Assembly: GCA_902617645.1 (NCBI GenBank)
Contig: CACMXM010000003.1
Location: 1-44,931, forward strand
Reading direction: 5' to 3'
DNA: 44,931 nucleotides
From: an uncultured Pelagibacteraceae bacterium
GTDB lineage: Bacteria; Pseudomonadota; Alphaproteobacteria; Pelagibacterales; Pelagibacteraceae
Shown here: in pieces, positions 1 through 44,931 of the stretch
How the letters are laid out: every line of letters starts with the position of its first letter
How positions within the stretch are numbered: the stretch's first letter is position 1
Translations under genes and position numbers: made by a program
Notes under the pieces: model-generated
What the model saw: the letters and a program-made list of their open reading frames with translations, nothing else
Told to the model about the DNA's origin: nothing
Database searches by the model: none

Positions 1-500
1 ATTAAAATTGCAAATGATACTGGCATAATGAAAGCTGCGATATTACCTGACATTTGGCCTGGGGATAAAGAAGTTCCAACCATTAAAATTATTCCTGAAA
101 TTGCCAAAATAATTGAAACTAAAGTTAATTTTGAGACTTTTTCCTTCAGGAATAAATACCCAAATATTGCCAAAAATATTGTTTGGGTTTGAATTATGAA
201 ATTTGTGTTTGCAACAGTGGTATTATACATGGCAAAAACATATCCACAAAAACCAGTAGATAATATTAATCCACCTATTAATCCTGGAATTCCAGAACTA
301 ACAAAAGCAGTAAAAACTTTTTTTCTATATGTCAGTATTAAAAAAATACTAACAACTAATATAAAAAAAATTGATCTCCAAAACAAAATTTGCCACAAAT
401 TTGCACCTTGAAATGATTTAACAATAAGCCCTCCAAAACTAAGACTTAAAGCTCCAAAAAAAACCAAAAGTGGACCAGGTAATTTAGATATAATATTCAT
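1..500 (-). CDS. EamA/DMT-family permease, 3'-truncated by the window edge
   Basis: The start codon (ATG at 500) and 166 codons are visible; the C-terminal part lies beyond base 1. The translation begins MNIISKLPGPLLVFFGALSL and continues as alternating hydrophobic segments (about residues 8-25, 33-53, 63-85, 95-115, 121-140). It contains the FWRSIFF stretch after the second segment and NFIIQTQTIFLAIFGYLFLKE, both typical of the first EamA repeat in drug/metabolite transporters. Full-length members usually have ten membrane segments and about 280-300 residues. Its ATG shares one base with the pxpC stop (TAATG), so it is probably translated with the pxpCB genes. A link to import or export of 5-oxoproline or a related acid is inference from context only; DMT substrates cannot be read from sequence. 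Confidence 0.85.
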   Translation of the reverse strand, partial: MNIISKLPGPLLVFFGALSLSFGGLIVKSFQGANLWQILFWRSIFFILVVSIFLILTYRKKVFTAFVSSGIPGLIGGLILSTGFCGYVFAMYNTTVANTNFIIQTQTIFLAIFGYLFLKEKVSKLTLVSIILAISGIILMVGTSLSPGQMSGNIAAFIMPVSFAIL

Positions 501-1444
501 TATATTTGACTTAAAAGATTTTCAGTTTCCATTTGATATAATTTATAGAGTTTTTCTGCTTCTTTTAATTCAATTAATTCAAATTTAATTTTTTTACCTG
601 GGGGTGTTTGTACCAATCTATCATAATCAGCACTTATAACTGCACCAATTTTTGGGTATCCTCCAATAGTTCCATGATCAGACAACATGATAATTGGATT
701 ACCATCTGCTGGAACTTGGATTACACCTTTGATTAGACCCTCTGATCTAATATTTGTTTCCTTCAAATTTTTAATTTTGGGCCCTTCAAGTCTCATGCCC
801 ATACGATCAGAAAGCTTTGTAACCAAAAATTCTTTAGAGGTTAATTCTGTTATTGATTGTTCAAAAAAATAATCAAAATTAGTTCCTTTCAATATTCTTA
901 TATATTCAATTTTTGAATTCATATATTTAAGACTTTTATTGGTATGCATATCTTTAAAATCATTAATAAAAAATTTTTCATCTTTTTGAATTTTTTTTCC
1001 ATTGTTTGCACCAACATTTGATCTTACATAAGTAGAAAAGCTTTCAAAATTTTTTTTAAGATCAAAACCACCACTGACTGCAAAATATCCATAAACTGAA
1101 TTATTAGTTGATATAATATCTACTTCATCATTTTTTGATAAATTATAATTTTTATAGCAATCACCAGTCATTAATTTTCCATTTTTTTTAATATTAAATT
1201 TAATATCACCTGATATAGCGAAATTTATATTTCCATCCTCAATTTTTATCAGTGGTCCTTGATAAGCAAATTCAATAACAGCCTCATTATGTTTATTTCC
1301 GACCAATTTATTTGCTATTAAATAATTTCTTTTGTCCATGGCACCACTAAAAGGTAAGCCTATATGGTAAAAATTATTCCTTCCTAAATCTTGAAAAGTT
1401 GAATTTATACCTTCTCTCAAAACTAAAATTTTATTCTTTTTCAT
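500..1444 (-). CDS. pxpC: 5-oxoprolinase subunit C (biotin-dependent carboxyltransferase-like, KipA family)
   Basis: PxpC works with PxpA and PxpB to hydrolyse 5-oxoproline (pyroglutamate) to glutamate with ATP. The protein starts MKKNKILVLREG, contains HIGLPFSGAMDKRNYLIANK early and AISGDIKF, and near the C-terminus has SEGLIKGVIQVPADGNPIIM and IGGYPKIGAVISADYDRLVQ, the signature region of allophanate hydrolase subunit 2/KipA proteins. The frame is open back to 1495, but I chose the ATG at 1444. It follows the usual N-terminus of the family and leaves a 14-bp overlap with the end of pxpB, consistent with translational coupling. Length 314 residues, normal for the family. Confidence 0.9.
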   Translation of the reverse strand: MKKNKILVLREGINSTFQDLGRNNFYHIGLPFSGAMDKRNYLIANKLVGNKHNEAVIEFAYQGPLIKIEDGNINFAISGDIKFNIKKNGKLMTGDCYKNYNLSKNDEVDIISTNNSVYGYFAVSGGFDLKKNFESFSTYVRSNVGANNGKKIQKDEKFFINDFKDMHTNKSLKYMNSKIEYIRILKGTNFDYFFEQSITELTSKEFLVTKLSDRMGMRLEGPKIKNLKETNIRSEGLIKGVIQVPADGNPIIMLSDHGTIGGYPKIGAVISADYDRLVQTPPGKKIKFELIELKEAEKLYKLYQMETENLLSQI

Positions 1445-2114
1445 TAAGTTTGATGTATTCTTTTTTATTAATTTCGTAAAATAACACCCTATCACCGGGA
1501 TTAATTAATATTGGTTGTTTCTCATTTTTTTGATCAAAAATTTTAATTGGAGTAATTCCTAAAATATTCCAGCCACCAGGACTTTCAAAAGTGTAGATGT
1601 TTGTAAACTGTTCTGTAATGCCAACGGCTCCTTTTGGAACTTTAACTCTTGGTGTTTCTAGTCTTTCTAGTCTAATTTTTTTATCGATATCCCCTAAGAA
1701 AGGCATTCCAGCAATAAAGCCTGTCATATAACAGAAATACTCTTTATTTAGATAATTTTCTAAAATTTCTTTTTTTGTTAAATTTAATTTCAATGAAAGC
1801 CTTTCTATATCAAGGGCAAATTCATCATCACAACAAGTTGGTATTTTGATAATTTTTTGATCCTGCCTTATATAACTTTCAGAAATTTCGATGTCCTCAA
1901 TTTTTTTTTTAAGCTCTGTAAAATTTACCACATTTAAGTCAAATGAGATTATTAGTTTATTATAGGAAGGAGTTAAATTGGTTATTCCGTCAATATTTTT
2001 TTTATTAATATTTTCAAAATATTTTATTACTTTTATATTTGTTTTCTGATCAACATCATTTCCAAAATCACAATATAGTGCTGCATCGCCAAGATTTGAT
2101 ATATTTTTAATCAT
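1431..2114 (-). CDS. pxpB: 5-oxoprolinase subunit B (KipI-like)
   Basis: Second component of the PxpABC 5-oxoprolinase. The 227-residue protein opens with NLGDAALYCDFGN, as expected for KipI/allophanate hydrolase subunit 1 proteins. It carries the family motifs YMTGFIAGMPFLGDID (about residues 129-145), TPRVKVPKGAVGITEQ and FESPGGWNILGITPI, and ends with NPGDRVLFYEI. It is transcribed away from pxpA; the ATG at 2114 nearly abuts the pxpA reading frame, so promoters for the two directions must lie within each other's 5' coding region. It overlaps pxpC by 14 bp. Confidence 0.9.
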   Translation of the reverse strand: MIKNISNLGDAALYCDFGNDVDQKTNIKVIKYFENINKKNIDGITNLTPSYNKLIISFDLNVVNFTELKKKIEDIEISESYIRQDQKIIKIPTCCDDEFALDIERLSLKLNLTKKEILENYLNKEYFCYMTGFIAGMPFLGDIDKKIRLERLETPRVKVPKGAVGITEQFTNIYTFESPGGWNILGITPIKIFDQKNEKQPILINPGDRVLFYEINKKEYIKLNEKE

Positions 2115-2142
2115 GACATGTTATACTTTATCAATGGATAGT

Positions 2143-2916
2143 ATGGAAATTAATATTAATTGTGATTTAGGAGAAAAATCCAAACTTCACTCAAACATCA
2201 ATGATCCAAAATTGTTAGAAATTGTTAATTCAGCAAATATAGCATGTGGTTATCATGCTGGTGATCGTGAAACTATGAGTAGTACTATTTTAATTTCAAA
2301 GAAAAATGAAGTAAGTATTGGCGCACATCCATCTTTTAATGATCCTGAAAATTTCGGTAGAAAAAGACTTAATCTTTCTCAGAACGAAATTGAAAAATTA
2401 ATTAAAGACCAATATGAAATACTTCAAAGTATTGCTGAAAAATATAATGAAAATGTAACTCATATAAAGCCACATGGAGCCTTAAATAATATGGCTTGTG
2501 AGGATATAAATTTAGCAACTATGCTTGCTAATATAATTTATAAAATAAACAAAGAATTAATTTATCTCGTTCCCACAGGTTCCAAAATGGAGTTAGCAGC
2601 AAAAAAATTAAACATGAAAATTGCTTGTGAGATTTTTGCTGATCGAAATTACGAAGATGATGGTAATTTAGTTTCTAGATCCAAACCAAATGCATTAATA
2701 ATAGATCCTAATATTGCAAAAAAACATGTTTTATCTATGGTCAAAAACCAATCTATTAATTGTTATTCAGGTAAACAAATTCCTTGTGAAATAGATTCTG
2801 TATGTATCCACGGTGATAATGAAAGCTCTTTAAATACAGCAAAAGTAATAAAAGAAGAGCTTTTAAAAAATAAATTAAACTTAAAAGCTCTTAACCAAAT
2901 GAAAAAATTTAAATAA
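2143..2916 (+). CDS. pxpA: 5-oxoprolinase subunit A (LamB/YcsF family)
   Basis: Third 5-oxoprolinase subunit, the ring-opening LamB/YcsF component. Family motifs are plain: INCDLGEKS at the start, NIACGYHAGDRETM (about 35-48), IGAHPSFNDPENFGRK, THIKPHGALNNMA, and CEIFADRNYEDDGNLVSRS followed near the end by VCIHGDN. The frame is open from an ATG at 2113 that overlaps the pxpB start. I prefer the ATG at 2143, because family members begin only a few residues before the NCDLGE motif; 2134 is the alternative. Length 257 residues, normal. The stop shares a base with the next gene (TAATG). Having pxpA divergent from pxpBC is less common than a single operon. Confidence 0.9.
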   Translation: MEININCDLGEKSKLHSNINDPKLLEIVNSANIACGYHAGDRETMSSTILISKKNEVSIGAHPSFNDPENFGRKRLNLSQNEIEKLIKDQYEILQSIAEKYNENVTHIKPHGALNNMACEDINLATMLANIIYKINKELIYLVPTGSKMELAAKKLNMKIACEIFADRNYEDDGNLVSRSKPNALIIDPNIAKKHVLSMVKNQSINCYSGKQIPCEIDSVCIHGDNESSLNTAKVIKEELLKNKLNLKALNQMKKFK

Positions 2917-3401
2917 TGAAAAATCTAAAATTAATACTTTTATTTTTATTTGTAATTTCAACAACATTTAAAACCCACGCATACGATGGCCACGAGGAAA
3001 ATTTGGGTAGAGAAGGTCCTCCTCCAGCAGGACAATACAAACTAGGTTTTAAAGAACTAGAAAGAGCAATTAAAACAGAAAAAAAAGGTAAAATAAAAAA
3101 AGCTAAAATAAAATTTGAAAAAGCCTTGGATCACTTTTTAAAAGCAAATGCTAAAGATCCTGCAAATCCTGACATACTAAACTATTTAGGTTTATGCAGT
3201 GAAAAACTAGGATTTGATGAAAATGCTGAAATTTATTATCTTTTAGGTTTAGAATTAAATGATCAGCATAATAGTATTAAGTATAATCTGGGAGTTTTTT
3301 ACAAAAACCAGAATAGAATAAATGAAACAAATGAAATACTTAATTCGCTTAAAAATTGTGGATGTAATGAATACGAAAACTTAAAAATGCTTATAAATTA
3401 A
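2916..3401 (+). CDS. Secreted small TPR protein with Cys-containing tail (paralogue of the next gene)
   Basis: A 161-residue protein with an N-terminal hydrophobic signal (LKLILLFLFVISTTF, then HAYDGHEEN), so probably periplasmic. After a lysine-rich helix come two TPR-like units (about residues 70-103 and 104-137) containing NPDILNYLGLCSEKLG and NAEIYYLLGLELN. It ends in NCGCNEYENLKMLI. I recall short alphaproteobacterial TPR proteins ending in a similar Cys-x-Cys/EY-x-x-L-K tail; that is memory, not a search. It is translationally coupled to pxpA (TAATG) and closely resembles the protein at 3477-4016. No catalytic residues are recognisable, and the function is unknown; a scaffold or chaperone role is only a guess. 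Confidence 0.85.
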   Translation: MKNLKLILLFLFVISTTFKTHAYDGHEENLGREGPPPAGQYKLGFKELERAIKTEKKGKIKKAKIKFEKALDHFLKANAKDPANPDILNYLGLCSEKLGFDENAEIYYLLGLELNDQHNSIKYNLGVFYKNQNRINETNEILNSLKNCGCNEYENLKMLIN

Positions 3402-3442
3402 TTAAAATAAAGTGTTAAATTGTCCCCTAATTAAAAAGATAG

Positions 3443-3470
3443 TTGTCTAAAAGACTTTAATTCCTATATT
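3443..3470 (+). promoter_or_regulatory. Candidate sigma70-type promoter of the second TPR gene
   Basis: TTGTCT (3443-3448) and TATATT (3465-3470) are separated by 16 bp. The -10 box ends only 6 nt before the ATG at 3477, so transcription would begin at or next to the start codon and the message would be nearly leaderless. No Shine-Dalgarno sequence is visible. In DNA this AT-rich, chance matches are common. Confidence 0.4.
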
Positions 3471-3476
3471 GCAATT

Positions 3477-4016
3477 ATGTTTAAAAAAATTAGTGTAATA
3501 ATCATCTTCATTTTATTTTCAACTGTATCAGCTTTTTCTGCTGGAGGTGAACAATCTGATGGTGGCAATGAAGGAAGTATTTCTAAATATGATAAAGGTC
3601 ATAAACTTGTTTTGTCAGGCAAGTATTGGGAAAAAAAAGCAGAAAAGTTTTTTAAAAAAGGCAATACAACCAAGGCAGAGAAAAATTTAGCTAAAGCAGA
3701 AAAGAAATACAAGAGAGCTTTTGAGTTATTTTTAGAGTCTAATAAAGAAAAGCCGAAAAATGCAGATACACTTAATTATTTAGGATTTACAAGCAGAAAA
3801 CTAGGTAACTTTACTGAAGCTGAAAAATATTATTTATCTGGTTTAAAAATAAAGCCAAATCATAAAAGAATTAATCAATATCTTGGTGAACTTTACCTGA
3901 ATACAAACAGAAAAGATAAGGCAATTGAGCAATTAACTATTTTAGAAAGTTGTAATTGCAAAGAATACGATCAACTCAAAGAAATAATTGACGGAAAAAG
4001 GATTTCAAAGTATTAA
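3477..4016 (+). CDS. Secreted small TPR protein, paralogue of the preceding gene
   Basis: A 179-residue protein with a signal peptide (FKKISVIIIFILFSTVSAFS, likely cut near SAFSA-GG). A Gly-rich stretch and a long lysine-rich helix (about residues 40-85) precede TPR-like units holding NADTLNYLGFTSRKLGNFTE and EKYYLSGLKIKPNHKRI. The tail CNCKEYDQLKEII matches the CGCNEYENLKMLI tail of the gene at 2916-3401. The LNYLG and YYL-GL positions also match, so the two are old tandem duplicates. It has its own candidate promoter just upstream, so it may be expressed independently of pxpA. Function unknown. Confidence 0.85.
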   Translation: MFKKISVIIIFILFSTVSAFSAGGEQSDGGNEGSISKYDKGHKLVLSGKYWEKKAEKFFKKGNTTKAEKNLAKAEKKYKRAFELFLESNKEKPKNADTLNYLGFTSRKLGNFTEAEKYYLSGLKIKPNHKRINQYLGELYLNTNRKDKAIEQLTILESCNCKEYDQLKEIIDGKRISKY

Positions 4017-4071
4017 TAAATTTTTCCTGCTAAAGATTGGAAAACATTAATATTTTAAAATATAAATCGCC

Positions 4072-4683
4072 TTGATAGAAGAAATTGTAATACTAACCCA
4101 AATTATTTTTATTGATATAATTTTAGCTGCGGATAATGCAATAATAATAGGATTAATAGCCGCTAACTTTGTACCAAAAAACAGAAGGCAAATAATACTT
4201 TGGGGTGTTGCAGGAGCATTAGTATTCAAAGTAGTTTTTGCTTTATTCGCTACATATTTATTTAAATTTTATTTTATTAAAATTCTCGGAGGTTTATTGT
4301 TAATTTGGATTGTTTATGATCTTAAAAAAGACTTATTTGAAATAAAAAAAGTTAAGTCACCTACAAAAAAATCAAAAGAACCGTCTTATATTCAAAGCGT
4401 ATATAAAGTTTTATTTGCAGATATAACTATTAGTTTTGATAACGTTATTGGTGTGGTTGGCGCATCAAAAGGACATTTTGGCTTTATGATATTTGGATTA
4501 GTTTTATCTGTAATTCTAACTGGTGCTCTTGCTACCGTTCTTGCTAATTATATTCAGAAACATTTATGGATTGCTTACGTGGGTTTAGGTTTTATTTTGT
4601 TAGTTGCCCTTCAACTTGTTATAGGCGGATTAGTAGATTTAGAAATATTATCGATCAACGAAAACTTTAAAAAATATTTCTAA
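4072..4683 (+). CDS. TerC/YjbE-family integral membrane protein
   Basis: A polytopic membrane protein of 203 residues with about seven hydrophobic segments. The two TerC hallmarks are present: IDIILAADNAIIIGL (about 14-28) and FADITISFDNVIGVVG (about 119-134), each with the acidic D-x4-(A/S)-x-DN pattern thought to bind a metal ion. A charged cytoplasmic loop (DLKKDLFEIKKVK) lies between the halves. TerC relatives include tellurite-resistance proteins, Alx and manganese exporters; the size fits the short YjbE subgroup. Manganese efflux or metal loading of exported proteins is the likely role, inferred from relatives. The start is a TTG at 4072: an in-frame TAA at 4063 leaves no upstream alternative. 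The 3' end overlaps panB by 4 bp on the opposite strand. Confidence 0.85.
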   Translation: MIEEIVILTQIIFIDIILAADNAIIIGLIAANFVPKNRRQIILWGVAGALVFKVVFALFATYLFKFYFIKILGGLLLIWIVYDLKKDLFEIKKVKSPTKKSKEPSYIQSVYKVLFADITISFDNVIGVVGASKGHFGFMIFGLVLSVILTGALATVLANYIQKHLWIAYVGLGFILLVALQLVIGGLVDLEILSINENFKKYF

Positions 4684-5456
4684 TAAGAATATTTTTTTGT
4701 AGGATATTTTTTTGATTTAACCTCAGATTTAAATTTTGACACTGCTGTATTTATAATTTTTTTTATATTTACATATTTTTTAACAAACTTGATTTTAGCA
4801 TCTGTTAAACCTAAAATATCATCCGTTACTAAAACTTGCCCATCACAATGAACAGAAGCTCCGATACCTATAGTTGGAATTTTTAATAAATTAGAAATTT
4901 TTTTTGAAATATCACTATAAGTACATTCTAAAACTATTGCAAACACTCCACTATTCTCCAAAGCTTTAGCGTCTTTAAATAGTTTATTTCTCTCTTTTTC
5001 AGTTTTACCTACTGATTTAAATTTACCTTTAATAGTCTGCGGTGTTAGCCCTATGTGGCCCATTACAGGAATTTTATTTTTTACTAGGTGACGAACTATA
5101 TGTTGTACTCTAACTCCGCCTTCTACTTTAACTGCGTCGCACTTTGTTTCTCTCATTGCAAGCTTTGAATTTTTGAGCGCCTCAGATTTATTTCTATATG
5201 TATTATAAGGCATATCAATTACGAGAAGGCTTTTTTTTACACCCATCCTTACACTTTTTGTGTGCTCTAACATCATTTTAAGATTAACTTTTCTTGTTGT
5301 ATTATAATTGTAAAGCACTGACCCTAAAGAATCGCCAACCAGAACAATATCTGCATGATTGTCTACTATTTCCGCAATATTTTTAGAGTAAGCGGTAAGA
5401 CACACAATTTTAGATTTATTTTTTTTGTTTATAATTTTTTTAATTTTGTTATTCAT
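4680..5456 (-). CDS. panB: 3-methyl-2-oxobutanoate hydroxymethyltransferase
   Basis: First committed step of pantothenate synthesis: 2-oxoisovalerate plus 5,10-methylene-THF gives ketopantoate. Recognised by VCLTAYS near the start, ADIVLVGDSLGSVLYNYNTT (metal-binding Asp region), MPYNTYRNKSEAL, AVKVEGG, IPVMGHIGLTPQTI and TIGIGASVHCDGQVLVTDDI with LGLTD. Length 258 residues, normal. The start is the ATG at 5456, sharing one base with the guaA stop (TGATG), so panB is coupled to guaA. An in-frame GTG one codon upstream is the alternative. panC is not nearby. Confidence 0.93.
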   Translation of the reverse strand: MNNKIKKIINKKNKSKIVCLTAYSKNIAEIVDNHADIVLVGDSLGSVLYNYNTTRKVNLKMMLEHTKSVRMGVKKSLLVIDMPYNTYRNKSEALKNSKLAMRETKCDAVKVEGGVRVQHIVRHLVKNKIPVMGHIGLTPQTIKGKFKSVGKTEKERNKLFKDAKALENSGVFAIVLECTYSDISKKISNLLKIPTIGIGASVHCDGQVLVTDDILGLTDAKIKFVKKYVNIKKIINTAVSKFKSEVKSKKYPTKKYSY

Positions 5457-7018
5457 CACTCCAACTCTATGGTGCTTGGTGGTTTAGATGTTATGTCATA
5501 AACAACTCTATTTATACCTTTAATATCATTTATTATTTTATTTGAAACAATCTGCATAAATTCTTTGTTAAAATCAAAGGTATCGGCAGTCATACCATCT
5601 TCTGAAGTAATTGCTCTTAACAAACACATATACTCATAAGTCCTATTATCTCCCATAACTCCAACAGTCTTGACTGGCAACAAAGCAGCGTAGGCTTGCC
5701 AGATCTTGTCGTATAATTTGAAATTTTTTAGTGAGTTTATAAAAATATCATCGGCATCCTTTAAAATCCTGATTTTATCTTTAGTTATTTCTCCAGGCAT
5801 ACGGATTGCTAATCCTGGCCCTGGAAAAGGATGTCTTAATACGATTTCTTTTGATAATTTAAGCTCTAAGCCTAATTTTCTAACTTCATCTTTAAATAAT
5901 AGTTTCAATGGCTCAACTAATTTTAATTTCATTTTTTTTGGCAGGCCGCCAACATTATGGTGAGATTTTATTTTAGAAGTCTGGCTTCCTGTTACTGACT
6001 TACTTTCAATTAAATCTGGATAAAGCGTTCCTTGTGCTAAATATTTAACGTTTTTAATTTTTTTTGCATATCTCTCAAATATTTTAATAAATAAATTTCC
6101 AATTATTTTTCTTTTCTTTTCTGGATCTGAAACTTTACTTAGTTTCCTTAAAAAAAGATTTTTAGCATCTACGTAAATAAGATTTATCTTAAATTTACGT
6201 CTAAAAGTTTTAACGACTTGGATTTCCTCATTTTTTCTTAACAAACCCGTATTTACAAAAATACATGTCAGTTTTTTTCCTATTGCATTATGAATCAGCT
6301 TTGCAACAACACTACTATCAACTCCTCCTGAAAGAGCACATATTACTTTGGAATTGCTCACAATGCTTTTCACATCTTCTATAAGGATTTTTTTTTGATT
6401 TTTAGAAGACCAGTTTTTTTTTGTTTTACAGATTTTAAAAATAAAGTTTTTTAATATTATTTTTCCTCTTTCTGTATGAGTTACTTCTGGATGAAATTGT
6501 ATCCCATAAAGTTTTTTAGTAGAATTTTCAATAATTGAAAATTTTGAGGTTTCAGTTTTTGCGATAACTTTAAACCCTTTTGCTAACTTTGTTACTTCGT
6601 CTGCGTGGCTCATCCAAACTTTGTTTAAACCGTTTTGATTGAAAAAGTTTTGGGTTAGCTTACTTTTATTTATTCTTTTTAATTTTGCTAAACCAAATTC
6701 TCTGTGTTTTGCTTTTTTGACTTTTCCCCCTAATTCTTTAGATATCACTTGGTGACCAAAACAAATTCCTAATATTGGAATACTCCATTCAAATAATTCT
6801 CTTCTGAACTTTACTTTTTTAGATTGATAAACATTTAATGGACCGCCAGATAAAATTATTCCTTTTATTTTAGATTTATTTAGTTTCAAATTCATTTTTT
6901 TATGACTAATTATTTCTGAATAAACGCCTAGTTCTCTAATTCTTCTAGCTATAAGTTGTGTAAATTGTGAACCAAAATCAATAATTAAAATCTTATTTAA
7001 ATTATTGTTAAGATCCAT
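5456..7018 (-). CDS. guaA: GMP synthase (glutamine-hydrolysing)
   Basis: Converts XMP to GMP using glutamine and ATP. The class I amidotransferase domain comes first: [17 protein letters not shown], the nucleophile elbow ILGICFGHQ (Cys) and the His-Glu pair in [12 protein letters not shown]. The ATP pyrophosphatase domain follows with P-loop [10 protein letters not shown], then the dimerisation domain with [20 protein letters not shown] and the C-terminal [13 protein letters not shown]-like end (here [11 protein letters not shown]). The chosen ATG at 7018 gives 520 residues, close to the normal 525; a TTG four codons upstream is less likely. It overlaps the upstream TPR gene by 11 bp and panB by one base. 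guaB lies two genes upstream, so purine steps are grouped. Confidence 0.96.
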
Positions 7019-7454
7019 TTTTTGGTTCAATATCTGCTAACGATTTTTCAATATTTTCTAATTTTTTACAAAGATTTTTACAAATTGAGGAAAAATTTTC
7101 TTTAAGTTCTTTAACTTTGGAATAATTCGATTTTTTAAGCTCATAGTTAATTAATAGATGCATTGCTTCCTCATTTCTAGGATCTAATAATAAAGTAGTA
7201 TTTAAATTCTTAATTTCCTCTTTTTCATTTTCTTCATTTTTATAAATTTTTGCTAAAAATAAATAAGATTCTGCATCTTTTGGATTAAAAACAATATTTC
7301 TTTGAAATAAAAATTTAGAATCCTCATATTTTTTTTGATCAAATTTCTGTTTAGCTTCATTAAAGAAATTTTCAGATAAAGAGTGATTGCTTATAAAAAA
7401 AATAGCAATAATCGTCATCAATAGACTAAATATTTTAGAACTAATATTTTTCAT
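7008..7454 (-). CDS. Small exported or membrane-anchored TPR protein between guaB and guaA
   Basis: About 148 residues. The N-terminus has a hydrophobic signal/anchor ([20 protein letters not shown]), then two TPR-like helix pairs: [19 protein letters not shown] with [18 protein letters not shown], and [19 protein letters not shown]. The C-terminal part is a charged helix with two cysteines ([10 protein letters not shown]). The ATG at 7454 overlaps guaB by 14 bp; the ATG at 7469 is possible. The stop overlaps guaA by 11 bp, so it is translated within the purine operon. Nothing in it suggests purine metabolism; TPR domains mediate protein contacts. Function unknown. Confidence 0.8.
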
Positions 7455-8517
7455 CTTTTTTAATTTCATCTATATTATGTACCATACTTTCATAAAATCC
7501 TGCCTTTGTAATTTTTACAAATTTAGGTTTATTTCTTAGGTTTAAAACTTTTTTAGATCCAAGATATCCCATTGAAGATTTTAGTCCTCCAATTAGTTTA
7601 AAAATTATTTTATCTACTGGACCTTTATATTTAACAAAACCCTCAACCCCTTCTGGTACATATTTAGATTTATCTTTTTGCTTTAATTGAAAATATCTGT
7701 CAGCAGAACCCTTATTCATTGCTCCTATTGAGCCCATACCTCTAAAAACTTTATAAGTTTTTCCATTTTTTTTAAGAATTTTCCCTGGTGCCTCATTTGT
7801 ACCAGCAAAAAGTGAACCGATCATTACCGCATCAGCACCAGCTGCTAGTGCTTTAGCTATATCACCTGAAAATTTTATACCTCCATCAGCAATAATTTTT
7901 ACTTTTTTATTTTTTAAACCTTTTTTCACATTGATAATTGCACTTAATTGAGGAACACCTATTCCTGCGACAAGTCGAGTTGTACAAATCGAGCCTGGAC
8001 CGATCCCAACTTTAATTAAATCTACACCAAGATTTGCCAAAAAGTTTGCAGCTTCAGATGTAGCTATATTACCTGCACATAACAGTGTTTTTTTATGTTT
8101 ATATTTTTTAATTGTTTTAATTATTTGTTTAACTTTTTTGGTATGTCCATGAGCAGTATCTACAACAATCAAATCAATTTTTTCTTTAATTATTGCTAAG
8201 GCTCTTTTTGATTCTAAATCTCCAGCACCAACTGCAGCTCCAACTTTAAGATTTTTAGATTTAACTTTTCTAATTTCCTTTATCTGTTTATCAATTGTAA
8301 AATTTCTATGTATTACTCCTATTCCACCTGCTTTAGCTAAAGCTACGGCCATCTTAGATTCTGTTACAGTGTCCATTGCTGAGGACAATAAAGGAATATT
8401 AATCTTATAATCGTTTCTTAAGTAAGTAGATGTATCAACTTGCGATGGTAGGATTTCTGAGTACTTGGGGGCTAGAGTAACGTCATCGAAAGTAAGTGCT
8501 TCTTTAATAGGATCCAT
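7441..8517 (-). CDS. guaB: IMP dehydrogenase lacking the CBS (Bateman) domains
   Basis: Oxidises IMP to XMP, the committed step to GMP. Catalytic parts are complete: [28 protein letters not shown], the active-site loop [11 protein letters not shown] (Cys178), [28 protein letters not shown] and the flap Arg-Tyr pair in SADRYFQ with VPEGVEG. The protein has only 358 residues against about 487 for typical bacterial [25 protein letters not shown] runs straight into [10 protein letters not shown] (about residues 70-99), exactly where about 120 residues of paired CBS domains normally sit. This is a clean in-frame loss, so allosteric control by purine nucleotides through those domains is presumably absent. 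A TATATA element lies about 6-8 nt before the ATG. Confidence 0.95.
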
Positions 8518-8556
8518 AATCCTATATATACGATTCTTAAAAAAATAAAAGAGGAC

Positions 8557-9168
8557 TTAACGTAAAATTTTACAAATTATAAAATTTTCCTTTGAGTCTT
8601 TTCTGCTAGATGGCGGTTTAAAAACTCTTACTTCTTTGAATATTTGTTTAGCTTCAGAAACAATTTCATTAAAACTTGTGCCCATAAATAACTTTGAAAT
8701 AAATTTCCCCCTCTGATTTAATTGGTTTTTTGCGAAACTCATTGCATCACTACAAAGTTCTCCTGTTACAATGGAGTCAAGATTCTTATTTCCAGTTGTG
8801 TTTACTGCCATATCAGAAACAACTAGGTCTACTTTTTTATTGAAATATTCCCTAATTTTTTGCTTATATATTTCCTCGGAAAAATCACCGATTAATTGGT
8901 GAACTTTATTGATCTTTTGAAATTCTAACAAATCTATTGCTAAAATTTTTCCATTTTGGATATTTTTTGAAAGATATTGAGACCAACTTCCTGGCGCTGC
9001 TCCTAAATCTATGGCTGTATAGACTTCTTTTAATATTTTAAATTTTTCATCAATTTCTTTTAGTTTATAAATTGCTCTTGAACGATAACCTTCTATTTTA
9101 GATTTTCGTACATAGATATCTCTACGCTGTTTATTAATCCAATTTTTTGAGATTTTATTTTTTTTCAA
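8557..9168 (-). CDS. rlmE: 23S rRNA (uridine-2'-O-)-methyltransferase RlmE (FtsJ)
   Basis: Methylates U2552 in the A-loop of 23S rRNA using SAM. The SAM site TAIDLGAAPGSWSQYLS (about 52-68) is the RlmE/FtsJ signature. The K-D-K-E catalytic tetrad can be placed at GYRSRAIYKLKE (Lys), LVVSDMAVNTTG (Asp), FISKLFMG (Lys) and SKENFIICK (Glu). Length 203 residues, normal. The start must be the TTG at 9168, directly after the stop of the upstream glycosyltransferase gene with no spacer, because the conserved N-terminal region starts within a few residues. Confidence 0.92.
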   Translation of the reverse strand: MKKNKISKNWINKQRRDIYVRKSKIEGYRSRAIYKLKEIDEKFKILKEVYTAIDLGAAPGSWSQYLSKNIQNGKILAIDLLEFQKINKVHQLIGDFSEEIYKQKIREYFNKKVDLVVSDMAVNTTGNKNLDSIVTGELCSDAMSFAKNQLNQRGKFISKLFMGTSFNEIVSEAKQIFKEVRVFKPPSSRKDSKENFIICKILR

Positions 9169-10080
9169 TTAATGACCAAACCTTAAGCTTTTTAAAATAG
9201 TTTTATTTTCTAAAGTTTGAATTTGAATTTTTACTGAACTATCAATTCTCATATCTTTTTTGTTATCCCAAATACCTGCTGCAAGATGCATTATTCCAAT
9301 TTTGCTATTTGGTAGAAAAGGTTCTACAAATTTGTCTCTACCTTCATCAAATTTAGGTAGAAGGTTGCTTGCAATCCAATTACAGTTTAATGGTAGAAAT
9401 TCAGTAACAACATTATCTATATAAATACTCATATTAATTGCTAGACCTTCGGAGCCAAATATTTTTCCTGATTTTAATGTGGTTTCTAAATTTTTTTGCC
9501 ATGTATTCCAACAACTTGAGTTTTTCTCTAGAGAAAAAACTCCGATATTTACATGAGGAGCGAAAGCAAGTTTTCTTGCTTTATCTATTCCTATTCTAGA
9601 ACTGACAGCATGTTTAAAATTTTGTGATTTTATTACTGCTATCTTTCCAATAAGCCAATTTACTTTAGAAGTAACCCTATAACCTGGACCTATTGTTTGA
9701 GTAATTCCTAGCTTACCATTTTCACAAGCTTTAAAATACAGGTCGATTGCATTCCAATCATTTACCCATGCATCGCAATCAATCCAAAGGTATTTTTCAT
9801 AATTAGGAAAATATTTTGGTAAAAAAGCCCTAGAAACCTGACTCTTCAACCACTCTTTTCCTTTTACTTTAATTGATGAAACTTGAATATCCCATTCTGC
9901 ACTTTTTATTTCATCTACTTTATCTGCAAGTTTGTTTAATTGCTCTTGCTCTAAACCAGCATCTAAAATACATATTGCTACGGAATTACTTTGATCGAAT
10001 TGTTTTATTGAATCTATAAGTTCATTTAGTAGATTAAAATAATTTGAATCAGCTAAAGAAACTATAACATTTTTTTTCAT
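9169..10080 (-). CDS. Putative glycosyltransferase (GT-A fold, DxD motif)
   Basis: A 303-residue protein without signal peptide or membrane segments, so cytoplasmic. The N-terminus NVIVSLADSNYFNLLNELI looks like a nucleotide-sugar fold opening strand. KYLWIDCDAWVNDW (about residues 97-110) holds a DCD motif of the DxD type that binds metal and sugar nucleotide in GT-A enzymes such as GT8. Further on are FAPHVNIGVFSLEK and SEGLAINMSIY, also like retaining GT8-type enzymes, and IGIMHLAAGIWDNK near the end. Substrate unknown. It lies between pssA and rlmE with no spacers, so it is co-transcribed. The family assignment is from motif and fold, not from a search. Confidence 0.65.
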   Translation of the reverse strand: MKKNVIVSLADSNYFNLLNELIDSIKQFDQSNSVAICILDAGLEQEQLNKLADKVDEIKSAEWDIQVSSIKVKGKEWLKSQVSRAFLPKYFPNYEKYLWIDCDAWVNDWNAIDLYFKACENGKLGITQTIGPGYRVTSKVNWLIGKIAVIKSQNFKHAVSSRIGIDKARKLAFAPHVNIGVFSLEKNSSCWNTWQKNLETTLKSGKIFGSEGLAINMSIYIDNVVTEFLPLNCNWIASNLLPKFDEGRDKFVEPFLPNSKIGIMHLAAGIWDNKKDMRIDSSVKIQIQTLENKTILKSLRFGH

Positions 10081-10881
10081 TTATAACATATCTTCAGGCT
10101 CGTCTTCAGCAGATATTTTATTTGACAGTGAACCTTTTTTCAATTTTTGATAATGAAAAATGCTGAATGGAATAGCTAAAAGATAAATCAAAGAGCCTAT
10201 TGAAATTACATTAAAAGGAAATATTAATAAAAGTCCAAAAAGTAAAACTATTCCTAAAAGTAAAAATATTGTTGTACTTCTAGGAACAACAATTTTTTTG
10301 AATGAATAAGTTGGTATTTTGCTTATTAATAAAATCGATACAATTATAAAAAGAATTGGTGTTATTAATTCTATATTGTAATTAAATACGTTTAATCCAC
10401 TTTGTTCATAAACAAGAGGGCTCAGCACTAAAATACCTCCTGCAGGTGATGGAACGCCTTGAAAAAAATTATCTCTCCAAGATGGTTCTCCGCCAGTATT
10501 TACGTTAAACCTAGCCAATCTTAAAGCAACGCACACAACATAGATTAAAGAAATCAACCAACCAATTTTTCCAAGAGCATTTAGCGTCCAAAAATACATT
10601 ATAAATGCGGGTGCAACACCAAAACTTATAATATCTGTTAGAGAATCTAGTTCTTTACCGACCTTAGAAGTTCCTTTTATTAATCTTGCAATTCTTCCGT
10701 CTAAGCCATCAATTATTGCAGCACATACAATAGCTACTATTGCAAGTTTAAAGTTTTGATTTAGAGCAAAGTTAATAGAAGTTAAGCCAATACATACGCC
10801 AATAAGTGTTAATGTATTAGGTAAAATTACCCTTGCACTTTTATCTGTTACAATTTTAAATTTTTTTCTTGGTTCATTCAT
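10081..10881 (-). CDS. pssA: CDP-diacylglycerol--serine O-phosphatidyltransferase
   Basis: Makes phosphatidylserine from CDP-diacylglycerol and serine at the inner membrane. The CDP-alcohol phosphatidyltransferase motif D-G-x2-A-R-x8-G-x3-D-x3-D is complete in IDGLDGRIARLIKG plus VGKELDSLTDIISFGVAPA. LPNTLTLIGVCIG precedes it, as is usual in PssA type II. About eight hydrophobic segments. I chose the ATG at 10881, one base after the psd stop; the frame is open to a TTG at 10896, but that would overlap psd. Length 266 residues. Together with psd it makes phosphatidylethanolamine. Confidence 0.93.
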   Translation of the reverse strand: MNEPRKKFKIVTDKSARVILPNTLTLIGVCIGLTSINFALNQNFKLAIVAIVCAAIIDGLDGRIARLIKGTSKVGKELDSLTDIISFGVAPAFIMYFWTLNALGKIGWLISLIYVVCVALRLARFNVNTGGEPSWRDNFFQGVPSPAGGILVLSPLVYEQSGLNVFNYNIELITPILFIIVSILLISKIPTYSFKKIVVPRSTTIFLLLGIVLLFGLLLIFPFNVISIGSLIYLLAIPFSIFHYQKLKKGSLSNKISAEDEPEDML

Positions 10882-10882
10882 T

Positions 10883-11530
10883 TTATCTTTTAGCAATAAG
10901 TGACTCCCCAGCTATAGTTTTCTGATTGACTTTAACAAGTGGTTTATAATTTTCAAAATACAGGTCTGCTCTACTTCCAAATCTTATCATCCCAATTCTC
11001 TCTCCTTGTTTGAGATCTGAATTTTCTGAAGTATCAGTAACAATCCTTCTTGCTATTAAACCTGCTATTTGAACTACAATTATATCTTCGCCTTTTGAAT
11101 TAGTAATTTTGTAGTAATTTCTCTCATTTTCTTCACTAGCTTTATCAAGAGAAGCGTTAAAAAATTTTCCTGGCTTGTACAAAATTTCTGAAACTTTTCC
11201 TGCACAAGGCGATCTATTTACATGGCAATCGAAAACATTCATAAAAATACTTACTTTAGTAAATTTTTTATTTTCTAAATTAAGCTCTTTTGGTCCTTCA
11301 TTTTCTTGAACTTGTAAAACTAAACCATCTGCTGGACTTACCAAATAATCATCATCATCTATTGAATATCTTTCAGGATCTCTAAAAAAATAGTAACACC
11401 AAATTGTAAGAACTAATCCAATTAATCCTAAGAAGCTGCTAATTAAGTATAAAATTATTGTAGCAACTGTAAAAATTACTAAAAATTTATAGCCTTCGTT
11501 ATGAATTGGTGGAAATACTTTGTCTATCAT
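10883..11530 (-). CDS. psd: Phosphatidylserine decarboxylase
   Basis: Decarboxylates phosphatidylserine to phosphatidylethanolamine. This is the short PSD-like form: two N-terminal hydrophobic segments (about 14-46), then SPADGLVLQVQE (Asp of the self-cleavage dyad, about residue 67), MNVFDCHVNRSPCAGKV (His103) and the self-processing site MIRFGSRADLYFE. There Gly185-Ser186 would be cleaved to give the pyruvoyl group. The Arg after the Ser (GSR instead of GST) occurs in this short class. Length 215 residues. First gene of the minus-strand set running to panB, divergent from icd. Confidence 0.93.
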   Translation of the reverse strand: MIDKVFPPIHNEGYKFLVIFTVATIILYLISSFLGLIGLVLTIWCYYFFRDPERYSIDDDDYLVSPADGLVLQVQENEGPKELNLENKKFTKVSIFMNVFDCHVNRSPCAGKVSEILYKPGKFFNASLDKASEENERNYYKITNSKGEDIIVVQIAGLIARRIVTDTSENSDLKQGERIGMIRFGSRADLYFENYKPLVKVNQKTIAGESLIAKR

Positions 11531-11595
11531 AATTATATATTTGGTAATATGGTCCTAATATGTATATTAAACTCCAAAATTCAATTATTAAGATA

Positions 11596-11601
11596 TATAC
11601 T
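11596..11601 (+). promoter_or_regulatory. Candidate -10 element of icd, very close to the start codon
   Basis: TATACT at 11596-11601 lies five bases before the icd ATG at 11607, so the expected transcription start falls on or beside that ATG. The -35 position at 17 bp spacing (11573-11578) is weak. There is no Shine-Dalgarno sequence. This fits a leaderless mRNA but could be a chance AT-rich match. Confidence 0.3.
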
Positions 11602-11606
11602 CTAAT

Positions 11607-12821
11607 ATGAGCAAAATTAAGGTTAAAAACCCAATTGTAGAGCTAGATGGCGATGAAATGACTAGGGTAATTTGGGATTTCATAAAAAATAAGCTTGTCC
11701 TTCCTTATTTAGAGTTAGATATAAAATATTACGACTTAGGAATTAAAAGTAGAGATAATACTTCTGATAAAATTACTGTCGACTGTGCACACGCAATTAA
11801 AAAATATGGTGTAGGAATTAAATGTGCAACAATTACGCCAGATGAAGCAAGGGTTAAAGAATTTAATTTGAGGAAGATGTGGAGATCTCCAAATGGAACA
11901 ATAAGGAATATTTTGGGAGGAACTGTTTTTAGAGAGCCTATATTATGCAAAAATATTCCAAAGCTAGTTCCAAGTTGGGAAAATCCAATCTGTATTGGTA
12001 GACACGCATTTGGAGATCAATATAGAGCAACTGATTTTCAGGTGCCAGGAAAAGGAAAATTAGAAATAAAATGGACATCAGAAGATGGAAAAGACAAAAA
12101 AGAATTTGAGGTTTTTAACTTTCCTGGTCCAGGTATAGCTCTTTCAATGTATAACTTAGATCAATCAATCATAGATTTTGCAAGATCATGCATGAACTAT
12201 GGTCTTAATAGAAAATGGCCTGTATTCCTGTCAACCAAAAATACAATCTTAAAAAAATATGACGGAAGATTTAAAGATTTATTTCAAGAAGTATATGAAA
12301 ACGAATTTAAAGAGAAATTCAAAGAAAGAGGAATTACTTACGAACATAGATTAATTGATGATATGGTTGCATGCGCTATGAAATGGAATGGTAATTATAT
12401 ATGGGCTTGCAAAAATTATGATGGTGATGTTCAGTCAGATACAGTTGCACAAGGTTTCGGATCACTAGGTTTAATGTCTAGTGTTCTAATGAGTCCAGAT
12501 GGTAAAACAATTGAAGCAGAAGCTGCACATGGAACCGTAACAAGGCATTACAGATTACACCAACAAGGTAAAGAAACTTCAACAAACCCTATTGCATCAA
12601 TATTTGCATGGGCAAGAGGTTTGTATCACAGAGCAAAATTAGATAATAATGAGGATTTAAAAAAATTTGTAAAAAACTTAGAAAAAACTTGCATCCAAAC
12701 TGTAGAGTCTGGATCTATGACCAAAGACTTAGCAATTTTAGTAGGTCCATCAACTAAACATTTGTCCACAAATCAATTCTTAGATGTAATTGATGCGAAC
12801 TTGAGAAAAAGATTAAACTAA
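11607..12821 (+). CDS. icd: NADP-dependent isocitrate dehydrogenase, eukaryote-like dimeric type
   Basis: TCA-cycle enzyme converting isocitrate to 2-oxoglutarate with NADPH. The 404-residue protein begins [19 protein letters not shown], the hallmark of the type II (eukaryote-like) IDHs common in alphaproteobacteria. Substrate-binding arginines are in [40 protein letters not shown] and [20 protein letters not shown] carry the catalytic and metal-binding Asp residues, and [12 protein letters not shown] is the NADP-binding region. It stands alone between the divergent psd and the convergent alaS, whose 3' ends overlap by 9 bp. Confidence 0.96.
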
Positions 12822-15479
12822 AGTTTTTAAGCTTTTAAAAGCATCCTCAATTTTATCTTTGTTTACTCCTCCAGCTTGAGCAAAATCAGGTCTTCCTCCA
12901 CCACCTTTTCCGCCAATAATCTCTGATCCATTTTTAACAAATTTAACAGCATCATATTTACTTTTAAGCTTATCTGTTACACCTACTGCTAAGCCCACCT
13001 TGTCATCTTTGCTTGCAAAAATAATTACTATTCCCTCTCCAATTTCTTTTTTTCCATTATCAATTAATCTTCTTAATTCTTTTGGAGGAAGTCCATCAAT
13101 TTTTTGCATTCTTACATTAACACCATTAATTTTTTGATCATTAACAATATTTTTTGATTTGTTATTTATTATTTCATTAATGGATAACTTTTCTAATTCT
13201 TTATTTAATTCTTTGATTAAATCTTTTTTATTTTCTTTATTTATATTTGGTTTTCCGCCAAGTTTTTTAATTTCTTCAGATAATATTTTTATTGTTTCTT
13301 CATCCTTTTGTTCAGAAAGACTAGATTGTTTTTCTTTATTTTTTAAAAATTCATCTAATTGTTTGTCTCTAAGAGCTTCAACTCTTCTAACACCCGCTGC
13401 TATTGCTGATTGACTAACAACTTTAAAATTCCCAATATCACTAGTGTTTTTAACATGTGTTCCACCACATAATTCGGTTGAAAAATATTTATTTCCTTCT
13501 TCACCCATAAAAACCACCCTAACTTCATCTCCATACTTTTCTCCAAATAATGCTAATGCGCCATGAGCAATACCTTCTTTTGGTGTCATAATTCTTGTAA
13601 TCACCTCTGATTTTTTACTCACGATTTGGTTTACATACTCATCTATTTTTACCATTTCATCATTAGAAATTGGCTTCATATGACTAAAGTCAAAACGTAA
13701 TCTATCTGGAGCAACTAATGATCCTTTTTGCATCACGTGTGTTCCCAGTATTCTCCTTAAAGACTCATGTAATAAATGAGTTGCTGAATGATATGCCTTA
13801 ACATTTTCTCGTCTTTCAATATCAATTTTTAGTTCTACGTTATCTTTTAATTTGAAGTTACCTTTTTCGACTTTTCCGTAATGAACAAATAGGTTACCTA
13901 ATTTTTTTTGAACATCTGAAACTTTAAAAATATTATTTCCATTAGATATTGTTCCATTATCACCAACTTGACCTCCAGACTCACCATAAAATGGGGTCTG
14001 GTTTAAAATTACCATACCTTCATCACCTTCTTTTAAACTATCAGATTGTTTATTATTTTTAATTAAACCTAAAATTACTCCTTCTGCTTGATTAGATTCA
14101 TAACCTAAAAATTCTGTTGAGCCTATTTTGTCTTTAATTCCAAACCATATTTCATCTACTGAACTATCACCTGATCCTTTCCAATTCTTCTTTGCAAGTT
14201 CCTTACTGTCTTTCATTAGCTTGTTAAATTTTTCGTGGTCTAAGCTTAGTGATTTATTTTTAAGAATGTCCTCTGTTAAGTCTAAAGGGAAACCATAAGT
14301 GTCATAAAGTTTGAAAGCTACTTCACCAGGCAAAACTTTATCTATCTTTTCAATCTCATCATCTAATATCTTCATACCTCTTTCTAAAAGAACTAAGAAT
14401 TTTTCCTCCTCCATTTTTAAGGTTTCTTTAATTAATGATTGTGCTCTTTCCAACTCAGGATAATTACCAGACATTTCGTTTTCTAAAGTTTTAAATATAT
14501 TATAAAAAATTGGTTCTTTAGCTCCTAGCAGATGTGAATGCCTCATTCCCCGTCTCATAATTCTTCTCAAAACATAACCTCGCCCCTCATTTGAAGGTAA
14601 AACTCCTTCTGCTAATAAAAATGAACTTGCTCTTAAATGGTCTGCAATTACTCTAAAACTAGACAGGTTTTTATCTGTAGGTTTTACTTTAACAGTATCA
14701 GAAATTGAATTTATTAATTTTAAAAAGTGATCAGTTTTATAGTTATCATGTGTGCCTTGAAGTAATGCAGCAATTCTCTCTAGTCCCATTCCAGTATCAA
14801 CGGATGGTTTGGGTAAATCAATTCTTTTATCTTTGGTTACTTGCTCATATTGCATGAAAACCAAATTCCAAATTTCAATATATCTATCACCATCTTGATC
14901 TTTTGTTCCTGGAAGTCCTCCTTGTAAGTGATCTCCATGATCGTAAAATATCTCAGAACATGGTCCGCAAGGTCCTGTTTCACCCATTGACCAAAAGTTG
15001 TCTGATGTTGCTATTCTAATTATTCTATCCTCACCAAAGCCTGTAATTTTCTTCCACAAATTAAAGGCCTCATCATCCTCATTAAAAATAGTAAAATAAA
15101 GTTTATTTTTATCTAATCCAAAATCTTTTGTAATTAAGTTCCAAGCAAGTTCAATTGCTCTTTCTTTAAAATAATCCCCAAATGAAAAGTTACCCAGCAT
15201 TTCAAAAAATGTGTGATGTCTTGGAGTGTATCCAACATTTTCTAAATCATTGTGTTTTCCACCAGCTCGTACGCATTTTTGAGAAGTTGTAGCTCTTTTA
15301 TAATCTCTTTTTTCAAGGCCTGTAAAAACATTTTTAAACTGAACCATCCCTGAGTTTGCAAACATCAACGTTGGATCGTTATTTGGCACTAAATTACTCG
15401 AGTCAACGATTGTATGACCGTTTTTCTCAAAATATTTTAAGAAAGTTTTTCTTATCTCGTTTAGTGATTTGTCGGCCAT
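12813..15479 (-). CDS. alaS: Alanyl-tRNA synthetase
   Basis: Charges tRNA-Ala and edits mischarged Ser and Gly. Length 888 residues, normal. Order: catalytic domain with [19 protein letters not shown]-like opening, [46 protein letters not shown] and [16 protein letters not shown]; tRNA-recognition region with [19 protein letters not shown] and [18 protein letters not shown]; editing domain with [11 protein letters not shown] and [15 protein letters not shown] (zinc ligands); C-Ala domain ending [18 protein letters not shown]. Single gene downstream of recA. The recA terminator lies between them, so it probably has its own promoter; a TATTTT element ends 6 nt before the ATG. Confidence 0.97.
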
Positions 15480-15526
15480 ATTTTTAAAATACAGCTTTTT
15501 TAATTGATGTCTAGATAACTATAGGG

Positions 15527-15556
15527 AAAAAAGGCGCTTAAAATAAGCGCCTTTTT
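15527..15556 (-). terminator. Rho-independent terminator of recA (potentially bidirectional)
   Basis: A perfect 10-bp stem, AAGGCGCTTA (15531-15540) against TAAGCGCCTT (15544-15553), with a 3-nt loop. It is flanked by A's on the left and T's on the right. Read on the minus strand downstream of the recA stop, it ends in six U's. It is one of the few GC-rich patches in the window. Confidence 0.9.
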
Positions 15557-15569
15557 AGATAACTAAAAG

Positions 15570-16691
15570 TTAATTCTTTTTAGATGGTGTCTCTTCTTTT
15601 TCTTCTGCTTTTACTTTTTCTTGATCGATAGGATTGCCCTCAATCTTTTTTGAAATCAAGCCAGCTTTCTCTCTAATAGCCATTTCAATTTCAGCAGCAG
15701 CTTTTGGATTTTGTTCAAGGTAAAGTTTTGCATTTTCCTTCCCTTGTCCAATTTTCTCACCCTTATAAGCATACCAAGCACCAGATTTTTCAACTATGTC
15801 TGCTTTTACTCCAAGGTCTATTAATTCCCCCGTTTTGCTAATTCCTTTTCCATACATTAAGTCGAATTCAACAACTTTAAATGGTGGCGCAACTTTATTT
15901 TTTACTACCTTCACTCTTGTTGCATTTCCAATAATTTGCTCTTTATCTTTAATCGCACCAATTCTTCTAATATCCATTCTAACTGATGAATAAAACTTTA
16001 ATGAGTTACCACCTGATGTAGTTTCTGGACTTCCAAACATAACACCAATTTTCATTCTAATTTGGTTAATGAAAATAACCATTGTGTTTGTTCTAGAAAT
16101 CGAACCTGTTAATTTTCTTAGTGCTTGAGACATCAGTCTTGCTTGTAGACCAACATGATGATCTCCCATATCTCCTTCTATTTCTGCTCTAGGAGTTAAT
16201 GCTGCAACAGAGTCAACAACTAGAACCGACATTGAACCTGATTTTATTAAAGTGTCAGTAATTTCTAAGGCTTGTTCACCAGTATCTGGCTGCGAAATTA
16301 GTAATTCTTCAGTATTAACACCTAATTTTTTTGCATAAACAGGATCTAATGCATGCTCTGCATCAACAAATCCACAAATACCACCTGCCTTTTGTGCTTC
16401 TGCCACTACTTGAAGCGCAAGTGTTGTTTTTCCAGAAGATTCTGGTCCATAAATTTCGATAATTCTTCCTTTTGGAAGACCACCAATTCCAAGAGCCAGG
16501 TCTAAGCTTAAAGATCCTGTTGAAACTGACTCAACATCCATAGCTTTCTGTTGACCAAGCTTCATTACAGAGCCTTTACCAAAAGTATCCGTAATTTGAT
16601 CTATAGCTGCGTCTAGCGCCTTGTTTTTCTCTTTGTTTTCCAAATCTTTGTCTTTTGCGGTTTTAACCACTTTTAAGTTATTTTTTGTCAT
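15570..16691 (-). CDS. recA: Recombinase RecA
   Basis: Strand-exchange ATPase and co-protease for LexA and UmuD cleavage. Walker A is GPESSGKTT (residues 82-90), Walker [12 protein letters not shown], followed by [18 protein letters not shown] (loop L1 region), [20 protein letters not shown] and [17 protein letters not shown]. The C-terminal tail is acidic and lysine-rich, as usual. Length 373 residues, with a slightly long N-terminal charged extension. A GAGG Shine-Dalgarno-like sequence lies about 7 nt before the ATG. The upstream region holds a candidate LexA box (16743-16757), and a strong terminator follows the gene. Confidence 0.98.
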
Positions 16692-16742
16692 TTAATGCCT
16701 CTTTTTTTTGCGTTTTTTGTCACTCGAATCATGTTATTAAAT

Positions 16743-16757
16743 GTACACATTTTGTTC
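16743..16757 (-). promoter_or_regulatory. Candidate LexA (SOS) box of recA
   Basis: On the minus strand the sequence is GAAC-AAAATGT-GTAC, one mismatch from the alphaproteobacterial operator GAAC-N7-GAAC. It shares the first eight bases, GAACAAAA, with the perfect copy before umuD. It sits 52-66 bp upstream of the recA ATG. A plausible -35/-10 pair brackets it: TTGCCA, 16 bp, TACATT. LexA itself is not in the window. Confidence 0.55.
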
Positions 16758-16770
16758 TCATTGGCAAGAA

Positions 16771-16794
16771 CTTAATTTATTTAGATAAATTAAG
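16771..16794. repeat. Perfect AT-rich inverted repeat between tolC and recA
   Basis: CTTAATTTAT (16771-16780) and ATAAATTAAG (16785-16794) form a perfect 10-bp stem with a TTAG loop, starting 12 bp after the tolC stop. There is no U-tract on the minus strand (TTCTTGCC follows), so it is an imperfect terminator candidate. It may instead stabilise the tolC mRNA 3' end. Confidence 0.6.
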
Positions 16795-16805
16795 CTAAAA
16801 ATAGC

Positions 16806-18104
16806 CTAATTATTGAAACCTAGATGATCGGCGCTCAAAACACCAACTGATTGAAGAAGTTTAAATTTTGATAATAAAAATTCTCTCTCTGAATTTGCAA
16901 GACTTATTTGGGAATTGAGTAAAATAGAATTTGATTGAATCACATCCAATGTGGATCTACCTTTGCCACTTTCATATTCTGCGGTAATTCCTTCATTTGC
17001 TATTTGAGCTGCTCTTACCTGTAACTTAACAGATTCTAACATACTTGCATTTGATTTCATGTTTGACCAAGCAGTGGTTACATTAGTATCGTTAATTCTT
17101 AACGCATTATCTAATAATAATTTTTTTCTATTTCTTAAGTTTTTAGATTTACTTAAGCTAGCATAATTTTTTCCTCCAGAAAAAAGCGGCCATGATACTG
17201 TTGCTTGAACAGTCTCTTTATCTTGTTGGTCAATTGTAGAACTTAAGTCATCAGTTTCTTTAGTTTCAAAAGACAATGTTGCAGATGGTGACAAATCAGA
17301 TTGTGAAATCTTTACGTCTTGTTCTGATTGCTCATACTCTAGTTTTGCAATAATTAGTTCTGGGTTATTGGTTTTTGATAAATTAATTGCATTTTCTAAA
17401 GTCATAGGAATTTTTAAATTTAAATCAGAATTTTTATTTAATGCAAAAGTATCTTGAATTGGACCTATAACATTTTCATAGTTTAATCTTGCTGTAACAA
17501 CTTCATTTTTAGCTTGAATAAATTTTGCTTGTGCCTCTGCTAATGAGGATTCCGATTGCGCAAGATCAGCCACACTAACTTCTCCTCTATCTAATCTAAT
17601 TCTGTCAGTTTCAACTTGTCTTTCAAGTAAACCGACATTTCTTTCATTAATTGAAAATTTTTCATTTGCCACAATCATTCCAGAAAAAGCTTCAACTGCT
17701 TTAAGTAGTATTTCCTGTTCAGATTTTAATAATTTTGCATCAGCTAGATCTAAACCCAATTTACTCTTTTTGAAATCAGCAATACCACCAAAACCTTGGA
17801 AAATTTTTTGTTCTATTTTAACTGATTTTGACTCTGGATTAACATCGGTAATTGTAGCATTTGTGCCATCCCGATTAGTTAATCTTGAAGTATCCTCTGA
17901 ACTTTTAGAACCCGATAATGTTATCGAAGGTAAAAAATCACTTCTTGAAATATTAAGATCTGATTTTGATACTTTAATATTTTCTCTTTCAGCATTTAAT
18001 TCTGGATTATTTTGATATGCCTCTTTTAATGCTTGAGACAAATTAATTGCAAAAGCATTAGAGGTTAAAAAATAAAAAGCTAAAATTATTAATATTTTTT
18101 TCAT
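16806..18104 (-). CDS. tolC: TolC-family outer membrane efflux protein
   Basis: Outer membrane/periplasmic channel of tripartite efflux pumps and type I secretion. Signal peptide MKKILIILAFYFLTSNAFA. The mature part begins NLSQALKEAYQNNPELNAER, the standard TolC first-helix motif. The second structural repeat starts at MTLENAINLSKTNNPELIIA (about residue 240) and ends in SGKGRSTLDVIQSNSILLNS. Length 432 residues, typical. Its ATG overlaps the stop of the upstream kinase gene (ATGA). No periplasmic adaptor or inner-membrane pump is next to it, so it probably serves several systems. Confidence 0.92.
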   Translation of the reverse strand: MKKILIILAFYFLTSNAFAINLSQALKEAYQNNPELNAERENIKVSKSDLNISRSDFLPSITLSGSKSSEDTSRLTNRDGTNATITDVNPESKSVKIEQKIFQGFGGIADFKKSKLGLDLADAKLLKSEQEILLKAVEAFSGMIVANEKFSINERNVGLLERQVETDRIRLDRGEVSVADLAQSESSLAEAQAKFIQAKNEVVTARLNYENVIGPIQDTFALNKNSDLNLKIPMTLENAINLSKTNNPELIIAKLEYEQSEQDVKISQSDLSPSATLSFETKETDDLSSTIDQQDKETVQATVSWPLFSGGKNYASLSKSKNLRNRKKLLLDNALRINDTNVTTAWSNMKSNASMLESVKLQVRAAQIANEGITAEYESGKGRSTLDVIQSNSILLNSQISLANSEREFLLSKFKLLQSVGVLSADHLGFNN

Positions 18105-19027
18105 TTGTTATATTTTAGTTTTGTAATTTGATGATGTCCATTTAATGACATCACAATTGACGAGTATTTTGTTGCAGTTTTAAACATATGTTCAGTAATT
18201 CTTTGGTATGTCATCATAAAATTTAATACTTCTTGTTTATTCATTACCTTGGAGTTTTTCTTATTTTTATTTTTTATTTTTAATTTTTTTTCTTGAACCA
18301 ATCTCCACTTTCTTAATAAGGCAAAATTTTCTGCTTTCAAATATAACAAACAATCCATCATGCTATGAAATGTTTTATATTTATTTTTAAGATTTAAATT
18401 AACATATTTTCTCCACTTCATAGATTTATCATTAAATCTTTCTAAAGAGTTAATGGGTTTTATAAGTTGTTTTGTGCTTTGAGATTTTGCACCAACACAC
18501 CAACCTTCGAAAATTACAATATCTGGTTTTGATTTGACTTTATACCATTTATTTTTTGAAAGCCTGTCATCTATAGATTTATCAAATTTTGGAAGAGATA
18601 AGCTTTTTAACTTTTTTGCTTTAACTTTCCTAAACAAATTAAGCATCATATCAATATCATGAGTTCCTGGAACTCCTCTAGTTTTTAACAATGGATGAAC
18701 TTTTTTAGACAAAATAATTCTTTCTTTTCTTGTTTTATAAAAATCGTCAATTGAAATTTTAAATACGTTTAATTTGAAATATTTTTCCAGAATTATTTTA
18801 ATTATTGAAGAGATTGTTGTTTTCCCAGTTCCTTGACCACCCGATAAACCAACAATCATGGTTTTGTTTTTTTTCACTTTTTTAGCCATCCAAAAACAAA
18901 CCGGTATAAGGAAAGATCTCAACATTTTATCTTTATTTTTAAATTTTTCGCTAGAAATTTCTTGAGTTGATATAAACCTATAACAAGGTTTTTTGACTTT
19001 ATTTAAACATGCAGAAATTTGGGACAT
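18101..19027 (-). CDS. P-loop kinase of the glycerate 3-kinase (GLYK/YggC-like) family
   Basis: Probably phosphorylates D-glycerate to 3-phosphoglycerate, feeding glycolate/serine-derived carbon into lower glycolysis. The Walker A motif is GLSGGQGTGKTT (residues 60-71). SIDDFYKTRKERIIL and HPLLKTRGVPGTHDIDMM follow; this DDFY and RG-P-GTHD pair is characteristic of plant-type GLYK and the yeast Tda10 group. PDIVIFEGWCVG is the Walker B-like segment. Length 308 residues. It overlaps tolC by 4 bp and starts 1 bp after the second GFA gene. Substrate is inferred from family; uridine- or pantothenate-kinase-like P-loop enzymes are the alternatives. Confidence 0.78.
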   Translation of the reverse strand: MSQISACLNKVKKPCYRFISTQEISSEKFKNKDKMLRSFLIPVCFWMAKKVKKNKTMIVGLSGGQGTGKTTISSIIKIILEKYFKLNVFKISIDDFYKTRKERIILSKKVHPLLKTRGVPGTHDIDMMLNLFRKVKAKKLKSLSLPKFDKSIDDRLSKNKWYKVKSKPDIVIFEGWCVGAKSQSTKQLIKPINSLERFNDKSMKWRKYVNLNLKNKYKTFHSMMDCLLYLKAENFALLRKWRLVQEKKLKIKNKNKKNSKVMNKQEVLNFMMTYQRITEHMFKTATKYSSIVMSLNGHHQITKLKYNK

Positions 19028-19028
19028 T

Positions 19029-19397
19029 TTATTTTTTATCTAAAGGATGATTCCGACCATCATTTACAGCTACATCTTTAAATTTGAAAATATCAATGTC
19101 ATCTATACAAGCAACATTTATTCCATAAATTTTTGGATTTATTCTTGGTCTATTATGTGTATGAATTCCACAGTTAGTACAAAAATAATGTTTAGCAGTA
19201 TTAGTATAAAATTGATAAAGTTTTAAAGAATCCTCTCCTTTAATTAATTTAAAATCATTTTCACCTAATACTCCAATTACGTATCCTTTTTTTTTACAGA
19301 TAGAACAATTGCATCTCATTATTTTTTCAATTCCATTGTCTGGAATGTTTACTTCAGCTTCTACATTTCCACAGTGGCATTTTAATTTTTTTATCAT
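19029..19397 (-). CDS. GFA/CENP-V-domain zinc protein (second of a tandem pair)
   Basis: The 122-residue protein keeps the GFA zinc ligands: CHCGNVEAEV near the N-terminus, RCNCSICKKKG (about 28-38) and YFCTNCGIHTHNRPR (about 71-85). The name-giving member (Gfa) was proposed to aid glutathione-formaldehyde adduct formation, but most relatives are uncharacterised. It is clearly a paralogue of the gene just upstream, with shared LYQF-TN-AKHYFCTNCGI and ND-G-NH-LD-K segments. The start shares a base with that gene's stop (TAATG). C1 or thiol-aldehyde chemistry is inference. Confidence 0.85.
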   Translation of the reverse strand: MIKKLKCHCGNVEAEVNIPDNGIEKIMRCNCSICKKKGYVIGVLGENDFKLIKGEDSLKLYQFYTNTAKHYFCTNCGIHTHNRPRINPKIYGINVACIDDIDIFKFKDVAVNDGRNHPLDKK

Positions 19398-19768
19398 TAT
19401 TTTTTCCTATCTAATATATGATTATGTCCATCATTTATTCTTACTTTAAATTTAAATAGCTCATCTTCTGTTATTCCATTTAAGCATCCTACATTTATAC
19501 CATATGTATTAGGATCTGCTCTTCTTTGATTGTGTGTATATATTCCACAATTAGTACAAAAATAATGTTTAGCAACGTTTGTATTGAATTGATAAAATTT
19601 TAATAACTCTTCTCCTTTTGTCACTTTCAAATCTTTTTTATCAATCACAGTGCTTATTGCTCCCTTTCTTTTACACATTGAACAATTGCATCTGTAAAGA
19701 TCTTCTAAGCCTTTGGTTAAATTCACTTCAATTTCAATTTGACCACAATGACAATTCAATTTTTCCAT
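19397..19768 (-). CDS. GFA/CENP-V-domain zinc protein (first of a tandem pair)
   Basis: A 123-residue protein with the same zinc ligand layout as its neighbour: CHCGQIEIEV, RCNCSMCKRKG and YFCTNCGIYTHNQRR. First gene of a tight minus-strand set (GFA, GFA, glycerate kinase, tolC), and divergent from the SOS-regulated umuDC operon across 173 bp. Tandem retention of two copies in a compact genome suggests distinct substrates or heteromer formation; neither can be seen from sequence. The ATG at 19768 is the first in frame before the conserved Cys motif. Confidence 0.85.
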   Translation of the reverse strand: MEKLNCHCGQIEIEVNLTKGLEDLYRCNCSMCKRKGAISTVIDKKDLKVTKGEELLKFYQFNTNVAKHYFCTNCGIYTHNQRRADPNTYGINVGCLNGITEDELFKFKVRINDGHNHILDRKK

Positions 19769-19841
19769 AATTTATATCTAGGCAATCTATCCCTTGTCCA
19801 AGTTATCCACAATCCAACAAAATGTAGTTTGGATGTTCACG

Positions 19842-19862
19842 TTTTGATTCACTTTTGATTCA
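19842..19862. repeat. Direct repeat TTTTGATTCA x2 in the GFA/umuD intergenic region
   Basis: TTTTGATTCA occurs at 19842-19851 and 19853-19862, an 11-bp period, so both copies face the same side of the helix. The first copy, with the GTTC at 19835-19838, forms a degenerate GTTC-N7-GATT resembling the SOS operator with two mismatches. Possible weak regulator site; unproven. Confidence 0.4.
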
Positions 19863-19887
19863 GTTCCAGACTCAAAATACAACCTAT

Positions 19888-19917
19888 TTGACACTATTGA
19901 ATAAGTGTTGTACTAAT
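19888..19917 (+). promoter_or_regulatory. umuDC promoter
   Basis: A perfect -35 box, TTGACA (19888-19893), a 17-bp spacer and TACTAAT (19911-19917) as the -10 region, a weak match to TATAAT. Transcription would start about 19923-19925, inside the SOS box, which is a normal repression geometry. Confidence 0.65.
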
Positions 19918-19919
19918 GA

Positions 19920-19934
19920 GAACAAAATAAGAAC
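19920..19934 (+). promoter_or_regulatory. LexA (SOS) box of umuDC
   Basis: GAAC-AAAATAA-GAAC is an exact match to the alphaproteobacterial LexA operator GAAC-N7-GAAC. It starts 2 bp after the -10 region and ends 7 bp before the umuD ATG at 19942. It shares the GAACAAAA half with the candidate recA box. Confidence 0.85.
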
Positions 19935-19941
19935 ATTTATT

Positions 19942-20337
19942 ATGAAACTGACTATACCTTACTATTTACACAAAGCAGGAGCTGGTTTTCCGTCTCCAGC
20001 TACCGACTACATAGAGGAAGATATAGATCTAAACGTTCACTTAATTAAGAATGTTCCAGCAACTTTTGTAATCAGAGTTCAGGGAAAATCAATGACTGAT
20101 GTTGGTATCAATGATGGAGATATATTGGTCGTCGATAAAAGTTTAACACCTAGAAATTTTTCAACTGTAATTGCAAATGTTCATGACGAATTAGTGGTTA
20201 AAAGCTTTGTACAAGAAAGAGATAAAAAATTTTTAACCTCAGGATCTAAAAATTTCAAAGATAGAATTTTAATTAACGAAGAAGAAGATATTTTTATTTG
20301 GGGAGTTGTAACTTATGTCATCCACTCAGTATACTAA
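19942..20337 (+). CDS. umuD: UmuD-like S24 peptidase, DNA polymerase V accessory subunit
   Basis: After RecA-stimulated self-cleavage, UmuD' binds UmuC to form the error-prone polymerase. The 131-residue protein has the predicted cleavage site at Ala14-Gly15 in [11 protein letters not shown], aligning with Cys24-Gly25 of E. coli UmuD. It has the catalytic Ser50 in [15 protein letters not shown] and Lys87 in ELVVKSF. The N-terminal arm before the cleavage site is about ten residues shorter than in E. coli. The reading frame is open to 19855, but the ATG at 19942 is chosen because it lies just after the SOS box and places the cleavage site correctly. It overlaps umuC by 23 bp. Confidence 0.92.
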
Positions 20338-21595
20338 AAAAATCGCGTTAATTGATTGCAATTCTTTCTATGTTTCTTGTGAAAGATTATTTAACCCAAA
20401 AATAAGAAAAAAACCTGTTGTAGTTTTATCTAATAATGACGGCTGTATAATTTCAAGGTCTAATGAAGCAAAAGCTTTAGGTATTAAAATGGGTGAACCT
20501 TACTTTAAAGCAAAAGATATAATTATAAAAAATAAAGTAAATGTATTTTCATCAAATTATTCTTTATACGGTGATTTATCGAGAAGAGTAATGAGAACTC
20601 TAAAAAGATTTAATTCCGATATAGAGGTTTATTCAATTGATGAAGCATTTATAGATTTATCAAACTTTTCTGACGAAGAAGTTGAAGAAGTTGGGAAGGA
20701 AATCAGGAATACTGTTTTACAGTGGACAGGGATACCAACAAGTATTGGTATAGCAAAAACAAAAACTTTAAGTAAAATTGCAAATCACATTGCAAAGAAA
20801 AAACAATCTGGTGTTACGAGTTTAATTGGTATTGAAAATCTTGATCCGATATTAGAAAAAATTGAAATAAATGATGTATGGGGAGTTGGAAGACAGTTAA
20901 CTAAATTTTATCAAAAACACGGCGTTTATAACGCCAAGCAATTAAAAAATAAATCAAATACCTGGATTAAAAAATGTTCGAATGTTTTAAGTTCAAGAAC
21001 AGCAATGGAGCTTAGAGGTATTCCTTGTATTGATTTAGAAACAACACAATCAAAAAGAAAAAGTTGTGTTGTGTCTCGTTCATTTGGAAAAAGAGTTGAG
21101 CATTTCCAAGAACTAAAAGAAGCAGTTGCAAGTTATTGTTTAAATGCTTCTGAGAAAATTAGGTCAGAAAATTTAGTTGCAAAAGCGATAACCGTTTTTG
21201 TTAGAACAAGTCCTTTCCAAAGAAATTTTGGTTATTATTCAAATTCAAAAACAGTTGATTTTCCGATTGCAACGAACAATAGTATAGAAACTGTTACAGT
21301 TGCAGTTTCAATATTAGAAGAAATATTTAAACATGGTTGTCGATATCAAAAAGCAGGGGTGATGCTAACAGGATTATCAAATGAAAATGATAAGGAAAAT
21401 TTATTCTCATCCGAAAAAGATGAAAAAATAAATAGATTAATGAGATCAATGGATAATACAAATTACCGTTATGGAAGATCTACGTTAAGTCTTGCAAGTG
21501 CGGGTGTTTACAAAAAGTGGAATATGAGAAGAGAACATTCATCTAAAATTGATACAGCTGACTTTTATTCACTGCCAAAAATAAAAACTACTTAG
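20315..21595 (+). CDS. umuC: UmuC-like Y-family DNA polymerase V catalytic subunit
   Basis: Translesion polymerase. Palm motifs are [19 protein letters not shown] (first metal Asp) and [12 protein letters not shown] (Asp-Glu pair); [19 protein letters not shown] is in the fingers. The helix-hairpin-helix region holds [20 protein letters not shown], and [19 protein letters not shown] starts the little-finger domain. Length 426 residues, normal for UmuC. It overlaps umuD by 23 bp and shares its SOS promoter. The 3' end runs 8 bp into the convergent lyase gene. No lesion-bypass neighbour such as imuB is present. Confidence 0.95.
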
Positions 21596-22775
21596 AGAAA
21601 TGACAATTTGGCTCAACAACAGTCCAAGAAGCGCTACCAAAGCCTTTTTTTTTAATATTTAAGAAATTATAAACTATTTTACTCTGATAAGAATTAAGTT
21701 CACTTTTATTTTCAGACCATTTTTTTAATCTTTTTACATTTTCATGATCAGGAAAACGCGTTGCATAAGCGTATAACCAACCCCAATTACTTCCTGAATT
21801 AGACCTTAAATCTTGAACCTTGTAATCTTTAGCTGGTCCTGGCCATCTATTTTCTTTAGCATACTTGAAAACTTTTTCATTATTCTCAGTAAAATCAATA
21901 AAAAATTTAACTAAGTTATGATAATTTTTGCCTTTGAAATTTAAGTCCCAAATATTGTATCCTTGATGTTCAGCTATTATTGCTATGACAGCGAGTGCAT
22001 TCATCGCTCTTCCTTGATAGAACATTGCTCTTCCACCTCTTCTTGTTTCAATCGGCATACTTCCATCTTTTCGTTGGTATTTAATTGCTGCCTCATAGTT
22101 TTTAAATGCTTTTCTAAACAATTTGCTATCATTCAATAAAACGCCTAATTGCATGTGAGAAACGGCTGAAGATAAAGCATGATTATGTGCTCTTCTAGGA
22201 ACACCAGAGGCACCACCATAATCATAATTTTTTAAACCATACATGAGATGTTGGTTTTTCTTTACAATTTTTTTGAACCAGTCTTTTATAATTTTATCTT
22301 CATTTTCTGGGATATTTATAACTTGCTTAGCGAAAGAGTAAGCTGCCATCATTGGAGATGCTATATAAAGATTTACGGTAAGCGTATCATTCCAATGTCT
22401 TCCTTCATGATCTGAGGGGCCTGTTCTTTGTGCAGCATTTGCTTTTGCCCATTCTAAAATAACTCTCTTAACATTCTGGCAAGCTTCAATATTTCCTCCT
22501 GAACATGGGAAACTAAAGTTCTCAAATTTATTTTGTGCATGATTAAATCTATCATCCAGACCATATCCCTCAGGCGCTTCAACTTTTAAAACAGGTGTAA
22601 CAAAGTTATTTTCAGGACTGACATATAATTCTGTTTGGCAATTCTTTAAATTTGCTGGTATTGGAAATATAATTTCAGGATTATTAATTTCAGCTTTTTT
22701 TTTTATTTGTTTAAAATTTGCAGATGCAGATGTACAAAATAAAATTAAAAAAAATACAAGAATATATCTAAACAT
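21588..22775 (-). CDS. Secreted PL5-like alginate lyase-family protein
   Basis: A 395-residue protein with signal peptide ([19 protein letters not shown]), so periplasmic or secreted. It is helix-rich and matches the PL5 (AlgL) pattern: [18 protein letters not shown] (Asn198-His199) and [20 protein letters not shown] (Arg246, Tyr253). These follow the spacing I recall for the catalytic Asn/His and Arg/Tyr of Pseudomonas Alg[19 protein letters not shown] comes next. A conserved Cys pair in the N-terminal region may form a disulfide. Substrate could be mannuronate-type polymer, an oligosaccharide, or the cell's own glycan; no alginate biosynthesis or import genes are near. Last gene of the minus-strand set that begins with the PMT glycosyltransferase. 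Confidence 0.75.
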
Positions 22776-22780
22776 TTTGC

Positions 22781-23608
22781 TTAGATAGGTTGATCACCTT
22801 CTATAGCAACTCTATCCATTACTCTTTCGTGTCCCAACCCTCTTCCAGGAAAAAAATCTGATAAACCTTGATGTTGAGTGCTTCTATTATCCCAAATCGC
22901 AACAGCATTCTCAGTCCACTTAAATCTACATGTAAGATCTAATCTTTCTTGATGAGTGTATAATTTTTTTAATACTTCATCACTTTCATTTTCTTCAAGG
23001 CCCTCGATTCTTTTTGTGTACATAGAGTTTACATAAAGAATTTTTTTTCCCGTTTCTGGGTGGGTTCTTACAATTGGATGACTGTTTGAATATTCATCTA
23101 TATTTCCATTACCCTCCATGCCTTTATATGCTTCAACGAATGCTGCAGCACCAAGAGAGCTATGAATAGCTTTCTTATCTTTTATTTTTTCTTTAAGTTC
23201 ACTATCTAAAGTTTCATAAGCTAATTCCATATTTGAAAACATTGTATCGCCACCAACAGGAGGAATTTTAATTGATCTTAAAATAATTACTTTTGTAGGC
23301 TTTGGATTATAACTTACATCTGTATGCCAATTTTCTCCCCATTGGTGTTTTTCATCAGGTTTTTTGATTATTCTTATTATCTCAGGATACTCTTCTCTAC
23401 CTTTTACATAAACGTGTTTTTCAAGAGGTCCAAAGTTCTTAGCAAAATTAATCTGCTGTTCTGCTGTAATATTTTGATTTCTAAAAAAAAGAACCTTATG
23501 TTCTAGCAATAAATCATTAATCGTTTTCCAATTTGTCTCAGAAGAATCTTTTAAATCTACACCTTTGATTTCTGCACCTAATGCACCTGAAATAAGATTT
23601 ATTTCCAT
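22781..23608 (-). CDS. TauD/TfdA-family Fe(II)/2-oxoglutarate dioxygenase
   Basis: Oxidises a small organic compound using 2-oxoglutarate, O2 and Fe(II). The iron ligands are His95 and Asp97 in ENWHTDVSYNPKP and His246 in WDNRSTQHQG; the 2-oxoglutarate-binding Arg is in HERVMDRVAI. The N-terminus LISGALGAEIKGVDLK and IPPVGGDTMFSNM are typical of the family. Length 275 residues. Taurine, alkyl sulfates, dichlorophenoxyacetate-like acids or amino acid derivatives are all possible; taurine is not proven. It lies 39 bp after the Amt fusion gene and 5 bp before the lyase gene, so it is probably co-transcribed with them. Confidence 0.88.
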   Translation of the reverse strand: MEINLISGALGAEIKGVDLKDSSETNWKTINDLLLEHKVLFFRNQNITAEQQINFAKNFGPLEKHVYVKGREEYPEIIRIIKKPDEKHQWGENWHTDVSYNPKPTKVIILRSIKIPPVGGDTMFSNMELAYETLDSELKEKIKDKKAIHSSLGAAAFVEAYKGMEGNGNIDEYSNSHPIVRTHPETGKKILYVNSMYTKRIEGLEENESDEVLKKLYTHQERLDLTCRFKWTENAVAIWDNRSTQHQGLSDFFPGRGLGHERVMDRVAIEGDQPI

Positions 23609-23647
23609 AAATTAATTTTATCAATTTTAAAAAAATTAAGTAGTAAA

Positions 23648-25774
23648 TTATTTACCTATAACAACAATAGTTAAATCATCACTTAATTTTTTTATTTTTG
23701 ACGAGTCAGTTATCTCTTTAGTAATGTTATTAAGCTCATCATTAACATTTTTGCTAAAATTATTATTTATGACCTTTTTTGAACCTTCAATGCCAATTTC
23801 TTGATTATTTTCATCCAAACTTTCTGATAATCCATCGGTAAATGCATATAGCCTGTTACTATTAAGATTAATTTTATTAATAGAATAATTTGATTTTGTT
23901 TTTTGTATAATCACACCTAGTGGTGGTGATTTGCTCTCAAATTCCTCAAAGTTTCCACTCTTGTCTCTTATTAAAGCTGGTTGATGACCCGCATTTACCC
24001 ATGAAATTTCTCCTGTGATTAAATTATAATTTCCTATAATTGAAGTTACAAACATTCCACTAGTTTTAGTTAAATACAGGTCATTGTTCATGTGAAATGC
24101 AATTTCATCTACATCCACTTTATCTCTAGACATTATTTCAAATAATGTAGATGCTTTTGCCATAACCATTCCTGCATGTATCCCTTTGCCGGCTACATCT
24201 GCAATTATAAAATAGACACTGTCATTATGAGGGTAAAAACTAAAAAAATCTCCTGACACTTCTCTTGCAGCTATATTTATACCTTGAACAGGATAATTTT
24301 TTAAATTTCTTTTTGGTAAAAAGTTTTCTTGAACCTTTACTGCTAGCTTAACTTCTTTTGATATTCTTTCACGCCACCTATTTTTTTCTTCCTCACTTGT
24401 TTCTAACTTACTCATTAATTTATTGTAATAAAGGCCAATCACACCGCCAGCAGTAAATGGATCCTGTGGACCTCTAATTTTCAGATCACCTGATTCTGAT
24501 TGTTTATCTAAAATAGAAATAAGATCATGTTCAACTGAAACTGCATTGTGCTCAGCAATATTTAATCCTAGCTCTTCTTGTACAGGACTTACCCTTAGAG
24601 GATAAAATTTATTAACTAAACTCAACACTGTGTAAGATGAAACAAACGTAAATAAACCAATTGACACAATACCGATTAATTGAATTTTAATTTGAGAAAA
24701 TCTATCTAAACCGGTATCTAAAATATTTAAATCTCCAAATATACCAACCGCTAAAGTTCCCCAAATACCAGCTGCTAAATGTACTGGAACAGCACCAACT
24801 ACATCATCAATTTCAAAGTTATTTAATGTTTCATTTACTATAATTGCAATTATTGCTCCTAATATTCCAACTAAAATTGAGACAACTGATGTCATTGAAT
24901 TACATCCTGCTGTGATTGCTACTAGTCCTGCTAATGGACCTAAAATAATATAAAAAGGATCGGGTTTTTTATATTTAAAGTAAGAAATAGTTAAACCGGT
25001 TAGTAAACCAAACGCTGCTGCTAAAAATGTATTTATTAAAATTAATGGAACAGCTTCATCCATTGCTCCATTACTTCCTCCATTAAAACCAAACCAACCA
25101 AACCATAAAATAAGTGTGCCTAAAACTGCTAAAGGGAAACTAGATCCAGTAAATTTTCCTTTATTCGCCTCAGAATATTTACCTATTCTTGGGCCCAATA
25201 TAATTACAGCTGCCAAAGCAATCCATCCTCCCACAGAGTGAACTATTGTGCTGCCAGCAAAATCTATAAATCCTAAGTCTGATAGCCAACCAGTAGATTT
25301 TACTGAACCTGTAAGATAACTCGAAGACCATGCCCAATGACCAACAACAGGATAGATGACTCCAGTTGCTAAAACTGTCATAATTAAATATCCATTAAAT
25401 TTCATTCTTTCCGCAACAGCACCAGAAATAATAGTTGCGGCAGTAGCAACAAACATTGCCTGAAAAACAAAGTAAGTCATATATTCTGCTTTTTCTGTTT
25501 TGAAAAAAAACAAGTCGGTACCAAAAAAACCATTATAAGAAGTACCAAACATAATACCAAACCCAAAAATCCAAAAAATAACTACGGATACACCAAAGTC
25601 AGCAGCATTTTTTAGTGCAACATTAATACTGTTTTTATATCTAGATAATCCTGTTTCCATACACATAAATCCTGCTTGCATAATGAAAACTAAAATAGCG
25701 CAATCAATTACCCACAAAGTGTCAATGTTGCTTGTTAATTTTTCTATTATCTCTTGGGCCATGTCTTTACTCAT
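23648..25774 (-). CDS. Ammonium transporter fused to a PP2C/SpoIIE-type Ser/Thr phosphatase
   Basis: 708 residues against about 400-430 for a stand-alone Amt. Residues 1-400 are a full Amt channel with about eleven membrane segments. VFQAMFVATAATIISGAVAE carries the Phe gate, GFIDFAGSTIVHSVGGW the essential Asp171 and first pore His179, and GAVPVHLAAGIWGT the second pore His332. A linker (about 405-460) and a short amphipathic/coiled-coil helix (EEEKNRWRERISKEVKLAVK) lead to a SpoIIE/RsbU-like phosphatase. This has KVQENFLPK, REVSGDFFSF (Asp509), FIIADVAGKGIHAGMVMAK (Asp526), VNAGHQPALI, AFTDGLSES (Asp647) and LSDDLTIVVI (Asp699/700). All PP2C metal ligands are kept, so both halves look functional. 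A transceptor that dephosphorylates a partner according to ammonium flux is inference. Starts 4 bp after the GT2 gene; no glnB/glnK in the window. Confidence 0.93.
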   Translation of the reverse strand: MSKDMAQEIIEKLTSNIDTLWVIDCAILVFIMQAGFMCMETGLSRYKNSINVALKNAADFGVSVVIFWIFGFGIMFGTSYNGFFGTDLFFFKTEKAEYMTYFVFQAMFVATAATIISGAVAERMKFNGYLIMTVLATGVIYPVVGHWAWSSSYLTGSVKSTGWLSDLGFIDFAGSTIVHSVGGWIALAAVIILGPRIGKYSEANKGKFTGSSFPLAVLGTLILWFGWFGFNGGSNGAMDEAVPLILINTFLAAAFGLLTGLTISYFKYKKPDPFYIILGPLAGLVAITAGCNSMTSVVSILVGILGAIIAIIVNETLNNFEIDDVVGAVPVHLAAGIWGTLAVGIFGDLNILDTGLDRFSQIKIQLIGIVSIGLFTFVSSYTVLSLVNKFYPLRVSPVQEELGLNIAEHNAVSVEHDLISILDKQSESGDLKIRGPQDPFTAGGVIGLYYNKLMSKLETSEEEKNRWRERISKEVKLAVKVQENFLPKRNLKNYPVQGINIAAREVSGDFFSFYPHNDSVYFIIADVAGKGIHAGMVMAKASTLFEIMSRDKVDVDEIAFHMNNDLYLTKTSGMFVTSIIGNYNLITGEISWVNAGHQPALIRDKSGNFEEFESKSPPLGVIIQKTKSNYSINKINLNSNRLYAFTDGLSESLDENNQEIGIEGSKKVINNNFSKNVNDELNNITKEITDSSKIKKLSDDLTIVVIGK

Positions 25775-25778
25775 AATA

Positions 25779-26645
25779 TTAAAATTTTTGAATACTTAAA
25801 ATATTTTCTAATGAGTTTTCAATCTGATTCAAATTTTCTCTTTTAGAAATAACAAATGTACTAACTAAGAATATTACTACTAAAATAACTGGTATAATCA
25901 TTATAAATGATATTTTTTGATGTATTAGAAAAAAATATACCAAAATAAATAAAATTGATCTTATTAAAACATTGAATTTAAATACACCAATTATTGCTAA
26001 TGAATGTTTTATAAGATTTAAAAAACTCATTTTTGATGGTCCAAAATATCTTTTACCTCTCTCAGATGCAATTGCTGCTCTGTCATTACAATTTTTTGCT
26101 AATGAACCTGAGAAACTACTCCAAGTTGCTTTATCGGTTAACATTTTTTCTATAGTTGATTTTGTCAAGCATGTATAATTTCCGAATTTAATAGATTGGC
26201 CTGTAAAAGTATAAGTTAAAATTTTATGAAATGAATAGCACAATTTAAATAAAATACTTTCGGATCTTTTAACTCTTTCTCCTACTATTGTTTTATTTGG
26301 ATGATAATTAAAATTTTCTATGAATAATTTTATTTCTTCAGGCCTATCTTCACCATCTCCATCCATTGGAATTACATAATCAAACTCCTCATTTTTAATA
26401 ATATGATTTAGACCTGTCGCAATACATCTTGCATGGCCTACATTTTGTTTAAGATTCAAAATTTGAACTGAATTTAAATTCGAAAAGTTTGAGAGGTTTT
26501 CTGTAATTTGTTCTGTAGATGCGTCGTTTACTAAAATTATTGAAAAAGTATGATCTATTCCACTTACTTCATTATTAATATTTTCTAAGAGTTTAGTTGC
26601 AGATTGCCAATCATTATAAATCGGTATCAATATTATTATTTTCAT
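25779..26645 (-). CDS. GT2-family glycosyltransferase with two C-terminal membrane segments
   Basis: A 288-residue enzyme starting IIILIPIYNDWQSATKLLE, the GT2 nucleotide-binding strand. FSIILVNDASTEQ follows, then LKQNVGHARCIATGL and YVIPMDGDGEDRPEEI, which holds the DxD-type metal-binding motif in the DPM1/GtrB-like form. Two hydrophobic segments (about 220-240 and 245-265) anchor the C-terminus. Enzymes of this kind often charge polyprenyl phosphate with a sugar, which a PMT/ArnT-type transferase then uses; such a gene lies just upstream. It is preceded by a 41-codon ORF ending 2 bp before its ATG. Confidence 0.85.
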   Translation of the reverse strand: MKIIILIPIYNDWQSATKLLENINNEVSGIDHTFSIILVNDASTEQITENLSNFSNLNSVQILNLKQNVGHARCIATGLNHIIKNEEFDYVIPMDGDGEDRPEEIKLFIENFNYHPNKTIVGERVKRSESILFKLCYSFHKILTYTFTGQSIKFGNYTCLTKSTIEKMLTDKATWSSFSGSLAKNCNDRAAIASERGKRYFGPSKMSFLNLIKHSLAIIGVFKFNVLIRSILFILVYFFLIHQKISFIMIIPVILVVIFLVSTFVISKRENLNQIENSLENILSIQKF

Positions 26646-26647
26646 TT

Positions 26648-26773
26648 TTAGTTTAGTGAATTTAGAAATCTAAATAATGAAGCAAATATTCCATGTCCTG
26701 AAAGTTCAATCATCGCAATTATTGCAATAATAAAAATTACTTTTTTAAATTTTGTATTTAAAAACTCATTCAT
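26648..26773 (-). CDS. 41-residue single-span membrane peptide coupled to the glycosyltransferases
   Basis: The ATG (26773-26771) overlaps the TGA stop of the upstream PMT-type gene (ATGA), and the TAA (26650-26648) lies 2 nt before the GT2 ATG. It fills the gap exactly, as a real operon gene would. The translation starts MNEFLNTKFKKVIFIIAIIA and continues MIELSGHGIFASLFRFLNSL: a short basic N-terminus, one hydrophobic helix of about 20 residues, and an amphipathic tail. No family is recognised. It might be a small subunit of the glycosylation complex or a leader; ribosome-coupling junctions on both sides argue for translation. Confidence 0.6.
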   Translation of the reverse strand: MNEFLNTKFKKVIFIIAIIAMIELSGHGIFASLFRFLNSLN

Positions 26774-28092
26774 TTATTTCCCACACAAATTTCATCTATA
26801 CAAATAAACTTATTATAAGTTTCTAACTTATTTTTATCTACGTTGCCATCCCAAACCGGTCTTGATTTTAAATGATAGGATAAATTTCCAGCATTCCATT
26901 CATTACCTAAAACAAAATTAATAGGATCTTCAAATTCCTGATTCCATTTCGCTTGAACTTTATTGGCAATCTCTTTACCAAGGTAATCTGTTCTTTTGTC
27001 TGTTTTTACAATTGAAATATATCCGTAAGTAACTGGGGATAATAAAAACAGAAAAACAAAAGCAACAAAAAACTTTTTAAAATTATTTTTAGATATTTCT
27101 TTTTGGAAAACATAAATTATCAATGTCCCAAAATATAAATAAAACGGTGTCATCCACATAGTTCTTATTTTTGAGCCTGTTATCATTGAAGTTAAAAGCA
27201 TTAAAAAAATAGGAAGAATGTTAATCGAAATTAAAAACAATAAGTTTTTATCTTTAAAGTTTAATTTATATTTTATTTTTTTTATTAGTAACACCGCCAT
27301 AACAATCAATGGTAAAATTATACCAATTTGTTTTAATAGAAATATTATTGGATATCTCAAATGATCAATAAAATTTGAAGTTTCCAACCCAGATCTTGCC
27401 AACCCATACGTGATCGTAATAAAATCGTTTTTAAATAACCAAATTAAATGTGGAATTAATAAAACTAAAAAAACTTCAATTGATAAAATATAATTGAAGT
27501 TAAACTTTCTCTCCTTTTTTATGAAAATCAGATAGAAAAAAAGTAGATCAATTGAAATTAGCAAATAAATAAATAAATACTTGGATAAAAATCCTCCAGC
27601 AGCAAATAATCCAACTAGTGCACAATCTTTAAAAGTCGGTACTTTTTGATTAAAAACTTTCCATGAAAAATAAACAGTTAACGTCCAAAAAGGAATTTGA
27701 CAAACATTTACGTTAAATTCTGGAGTTGTAAAATTATAAAAATATATACCCTCTAATAAAAATACAGAAAATAATGCTAAAATATCATTCTTTAAAATTT
27801 CTCTACTAAATTTAAATACAATAAAAAAAGAAAAAATTATAAATATTTGACTAAGAAGGTAATAAGCCCAATCATTTGATCCAAAAATATTATAAAAAAT
27901 CTCGACCATGAAAGCGCTCATGGGAGGATGTTTGTTAAATCCCCAATCTAAATTACTTCCCCATGCAAGAGCTTCGATTGTATCAAGTGGGAGGTTATTA
28001 TTGGTAAACGATGGAATCAGCGTCCATAAAATTAAATGACTTGCTAAAAAAAAGTAAAAAATATTTTTTATTTGTTTTTTATAAAGCACCAT
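26770..28092 (-). CDS. PMT/ArnT-type membrane glycosyltransferase (GT39/GT83-like)
   Basis: A 440-residue protein with about ten hydrophobic segments. The first periplasmic loop has LPLDTIEALAWGSNLDWGFN followed by KHPPMSAFMVEIFYNIFG, the D-x-E plus K-HPP pattern of bacterial PMT_2/ArnT enzymes. These transfer a sugar from polyprenyl phosphate to lipid A, protein or another acceptor on the periplasmic side. The C-terminal soluble part includes KSRPVWDGNVDKN. The ATG at 28092 is preferred; the frame continues to a TTG at 28110. Together with the coupled small ORF and the GT2 gene it forms a likely surface-glycan modification cassette. The acceptor is unknown. Confidence 0.82.
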   Translation of the reverse strand: MVLYKKQIKNIFYFFLASHLILWTLIPSFTNNNLPLDTIEALAWGSNLDWGFNKHPPMSAFMVEIFYNIFGSNDWAYYLLSQIFIIFSFFIVFKFSREILKNDILALFSVFLLEGIYFYNFTTPEFNVNVCQIPFWTLTVYFSWKVFNQKVPTFKDCALVGLFAAGGFLSKYLFIYLLISIDLLFFYLIFIKKERKFNFNYILSIEVFLVLLIPHLIWLFKNDFITITYGLARSGLETSNFIDHLRYPIIFLLKQIGIILPLIVMAVLLIKKIKYKLNFKDKNLLFLISINILPIFLMLLTSMITGSKIRTMWMTPFYLYFGTLIIYVFQKEISKNNFKKFFVAFVFLFLLSPVTYGYISIVKTDKRTDYLGKEIANKVQAKWNQEFEDPINFVLGNEWNAGNLSYHLKSRPVWDGNVDKNKLETYNKFICIDEICVGNK

Positions 28093-28121
28093 TTGTATGA
28101 ATTTACACAATTAAAGCTGGC

Positions 28122-28149
28122 TTGACACCACCTATTTGCTGAATATACT
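28122..28149 (+). promoter_or_regulatory. sigma70-type promoter of dksA
   Basis: TTGACA (28122-28127), 16-bp spacer, TATACT (28144-28149): the best consensus promoter I found in the window. The expected start, about 28156, leaves a leader of about 15 nt before the ATG at 28171, with no clear Shine-Dalgarno. Confidence 0.7.
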
Positions 28150-28170
28150 GCCAGCGCTTAAAACGTTAAC

Positions 28171-28587
28171 ATGGTCAAGATATCAAAAAACTATATTCCA
28201 AAAGAATCAGAGAAGTACATGTGCGAAAAACATAAGCTATTTTTTAAAAATAAACTCACTGAATGGAAAAAAGATTTAGTAAGAACTAATAATGAAGCTC
28301 TCTACAATAGTTCTCTTGATGATAATAGTACATCTGCGGATATAGTCGATCAAGCAAGTTCTTATACTGAAAAAAATGTTGAGATGAGAGCAATCAATAG
28401 ACAAATTAAATTAATCTCAAAAATAGACTCAGCATTAAAAAAAATAAAAGATGGGACTTATGGTTTCTGTGAGGAAACAGCAGAACCAATCGGTTTAAAA
28501 AGATTAATGGCAAGACCAATTGCTACACTTTGTATTGCAGCCCAAGAAAAGCATGAAAAAGATGAGAAGGTTTACGCTGACGATTAA
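28171..28587 (+). CDS. dksA: DksA-family RNA polymerase-binding transcription factor
   Basis: Binds the RNA polymerase secondary channel and works with ppGpp to retune rRNA and biosynthetic promoters. The 138-residue protein has the coiled coil (about 20-95) with its tip in DNSTSADIVDQASSYTEKNV, the acidic residues expected at the coiled-coil end. It then has DGTYGFCEETAEPIGLKRL and ARPIATLCIAAQEKHEKDE. Only two of the four zinc-finger cysteines remain (C-x2-T and C-x2-A), as in zinc-independent DksA proteins such as Pseudomonas DksA2 and other alphaproteobacterial DksA. It has its own strong promoter and overlaps the convergent GST gene by 4 bp. Confidence 0.93.
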   Translation: MVKISKNYIPKESEKYMCEKHKLFFKNKLTEWKKDLVRTNNEALYNSSLDDNSTSADIVDQASSYTEKNVEMRAINRQIKLISKIDSALKKIKDGTYGFCEETAEPIGLKRLMARPIATLCIAAQEKHEKDEKVYADD

Positions 28588-29207
28588 GGTTTTGGGATTT
28601 CTCCACCTCCCATAAAATTATATCCTTTTATAACTGCTTCTCTCTTAGAAATTTCTTCATACCATTTACATAAACTTGGATAATTACTTAAACCAATATC
28701 ATGCCATTGATGCCTTGCTACCCAAGGCCAAGTAGCTATATCTGCAATTGTATACTCTTCTCCTGCAAGATATTTAGATACTGACAATCTATCATTTAAC
28801 CTTTGATATAGATCTTTTGTTATTTTAAAATATCTCTCTTCGCTATATTTACTTTTACCTTTATTAAAATGGTAGAAGTGATGGTAAGCTCCGATTTGTG
28901 GCCCAACTAATCCCATCTGTGCCATTAACCATTCGTCAATATTTATTTTATTTTCTCTGTGATAAAATTTTTGAGTTTTGTCAGCCAAATACATTAAAAT
29001 AGCACCTGATCCAAAAATACTTTTACCGTTATCACTATCCTTTATAACTGGAATTTTGCTGAATGGACTTATTTTAACAAACTCTTCTTTAAATTGTTCT
29101 CCTTCTGAAAGATTAACTTTTATTACATTGTAAGGAAGCTTGATTTCCTCAAGCATAATGCTAATTTTTTTTCCGTTTGGAGTATCAGCTGCAAATAACT
29201 CAATCAC
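28584..29207 (-). CDS. Glutathione S-transferase, Nu-class (YfcG/YghU-like)
   Basis: Glutathione-dependent disulfide reductase or peroxidase by family. The thioredoxin-like N-terminal domain starts IELFAADTPNGKKISIMLEE, whose TPNG matches the Thr-x-Asn glutathione-binding site of Nu-class GSTs. VKISPFSKIPVIKD supplies the cis-Pro and SIFGSGAILMYLADK the GSH Ser. The helical C-terminal domain contains YLAGEEYTIADIATWPWV. Length 207 residues. The start is a GTG at 29207 inside the 3' end of the ferredoxin reductase gene (8-bp overlap), so it is co-translated with the redox genes upstream. Confidence 0.88.
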   Translation of the reverse strand: MIELFAADTPNGKKISIMLEEIKLPYNVIKVNLSEGEQFKEEFVKISPFSKIPVIKDSDNGKSIFGSGAILMYLADKTQKFYHRENKINIDEWLMAQMGLVGPQIGAYHHFYHFNKGKSKYSEERYFKITKDLYQRLNDRLSVSKYLAGEEYTIADIATWPWVARHQWHDIGLSNYPSLCKWYEEISKREAVIKGYNFMGGGEIPKP

Positions 29208-30218
29208 TTTTTACACCAAGTCTATTCTTTATTGTTTTTGATGATGTGGTGAATTCAAATCTATATTTTTCATTTGGTCTTGCTAATTTAAAGCATGCTC
29301 TAGCTGCAAGAGCACCTTCATGAAATCCAGATAAAATTAACTTAAGTTTGCCAGGATAATTACAAATGTCACCAACTGCATATATCCCTTTTTGATTGGT
29401 CTCAAACTTTTCTGTATCTACTTCAACGGTTTTTTTATTTAAATTTAACCCCCAATTAGCAATTGGGCCTAGCTGCATAATAAGACCAAAAAAACCGAGT
29501 ACAAAGTCCGTTTTAAGTTTTTTAGTTTCTTTATTATCATTCTCAATCTCTATTTCTTCAAGCTTACCATTGCCACTTACCGTCTTAAGTTGAGAATTGG
29601 TAATTAAATTGATTTTACCAGCATTTGAAAGCTCTTTTACTTTGTCAACTGTAGCCTGAGCTGCTCTAAATTCATCTCTTCTATGTATTAAGTTAACTTT
29701 TGATGTTTTTGATAATTCTAAAGCCCAATCTAGTGCGCTATCTCCTCCACCAAAAATAGAAACTGTTTTACCATCAAATATTTTTTTATCTTTAATTGAA
29801 TATAAAATAGTTTTATTTTCAAATTGCTCGCATTCTTTAGGTGAAAATTTTCTAGGCTCAAAGGATCCTACTCCTCCTGCAATAATTACATTTGGAGTTT
29901 CAAATTCTGTTCCTTTGCTTGTTTTTACTTTCCATTTTTCATTATCTTTTGTTAATTCATCCACTCTTTCACCTAAATGAAATTTTATATTAAAAGGTTT
30001 TAACTGTTCTAAAAGATTATTGGTTAATTCTTCTCCAGTGCATTCTGGAATTGCTGGAATATCATAAATAGGTTTATCAGGATATAATTCGATACACTGA
30101 CCACCAATCTTATCAAGATTGTCTACAATTTCACAATTAAGACCAATTAATTTTAATTGATGTGCAGTAAATAATCCTGTTGGACCCGCTCCAATAATTA
30201 ATGCATCTGTTTTAATCA

Positions 30219-30219
<1 letters not shown>
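29200..30219 (-). CDS. Ferredoxin/flavodoxin--NADP(+) reductase, thioredoxin-reductase-like
   Basis: A 339-residue flavoprotein with the FAD-binding motif LIIGAGPTGLFTAHQL (Gly10-x-Gly12-x2-Gly15), DNLDKIGGQCIELYPDKPIY and the NADPH-binding motif SIFGGGDSALDWALEL. Near the end QKGIYAVGDICNYPGKLKLI is the second FAD motif. It lacks the C-x2-C redox pair of true thioredoxin reductases, so it fits the YumC-type ferredoxin-NADP reductases, although such genes are often annotated as thioredoxin reductase. Its ATG shares a base with the ferredoxin stop (TAATG), and that ferredoxin is the likely partner. Confidence 0.9.
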
Positions 30220-30602
<383 letters not shown>

Positions 30603-30616
30603 TTAACTCTTTAGAA

Positions 30617-31384
30617 TTAAGCTCTTCTGCCAGAGTTAGCAACTGCGCAAGACCAAATAATAACACCGAATGCGATCTTATTAACAAAGTCTGCTAAGTT
30701 GTAAATCACGTTAAGTGAGTTAGCATCAATACCACCTGTTAGGTAACCAAATACATAACCTAGTGGGTAAATAGCCCAACCTACTGTAACGATCATTCTT
30801 AAAGCACCAAATGCTGTTGCAAGTGATTTATTTCCAGATTTAGAAACAACTTTTCCTGCTTCTCCTGAAAATATTTCATAAAGGATGTAAATCCATCCAG
30901 CCATACCGATAATGAAACCAAGCATAGGGTTGATGAATCCTGCTTCTCCTAAATATCCACCTACTAACATTACTAAAGAACCAATTAAGATTCTCCAGAA
31001 TATTCCAGTTGGAACTTTTTTAACTGCAGCTAGAATTAAATAAAATTCTATTAACTGTAGTGGTACAGTAATCAACCAATCAATATATCTGTAAACAGTT
31101 GGTGTATCACCTGTTTCAACCCATACTGCTCTCATGTACATATAGTGAATGAATGCTATACCAGTTACTAATCCAGCTACGTTTACTGATTTTCTCCACT
31201 GAGTGCTAACATTAGCTTGCTCCATAAAGAAAAACGCTGTAGCTGCCAACATACCCATTGAAATTAACCAGAATGAAATACCAACGAAATCATCCGTAGC
31301 TAAAAAGGCTGTTGCTGCGTTAGCCGCTGTAGTTGCTCCAACAAGAGCAAATAAAGCTATAGCTAGCGTTTTAAGTTTTTTCAT
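30617..31384 (-). CDS. Proteorhodopsin, blue-tuned light-driven proton pump
   Basis: A 255-residue, seven-helix retinal protein with a cleavable signal (MKKLKTLAIALFALVGATTA). Key residues from the ATG at 31384 are all present: His80 in AFIHYMYM, proton acceptor Asp102 in YRYIDWL, tuning residue Gln110 in TVPLQLIEFYL, proton donor Glu113 and retinal Lys236 in LADFVNKIAFG. They correspond to H75, D97, Q105, E108 and K231 of the reference protein. Gln at the tuning site indicates blue absorption, as in open-ocean SAR11. The start at 31384 is preferred to the in-frame ATG at 31399, because that upstream stretch supplies the Shine-Dalgarno GAGGGAG. Retinal synthesis genes are not in the window. 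A strong terminator follows. Confidence 0.98.
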   Translation of the reverse strand: MKKLKTLAIALFALVGATTAANAATAFLATDDFVGISFWLISMGMLAATAFFFMEQANVSTQWRKSVNVAGLVTGIAFIHYMYMRAVWVETGDTPTVYRYIDWLITVPLQLIEFYLILAAVKKVPTGIFWRILIGSLVMLVGGYLGEAGFINPMLGFIIGMAGWIYILYEIFSGEAGKVVSKSGNKSLATAFGALRMIVTVGWAIYPLGYVFGYLTGGIDANSLNVIYNLADFVNKIAFGVIIWSCAVANSGRRA

Positions 31385-31412
31385 AAAAAACTCCCTCATT
31401 AGTTAGTTTTTA

Positions 31413-31449
31413 TAGTTTATATAAACTACAACAGTAAGATTACTTACTG
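31413..31449. promoter_or_regulatory. Palindrome and hairpin in the proteorhodopsin upstream region
   Basis: TAGTTTATATAAACTA (31413-31428) is a perfect 16-bp palindrome. Three bases further, CAGTAAG (31432-31438) and CTTACTG (31443-31449) form a perfect 7-bp hairpin with an ATTA loop. Both lie 29-65 bp upstream of the proteorhodopsin ATG, in its leader or promoter. They could be an operator, an mRNA 5' structure, or both. I found no convincing -35/-10 pair for proteorhodopsin itself. Confidence 0.5.
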
Positions 31450-31514
31450 CGAAGTTAGGGGTTAATTACCAAATAAAAATACTTAATAGAAGACTTTTTT
31501 ACCTCTAATAAGTA

Positions 31515-31543
31515 TTGATTTTACTGTGTTTTTGAAATTTAAT
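31515..31543 (+). promoter_or_regulatory. Candidate prpE promoter
   Basis: TTGATT (31515-31520), a 17-bp spacer and TTTAAT (31538-31543). The expected start near 31550 gives a leader of about 37 nt. The matches are moderate and the region is AT-rich. Confidence 0.4.
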
Positions 31544-31586
31544 ACAACCTAGGTACTGAAAATACTAACAAATTCGAGTCATACAT

Positions 31587-33485
31587 ATGAGTTCAAGTTT
31601 TAACAAAATTTATGAGGAATCTTTAAAAAATCCAGAACAATTTTGGAAAGAAATATCGGAAGAAATTTTCTGGTTTAAAAAACCAACTAAAATTTTAAGT
31701 AAAGACAACCCTCCTTTTTACAAATGGTTCATCGATGGGGTCACAAATACTTGTTACAATGCATTAGATGTGCATATTGATCAAGGAAGAGGTGATAAGA
31801 CTGCTTTAATTTACGATAGTCCAATCACAGGGAATAAAAAACAGTTCACATACAAAGAGTTGAAAGCTCAAGTATCAAAATTTGCAGGTGCATTGCGTAA
31901 CCATGGTATTAACAAAGGTGACAGGGTAATAATTTACATGCCAATGATACCAGAGGCAGTAGTTGCGATGCTTGCTTGTGGTAGAATTGGAGCGGTTCAC
32001 TCTGTTGTCTTCGGTGGATTTGCCTCGAATGAACTTGCAAGTAGGATTGATGACAGTAAAGCAAAACTTTTGGTAACAGCATCCTGTGGTTTTGAACCTG
32101 GAAGAACTGTTGAATACAAGCCATTAGTCGATGAAGCACTTAAACTTGCCAATCACAAACCTGATAAAACTATTTTGTTTCAAAGAAAAGGTCATGAAGT
32201 CAAATTGGAAGCTCCAAAAGAGATAAGTTGGGATGAAGCTTTGTCGGATGCAAAAGATGCTGACTGTGTTGAAATGAATTCAAATGAGTTTGCATATATT
32301 TTGTATACCTCGGGCACTACAGGGGTGCCAAAGGGAATAGTTAGAGACATTGGTGGACACATAGTTGCTTTAAAATGGACTATGAAAAATATTTATAACA
32401 TAGATACTGATGATGTTTGGTGGTCTGCAAGTGATATAGGATGGATTGTAGGACACTCATACATTGTTTATGCTCCATTATTTAAAGGATGTACAACAGT
32501 ACTATTTGAAGGAAAGCCAGTTGGTACTCCTGATGCTGGTGCTTTCTGGAAAATAATTTCTGAGTACAAAGTAAAATCTTTATTCACTGCTCCAACAGCT
32601 TTTAGAGCTATAAAGAAAGAAGATCCAGATGGAAAATTCTTTTCTAAATATGATTTAAGTAAATTTGAAGCTCTCTTTTTAGCTGGAGAAAGAGCTGATC
32701 CAGATACAATTAAATGGGCAGAATCTCTTTTGAAAGTTCCAGTGATAGATCATTGGTGGCAAACCGAAACAAGTTGGGCAATAAGTTCAAATTGTACTGG
32801 GATAGAGATGATGAAAACAAAATATGGTTCAGCTTGTAAAGCTGTACCAGGATATGATGTAAAAATTATCAAACCAGATCAATCATTAGCAAAACCAAAT
32901 GAAATGGGTGATATAGTTGTTAAACTCCCACTTCCTCCTGGAACATTTCCTACTTTGTGGAATGCAGATAAAAGATACGAGGAAAATTATATGTCTAACT
33001 ATAAAGGTTACTATCAAACTTATGACGCGGGTCACATAGATGATGATGGATATATTTGGATTATGTCTAGAACTGATGATATTATAAATGTTGCAGGTCA
33101 TAGACTTTCAACTGGAGCAATCGAGGAAGTTTTATCTGAACATCAATCAGTTGCTGAATGTGCAGTAATCGGAATTAAAGATCAATTAAAAGGACAATTG
33201 CCCGTTGGTTTAATTGCATTAAAGGCAGGTGTAACAAAAGATAACGAGACAATAACAAAAGAATGTGTGCAGATGGTAAGAAATAAGGTTGGTCCAGTTG
33301 CAGCATTTAAAACAGCTTTAGTAGTTAAAAGACTGCCAAAAACCAGATCCGGCAAAGTATTAAGAGGGACAATAAGAAAAATTGCAGATAAAGAGGAATA
33401 TAAAATGCCAGCAACAATAGATGATCCAACAATTTTAGATGAAATTAAAGCTGATCTGATAAAAAGTAAAATTCTTAATATATAA
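31587..33485 (+). CDS. prpE: Propionyl-CoA synthetase (acyl-CoA synthetase, PrpE-like)
   Basis: Activates propionate (or acetate) to its CoA ester through an acyl-adenylate. Length 632 residues. Adenylation motifs: ILYTSGTTGVPKGIVRDIGG (A3 loop), VWWSASDIGWIVGHSYIVY, DHWWQTETSWAIS and YDAGHIDDDGYIWIMSRTDD (hinge Asp). The CoA-site region NVAGHRLSTGAIEEVLSEH follows and the C-terminal lysine motif is PKTRSGKVLRG. IVRDIGGH and EGKPVGTPDAGAFWKI favour the PrpE/ACSS3 branch over AcsA. It is divergent from proteorhodopsin and convergent with the dihydroorotase, with 2 bp between the stops. Alternative: acetyl-CoA synthetase. Confidence 0.9.
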   Translation: MSSSFNKIYEESLKNPEQFWKEISEEIFWFKKPTKILSKDNPPFYKWFIDGVTNTCYNALDVHIDQGRGDKTALIYDSPITGNKKQFTYKELKAQVSKFAGALRNHGINKGDRVIIYMPMIPEAVVAMLACGRIGAVHSVVFGGFASNELASRIDDSKAKLLVTASCGFEPGRTVEYKPLVDEALKLANHKPDKTILFQRKGHEVKLEAPKEISWDEALSDAKDADCVEMNSNEFAYILYTSGTTGVPKGIVRDIGGHIVALKWTMKNIYNIDTDDVWWSASDIGWIVGHSYIVYAPLFKGCTTVLFEGKPVGTPDAGAFWKIISEYKVKSLFTAPTAFRAIKKEDPDGKFFSKYDLSKFEALFLAGERADPDTIKWAESLLKVPVIDHWWQTETSWAISSNCTGIEMMKTKYGSACKAVPGYDVKIIKPDQSLAKPNEMGDIVVKLPLPPGTFPTLWNADKRYEENYMSNYKGYYQTYDAGHIDDDGYIWIMSRTDDIINVAGHRLSTGAIEEVLSEHQSVAECAVIGIKDQLKGQLPVGLIALKAGVTKDNETITKECVQMVRNKVGPVAAFKTALVVKRLPKTRSGKVLRGTIRKIADKEEYKMPATIDDPTILDEIKADLIKSKILNI

Positions 33486-33487
33486 TT

Positions 33488-34798
33488 CTAGTTAAATACA
33501 ATCGGTTTTCCCTCAGCATCTCCAAGGATCTCTCCATTTTTAACTTTAATTTTACCACCTATTATTGTTGCAACTGGACAGCCTTTGAATTTTTTTCCAT
33601 CAAAGGGTGACCATTTACACTTACTTTCTATATTTTCATTTTTGATTTCAATCTCTTTGTTCATATCAACTATTGTAAAATCAGCATCAAAATCTTTTTT
33701 AATAAAACCTTTCTTTTGTATTCCAAAAATTTTAACCGGATTTTCACATACTAATTTGATTAATTGCTCTAATTTTAATTTACCATCATTTATATGGTTT
33801 AACATTACAGGTAACAAAGTTTGTACACCTGGCATTCCTGATGGAGAATCTGGATACTCTTTTTTTTTATTTTCTGCTAAATGAGGTGCATGGTCTGACC
33901 CAATTGTATCATTTAAATTGTTTCTAATAGCATACCATAAACGATCATAGTGAGATTTATCTCTTATGGGTGGATTCATTTGAGCAAATGGTCCCAATTC
34001 GTCATAACAGTCTGGTGCATAAATTGTTAAATGTTGTGGGGTAATTTCAAAAGTAATGTTTCCTTTATGTTGAGATAAAAAATCAACTTCTTCTTTAGTT
34101 GTTATGTGAAGTATATGTGCTTTCTTATTTAATCTGATTGCAATTTTTACAATTCTTCTTGTGGAAGACATTGCACATTCCTCATTTCTCCAAACTGGAT
34201 GGCTTTTAACATCTCCTTTTACCCTAAGTTTTTTTCTTTGATTTAATATATCTTCGTCTTCAGAATGAACTGCAACAACTTTAGATGTGTATTTAAATAC
34301 TTTTTCTATATCTTCTTCTTTATGTACGAGCAGAGTGCCAGTAGATGAACCAGCAAATAATTTTACTCCACAACATCCTTCAAGGCTTTTTAAGTTTGCA
34401 AGTTCCTCTGAATTATCTGGTGTAGCACCAAAATAAAACGCGTAATTACAGAACATTCTTTTTTTTGCTAAATTTAATTTATTTTTAAATTCTTTTGCTG
34501 AAGTTGTTGGTGGATTTGTATTAGGCATTTCAAATACACTTGTAATACCTCCCACTACTGCCGCTCTACTACCCGTGTGAAGATCTTCTGCATCAGTTGA
34601 GCCCGGCTCTCTAAAATGAACCTGTGTATCCATGCATCCTGGCAAAACTAATAAATTTTGCGCATCAAAAGTTTCTTTTGCTTCATCTGATATTTTGTCT
34701 GCAATTTCAATTATTTTTGAGTTTTTTACTCCAATATCCTTCTTTTGAAGTTTGCCTTCAATAAAACATGAGCCATTTTTGATAATAAGATCTAACAT
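33488..34798 (-). CDS. pyrC: Dihydroorotase (amidohydrolase family)
   Basis: Cyclises carbamoyl-aspartate to dihydroorotate in pyrimidine synthesis. The 436-residue protein has the amidohydrolase layout: PGCMDTQVHFREPGSTDAED (metal site), SVFEMPNTNPPTTS, GVKLFAGSSTGTLLV (carboxylated Lys), VVAVHSEDEDIL, AHILHITTKEEV, TPQHLTIYAPDCY, and TIGSDHAPHLAENKKKEYPD followed by SPSGMPGVQTLLPVM. The usual H-x-H of the first metal site is Q-V-H here. I recall the same Gln in a conserved alphaproteobacterial dihydroorotase group, so it may be a subfamily trait rather than damage. A related cyclic amidase such as allantoinase is possible but less likely. Confidence 0.85.
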   Translation of the reverse strand: MLDLIIKNGSCFIEGKLQKKDIGVKNSKIIEIADKISDEAKETFDAQNLLVLPGCMDTQVHFREPGSTDAEDLHTGSRAAVVGGITSVFEMPNTNPPTTSAKEFKNKLNLAKKRMFCNYAFYFGATPDNSEELANLKSLEGCCGVKLFAGSSTGTLLVHKEEDIEKVFKYTSKVVAVHSEDEDILNQRKKLRVKGDVKSHPVWRNEECAMSSTRRIVKIAIRLNKKAHILHITTKEEVDFLSQHKGNITFEITPQHLTIYAPDCYDELGPFAQMNPPIRDKSHYDRLWYAIRNNLNDTIGSDHAPHLAENKKKEYPDSPSGMPGVQTLLPVMLNHINDGKLKLEQLIKLVCENPVKIFGIQKKGFIKKDFDADFTIVDMNKEIEIKNENIESKCKWSPFDGKKFKGCPVATIIGGKIKVKNGEILGDAEGKPIVFN

Positions 34799-34841
34799 TT
34801 TTAGAAATAGTAATTATATTATTGGTAATTAATAATCAATT

Positions 34842-35726
34842 ATGAATGTGGATAAAGTTTATATATTAGAGGATAGAGGAATTCTTTACATTAATGGTGA
34901 TGGCTGTGCTGAGTTTCTTCAAAACTTAATTACAAACGATCTAAAAAAAGTTTCAGAGAATAATAGCTGTTTTGCGTCTTTATTGACACCGCAAGGAAAA
35001 TATTTATTTGATTTTATTATAGTTAAACACAAAGAGGGATATTTTATTGATTGTGAAAAAAAAATTATTAATGAGCTATTTAATAAATTAAATTTATACA
35101 AACTAAGATCTAAAATTGAAATTTTAAATTTAAGTAATGAATTTGTAGTAGCAGTAATAAGTAAGGAAAAGTTTTTAACATTTGAAAATGCAAAAGATAT
35201 TCTTGGTAATACTGTTAAATACAGATCTGATCCTATATTTTTAGATCCAAGAAACTCAGCTTTGGGAGGTAGAATTATTATAAATTTAGAAAAGCTTTAT
35301 CTGTCTATAAAAAAATTAAACTTGAAATCTTCAAATATTAAAGAATATTACGACCACAGTTTTGATATTGGTATACCACAGATAGATACACAAAAATTAC
35401 AAAATAAATTATTTGGTATTGAATGCAATTTTGAGGAACTTAATGGTCTTGATTTTAAAAAAGGATGTTATGTTGGTCAAGAAAATACTGCGAGAATTAA
35501 ATTAAAAGACAAACAATCTAAAAAACTATTTCCTATTAAAGTTTTAGAAGGTGAAATAAAAATAGATGATGAAATTAAACAAAATAATAAAATATTTGGA
35601 AAAGTATTGATTGATCAAAGCTATCCTTTCGGCTTAGTAAAGTTTAAAGATAATGATATAAAAATTAGTCAAACCTTTAGTTGTGGTACAGGAATAATAA
35701 AAATTATAAAACCAAATTGGTTATAA
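34842..35726 (+). CDS. ygfZ: YgfZ/GcvT-like folate-binding protein for Fe-S cluster maintenance
   Basis: Tetrahydrofolate-binding protein that supports assembly or repair of certain Fe-S enzymes. The family signature K-G-C-Y-x-G-Q-E is present as LDFKKGCYVGQENTARIKLK (about residues 205-224). The N-terminus has ILEDRGILYINGDGCAEFLQ then NLITND, as in YgfZ and GcvT, and SCFASLLTPQGKYLFDFI follows. Length 294 residues, with a rather divergent middle. It is divergent from the dihydroorotase gene and directly abuts the next glycosyltransferase (TAA then ATG, no gap). Confidence 0.9.
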   Translation: MNVDKVYILEDRGILYINGDGCAEFLQNLITNDLKKVSENNSCFASLLTPQGKYLFDFIIVKHKEGYFIDCEKKIINELFNKLNLYKLRSKIEILNLSNEFVVAVISKEKFLTFENAKDILGNTVKYRSDPIFLDPRNSALGGRIIINLEKLYLSIKKLNLKSSNIKEYYDHSFDIGIPQIDTQKLQNKLFGIECNFEELNGLDFKKGCYVGQENTARIKLKDKQSKKLFPIKVLEGEIKIDDEIKQNNKIFGKVLIDQSYPFGLVKFKDNDIKISQTFSCGTGIIKIIKPNWL

Positions 35727-36731
35727 ATGGATAATAAATTAGCAATAGTAGTTTTAACATGGAATGATTGGAAAAACACTGTTGAGTGTTTAGAAAGTAT
35801 TTATAACAGCAGTTTTGAAAATTATGATATAATTTTAATTGATAACAATTCAGATGAAATTCACTTAGAAAAAATAAAAGATTGGTCAAAAAATAATATT
35901 ATTGTTAATGATAAACAATTTAATTTTAATTCTAAAAAAAATATCAACTTAATTAAAGTCAAAGAAGATTTTGAAATTGACGATATTGGTAAAAAAAAAA
36001 TTTATCTAATACGAAATAAAAAAAACTTAGGTCTTACTGCTGGTCTTAATGTAGGTTACAAATTTGTAATTAATCAAAGATACGATTACTTGGCAAGAAT
36101 TGATTGTGATTTTATAATAACAAAAAATTATTTAAAAGATATGATTGATTTGTTTCAAGAAGATAGCGAAGTTGCTGCTGCCTCTCCAAAAATTATGCAT
36201 GCATATCTTAGAGATACTGTGTGGTGGTACCAATTTAAAATGAACTGGTTTTATTTAAAATTTCAACAAACAATGAATCTGCAAAAAAAAAGAATATCAA
36301 ATAATTCAAAATTAAAAGGTATTATAGAAACTGATGCAATTTGTGGATGCTGTTCGATTTATAAAATAAGTAAATTAAAACTTTCAGGACTTGGTGATGA
36401 GGAATTTTTCTTAGGTCCAGAAGATATAGAATTATCATACAGACTTAAAAAATTTGGAAAACTTATATGCAATCTTGATTGCTATACATTTCACAAAATA
36501 GCGAGAAGCACATATGTTTCAGGAAAATTCAGAAGATCCTATACGGATGCATTTGGTTTTTTATTACTTATAAAGAAAATTGGAACATTATCAGATAAAT
36601 TTTTTGGATATTTTTATTTTTTATTAAGAATACCATTTTTTTTATTACTTTTAATTTTGAGAAAACGCGAAAAAGAAAATGTTTATGGCTATCTTGCGGG
36701 ATGTAGAGACTTTTTTCTTAAAAAAAAATGA
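35727..36731 (+). CDS. GT2-family glycosyltransferase (rhamnosyltransferase-like)
   Basis: A 334-residue protein beginning LAIVVLTWNDWKNTVECLES and then YDIILIDNNSDE, the GT2 nucleotide-sugar site. NKKNLGLTAGLNVGYKF and YLARIDCDFIITKNYL contain the DxD-type Asp-Cys-Asp. AICGCCSIYKISKL and EEFFLGPEDIELSYRLKKFG supply the catalytic ED region. The organisation is like WbbL-type rhamnosyltransferases of surface polysaccharide pathways. A hydrophobic C-terminal segment (FGYFYFLLRIPFFLLLLIL) probably attaches it to the membrane. It follows ygfZ without a gap. Donor sugar unknown. Confidence 0.85.
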   Translation: MDNKLAIVVLTWNDWKNTVECLESIYNSSFENYDIILIDNNSDEIHLEKIKDWSKNNIIVNDKQFNFNSKKNINLIKVKEDFEIDDIGKKKIYLIRNKKNLGLTAGLNVGYKFVINQRYDYLARIDCDFIITKNYLKDMIDLFQEDSEVAAASPKIMHAYLRDTVWWYQFKMNWFYLKFQQTMNLQKKRISNNSKLKGIIETDAICGCCSIYKISKLKLSGLGDEEFFLGPEDIELSYRLKKFGKLICNLDCYTFHKIARSTYVSGKFRRSYTDAFGFLLLIKKIGTLSDKFFGYFYFLLRIPFFLLLLILRKREKENVYGYLAGCRDFFLKKK

Positions 36732-36775
36732 AATAGGCTTAAAAAATTTTTTATATAGAAAATGTGCAATATTCA

Positions 36776-36861
36776 TGGTGCGGTCAGTGAGACTTGAACT
36801 CACATGAGCTAAGCTCACACGGCCCTCAACCGTGCCTGTCTACCAATTTCAGCATGACCGC
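36776..36861 (-). tRNA. tRNA-Leu (anticodon GAG)
   Basis: On the minus strand the acceptor GCGGTCA (5' end at 36861) pairs with TGACCGC, followed by discriminator A and an encoded CCA at the 3' end. The anticodon stem-loop is CACGG-TTGAGGG-CCGTG, giving anticodon GAG. A long variable arm, TGAGC-TTA-GCTCA, marks a class II tRNA, and the T-arm is GTGAG-TTCAAGT-CTCAC. 86 nt including CCA. It reads CUC and CUU leucine codons. It lies between two plus-strand genes, on the opposite strand. Confidence 0.97.
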
Positions 36862-36872
36862 ATTTATGCGGC

Positions 36873-36901
36873 AGAATAAGTGAATGACAATTATCTTTCA
36901 A
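36873..36901 (-). promoter_or_regulatory. Candidate promoter of tRNA-Leu
   Basis: On the minus strand TTGAAA (36901-36896), a 17-bp spacer and TATTCT (36878-36873). Transcription would start about 36866, about five bases before the mature tRNA 5' end. It overlaps the nadA upstream region on the other strand. Confidence 0.5.
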
Positions 36902-36918
36902 GTTGATAGATTTGATGT

Positions 36919-37908
36919 ATGGAACTTAACTCTGAAATAAGAAAAGCAACTGATCCAATTTATAAGAAAATTTCAAAAACTATACCCGAAATTGAATGGG
37001 CTATTCATGCTCCATATATCTACAAAATCAATAAACTTAAAAAAGAAAAGAACGCAGTAATCCTTGCGCATAATTACCAAACTCCAGAAATTTATCATGG
37101 CATATCAGATTTTTCAGCTGACTCGCTTGCTTTAGCTGTTGAGGCCGCAAAAACAAAAGCCGATATTATAATAATGTGCGGAGTACATTTTATGGCTGAG
37201 ACTGCAAAGCTGATGAGTCCTGATAAAAAAGTTTTCTTACCTGATATGAGAGCAGGTTGTTCTTTATCGTCATCTATTACCGGTGAGGACGTGAGAAACC
37301 TTAAAAAAAAATATCCAGGTGTACCCGTTGTTTCGTATGTAAATACCTCTGCGGATGTTAAAGCAGAAACAGATATTTGTTGCACCTCAGCAAATGCAGT
37401 TAAAATTGTAAATTCATTAAACGTTAAAAAAGTAATCTTTCTTCCAGATGATTATCTTGCAAAATATGTTGCATCGCAAACTGATGTTGAAATAATTTCA
37501 TGGAAAGGTACTTGCCAAGTTCACGAACAATTTAATGATGAAGAAATTAATGAGATTAGAAAAAATAACCCGGGAATAAAAATTATTGCGCACCCTGAAT
37601 GTCCTCCAGATGTAATTAGTGCAAGTGATTTTGCAGGTTCAACTAGCGGAATGATAAAGTACGTAAAAGATAATCAGCCAGAAAAAGTAATGATGGTTAC
37701 TGAATGCTCAATGAGCGATAATGTTCAAATTGATAATCCAAATGTTCAATTTATAAGACCGTGTAATTTATGCCCACATATGAAGAGAATTACTTTACCA
37801 AAAATTTTAAATTGTCTTGAAAATGAGACAAATGAAATTGTTATGAGCAAAGAAACAATAGAAAAAGCTAGAAAATCAGTAGAGAGAATGGCAGAGATTG
37901 GCAGATAA
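36919..37908 (+). CDS. nadA: Quinolinate synthase
   Basis: Condenses iminoaspartate with dihydroxyacetone phosphate to quinolinate, using a 4Fe-4S cluster. The 329-residue protein has AVILAHNYQTPEIYHGISDF, IIMCGVHFMAETAKLMSP, VFLPDMRAGCSLSSS (first cluster Cys), DICCTSANAVKI, WKGTCQVHEQF (second Cys), AHPECPPDV, FAGSTSGMIKYV, MVTECSMSDNV and FIRPCNLCPHMKRITLPKIL (third Cys region). Normal length. It is followed after 5 bp by nadC. nadB (aspartate oxidase) is not in the window, so the iminoaspartate source is elsewhere. Confidence 0.97.
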   Translation: MELNSEIRKATDPIYKKISKTIPEIEWAIHAPYIYKINKLKKEKNAVILAHNYQTPEIYHGISDFSADSLALAVEAAKTKADIIIMCGVHFMAETAKLMSPDKKVFLPDMRAGCSLSSSITGEDVRNLKKKYPGVPVVSYVNTSADVKAETDICCTSANAVKIVNSLNVKKVIFLPDDYLAKYVASQTDVEIISWKGTCQVHEQFNDEEINEIRKNNPGIKIIAHPECPPDVISASDFAGSTSGMIKYVKDNQPEKVMMVTECSMSDNVQIDNPNVQFIRPCNLCPHMKRITLPKILNCLENETNEIVMSKETIEKARKSVERMAEIGR

Positions 37909-37913
37909 ATTCT

Positions 37914-38741
37914 GTGTCTAAAATAAAATTATCAAAAAAATATATATATAAAATTTGTAAAGAGGCTTTAAAAGAAGATCTCTATCCCTCTGGAGACATA
38001 ACTTCAAAACTTTTGAATAACACAAATAAAATAAAAGCAAAAATTGTATCAAATTCTAGCGGTATAATTGGAGGCTTAGATTTAGCAAAACAAACATTTA
38101 AAATAATTGATAAAAAAATATTATTTAAAATTAAAAAAAAAGAGGGATCAAAAATTAAGAATAAACAGGTAATTGCGGAAGTCTTTGGAAATGTTAAGAA
38201 TATTCTAACTGGTGAGAGAGTAGCTCTTAATTTTTTATCTCATATTTCAGGTATAGCGACTCAAACAAATAAATTTGTCATTAAGGTTAAGAAAAATACT
38301 AAGATTTGTTGTACAAGAAAAACTATACCAGGTCTAAGAGCCATTCAAAAATATGCAGTTAACTTGGGTGGGGGACATAACCATCGTTTTAATTTAAGTG
38401 ACGAATTCTTAATTAAAGACAATCACATTGCTAATACAAACATAAGAGATTTAATTATTAAAGCAAAAAAAAATAGAAAAAAAATTACCGTTGAAATAGA
38501 TAATTTAAATCAATTAAAAAAAATATTAGATTTAAAATTTGATACTATTTTATTTGACAACATGAACGTCAAAAATCTAAAAAAAGGTGTTCGACTAGTT
38601 AAAAATAAATATGAAACTGAGGCGTCCGGCAATGTTAATTTAAAAAATATAAGAAAAATAGCATCAACTGGTATAAATAGAATTTCTATTGGACGCCTAA
38701 CACATAGTGTTTCCGCAATTGATTTAAAATTAGAAATTTAA
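37914..38741 (+). CDS. nadC: Nicotinate-nucleotide pyrophosphorylase (carboxylating), QPRTase
   Basis: Converts quinolinate plus PRPP to nicotinate mononucleotide, the step after NadA. The 275-residue protein has EALKEDLYPSGDITSKLL near the N-terminus, LTGERVALNFLSHISGIATQ, CTRKTIPGLRAIQKYAV, LGGGHNHRFNLSDEFLIKDN and ITVEIDNLNQL, then ILFDNMNVKNLKKGV. The end, ASGNVNLKNIRKIASTGI plus RISIGRLTHSVSAIDLKLE, is the substrate-phosphate site. The start is a GTG at 37914; no ATG precedes the conserved region. Operon with nadA. Very lysine-rich, in keeping with the AT bias. Confidence 0.96.
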   Translation: MSKIKLSKKYIYKICKEALKEDLYPSGDITSKLLNNTNKIKAKIVSNSSGIIGGLDLAKQTFKIIDKKILFKIKKKEGSKIKNKQVIAEVFGNVKNILTGERVALNFLSHISGIATQTNKFVIKVKKNTKICCTRKTIPGLRAIQKYAVNLGGGHNHRFNLSDEFLIKDNHIANTNIRDLIIKAKKNRKKITVEIDNLNQLKKILDLKFDTILFDNMNVKNLKKGVRLVKNKYETEASGNVNLKNIRKIASTGINRISIGRLTHSVSAIDLKLEI

Positions 38742-38742
38742 A

Positions 38743-41400
38743 TTATTTTTTTAATTGTGCTTGTGCAGCTGCAAGTCTTGCAACAGGCACTCTATAAGGT
38801 GAGCAAGAAACGTAATTAAGACCTGCGCTTGAACAAAAATTGATACTTTTTGGATCTCCGCCATGTTCTCCACAAATTCCTAATTTAAGTTTTTTATTTT
38901 GCTTTCTTCCTCTTAGTGTAGCAATTTCAATTAAATCTCCTACACCATCATCTATTGATATAAATGGATCGACATCAAATATTTTATTTTCAATATAATC
39001 ATTTAAAAATTTACCACTATCATCCCTGCTAATACCAAATGTTGTTTGTGTTAAATCATTTGTTCCAAAACTAAAAAAGTCAGCATGCTTAGCTATATCT
39101 TTAGCTTTTATCGCGGCTCTAGGTAATTCGATCATTGTACCTACTAAGTAATCTATTTTTGTTTTATTTTCTGCTTTTACTTGATTTGCAACTTTATCAA
39201 CCAAATTTTTCATTATTTCTATTTCAGCTTCGGTTGACACTAAAGGAATCATAATTTCTGGAATAATTGATTTAATTTTTTTATTCTTACATTCAATTAG
39301 AGCTTCAAAAATTGCCCTGCATTGCATTTCATAAATCTCAGGGAAAGAAATAGCCAATCTACATCCTCTATGTCCCAACATTGGATTATGTTCATGTAAC
39401 TCACCTATTCGTGACTCAATCTCTGTAACCGTTAATCCAAGTGCATCAGAAACATCTTTTATTTCTTTTTCATTTTTTGGTAAAAACTCATGTAATGGAG
39501 GGTCCAAAAGTCTAACTGTAACTGGGAGGCCGTTCATTATTTTAAATATTTCTATAAAATCTTTCTTTTGATGAGGAAGTAGTTTTGCAAGAGCTTTATT
39601 TCTATCATTTGTTGTTTTGGACAATATCATTTCTCTAACAGACATAATTCTATCTTCATCAAAAAACATGTGCTCTGTTCTGCATAGTCCAATACCTTCT
39701 GCTCCAAAGTCTCTTGCTGTTTTAGTGTCCGTTGGAGTTTCTGAATTAGTTCTTACTTTCAGTTTTCTATAATTATCAGCCCAACTCATTAATTTTGAAA
39801 AATCACCTGATATTTCTGGTTTGATTGTTTGAACTTCTCCCAATATTATTCTTCCGCTGGAACCATCGATTGTTATTATTTCTCCTTCTGTGACTTGAGT
39901 TTGATCAGTTTTAAATAATTTATTTTCGTAATCTATATTAATTTCACTTGATCCAGAAACACACGGTCTTCCCATGCCTCTTGCAACAACTGCGGCGTGG
40001 CTGGTCATTCCTCCTCTAGAAGTTAAAATACCTTTGGCTGCATGCATCCCATGTATATCTTCTGGTGATGTTTCGACTCTAACTAAAATAGTATTTTGCA
40101 TCATGCCATTAAGTCTTTCTGCCTCTTCTGATGAGAAAACTACCTTTCCACTAACCGCACCTGGGGATGCAGGCAATCCTTTTGCTATTACCTTAATTTC
40201 ACTTTTTTCATCTAAAGTTGGATGGAGAAGTGTGTCCAAAGAATTAGGATCAATTCTCAAAATAGCTTCTTTTCTGGAAATTAATTTTTCTTTTACCATA
40301 TCTACTGCAATTTTAACTGCTGACTTTGCTGTCCTTTTTCCAGATCTAGTTTGAAGCATCCAAAGTTTTTTATTTTCTACTGTAAACTCAACATCTTGCA
40401 TATCTTTGTAGTGCTTTTCTAAAGTAGATAATATTTTTTTAAGTTGTTTAAATACTTTTGGCATAGTTTCTTCCATAGAGAATTCTTTTCCGCCAGAATT
40501 AATCCTTGCTTTTTTTGTGATATGTTGAGGTGTTCTTGTTCCCGCAACAACGTCTTCGCCTTGTGCATTGATTAAATATTCGCCGTATATTTCATTTTTT
40601 CCGCTCGATGGATCTCTCGTAAAAACTACTCCAGTAGCACAATCATCGCCCATGTTACCAAAAACCATTGATTGAACATTTACTGCAGTACCCCAATCAT
40701 CTGGTATATGATTTATTTTTCTGTACACTTTAGCACGATGGCTTTGCCAAGATAAAAAGACTGCAGATATTGCACCATCAAGTTGTTTATAAACATCTTG
40801 TGGGAATTCTTTATTGGTCTTTTCTTTTACCACATTTTTAAAGTCACCAATTAATGCATCCCAGTCTCGCTCATCTAATTCAGTATCTAACAAAACTCCC
40901 TTTGTTAATTTATAATTCTCAATTAACTCCTCAAAATTATAACTATCTACTCCAAGTACCACAGTCGAATACATTTGAATAAATCTTCTGTAACTATCTT
41001 TTGCGAACCTTTTATTTGAAGTTTTGTCAGCTAAAGCAATAACAGTTTTATCATTTAGACCTAAATTTAGTATTGTATCCATCATTCCTGGCATTGATAC
41101 TCTTGCACCCGATCTTACAGAGATTAATAAAGGATTTTTTAAATCTCCAAACTTTTTTTTTGTTTCTCTCTCTATTTGAGATAGCTGCCTACTAATTTTT
41201 TTTGCTATTTGTTTATTAAGCTGCCTGTTATTTTTATAAAATAAATCACAAACTTTAGTAGAAATTGTAAATCCAGGAGGAACTGGTAATCCCATTCTTC
41301 CCATTTGAGATAAATTAGCACCTTTTCCACCAAGAAAATTCTTTGGGTTTTTAATTTTTTTTGAAAACTTAGAATTAAAGTTTAAAATTAAGTCTTTCAT
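38743..41400 (-). CDS. ppdK: Pyruvate, phosphate dikinase
   Basis: Interconverts pyruvate, ATP and phosphate with PEP, AMP and PPi, so it can serve gluconeogenesis. Length 885 residues, normal. Domains in order: N-terminal ATP-grasp with FLGGKGANLSQMGRMGLPVP followed by PGFTIST and SVRSGARVSMPGMMDTILNL; swivelling phosphohistidine domain with GGMTSHAAVVARGMGRPCVS (catalytic His near residue 468); C-terminal PEP/pyruvate barrel with RTEHMFFDEDRI, MLGHRGCRLAISFPEIYEMQ, SFGTNDLTQTTFGISRDDSG and LGICGEHGGDPKSI. Its ATG shares a base with the glyS stop (TAATG), an unusual coupling between a tRNA synthetase and a carbon enzyme. Confidence 0.97.
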   Translation of the reverse strand: MKDLILNFNSKFSKKIKNPKNFLGGKGANLSQMGRMGLPVPPGFTISTKVCDLFYKNNRQLNKQIAKKISRQLSQIERETKKKFGDLKNPLLISVRSGARVSMPGMMDTILNLGLNDKTVIALADKTSNKRFAKDSYRRFIQMYSTVVLGVDSYNFEELIENYKLTKGVLLDTELDERDWDALIGDFKNVVKEKTNKEFPQDVYKQLDGAISAVFLSWQSHRAKVYRKINHIPDDWGTAVNVQSMVFGNMGDDCATGVVFTRDPSSGKNEIYGEYLINAQGEDVVAGTRTPQHITKKARINSGGKEFSMEETMPKVFKQLKKILSTLEKHYKDMQDVEFTVENKKLWMLQTRSGKRTAKSAVKIAVDMVKEKLISRKEAILRIDPNSLDTLLHPTLDEKSEIKVIAKGLPASPGAVSGKVVFSSEEAERLNGMMQNTILVRVETSPEDIHGMHAAKGILTSRGGMTSHAAVVARGMGRPCVSGSSEINIDYENKLFKTDQTQVTEGEIITIDGSSGRIILGEVQTIKPEISGDFSKLMSWADNYRKLKVRTNSETPTDTKTARDFGAEGIGLCRTEHMFFDEDRIMSVREMILSKTTNDRNKALAKLLPHQKKDFIEIFKIMNGLPVTVRLLDPPLHEFLPKNEKEIKDVSDALGLTVTEIESRIGELHEHNPMLGHRGCRLAISFPEIYEMQCRAIFEALIECKNKKIKSIIPEIMIPLVSTEAEIEIMKNLVDKVANQVKAENKTKIDYLVGTMIELPRAAIKAKDIAKHADFFSFGTNDLTQTTFGISRDDSGKFLNDYIENKIFDVDPFISIDDGVGDLIEIATLRGRKQNKKLKLGICGEHGGDPKSINFCSSAGLNYVSCSPYRVPVARLAAAQAQLKK

Positions 41401-43466
41401 TAGGCACTTTCGATTTTAGAAAAATTAATATAATTTTCAAATGTTCTACAAAACATTTGAAGAAGTTCCAATCGATTTTTTCTAATTATTTCGTCATTGT
41501 CATTAACTATTATATTATCAAAAAAAGCAAAAATTATAGGTTTTGCAGTCTTGAGGTTATCAAGAGTCGTTTCATAATTCTCATCATTATCTATATTTGA
41601 AAAATATTTTTTTAATTCTTTTATTTTCTTGAATAAATTTTTTTCAAAATCATTTTTAAATATTCCAGGGTCAGCAGTATCTGCTAGTTCTAGTTTATTA
41701 TCTTTTAATTCATTCTCGATAATATTCGATGCTCGTTTATAACTTGAAATAATATCTATTCCGCTTTCTTTATTTATAATTTTGTTTAAAGCAAAAGATT
41801 TTCTAAAAATTTCATTTATGTTATTAATATTTTTATTATTTAGGCTGGCATTAATTATGTCAGGTCTAATTGCTTTATCTTTCATGTAGTATTTTAATCT
41901 TTCTAACAGAAATTCAGATAAATCATTTTGTATAGAAGCATTATCAAATTTATAATTTTGTTCTTGGTACAAAAGTAAAGAATAATTAATTAGATCTTTG
42001 ATTCTAATATTTTTCTTATTTTCAAGTATTAGTCGGATTACACCTAATGCTGCTCTTCTTAAAGCAAATGGATCTTTTGAACTTGTAGGTTTTTGGTTTA
42101 CACCAAAGAAACCAACTAATGTATCCAATTTGTCGGTTAATGAAAGACCAAGACTAAAAGGTTTTGTTGGAACTCTGCTTTCGAGTGAATTAGGTAAATA
42201 ATGTTCTTTTATCGCGAGAGAAACATCTTTATCAAAGCCTTGCGACTCAGCAAAGTAACCCCCCATCACACCTTGAAGTTCTGGAAATTCTCCCACAATA
42301 TCTGAGAGTAGATCAGTTTTGCAGATAGAGCATGAAATTTCAATTTTATCTTTACTGATTAAAAGCTCATCTGAAATTACTCCACCTAATTTTCTCATTC
42401 TTTGAATTTTATCAAAATAAGTCCCCAACCCTTTAAAATAATTCATACTTTTAAGTTTTGACACTTGTTTAAATAAATTTTGATTTTTGTTTTTATCCCA
42501 AAAAAATTCAGCATCATTTAATCTTGCTTCTACTACTCTTTCATTGCCTGCCTTAATATAACCTTTAGTATCTTTATTATTTGCAACAACAAAAAACTGA
42601 TTTGTAATATTTCCTTTTCTGTCTAAAGTATGAAAATATTTTTGATGATGCTGCATTGTAATTACAAGGATTTCTTTTGGCATAGATAAAAAGCGTTTAT
42701 CAAATTGACATAACAAAATATTAGGCTGATCAACTAAATCAGTCACTTCACTCAAAAGCTTTTCATTAATTTCAATGTGAATATTATTTTTTTTAGAACT
42801 TCTAATTAGCTCTTTTTCAATTATTGATTTACGTAGATTTTGGTCAATTGTGATGTTTAGTTTTTTTAAAGAATCAATGTATGATTTATAGTTTCTTACT
42901 ATTTTTTTTTTATCCTCAAATTCTTTATCTAGTATTATAAAATCACAACTTTTTAAATGATGGTAAGCAAAATCAATGAACTTACTATCAAAAATAGCAA
43001 TTAATGATTTTAGGGGTCTTCCCCACTGTAAACTGTGGTCTGACCACCTCATAGAGTTTTTCCAATCAATTTGGTCTAAAATTGCAGGTATTTCTTTTTT
43101 AAGTATATCTTTAGTATTTATTTTTTCTTTAGGTTTTAAAAAGAAGTAAAATTCTCCCTTTTCAGTTTTTTTTTTATAAACTTCTTTTTCAGTAATATTA
43201 TTTGATCTTAAAAAACCATCTAGTGCTTCTTTTGGTGATTTTGTACTTGGACCTCGCTTCTCTTCTTTTTCAAAAATAATTTGTTTACTTAATCCATCAA
43301 AAAATATTACCAATCTATTTGGTACAGAATAGACTTTGCTACTTTTATATTTTATTTTTTTTTCCTCAAATAATTTTTTAAAATTATAAGATAAAGAATT
43401 TCTTGCATCATTTTGTAATTTTGCTGGTATTTCTTCTGTAAAAACTTCTAAAAAAAATTCAGACAT
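41400..43466 (-). CDS. glyS: Glycyl-tRNA synthetase beta subunit
   Basis: Beta chain of the alpha2beta2 bacterial GlyRS, needed for tRNA binding. It starts MSEFFLEVFTEEIPAKLQ, the standard N-terminus, then has KRGPSTKSPKEALDGFL, MRWSDHSLQWGRPLKSLIAI, EILVITMQHHQKYFHTLDRK, VVEARLNDAEFFWDKNKNQN, YFKGLGTYFDKIQRMRKLGG, VGEFPELQGVMGGYFAESQG and the HD-like region, and KPTSSKDPFALRRAALGVIR. The ATG at 43466 lies 2 nt after the glyQ stop and gives 688 residues, as in E. coli; an in-frame start at 43490 would overlap glyQ. Confidence 0.96.
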   Translation of the reverse strand: MSEFFLEVFTEEIPAKLQNDARNSLSYNFKKLFEEKKIKYKSSKVYSVPNRLVIFFDGLSKQIIFEKEEKRGPSTKSPKEALDGFLRSNNITEKEVYKKKTEKGEFYFFLKPKEKINTKDILKKEIPAILDQIDWKNSMRWSDHSLQWGRPLKSLIAIFDSKFIDFAYHHLKSCDFIILDKEFEDKKKIVRNYKSYIDSLKKLNITIDQNLRKSIIEKELIRSSKKNNIHIEINEKLLSEVTDLVDQPNILLCQFDKRFLSMPKEILVITMQHHQKYFHTLDRKGNITNQFFVVANNKDTKGYIKAGNERVVEARLNDAEFFWDKNKNQNLFKQVSKLKSMNYFKGLGTYFDKIQRMRKLGGVISDELLISKDKIEISCSICKTDLLSDIVGEFPELQGVMGGYFAESQGFDKDVSLAIKEHYLPNSLESRVPTKPFSLGLSLTDKLDTLVGFFGVNQKPTSSKDPFALRRAALGVIRLILENKKNIRIKDLINYSLLLYQEQNYKFDNASIQNDLSEFLLERLKYYMKDKAIRPDIINASLNNKNINNINEIFRKSFALNKIINKESGIDIISSYKRASNIIENELKDNKLELADTADPGIFKNDFEKNLFKKIKELKKYFSNIDNDENYETTLDNLKTAKPIIFAFFDNIIVNDNDEIIRKNRLELLQMFCRTFENYINFSKIESA

Positions 43467-43468
43467 TT

Positions 43469-44350
43469 TTAAGTTTGACTTTTTAACCAAATTTCAGCTG
43501 CGCTTTTTGTTATTTCTCTTATTCTTGATATGTATTCAGCTCTTTGAGCAACACTAATTACACCTCGTGCATCTAAAATATTAAAAATATGACTTGCCTT
43601 TAGACACTGGTCATAAGCTGGTAATGAGACATTATTTTCAGTAAGCATCTTGGCTTCTTTTTCAATCATATCAAAAATTTTAAAAAGATTTTCTGTGTTT
43701 GCTAATTCAAAATTATAAGTGGAAAATTCCTTCTCCGCTTGATGAAATACATCTCTATATTTAACATCTTCATTGTTCCATATTAAATCATAAACATTTT
43801 TTTTCTGTTGAGTGAACATGCACAACCTTTCTAAACCATATGTAAGTTCCACAGACACAGGTTTACATTCAAAGCCTGCCATTTGTTGAAAGTACGTAAA
43901 TTGAGTTATCTCCATCCCATCGCACCAAACCTCCCAGCCAAGTCCTGCTGCACCTAATGTCGGACTTTCCCAGTCATCTTCTACAAAACGAATATCATGC
44001 TCTTTGTGATTAATGCCAATAGTATTTAAACTATTTAAATAAAGTTTTTTTATATTTTTTGGTGATGGTTTTATAATAACTTGAAATTGGTAGTAATGTT
44101 GAAGTCTATTTGGATTATCACCATATCTTCCATCAGTTGGTCTTCTTGAAGGTTGAACATATGCTGCTTTCCAAGGTTTTGATCCCAATGATCTAAGTGT
44201 TGTTGCAGGATGAAATGTGCCTGCTCCTACCTCAATGTCGTAGGGTTGTAAAATTATACAGCCTTGCTTACTCCAATATTTTTGAAGATTCAAAATAGTA
44301 TCTTGAAAAGTTTGAAATTTTGGTTGTTTCTTTTTTTTTTTAGAAACCAT
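43469..44350 (-). CDS. glyQ: Glycyl-tRNA synthetase alpha subunit
   Basis: Catalytic chain of GlyRS (class II). The 293-residue protein has [95 protein letters not shown] and [16 protein letters not shown], then [17 protein letters not shown] and [21 protein letters not shown] lysine-rich start (MVSKKKKK) precedes the conserved region. It overlaps the upstream peptidase gene by 11 bp and is followed by glyS after 2 nt. Confidence 0.97.
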
Positions 44351-44931
44351 ATCTTTGCCAGATAGATCTTTCTTCTAAAATATTTATCACTTGTTCTGTA
44401 CTGCTTTCTGAAGATAGTTTTCTAGCTAGCCAACCTTTTGCTTTCTCGAATTTCTTTATTATGACATCATCACCAAATTTTTCTTTTAATATCTGATCTG
44501 CATTTCCAATTCCATCTACAAGACCTAACTCTTTGGCTTTTCTTCCTGACCAAAACTCGCCGGAAAAGAGTTCAATGCCCATATCTTTTTTAAGTTTTGT
44601 TCCTCTACTTTTTTCAACAACTTCAATAAAATCTTTATGAAGATCTAATTGAATATTTTTAAGCCTTTCGATATCTTCATCTTTCTCTTTCATGAAAGGA
44701 TCAAGTGTACTTTTATTTTTACCAGCAGTGTAAACTCGTCTTTGAACGCCTATTTTACTTATTAACTCAGTAAATCCAAAAGATGAGTATATAACTCCAA
44801 TGGAGCCTATTATAGAGCTTTGGTTTGCATAAATTTCATCCCCACAACAAGCAATTAAATATCCCCCAGATGCAGCAACATCCTCAGCAAATATTATTAC
44901 CTTTTTTTTGTGCTTCTTTGCTTGTTGTTTC
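44340..44931 (-). CDS. S49-family peptidase (SppA/SohB-like), 5'-truncated by the window edge
   Basis: The C-terminal 196 residues are visible; the N-terminal part lies beyond base 44931. [20 protein letters not shown] contains the nucleophile Ser in the A-S-G-G-Y motif of signal peptide peptidase [21 protein letters not shown] and [19 protein letters not shown] follow, then the helical tail with [20 protein letters not shown] and [13 protein letters not shown] catalytic Lys would be in the GK-N-K region, aligned with the Lys of SohB-type enzymes; that placement is inference. Membrane-associated degradation of signal peptides or small membrane proteins is the expected role. It overlaps glyQ by 11 bp. 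Confidence 0.9.

Follow-up and report, generated by a model that had tools for sequence, protein, structure and literature searches.

A sensor-class Amt domain fused to a SpoIIE/PP2C phosphatase in Pelagibacteraceae: a candidate ammonium-responsive input to a partner switch linked to type IV pilus genes

Sensor proteins that couple an Amt domain to a kinase or to a cyclic-di-GMP output are already known. A second family of described systems is built around bacterial PPM phosphatases of the SpoIIE/RsbU type, which are described as acting on STAS anti-anti-sigma factors (PMC11418112), and among which the RsbU-type enzymes are activated as dimers (PMC12143880). For HmpU-V-W of Nostoc punctiforme the proposed output is the STAS protein HmpV and not a sigma factor (PMC6495340). 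We found no earlier mention of an Amt domain combined with a SpoIIE/PP2C phosphatase in the literature searched, which leaves most subscription papers outside, so that an earlier mention is possible; likewise, no literature was found on partner switching together with type IV pili, STAS proteins and phosphatases.

The DNA analysed here (the window) is a stretch of 44,931 nucleotides from an uncultured Pelagibacteraceae bacterium. Translation of its open reading frames reveals an intact minus-strand frame that encodes an Amt domain, a linker and a SpoIIE/PP2C phosphatase, in this order (Table 1), while the plus-strand reading of the same interval is full of stops. The Pfam matches are Ammonium_transp (residues 21-411, E 2.3e-112) and SpoIIE (residues 518-706, E 2.6e-33). 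The initial annotation, which did not give the strand, had described an uninterrupted 708-codon Amt-phosphatase frame, and both this frame and the residues it numbered (D171, H179, H332 and F108/F228 in the Amt half; D509, D526, D647 and D699/D700 in the phosphatase) are confirmed. The glycosyltransferase gene just upstream is probably co-transcribed with the fusion; a homolog lies near the fusion in 22 of the best 80 of 355 GTDB loci, namely those with a window-like context.

Table 1. Features of the fusion gene and its flanking genes (window coordinates)
Feature	Coordinates	Strand	Basis or remark
TauD-family dioxygenase	22781..23608	-	downstream of fusion, same strand
Amt-SpoIIE fusion gene	23648..25774	-	ATG at 25774, last codon 23651, stop to 23648; 708 codons + stop
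SpoIIE/PP2C phosphatase domain, residues 490-708	23651..24307	-	Pfam; model block; structural matches
Codons D699-D700 (DDLT motif)	23675..23680	-	35/35 orthologs with own, 3/3 paralogs
Codon D647, metal-site Asp (TDG motif)	23834..23836	-	35/35, 3/3
Codon D526, metal-site Asp (DVAGKG motif)	24197..24199	-	35/35, 3/3
Codon D509, metal-site Asp (SGDF motif)	24248..24250	-	35/35, 3/3
Conserved helical linker, residues 409-489, HAMP-like in some related sensor Amts	24308..24550	-	can also be recognised in Amts fused to other output domains
Sensor-type Amt domain, residues 18-408	24551..25723	-	Pfam Ammonium_transp; PDB matches 8qj3, 6eu6; tree
Codon T114 (= Thr109 of Ks-Amt5)	25433..25435	-	residue comparison
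Codon D59 (= Asp50 of Ks-Amt5)	25598..25600	-	residue comparison
Codon Q33 (= Gln24, Ks-Amt5 ammonium site)	25676..25678	-	residue comparison
Family 2 glycosyltransferase	25779..26645	-	ends 4 bases before fusion start

The initial annotation had itself raised the possibilities that the fusion is an assembly artefact, is restricted to one genome, or corresponds to two genes separated by a conserved stop. All three are ruled out. The fusion is matched at E<=1e-120 in 66 of 250 genomes of the genus, none of the rows listed in that search containing an internal stop, and a single open frame of at least 690 aa is present in 77 of the best 80 of 355 loci from a GTDB scan, the other three reaching a contig end and none having a frame break. 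The query of that scan consisted of two short phosphatase motifs, and its reach is therefore limited to near relatives. Beyond the family we detected no fusion among the matches listed for 385 genomes of the class (down to about E 4e-64), in 398 genomes of the phylum at E<=1e-75, or in the neighbouring family within the order, whose 48 genomes gave 2.5e-76 as their best match, with the reservations that the genomes drawn for the class and for the phylum are partly the same and that a weakly scoring distant fusion may escape such searches. All three parts of the fusion are under purifying selection, with dN/dS against the nearest relative of 0.034 for the Amt part, 0.019 for the linker and 0.063 for the phosphatase.

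The phosphatase half has a PP2C fold with its catalytic residues in place, and is predicted to be active. In the structural model this block has pLDDT values of 72-98; Foldseek matches it to the RssB phosphatase domain (E 3.9e-14), and it aligns with the PP2C domain of SiaA (Z 25.3, rmsd 2.6, 237 aligned residues), the RsbU domain of Rv1364c (Z 24.3) and SpoIIE (Z 22.8). It carries the metal-binding Asp motifs of SpoIIE/RsbU-type phosphatases. That the domain might be decayed or non-functional, carried along on an ammonium transporter, could be argued from its faster evolution (median dN/dS over close pairs of 0.18 vs 0.05 for the Amt part), which also counts against the explanation we favour; however, these ratios are well under 1 and the catalytic residues are invariant in all orthologs and paralogs compared, so that the loss of ligands envisaged in the initial annotation is not seen at the sequence level, and we consider decay very improbable.

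The Amt half is of sensor-class ancestry. All 35 fusions compared have the twin His, the Phe gate and the vestibule residues that mark the class of Ks-Amt5 from Kuenenia stuttgartiensis. In our tree the fusion Amts and PDB 8qj3 form one clade (support 100) among the sensor Amts, along a series of nested nodes leading from Ks-Amt5 to the fusions with support values of 97, 98, 87, 97, 100 and 100. They group with the fused sensor Amts (Ks-Amt5 and the Amt-histidine kinases) and apart from the SAR11 transporters, 28 of the 29 stand-alone Amts constituting a separate transporter clade (support 100). The ammonium site of Ks-Amt5 tells the same two classes apart. Gln occupies the Q33 position in 35/35 fusions (including that of the window), 3/3 paralogs, 17/17 Amt-histidine kinases and 5/5 other fused Amts, vs Ala in 28/29 stand-alone Amts; the D59 position holds Asp in 60/60 fused Amts and Leu or Lys in 28/29 stand-alone ones, and the T114 position Thr in 60/60 and Ser in 28/29, respectively. 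The complete trio is present in 60/60 fused Amts vs 1/29 stand-alone proteins. An origin of the Amt half from SAR11's own transporter is ruled out by the tree and the site residues.

Five of the seven Ks-Amt5 ligands (Q24, E31, N47, D50, T51, T109 and T112) are identical in the fusion, while T51 is replaced by F60 and T112, conservatively, by S117. As stand-alone Amts likewise carry E31 and N47, only Q24, D50 and T109 discriminate the sensor class; the two differing ligands and the two shared with transporters count against our preferred explanation. We infer that ammonium is the ligand of the fusion. Pore-blocking residues were dropped as a mark of sensing because F36 is present in all Amt groups compared, and for the same reason these positions do not distinguish a sensor from a transceptor.

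In a true transceptor ammonium would still be imported, and flux rather than binding would set the phosphatase activity. This agrees with the retention of the twin His, the Phe gate and Asp171 in 35/35 fusions, and with the fact that no other Amt was found in the window's own assembly (67.6% complete). Yet Ks-Amt5 keeps the same pore residues and does not transport (PMC5764959), a separate Amt match is present in at least 17 of 21 fusion genomes (an 18th, in genome G019, is broken), and the fusion belongs with the sensor Amts; we therefore regard transport-coupled signalling as unlikely. The grouping and the three discriminating residues also make the term "ammonium transceptor", used in the initial annotation, probably too strong, whereas its identification of a membrane ammonium-sensor-like module stands. 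Its suggestion of nitrogen signalling without PII may not hold at the level of the entire cell: PMC6018831 mentions a PII nitrogen response system in SAR11s, and also cites a 2013 mBio paper whose title contains the words "PII-independent response".

How a signal would pass from the membrane to the phosphatase is less clearly indicated. A HAMP domain is matched in the linker of one related protein (locus L151), and three of five linkers have sub-threshold HAMP matches; a HAMP domain in the window's own linker was rejected, no profile matching it even at E 1. Monomer models predict a helix before the phosphatase domain, where a SpoIIE/RsbU-type enzyme would have a dimerising coiled coil, in a linker modelled with low confidence: the full-length model has a pTM of 0.52, and most of the linker falls under pLDDT 50. 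Amt proteins are trimers (PMC5764959), whereas phosphatases of the RsbU type are activated as dimers. Both the mode of signal transfer raised by this mismatch and the poor full-length model count against the explanation we prefer.

The initial annotation correctly placed the partner kinase and STAS protein outside the window; many relatives encode both roughly 2 kb away from the fusion. Among the matches listed, an RsbW-like kinase gene is located 1.67-2.2 kb upstream, in divergent orientation, in 39/64 ortholog-bearing genomes, and a short HATPase_c_2 protein is encoded on the same contig as the fusion for 45/64 orthologs. Such a protein is found, again among the matches listed, in 57/66 fusion genomes vs 25/184 fusion-free genomes (Fisher tests, P about 1e-26, ignoring genome relatedness and incompleteness); these counts exclude 11 STAS hits whose open frame exceeds 135 aa, as well as HATPase_c_2 hits with E values above 1.8e-14, most of which lie in frames of 317-611 aa. 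Its presence in 25 fusion-free genomes indicates that the module can do without this sensor, a point against the explanation we favour. In the relatives the STAS protein has a DSSG motif with a phosphorylatable Ser in 41/41 sequences, and the kinase retains E46, N50, D83 and GGLG (the N, G1 and G2 boxes of the GHKL fold) in 33/33. For both proteins the nearest PDB match is the RsbW/antagonist complex 6m36; the best NCBIfam match of the kinase is RsbW, below its cut-off. Neither gene was found in the window's own assembly (67.6% complete) by family or DNA search. Of the cluster, this assembly shows just the right-hand end, on a contig (C13) that starts inside it, just past the place of the STAS and kinase genes in a sister genome.

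The relatives thus bear out the guess that RsbV-like STAS and RsbW-like proteins are the probable substrate and antagonist, and the linked STAS protein is the probable substrate of the fusion phosphatase. Alternatively, the enzyme could act on other substrates, serving these cells as a general-purpose Ser/Thr phosphatase. A 2025 study of SAR11 HTCC1062 counted 555 phosphoproteins but a single predicted Ser/Thr kinase, RsbW, and none of the annotated phosphatases was predicted to have protein substrates (PMC13198564), which speaks for such a role; the conserved linkage to the STAS and kinase genes and the STAS anti-anti-sigma targets described for PPM phosphatases of this type speak against it, and we think it quite unlikely.

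The phosphatase, STAS, kinase and pilus genes form a conserved linkage in relatives. In the loci viewed in 18 genomes the RsbW-like kinase and RsbV-like STAS genes lie between pilC and pilin genes, and a pilus-cluster context is seen in 50 of the best 80 of 355 GTDB loci. The window's own fusion copy does not adjoin the pilus cluster, and both this and the absence of STAS and kinase matches from its incomplete assembly are counted against the best explanation. The genome encodes two further SpoIIE phosphatases, GAF-SpoIIE and CHASE2-SpoIIE, each of the three being pilus-linked here or in relatives; GAF-SpoIIE adjoins PilD in the window genome and in the viewed GAF-SpoIIE loci of seven relatives. 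Neither the pilus link nor the extra phosphatases were foreseen in the earlier annotation.

It is gene neighbourhood only that suggests the pilus as the output, which counts against the explanation we favour. Across 20 genomes the sigma-70 proteins are of two kinds only (531-635 aa and 299-302 aa), both of these, named RpoD and RpoH from their size, occurring in 18/20, and no dedicated alternative sigma factor was found among them. The target is therefore probably not a dedicated alternative sigma factor, and we do not file this partner switch as a sigma-B-type pathway. With the same sensor-phosphatase and switch, the kinase might instead be an anti-sigma factor acting on RpoD or RpoH, making global transcription the output. 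This would suit the sigma-70 repertoire, the phosphorylation of both factors in HTCC1062 (PMC13198564), and the control of the primary sigma factor reported for the Chlamydia Rsb network (PMC4552016); but in the viewed loci the kinase and STAS genes are within the pilus cluster and the sigma-factor matches are located elsewhere, and we find this alternative improbable.

We thus favour an ammonium-controlled phosphatase that feeds a partner-switching system regulating type IV pili, with a probability of about 0.5; the stricter formulation, in which ammonium gates control of SAR11 type IV pili through a switch not ending in an alternative sigma factor, is more tentative, at slightly under even odds. 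Ammonium would enter the Amt vestibule and be bound within the membrane at the Ks-Amt5-like site, changing the cytoplasmic linker, which would reposition or pair the phosphatase domains and alter their activity. The RsbW-like kinase would phosphorylate the DSSG Ser of the small STAS protein and the fusion would remove the phosphate; the changed phosphorylation would switch a partner of the kinase or STAS protein and tune the type IV pilus system encoded around the pair, while GAF-SpoIIE and CHASE2-SpoIIE could feed in other signals. We infer both the response to ammonium and its sign of action. Of the scheme first proposed, this retains the sensor-like Amt, the PP2C-type Ser/Thr output and the STAS and kinase partners, but not the transceptor wording.

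SAR11 cells have few transcriptional regulators. The loci of relatives suggest that ammonium controls surface hairs via protein phosphorylation, and offer a concrete candidate circuit for nitrogen-dependent pilus control in an abundant ocean group. If true, it would constitute a direct switch from nitrogen to a surface appendage (adhesion or DNA uptake) in an abundant heterotroph, and would supply protein phosphatases of the kind missing from the study of HTCC1062. Surface attachment has not been observed in the SAR11 group (PMC12636525). With a PP2C output and its apparent switch partners close by, soluble proteins offer a direct test of ammonium sensing through a Ser/Thr phosphatase.

Every one of the 46 loci from a survey of other Pseudomonadota contains an Amt frame, the outputs being kinase, GGDEF, chemoreceptor or PAS. 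Among the 44 frames of at least 650 aa, 25 have a HisKA motif, 11 GGDEF and 4 MCP, and Pfam assigns the four motif-less ones to MCP (2), PAS (1) and HATPase_c (1). A SpoIIE output was found in none of the 46 loci with an HMM built from the fusions alone, which in a control recovered 10/10 SAR11 GAF/CHASE2-SpoIIE proteins. If a sensor Amt exchanged a kinase or cyclase output for PP2C, it may have done so in one lineage only, a view to which we give, jointly with the whole ammonium-gated pilus reading, somewhat less than an even chance.

Compared with known systems, the fusion shares with Ks-Amt5 and the Amt-histidine kinases (PDB 6eu6) the clade, the sensor module with site residues Q24/E31/N47/D50/T109 and a C-terminal output after a helical connector, but HisKA/HATPase_c gives way to a PP2C Ser/Thr phosphatase at the output, and F60 and S117 replace T51 and T112 of Ks-Amt5. 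The best solved match, 8qj3/8qj4/8qpf ("Ammonium transporter", 644-661 aa), which we take to be an Amt-diguanylate cyclase of Shewanella, covers the Amt domain and linker (query 19-473), and 8qj3 is sister to the fusion clade; the match stops before the phosphatase, and the C-terminal parts are not recognisably alike. Amt-PAS-GGDEF-EAL and Amt-MCP proteins of other Pseudomonadota have the same sensor Amt and linker but a cyclic-di-GMP or chemotaxis output. HmpU-V-W differs in being cyanobacterial, and the available portion of PMC6495340 names no Amt sensor and mentions no adjacency to pilus genes. With the RsbU, SpoIIE and SiaA systems that work with RsbV-RsbW, the locus has in common the PP2C fold, the metal Asp residues and, in relatives, a nearby DSSG STAS protein and HATPase_c_2 kinase; it differs from them in lacking a dedicated alternative sigma factor among the sigma-70 proteins of the 20 genomes, and in having an Amt as its sensor.

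The initial annotation read this gene as an ammonium transporter fused to a PP2C/SpoIIE phosphatase, and the architecture is confirmed: one uninterrupted open frame of 708 codons contains Pfam matches to Ammonium_transp (residues 21-411, E 2.3e-112) and SpoIIE (residues 518-706, E 2.6e-33), and the residues that had been listed in both halves are correct. A full-length ortholog (75-100% identity) is present in 21 of 121 relatives, the window genome included, four of which also possess a fusion paralog (54-57% identity). None of 48 genomes from another family within the order has a full-length ortholog, the best match (2.5e-76) covering Amt only. In an even draw of 250 genus genomes, 66 match the fusion at E<=1e-120, with the ortholog in 64 and the paralog in 19, some genes being cut by contig ends. 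A GTDB scan that used the linker and the start of the phosphatase as query, and two short phosphatase motifs to pick out hits, found 355 relatives, the nearest named ones to the window genome being uncultured Pelagibacteraceae assemblies; the best 80 are all Pelagibacteraceae, with 77 frames of at least 690 aa and three that reach a contig end. Among the matches listed for the class (385 genomes) and phylum (398 genomes), only the window's own protein extended into the phosphatase part. The paralog, 53-57% identical and located near the first copy in three loci (Table), retains the catalytic and discriminating ammonium-site residues in all three cases checked.

Among solved structures the best relatives of the Amt half are 8qj3/8qpf, whose alignment includes the linker and extends to residue 473, and 6eu6, which is Ks-Amt5, the sensor Amt of Kuenenia stuttgartiensis. 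A tree built from 67 Amt domains, with 10 of the 35 fusions represented, places the fusions together with 8qj3 (support 100), nested in a clade with Ks-Amt5, 17 Amt-histidine kinases and five other fused Amts; a separate clade (support 100) unites all 13 SAR11 transporters with 15 of the 16 remaining stand-alone Amts. Gln24, Asp50 and Thr109 of Ks-Amt5, part of the ammonium site described in PMC5764959, are Q, D and T in all fusions (35/35), paralogs (3/3), Amt-histidine kinases (17/17) and other fused Amts (5/5), an agreement that partly reflects common ancestry, since the fused Amts were picked by similarity to the query. In 28 of 29 stand-alone Amts the first of these positions is A, the second L or K and the third S. 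The sole exception (L133) lies outside the transporter clade and adjoins a GAF sigma-54 activator gene; for locus L182 the Table gives a stand-alone Amt with the sensor-type residues, divergent from such an activator gene. Two residues of Ks-Amt5 differ in the fusion (T51 to F60, T112 to S117), while E31 and N47 are kept but are found in transporters too. Of the proposed ammonium transceptor, the ammonium-sensor-like module stands and the transceptor label probably goes too far: judging by the tree and site residues, the Amt half is probably a sensor.

In the phosphatase half the metal-site Asp residues are invariant in 35/35 orthologs, the window's own included, and 3/3 paralogs. The structure predicted for residues 412-708 (mean pLDDT 80) resembles SpoIIE (Z 22.8), the RsbU domain of Rv1364c (Z 24.3) and, with rmsd 2.6 over 237 aligned residues, the PP2C domain of SiaA (Z 25.3); the predicted model of the full-length protein is weak. 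Every part of the fusion is under purifying selection, weakest on the phosphatase. At 46 loci from other taxa this combination of Amt and linker is joined to HisKA/HATPase, GGDEF, MCP or PAS outputs, with no SpoIIE output found; where a Pfam scan was made, GGDEF was accompanied by EAL. This variety fits the exchange of sensory domains among PPM phosphatases, kinases and cyclases via helical linkers, as proposed in PMC12143880, the main text of which does not contain the word "transporter". Candidate ammonium chemoreceptors, i.e. sensor Amts joined to methyl-accepting chemotaxis signalling domains, were seen at six loci, by Pfam MCPsignal in L111, L149, L150 and L151 and by motif alone in L184 and L185.

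The kinase and STAS partners, placed outside the window by the initial annotation, have a probable counterpart in relatives. Among the 250 genus genomes a short STAS protein occurs in 80, a short HATPase_c_2 protein in 82 and both in 80; the latter protein is present in 57 of 66 fusion genomes vs 25 of 184 without the fusion. It shares a contig with 45 of 64 fusion orthologs, always divergently, and is upstream in 43, in 39 of these within 1.67-2.2 kb. The DSSG motif of STAS (41/41 sequences) and E46, N50, D83, G85 and GGLG of the kinase (33/33) are invariant, and the nearest solved match of both is RsbW with its antagonist (6m36). STAS scores above the NCBIfam anti-sigma-antagonist cut-off; for the kinase RsbW is the top score, yet below that model's cut-off. 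In some genomes (L047, L053, L063 and others) the kinase is preceded by a tandem of two distinct STAS genes, in others by a single one.

In relatives a PilM/N-PilO-PilP-PilQ-PilB-PilC series is followed by the opposite-strand kinase and STAS and by two pilin-like genes. The fusion comes next, often preceded by a small gene of lipoprotein type, and behind it are a TPR-like protein, FecR, CHASE2-SpoIIE and an autotransporter. Position, similarity or sub-threshold matches underlie the names PilP, lipoprotein, TPR and second pilin, and the gene called PilB scores best with the PilB model, though below its cut-off. The PilC-kinase-STAS-pilin order recurs in 18 genomes, in 11 of which the fusion is the next gene or is there together with the paralog. 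Within 3.5 kb flanks, the best 80 of the 355 GTDB loci comprise 50 in the pilus cluster, 22 window-like and eight other contexts; the protein tree requires four context changes, the paralog split counted, where shuffling gave 28 on average and never fewer than 22, so the gene has relocated only a few times. In the nearest relative (94% identity) the fusion is on one contig and the pilus cluster, with the kinase and two STAS genes, on another. The window genome (67.6% complete, 48 contigs) has the right-hand end of the cluster at the very start of contig C13, so that a gap in the assembly is the probable place of the missing kinase and STAS. The third phosphatase of this genome, GAF-SpoIIE, is paired with PilD, as in all seven relatives' loci viewed that hold it (L113-L118, L120). 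The pilus ATPase at L049 has an MshEN domain, a cyclic-di-GMP binder in other proteins and here a possible second input. According to PMC12636525, the SAR11 autotransporter adhesin always has genes for type IV pili, type II secretion or both beside it, and adhesion of SAR11 is so far unobserved.

Table. Coordinates of the fusion, other window genes and loci in the same or other genomes
Feature	Locus	Position	Strand	Remark
Amt-SpoIIE fusion	window	23648-25774	minus	
SAR11_0636 sRNA (Rfam RF01827)	window	19795-19884	minus	start of UmuD-like/UmuC-like pair
UmuD-like and UmuC-like pair	window	19855-21595		UmuC-like by Pfam IMS; the other presumably UmuD-like
Alginate-lyase-family protein (PF05426)	window	21588-22775	minus	second gene downstream of fusion, SAR11 genome
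Rhodopsin (Pfam Bac_rhodopsin)	window	30617-31399	minus	~5 kb from fusion; also near relocated fusion in nearest relative (L045)
GAF-SpoIIE phosphatase; prepilin peptidase PilD	L001/L186 (own genome, C4)	238-1539; 1687-2457	minus; plus	divergent
CHASE2-SpoIIE phosphatase	L064 (own genome, C13)	2743-4836		further PP2C phosphatase, behind FecR-like gene, pilus cluster
Fusion paralog	L059	5351-7588		
Fusion paralog	L060	10229-12466		
Fusion paralog	L061	2967-5252		
Pilus ATPase with MshEN	L049	2681-4432		
Stand-alone Amt, Q/D/T; GAF sigma-54 activator	L182	3368-4669 and 5433-6950		divergent

Sigma-70 proteins in 20 genomes are of two kinds only (531-635 aa and 299-302 aa), both present in 18 and one in the incomplete window genome and one other, in line with the two sigma factors, sigma-70 and sigma-32, reported for SAR11 in PMC13198564; the classical end point of the switch, a dedicated alternative sigma factor, was therefore not found among them. 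For HTCC1062 that paper names RsbW as the one Ser/Thr kinase and, among annotated phosphatases, none with proteins as predicted substrates. Signalling without PII had also been suggested; SAR11s possess a PII system according to PMC6018831, so the fusion need not substitute for it.

In the fusion an Amt trimer would have to drive a phosphatase thought to act as a dimer, a question that Amt-kinases pose as well. Sequence, models and gene neighbourhood make a route from ammonium to the pilus most likely: ammonium bound within the membrane would alter the linker, and with it phosphatase activity towards the STAS protein, which would shift the partner switch and pilus function.
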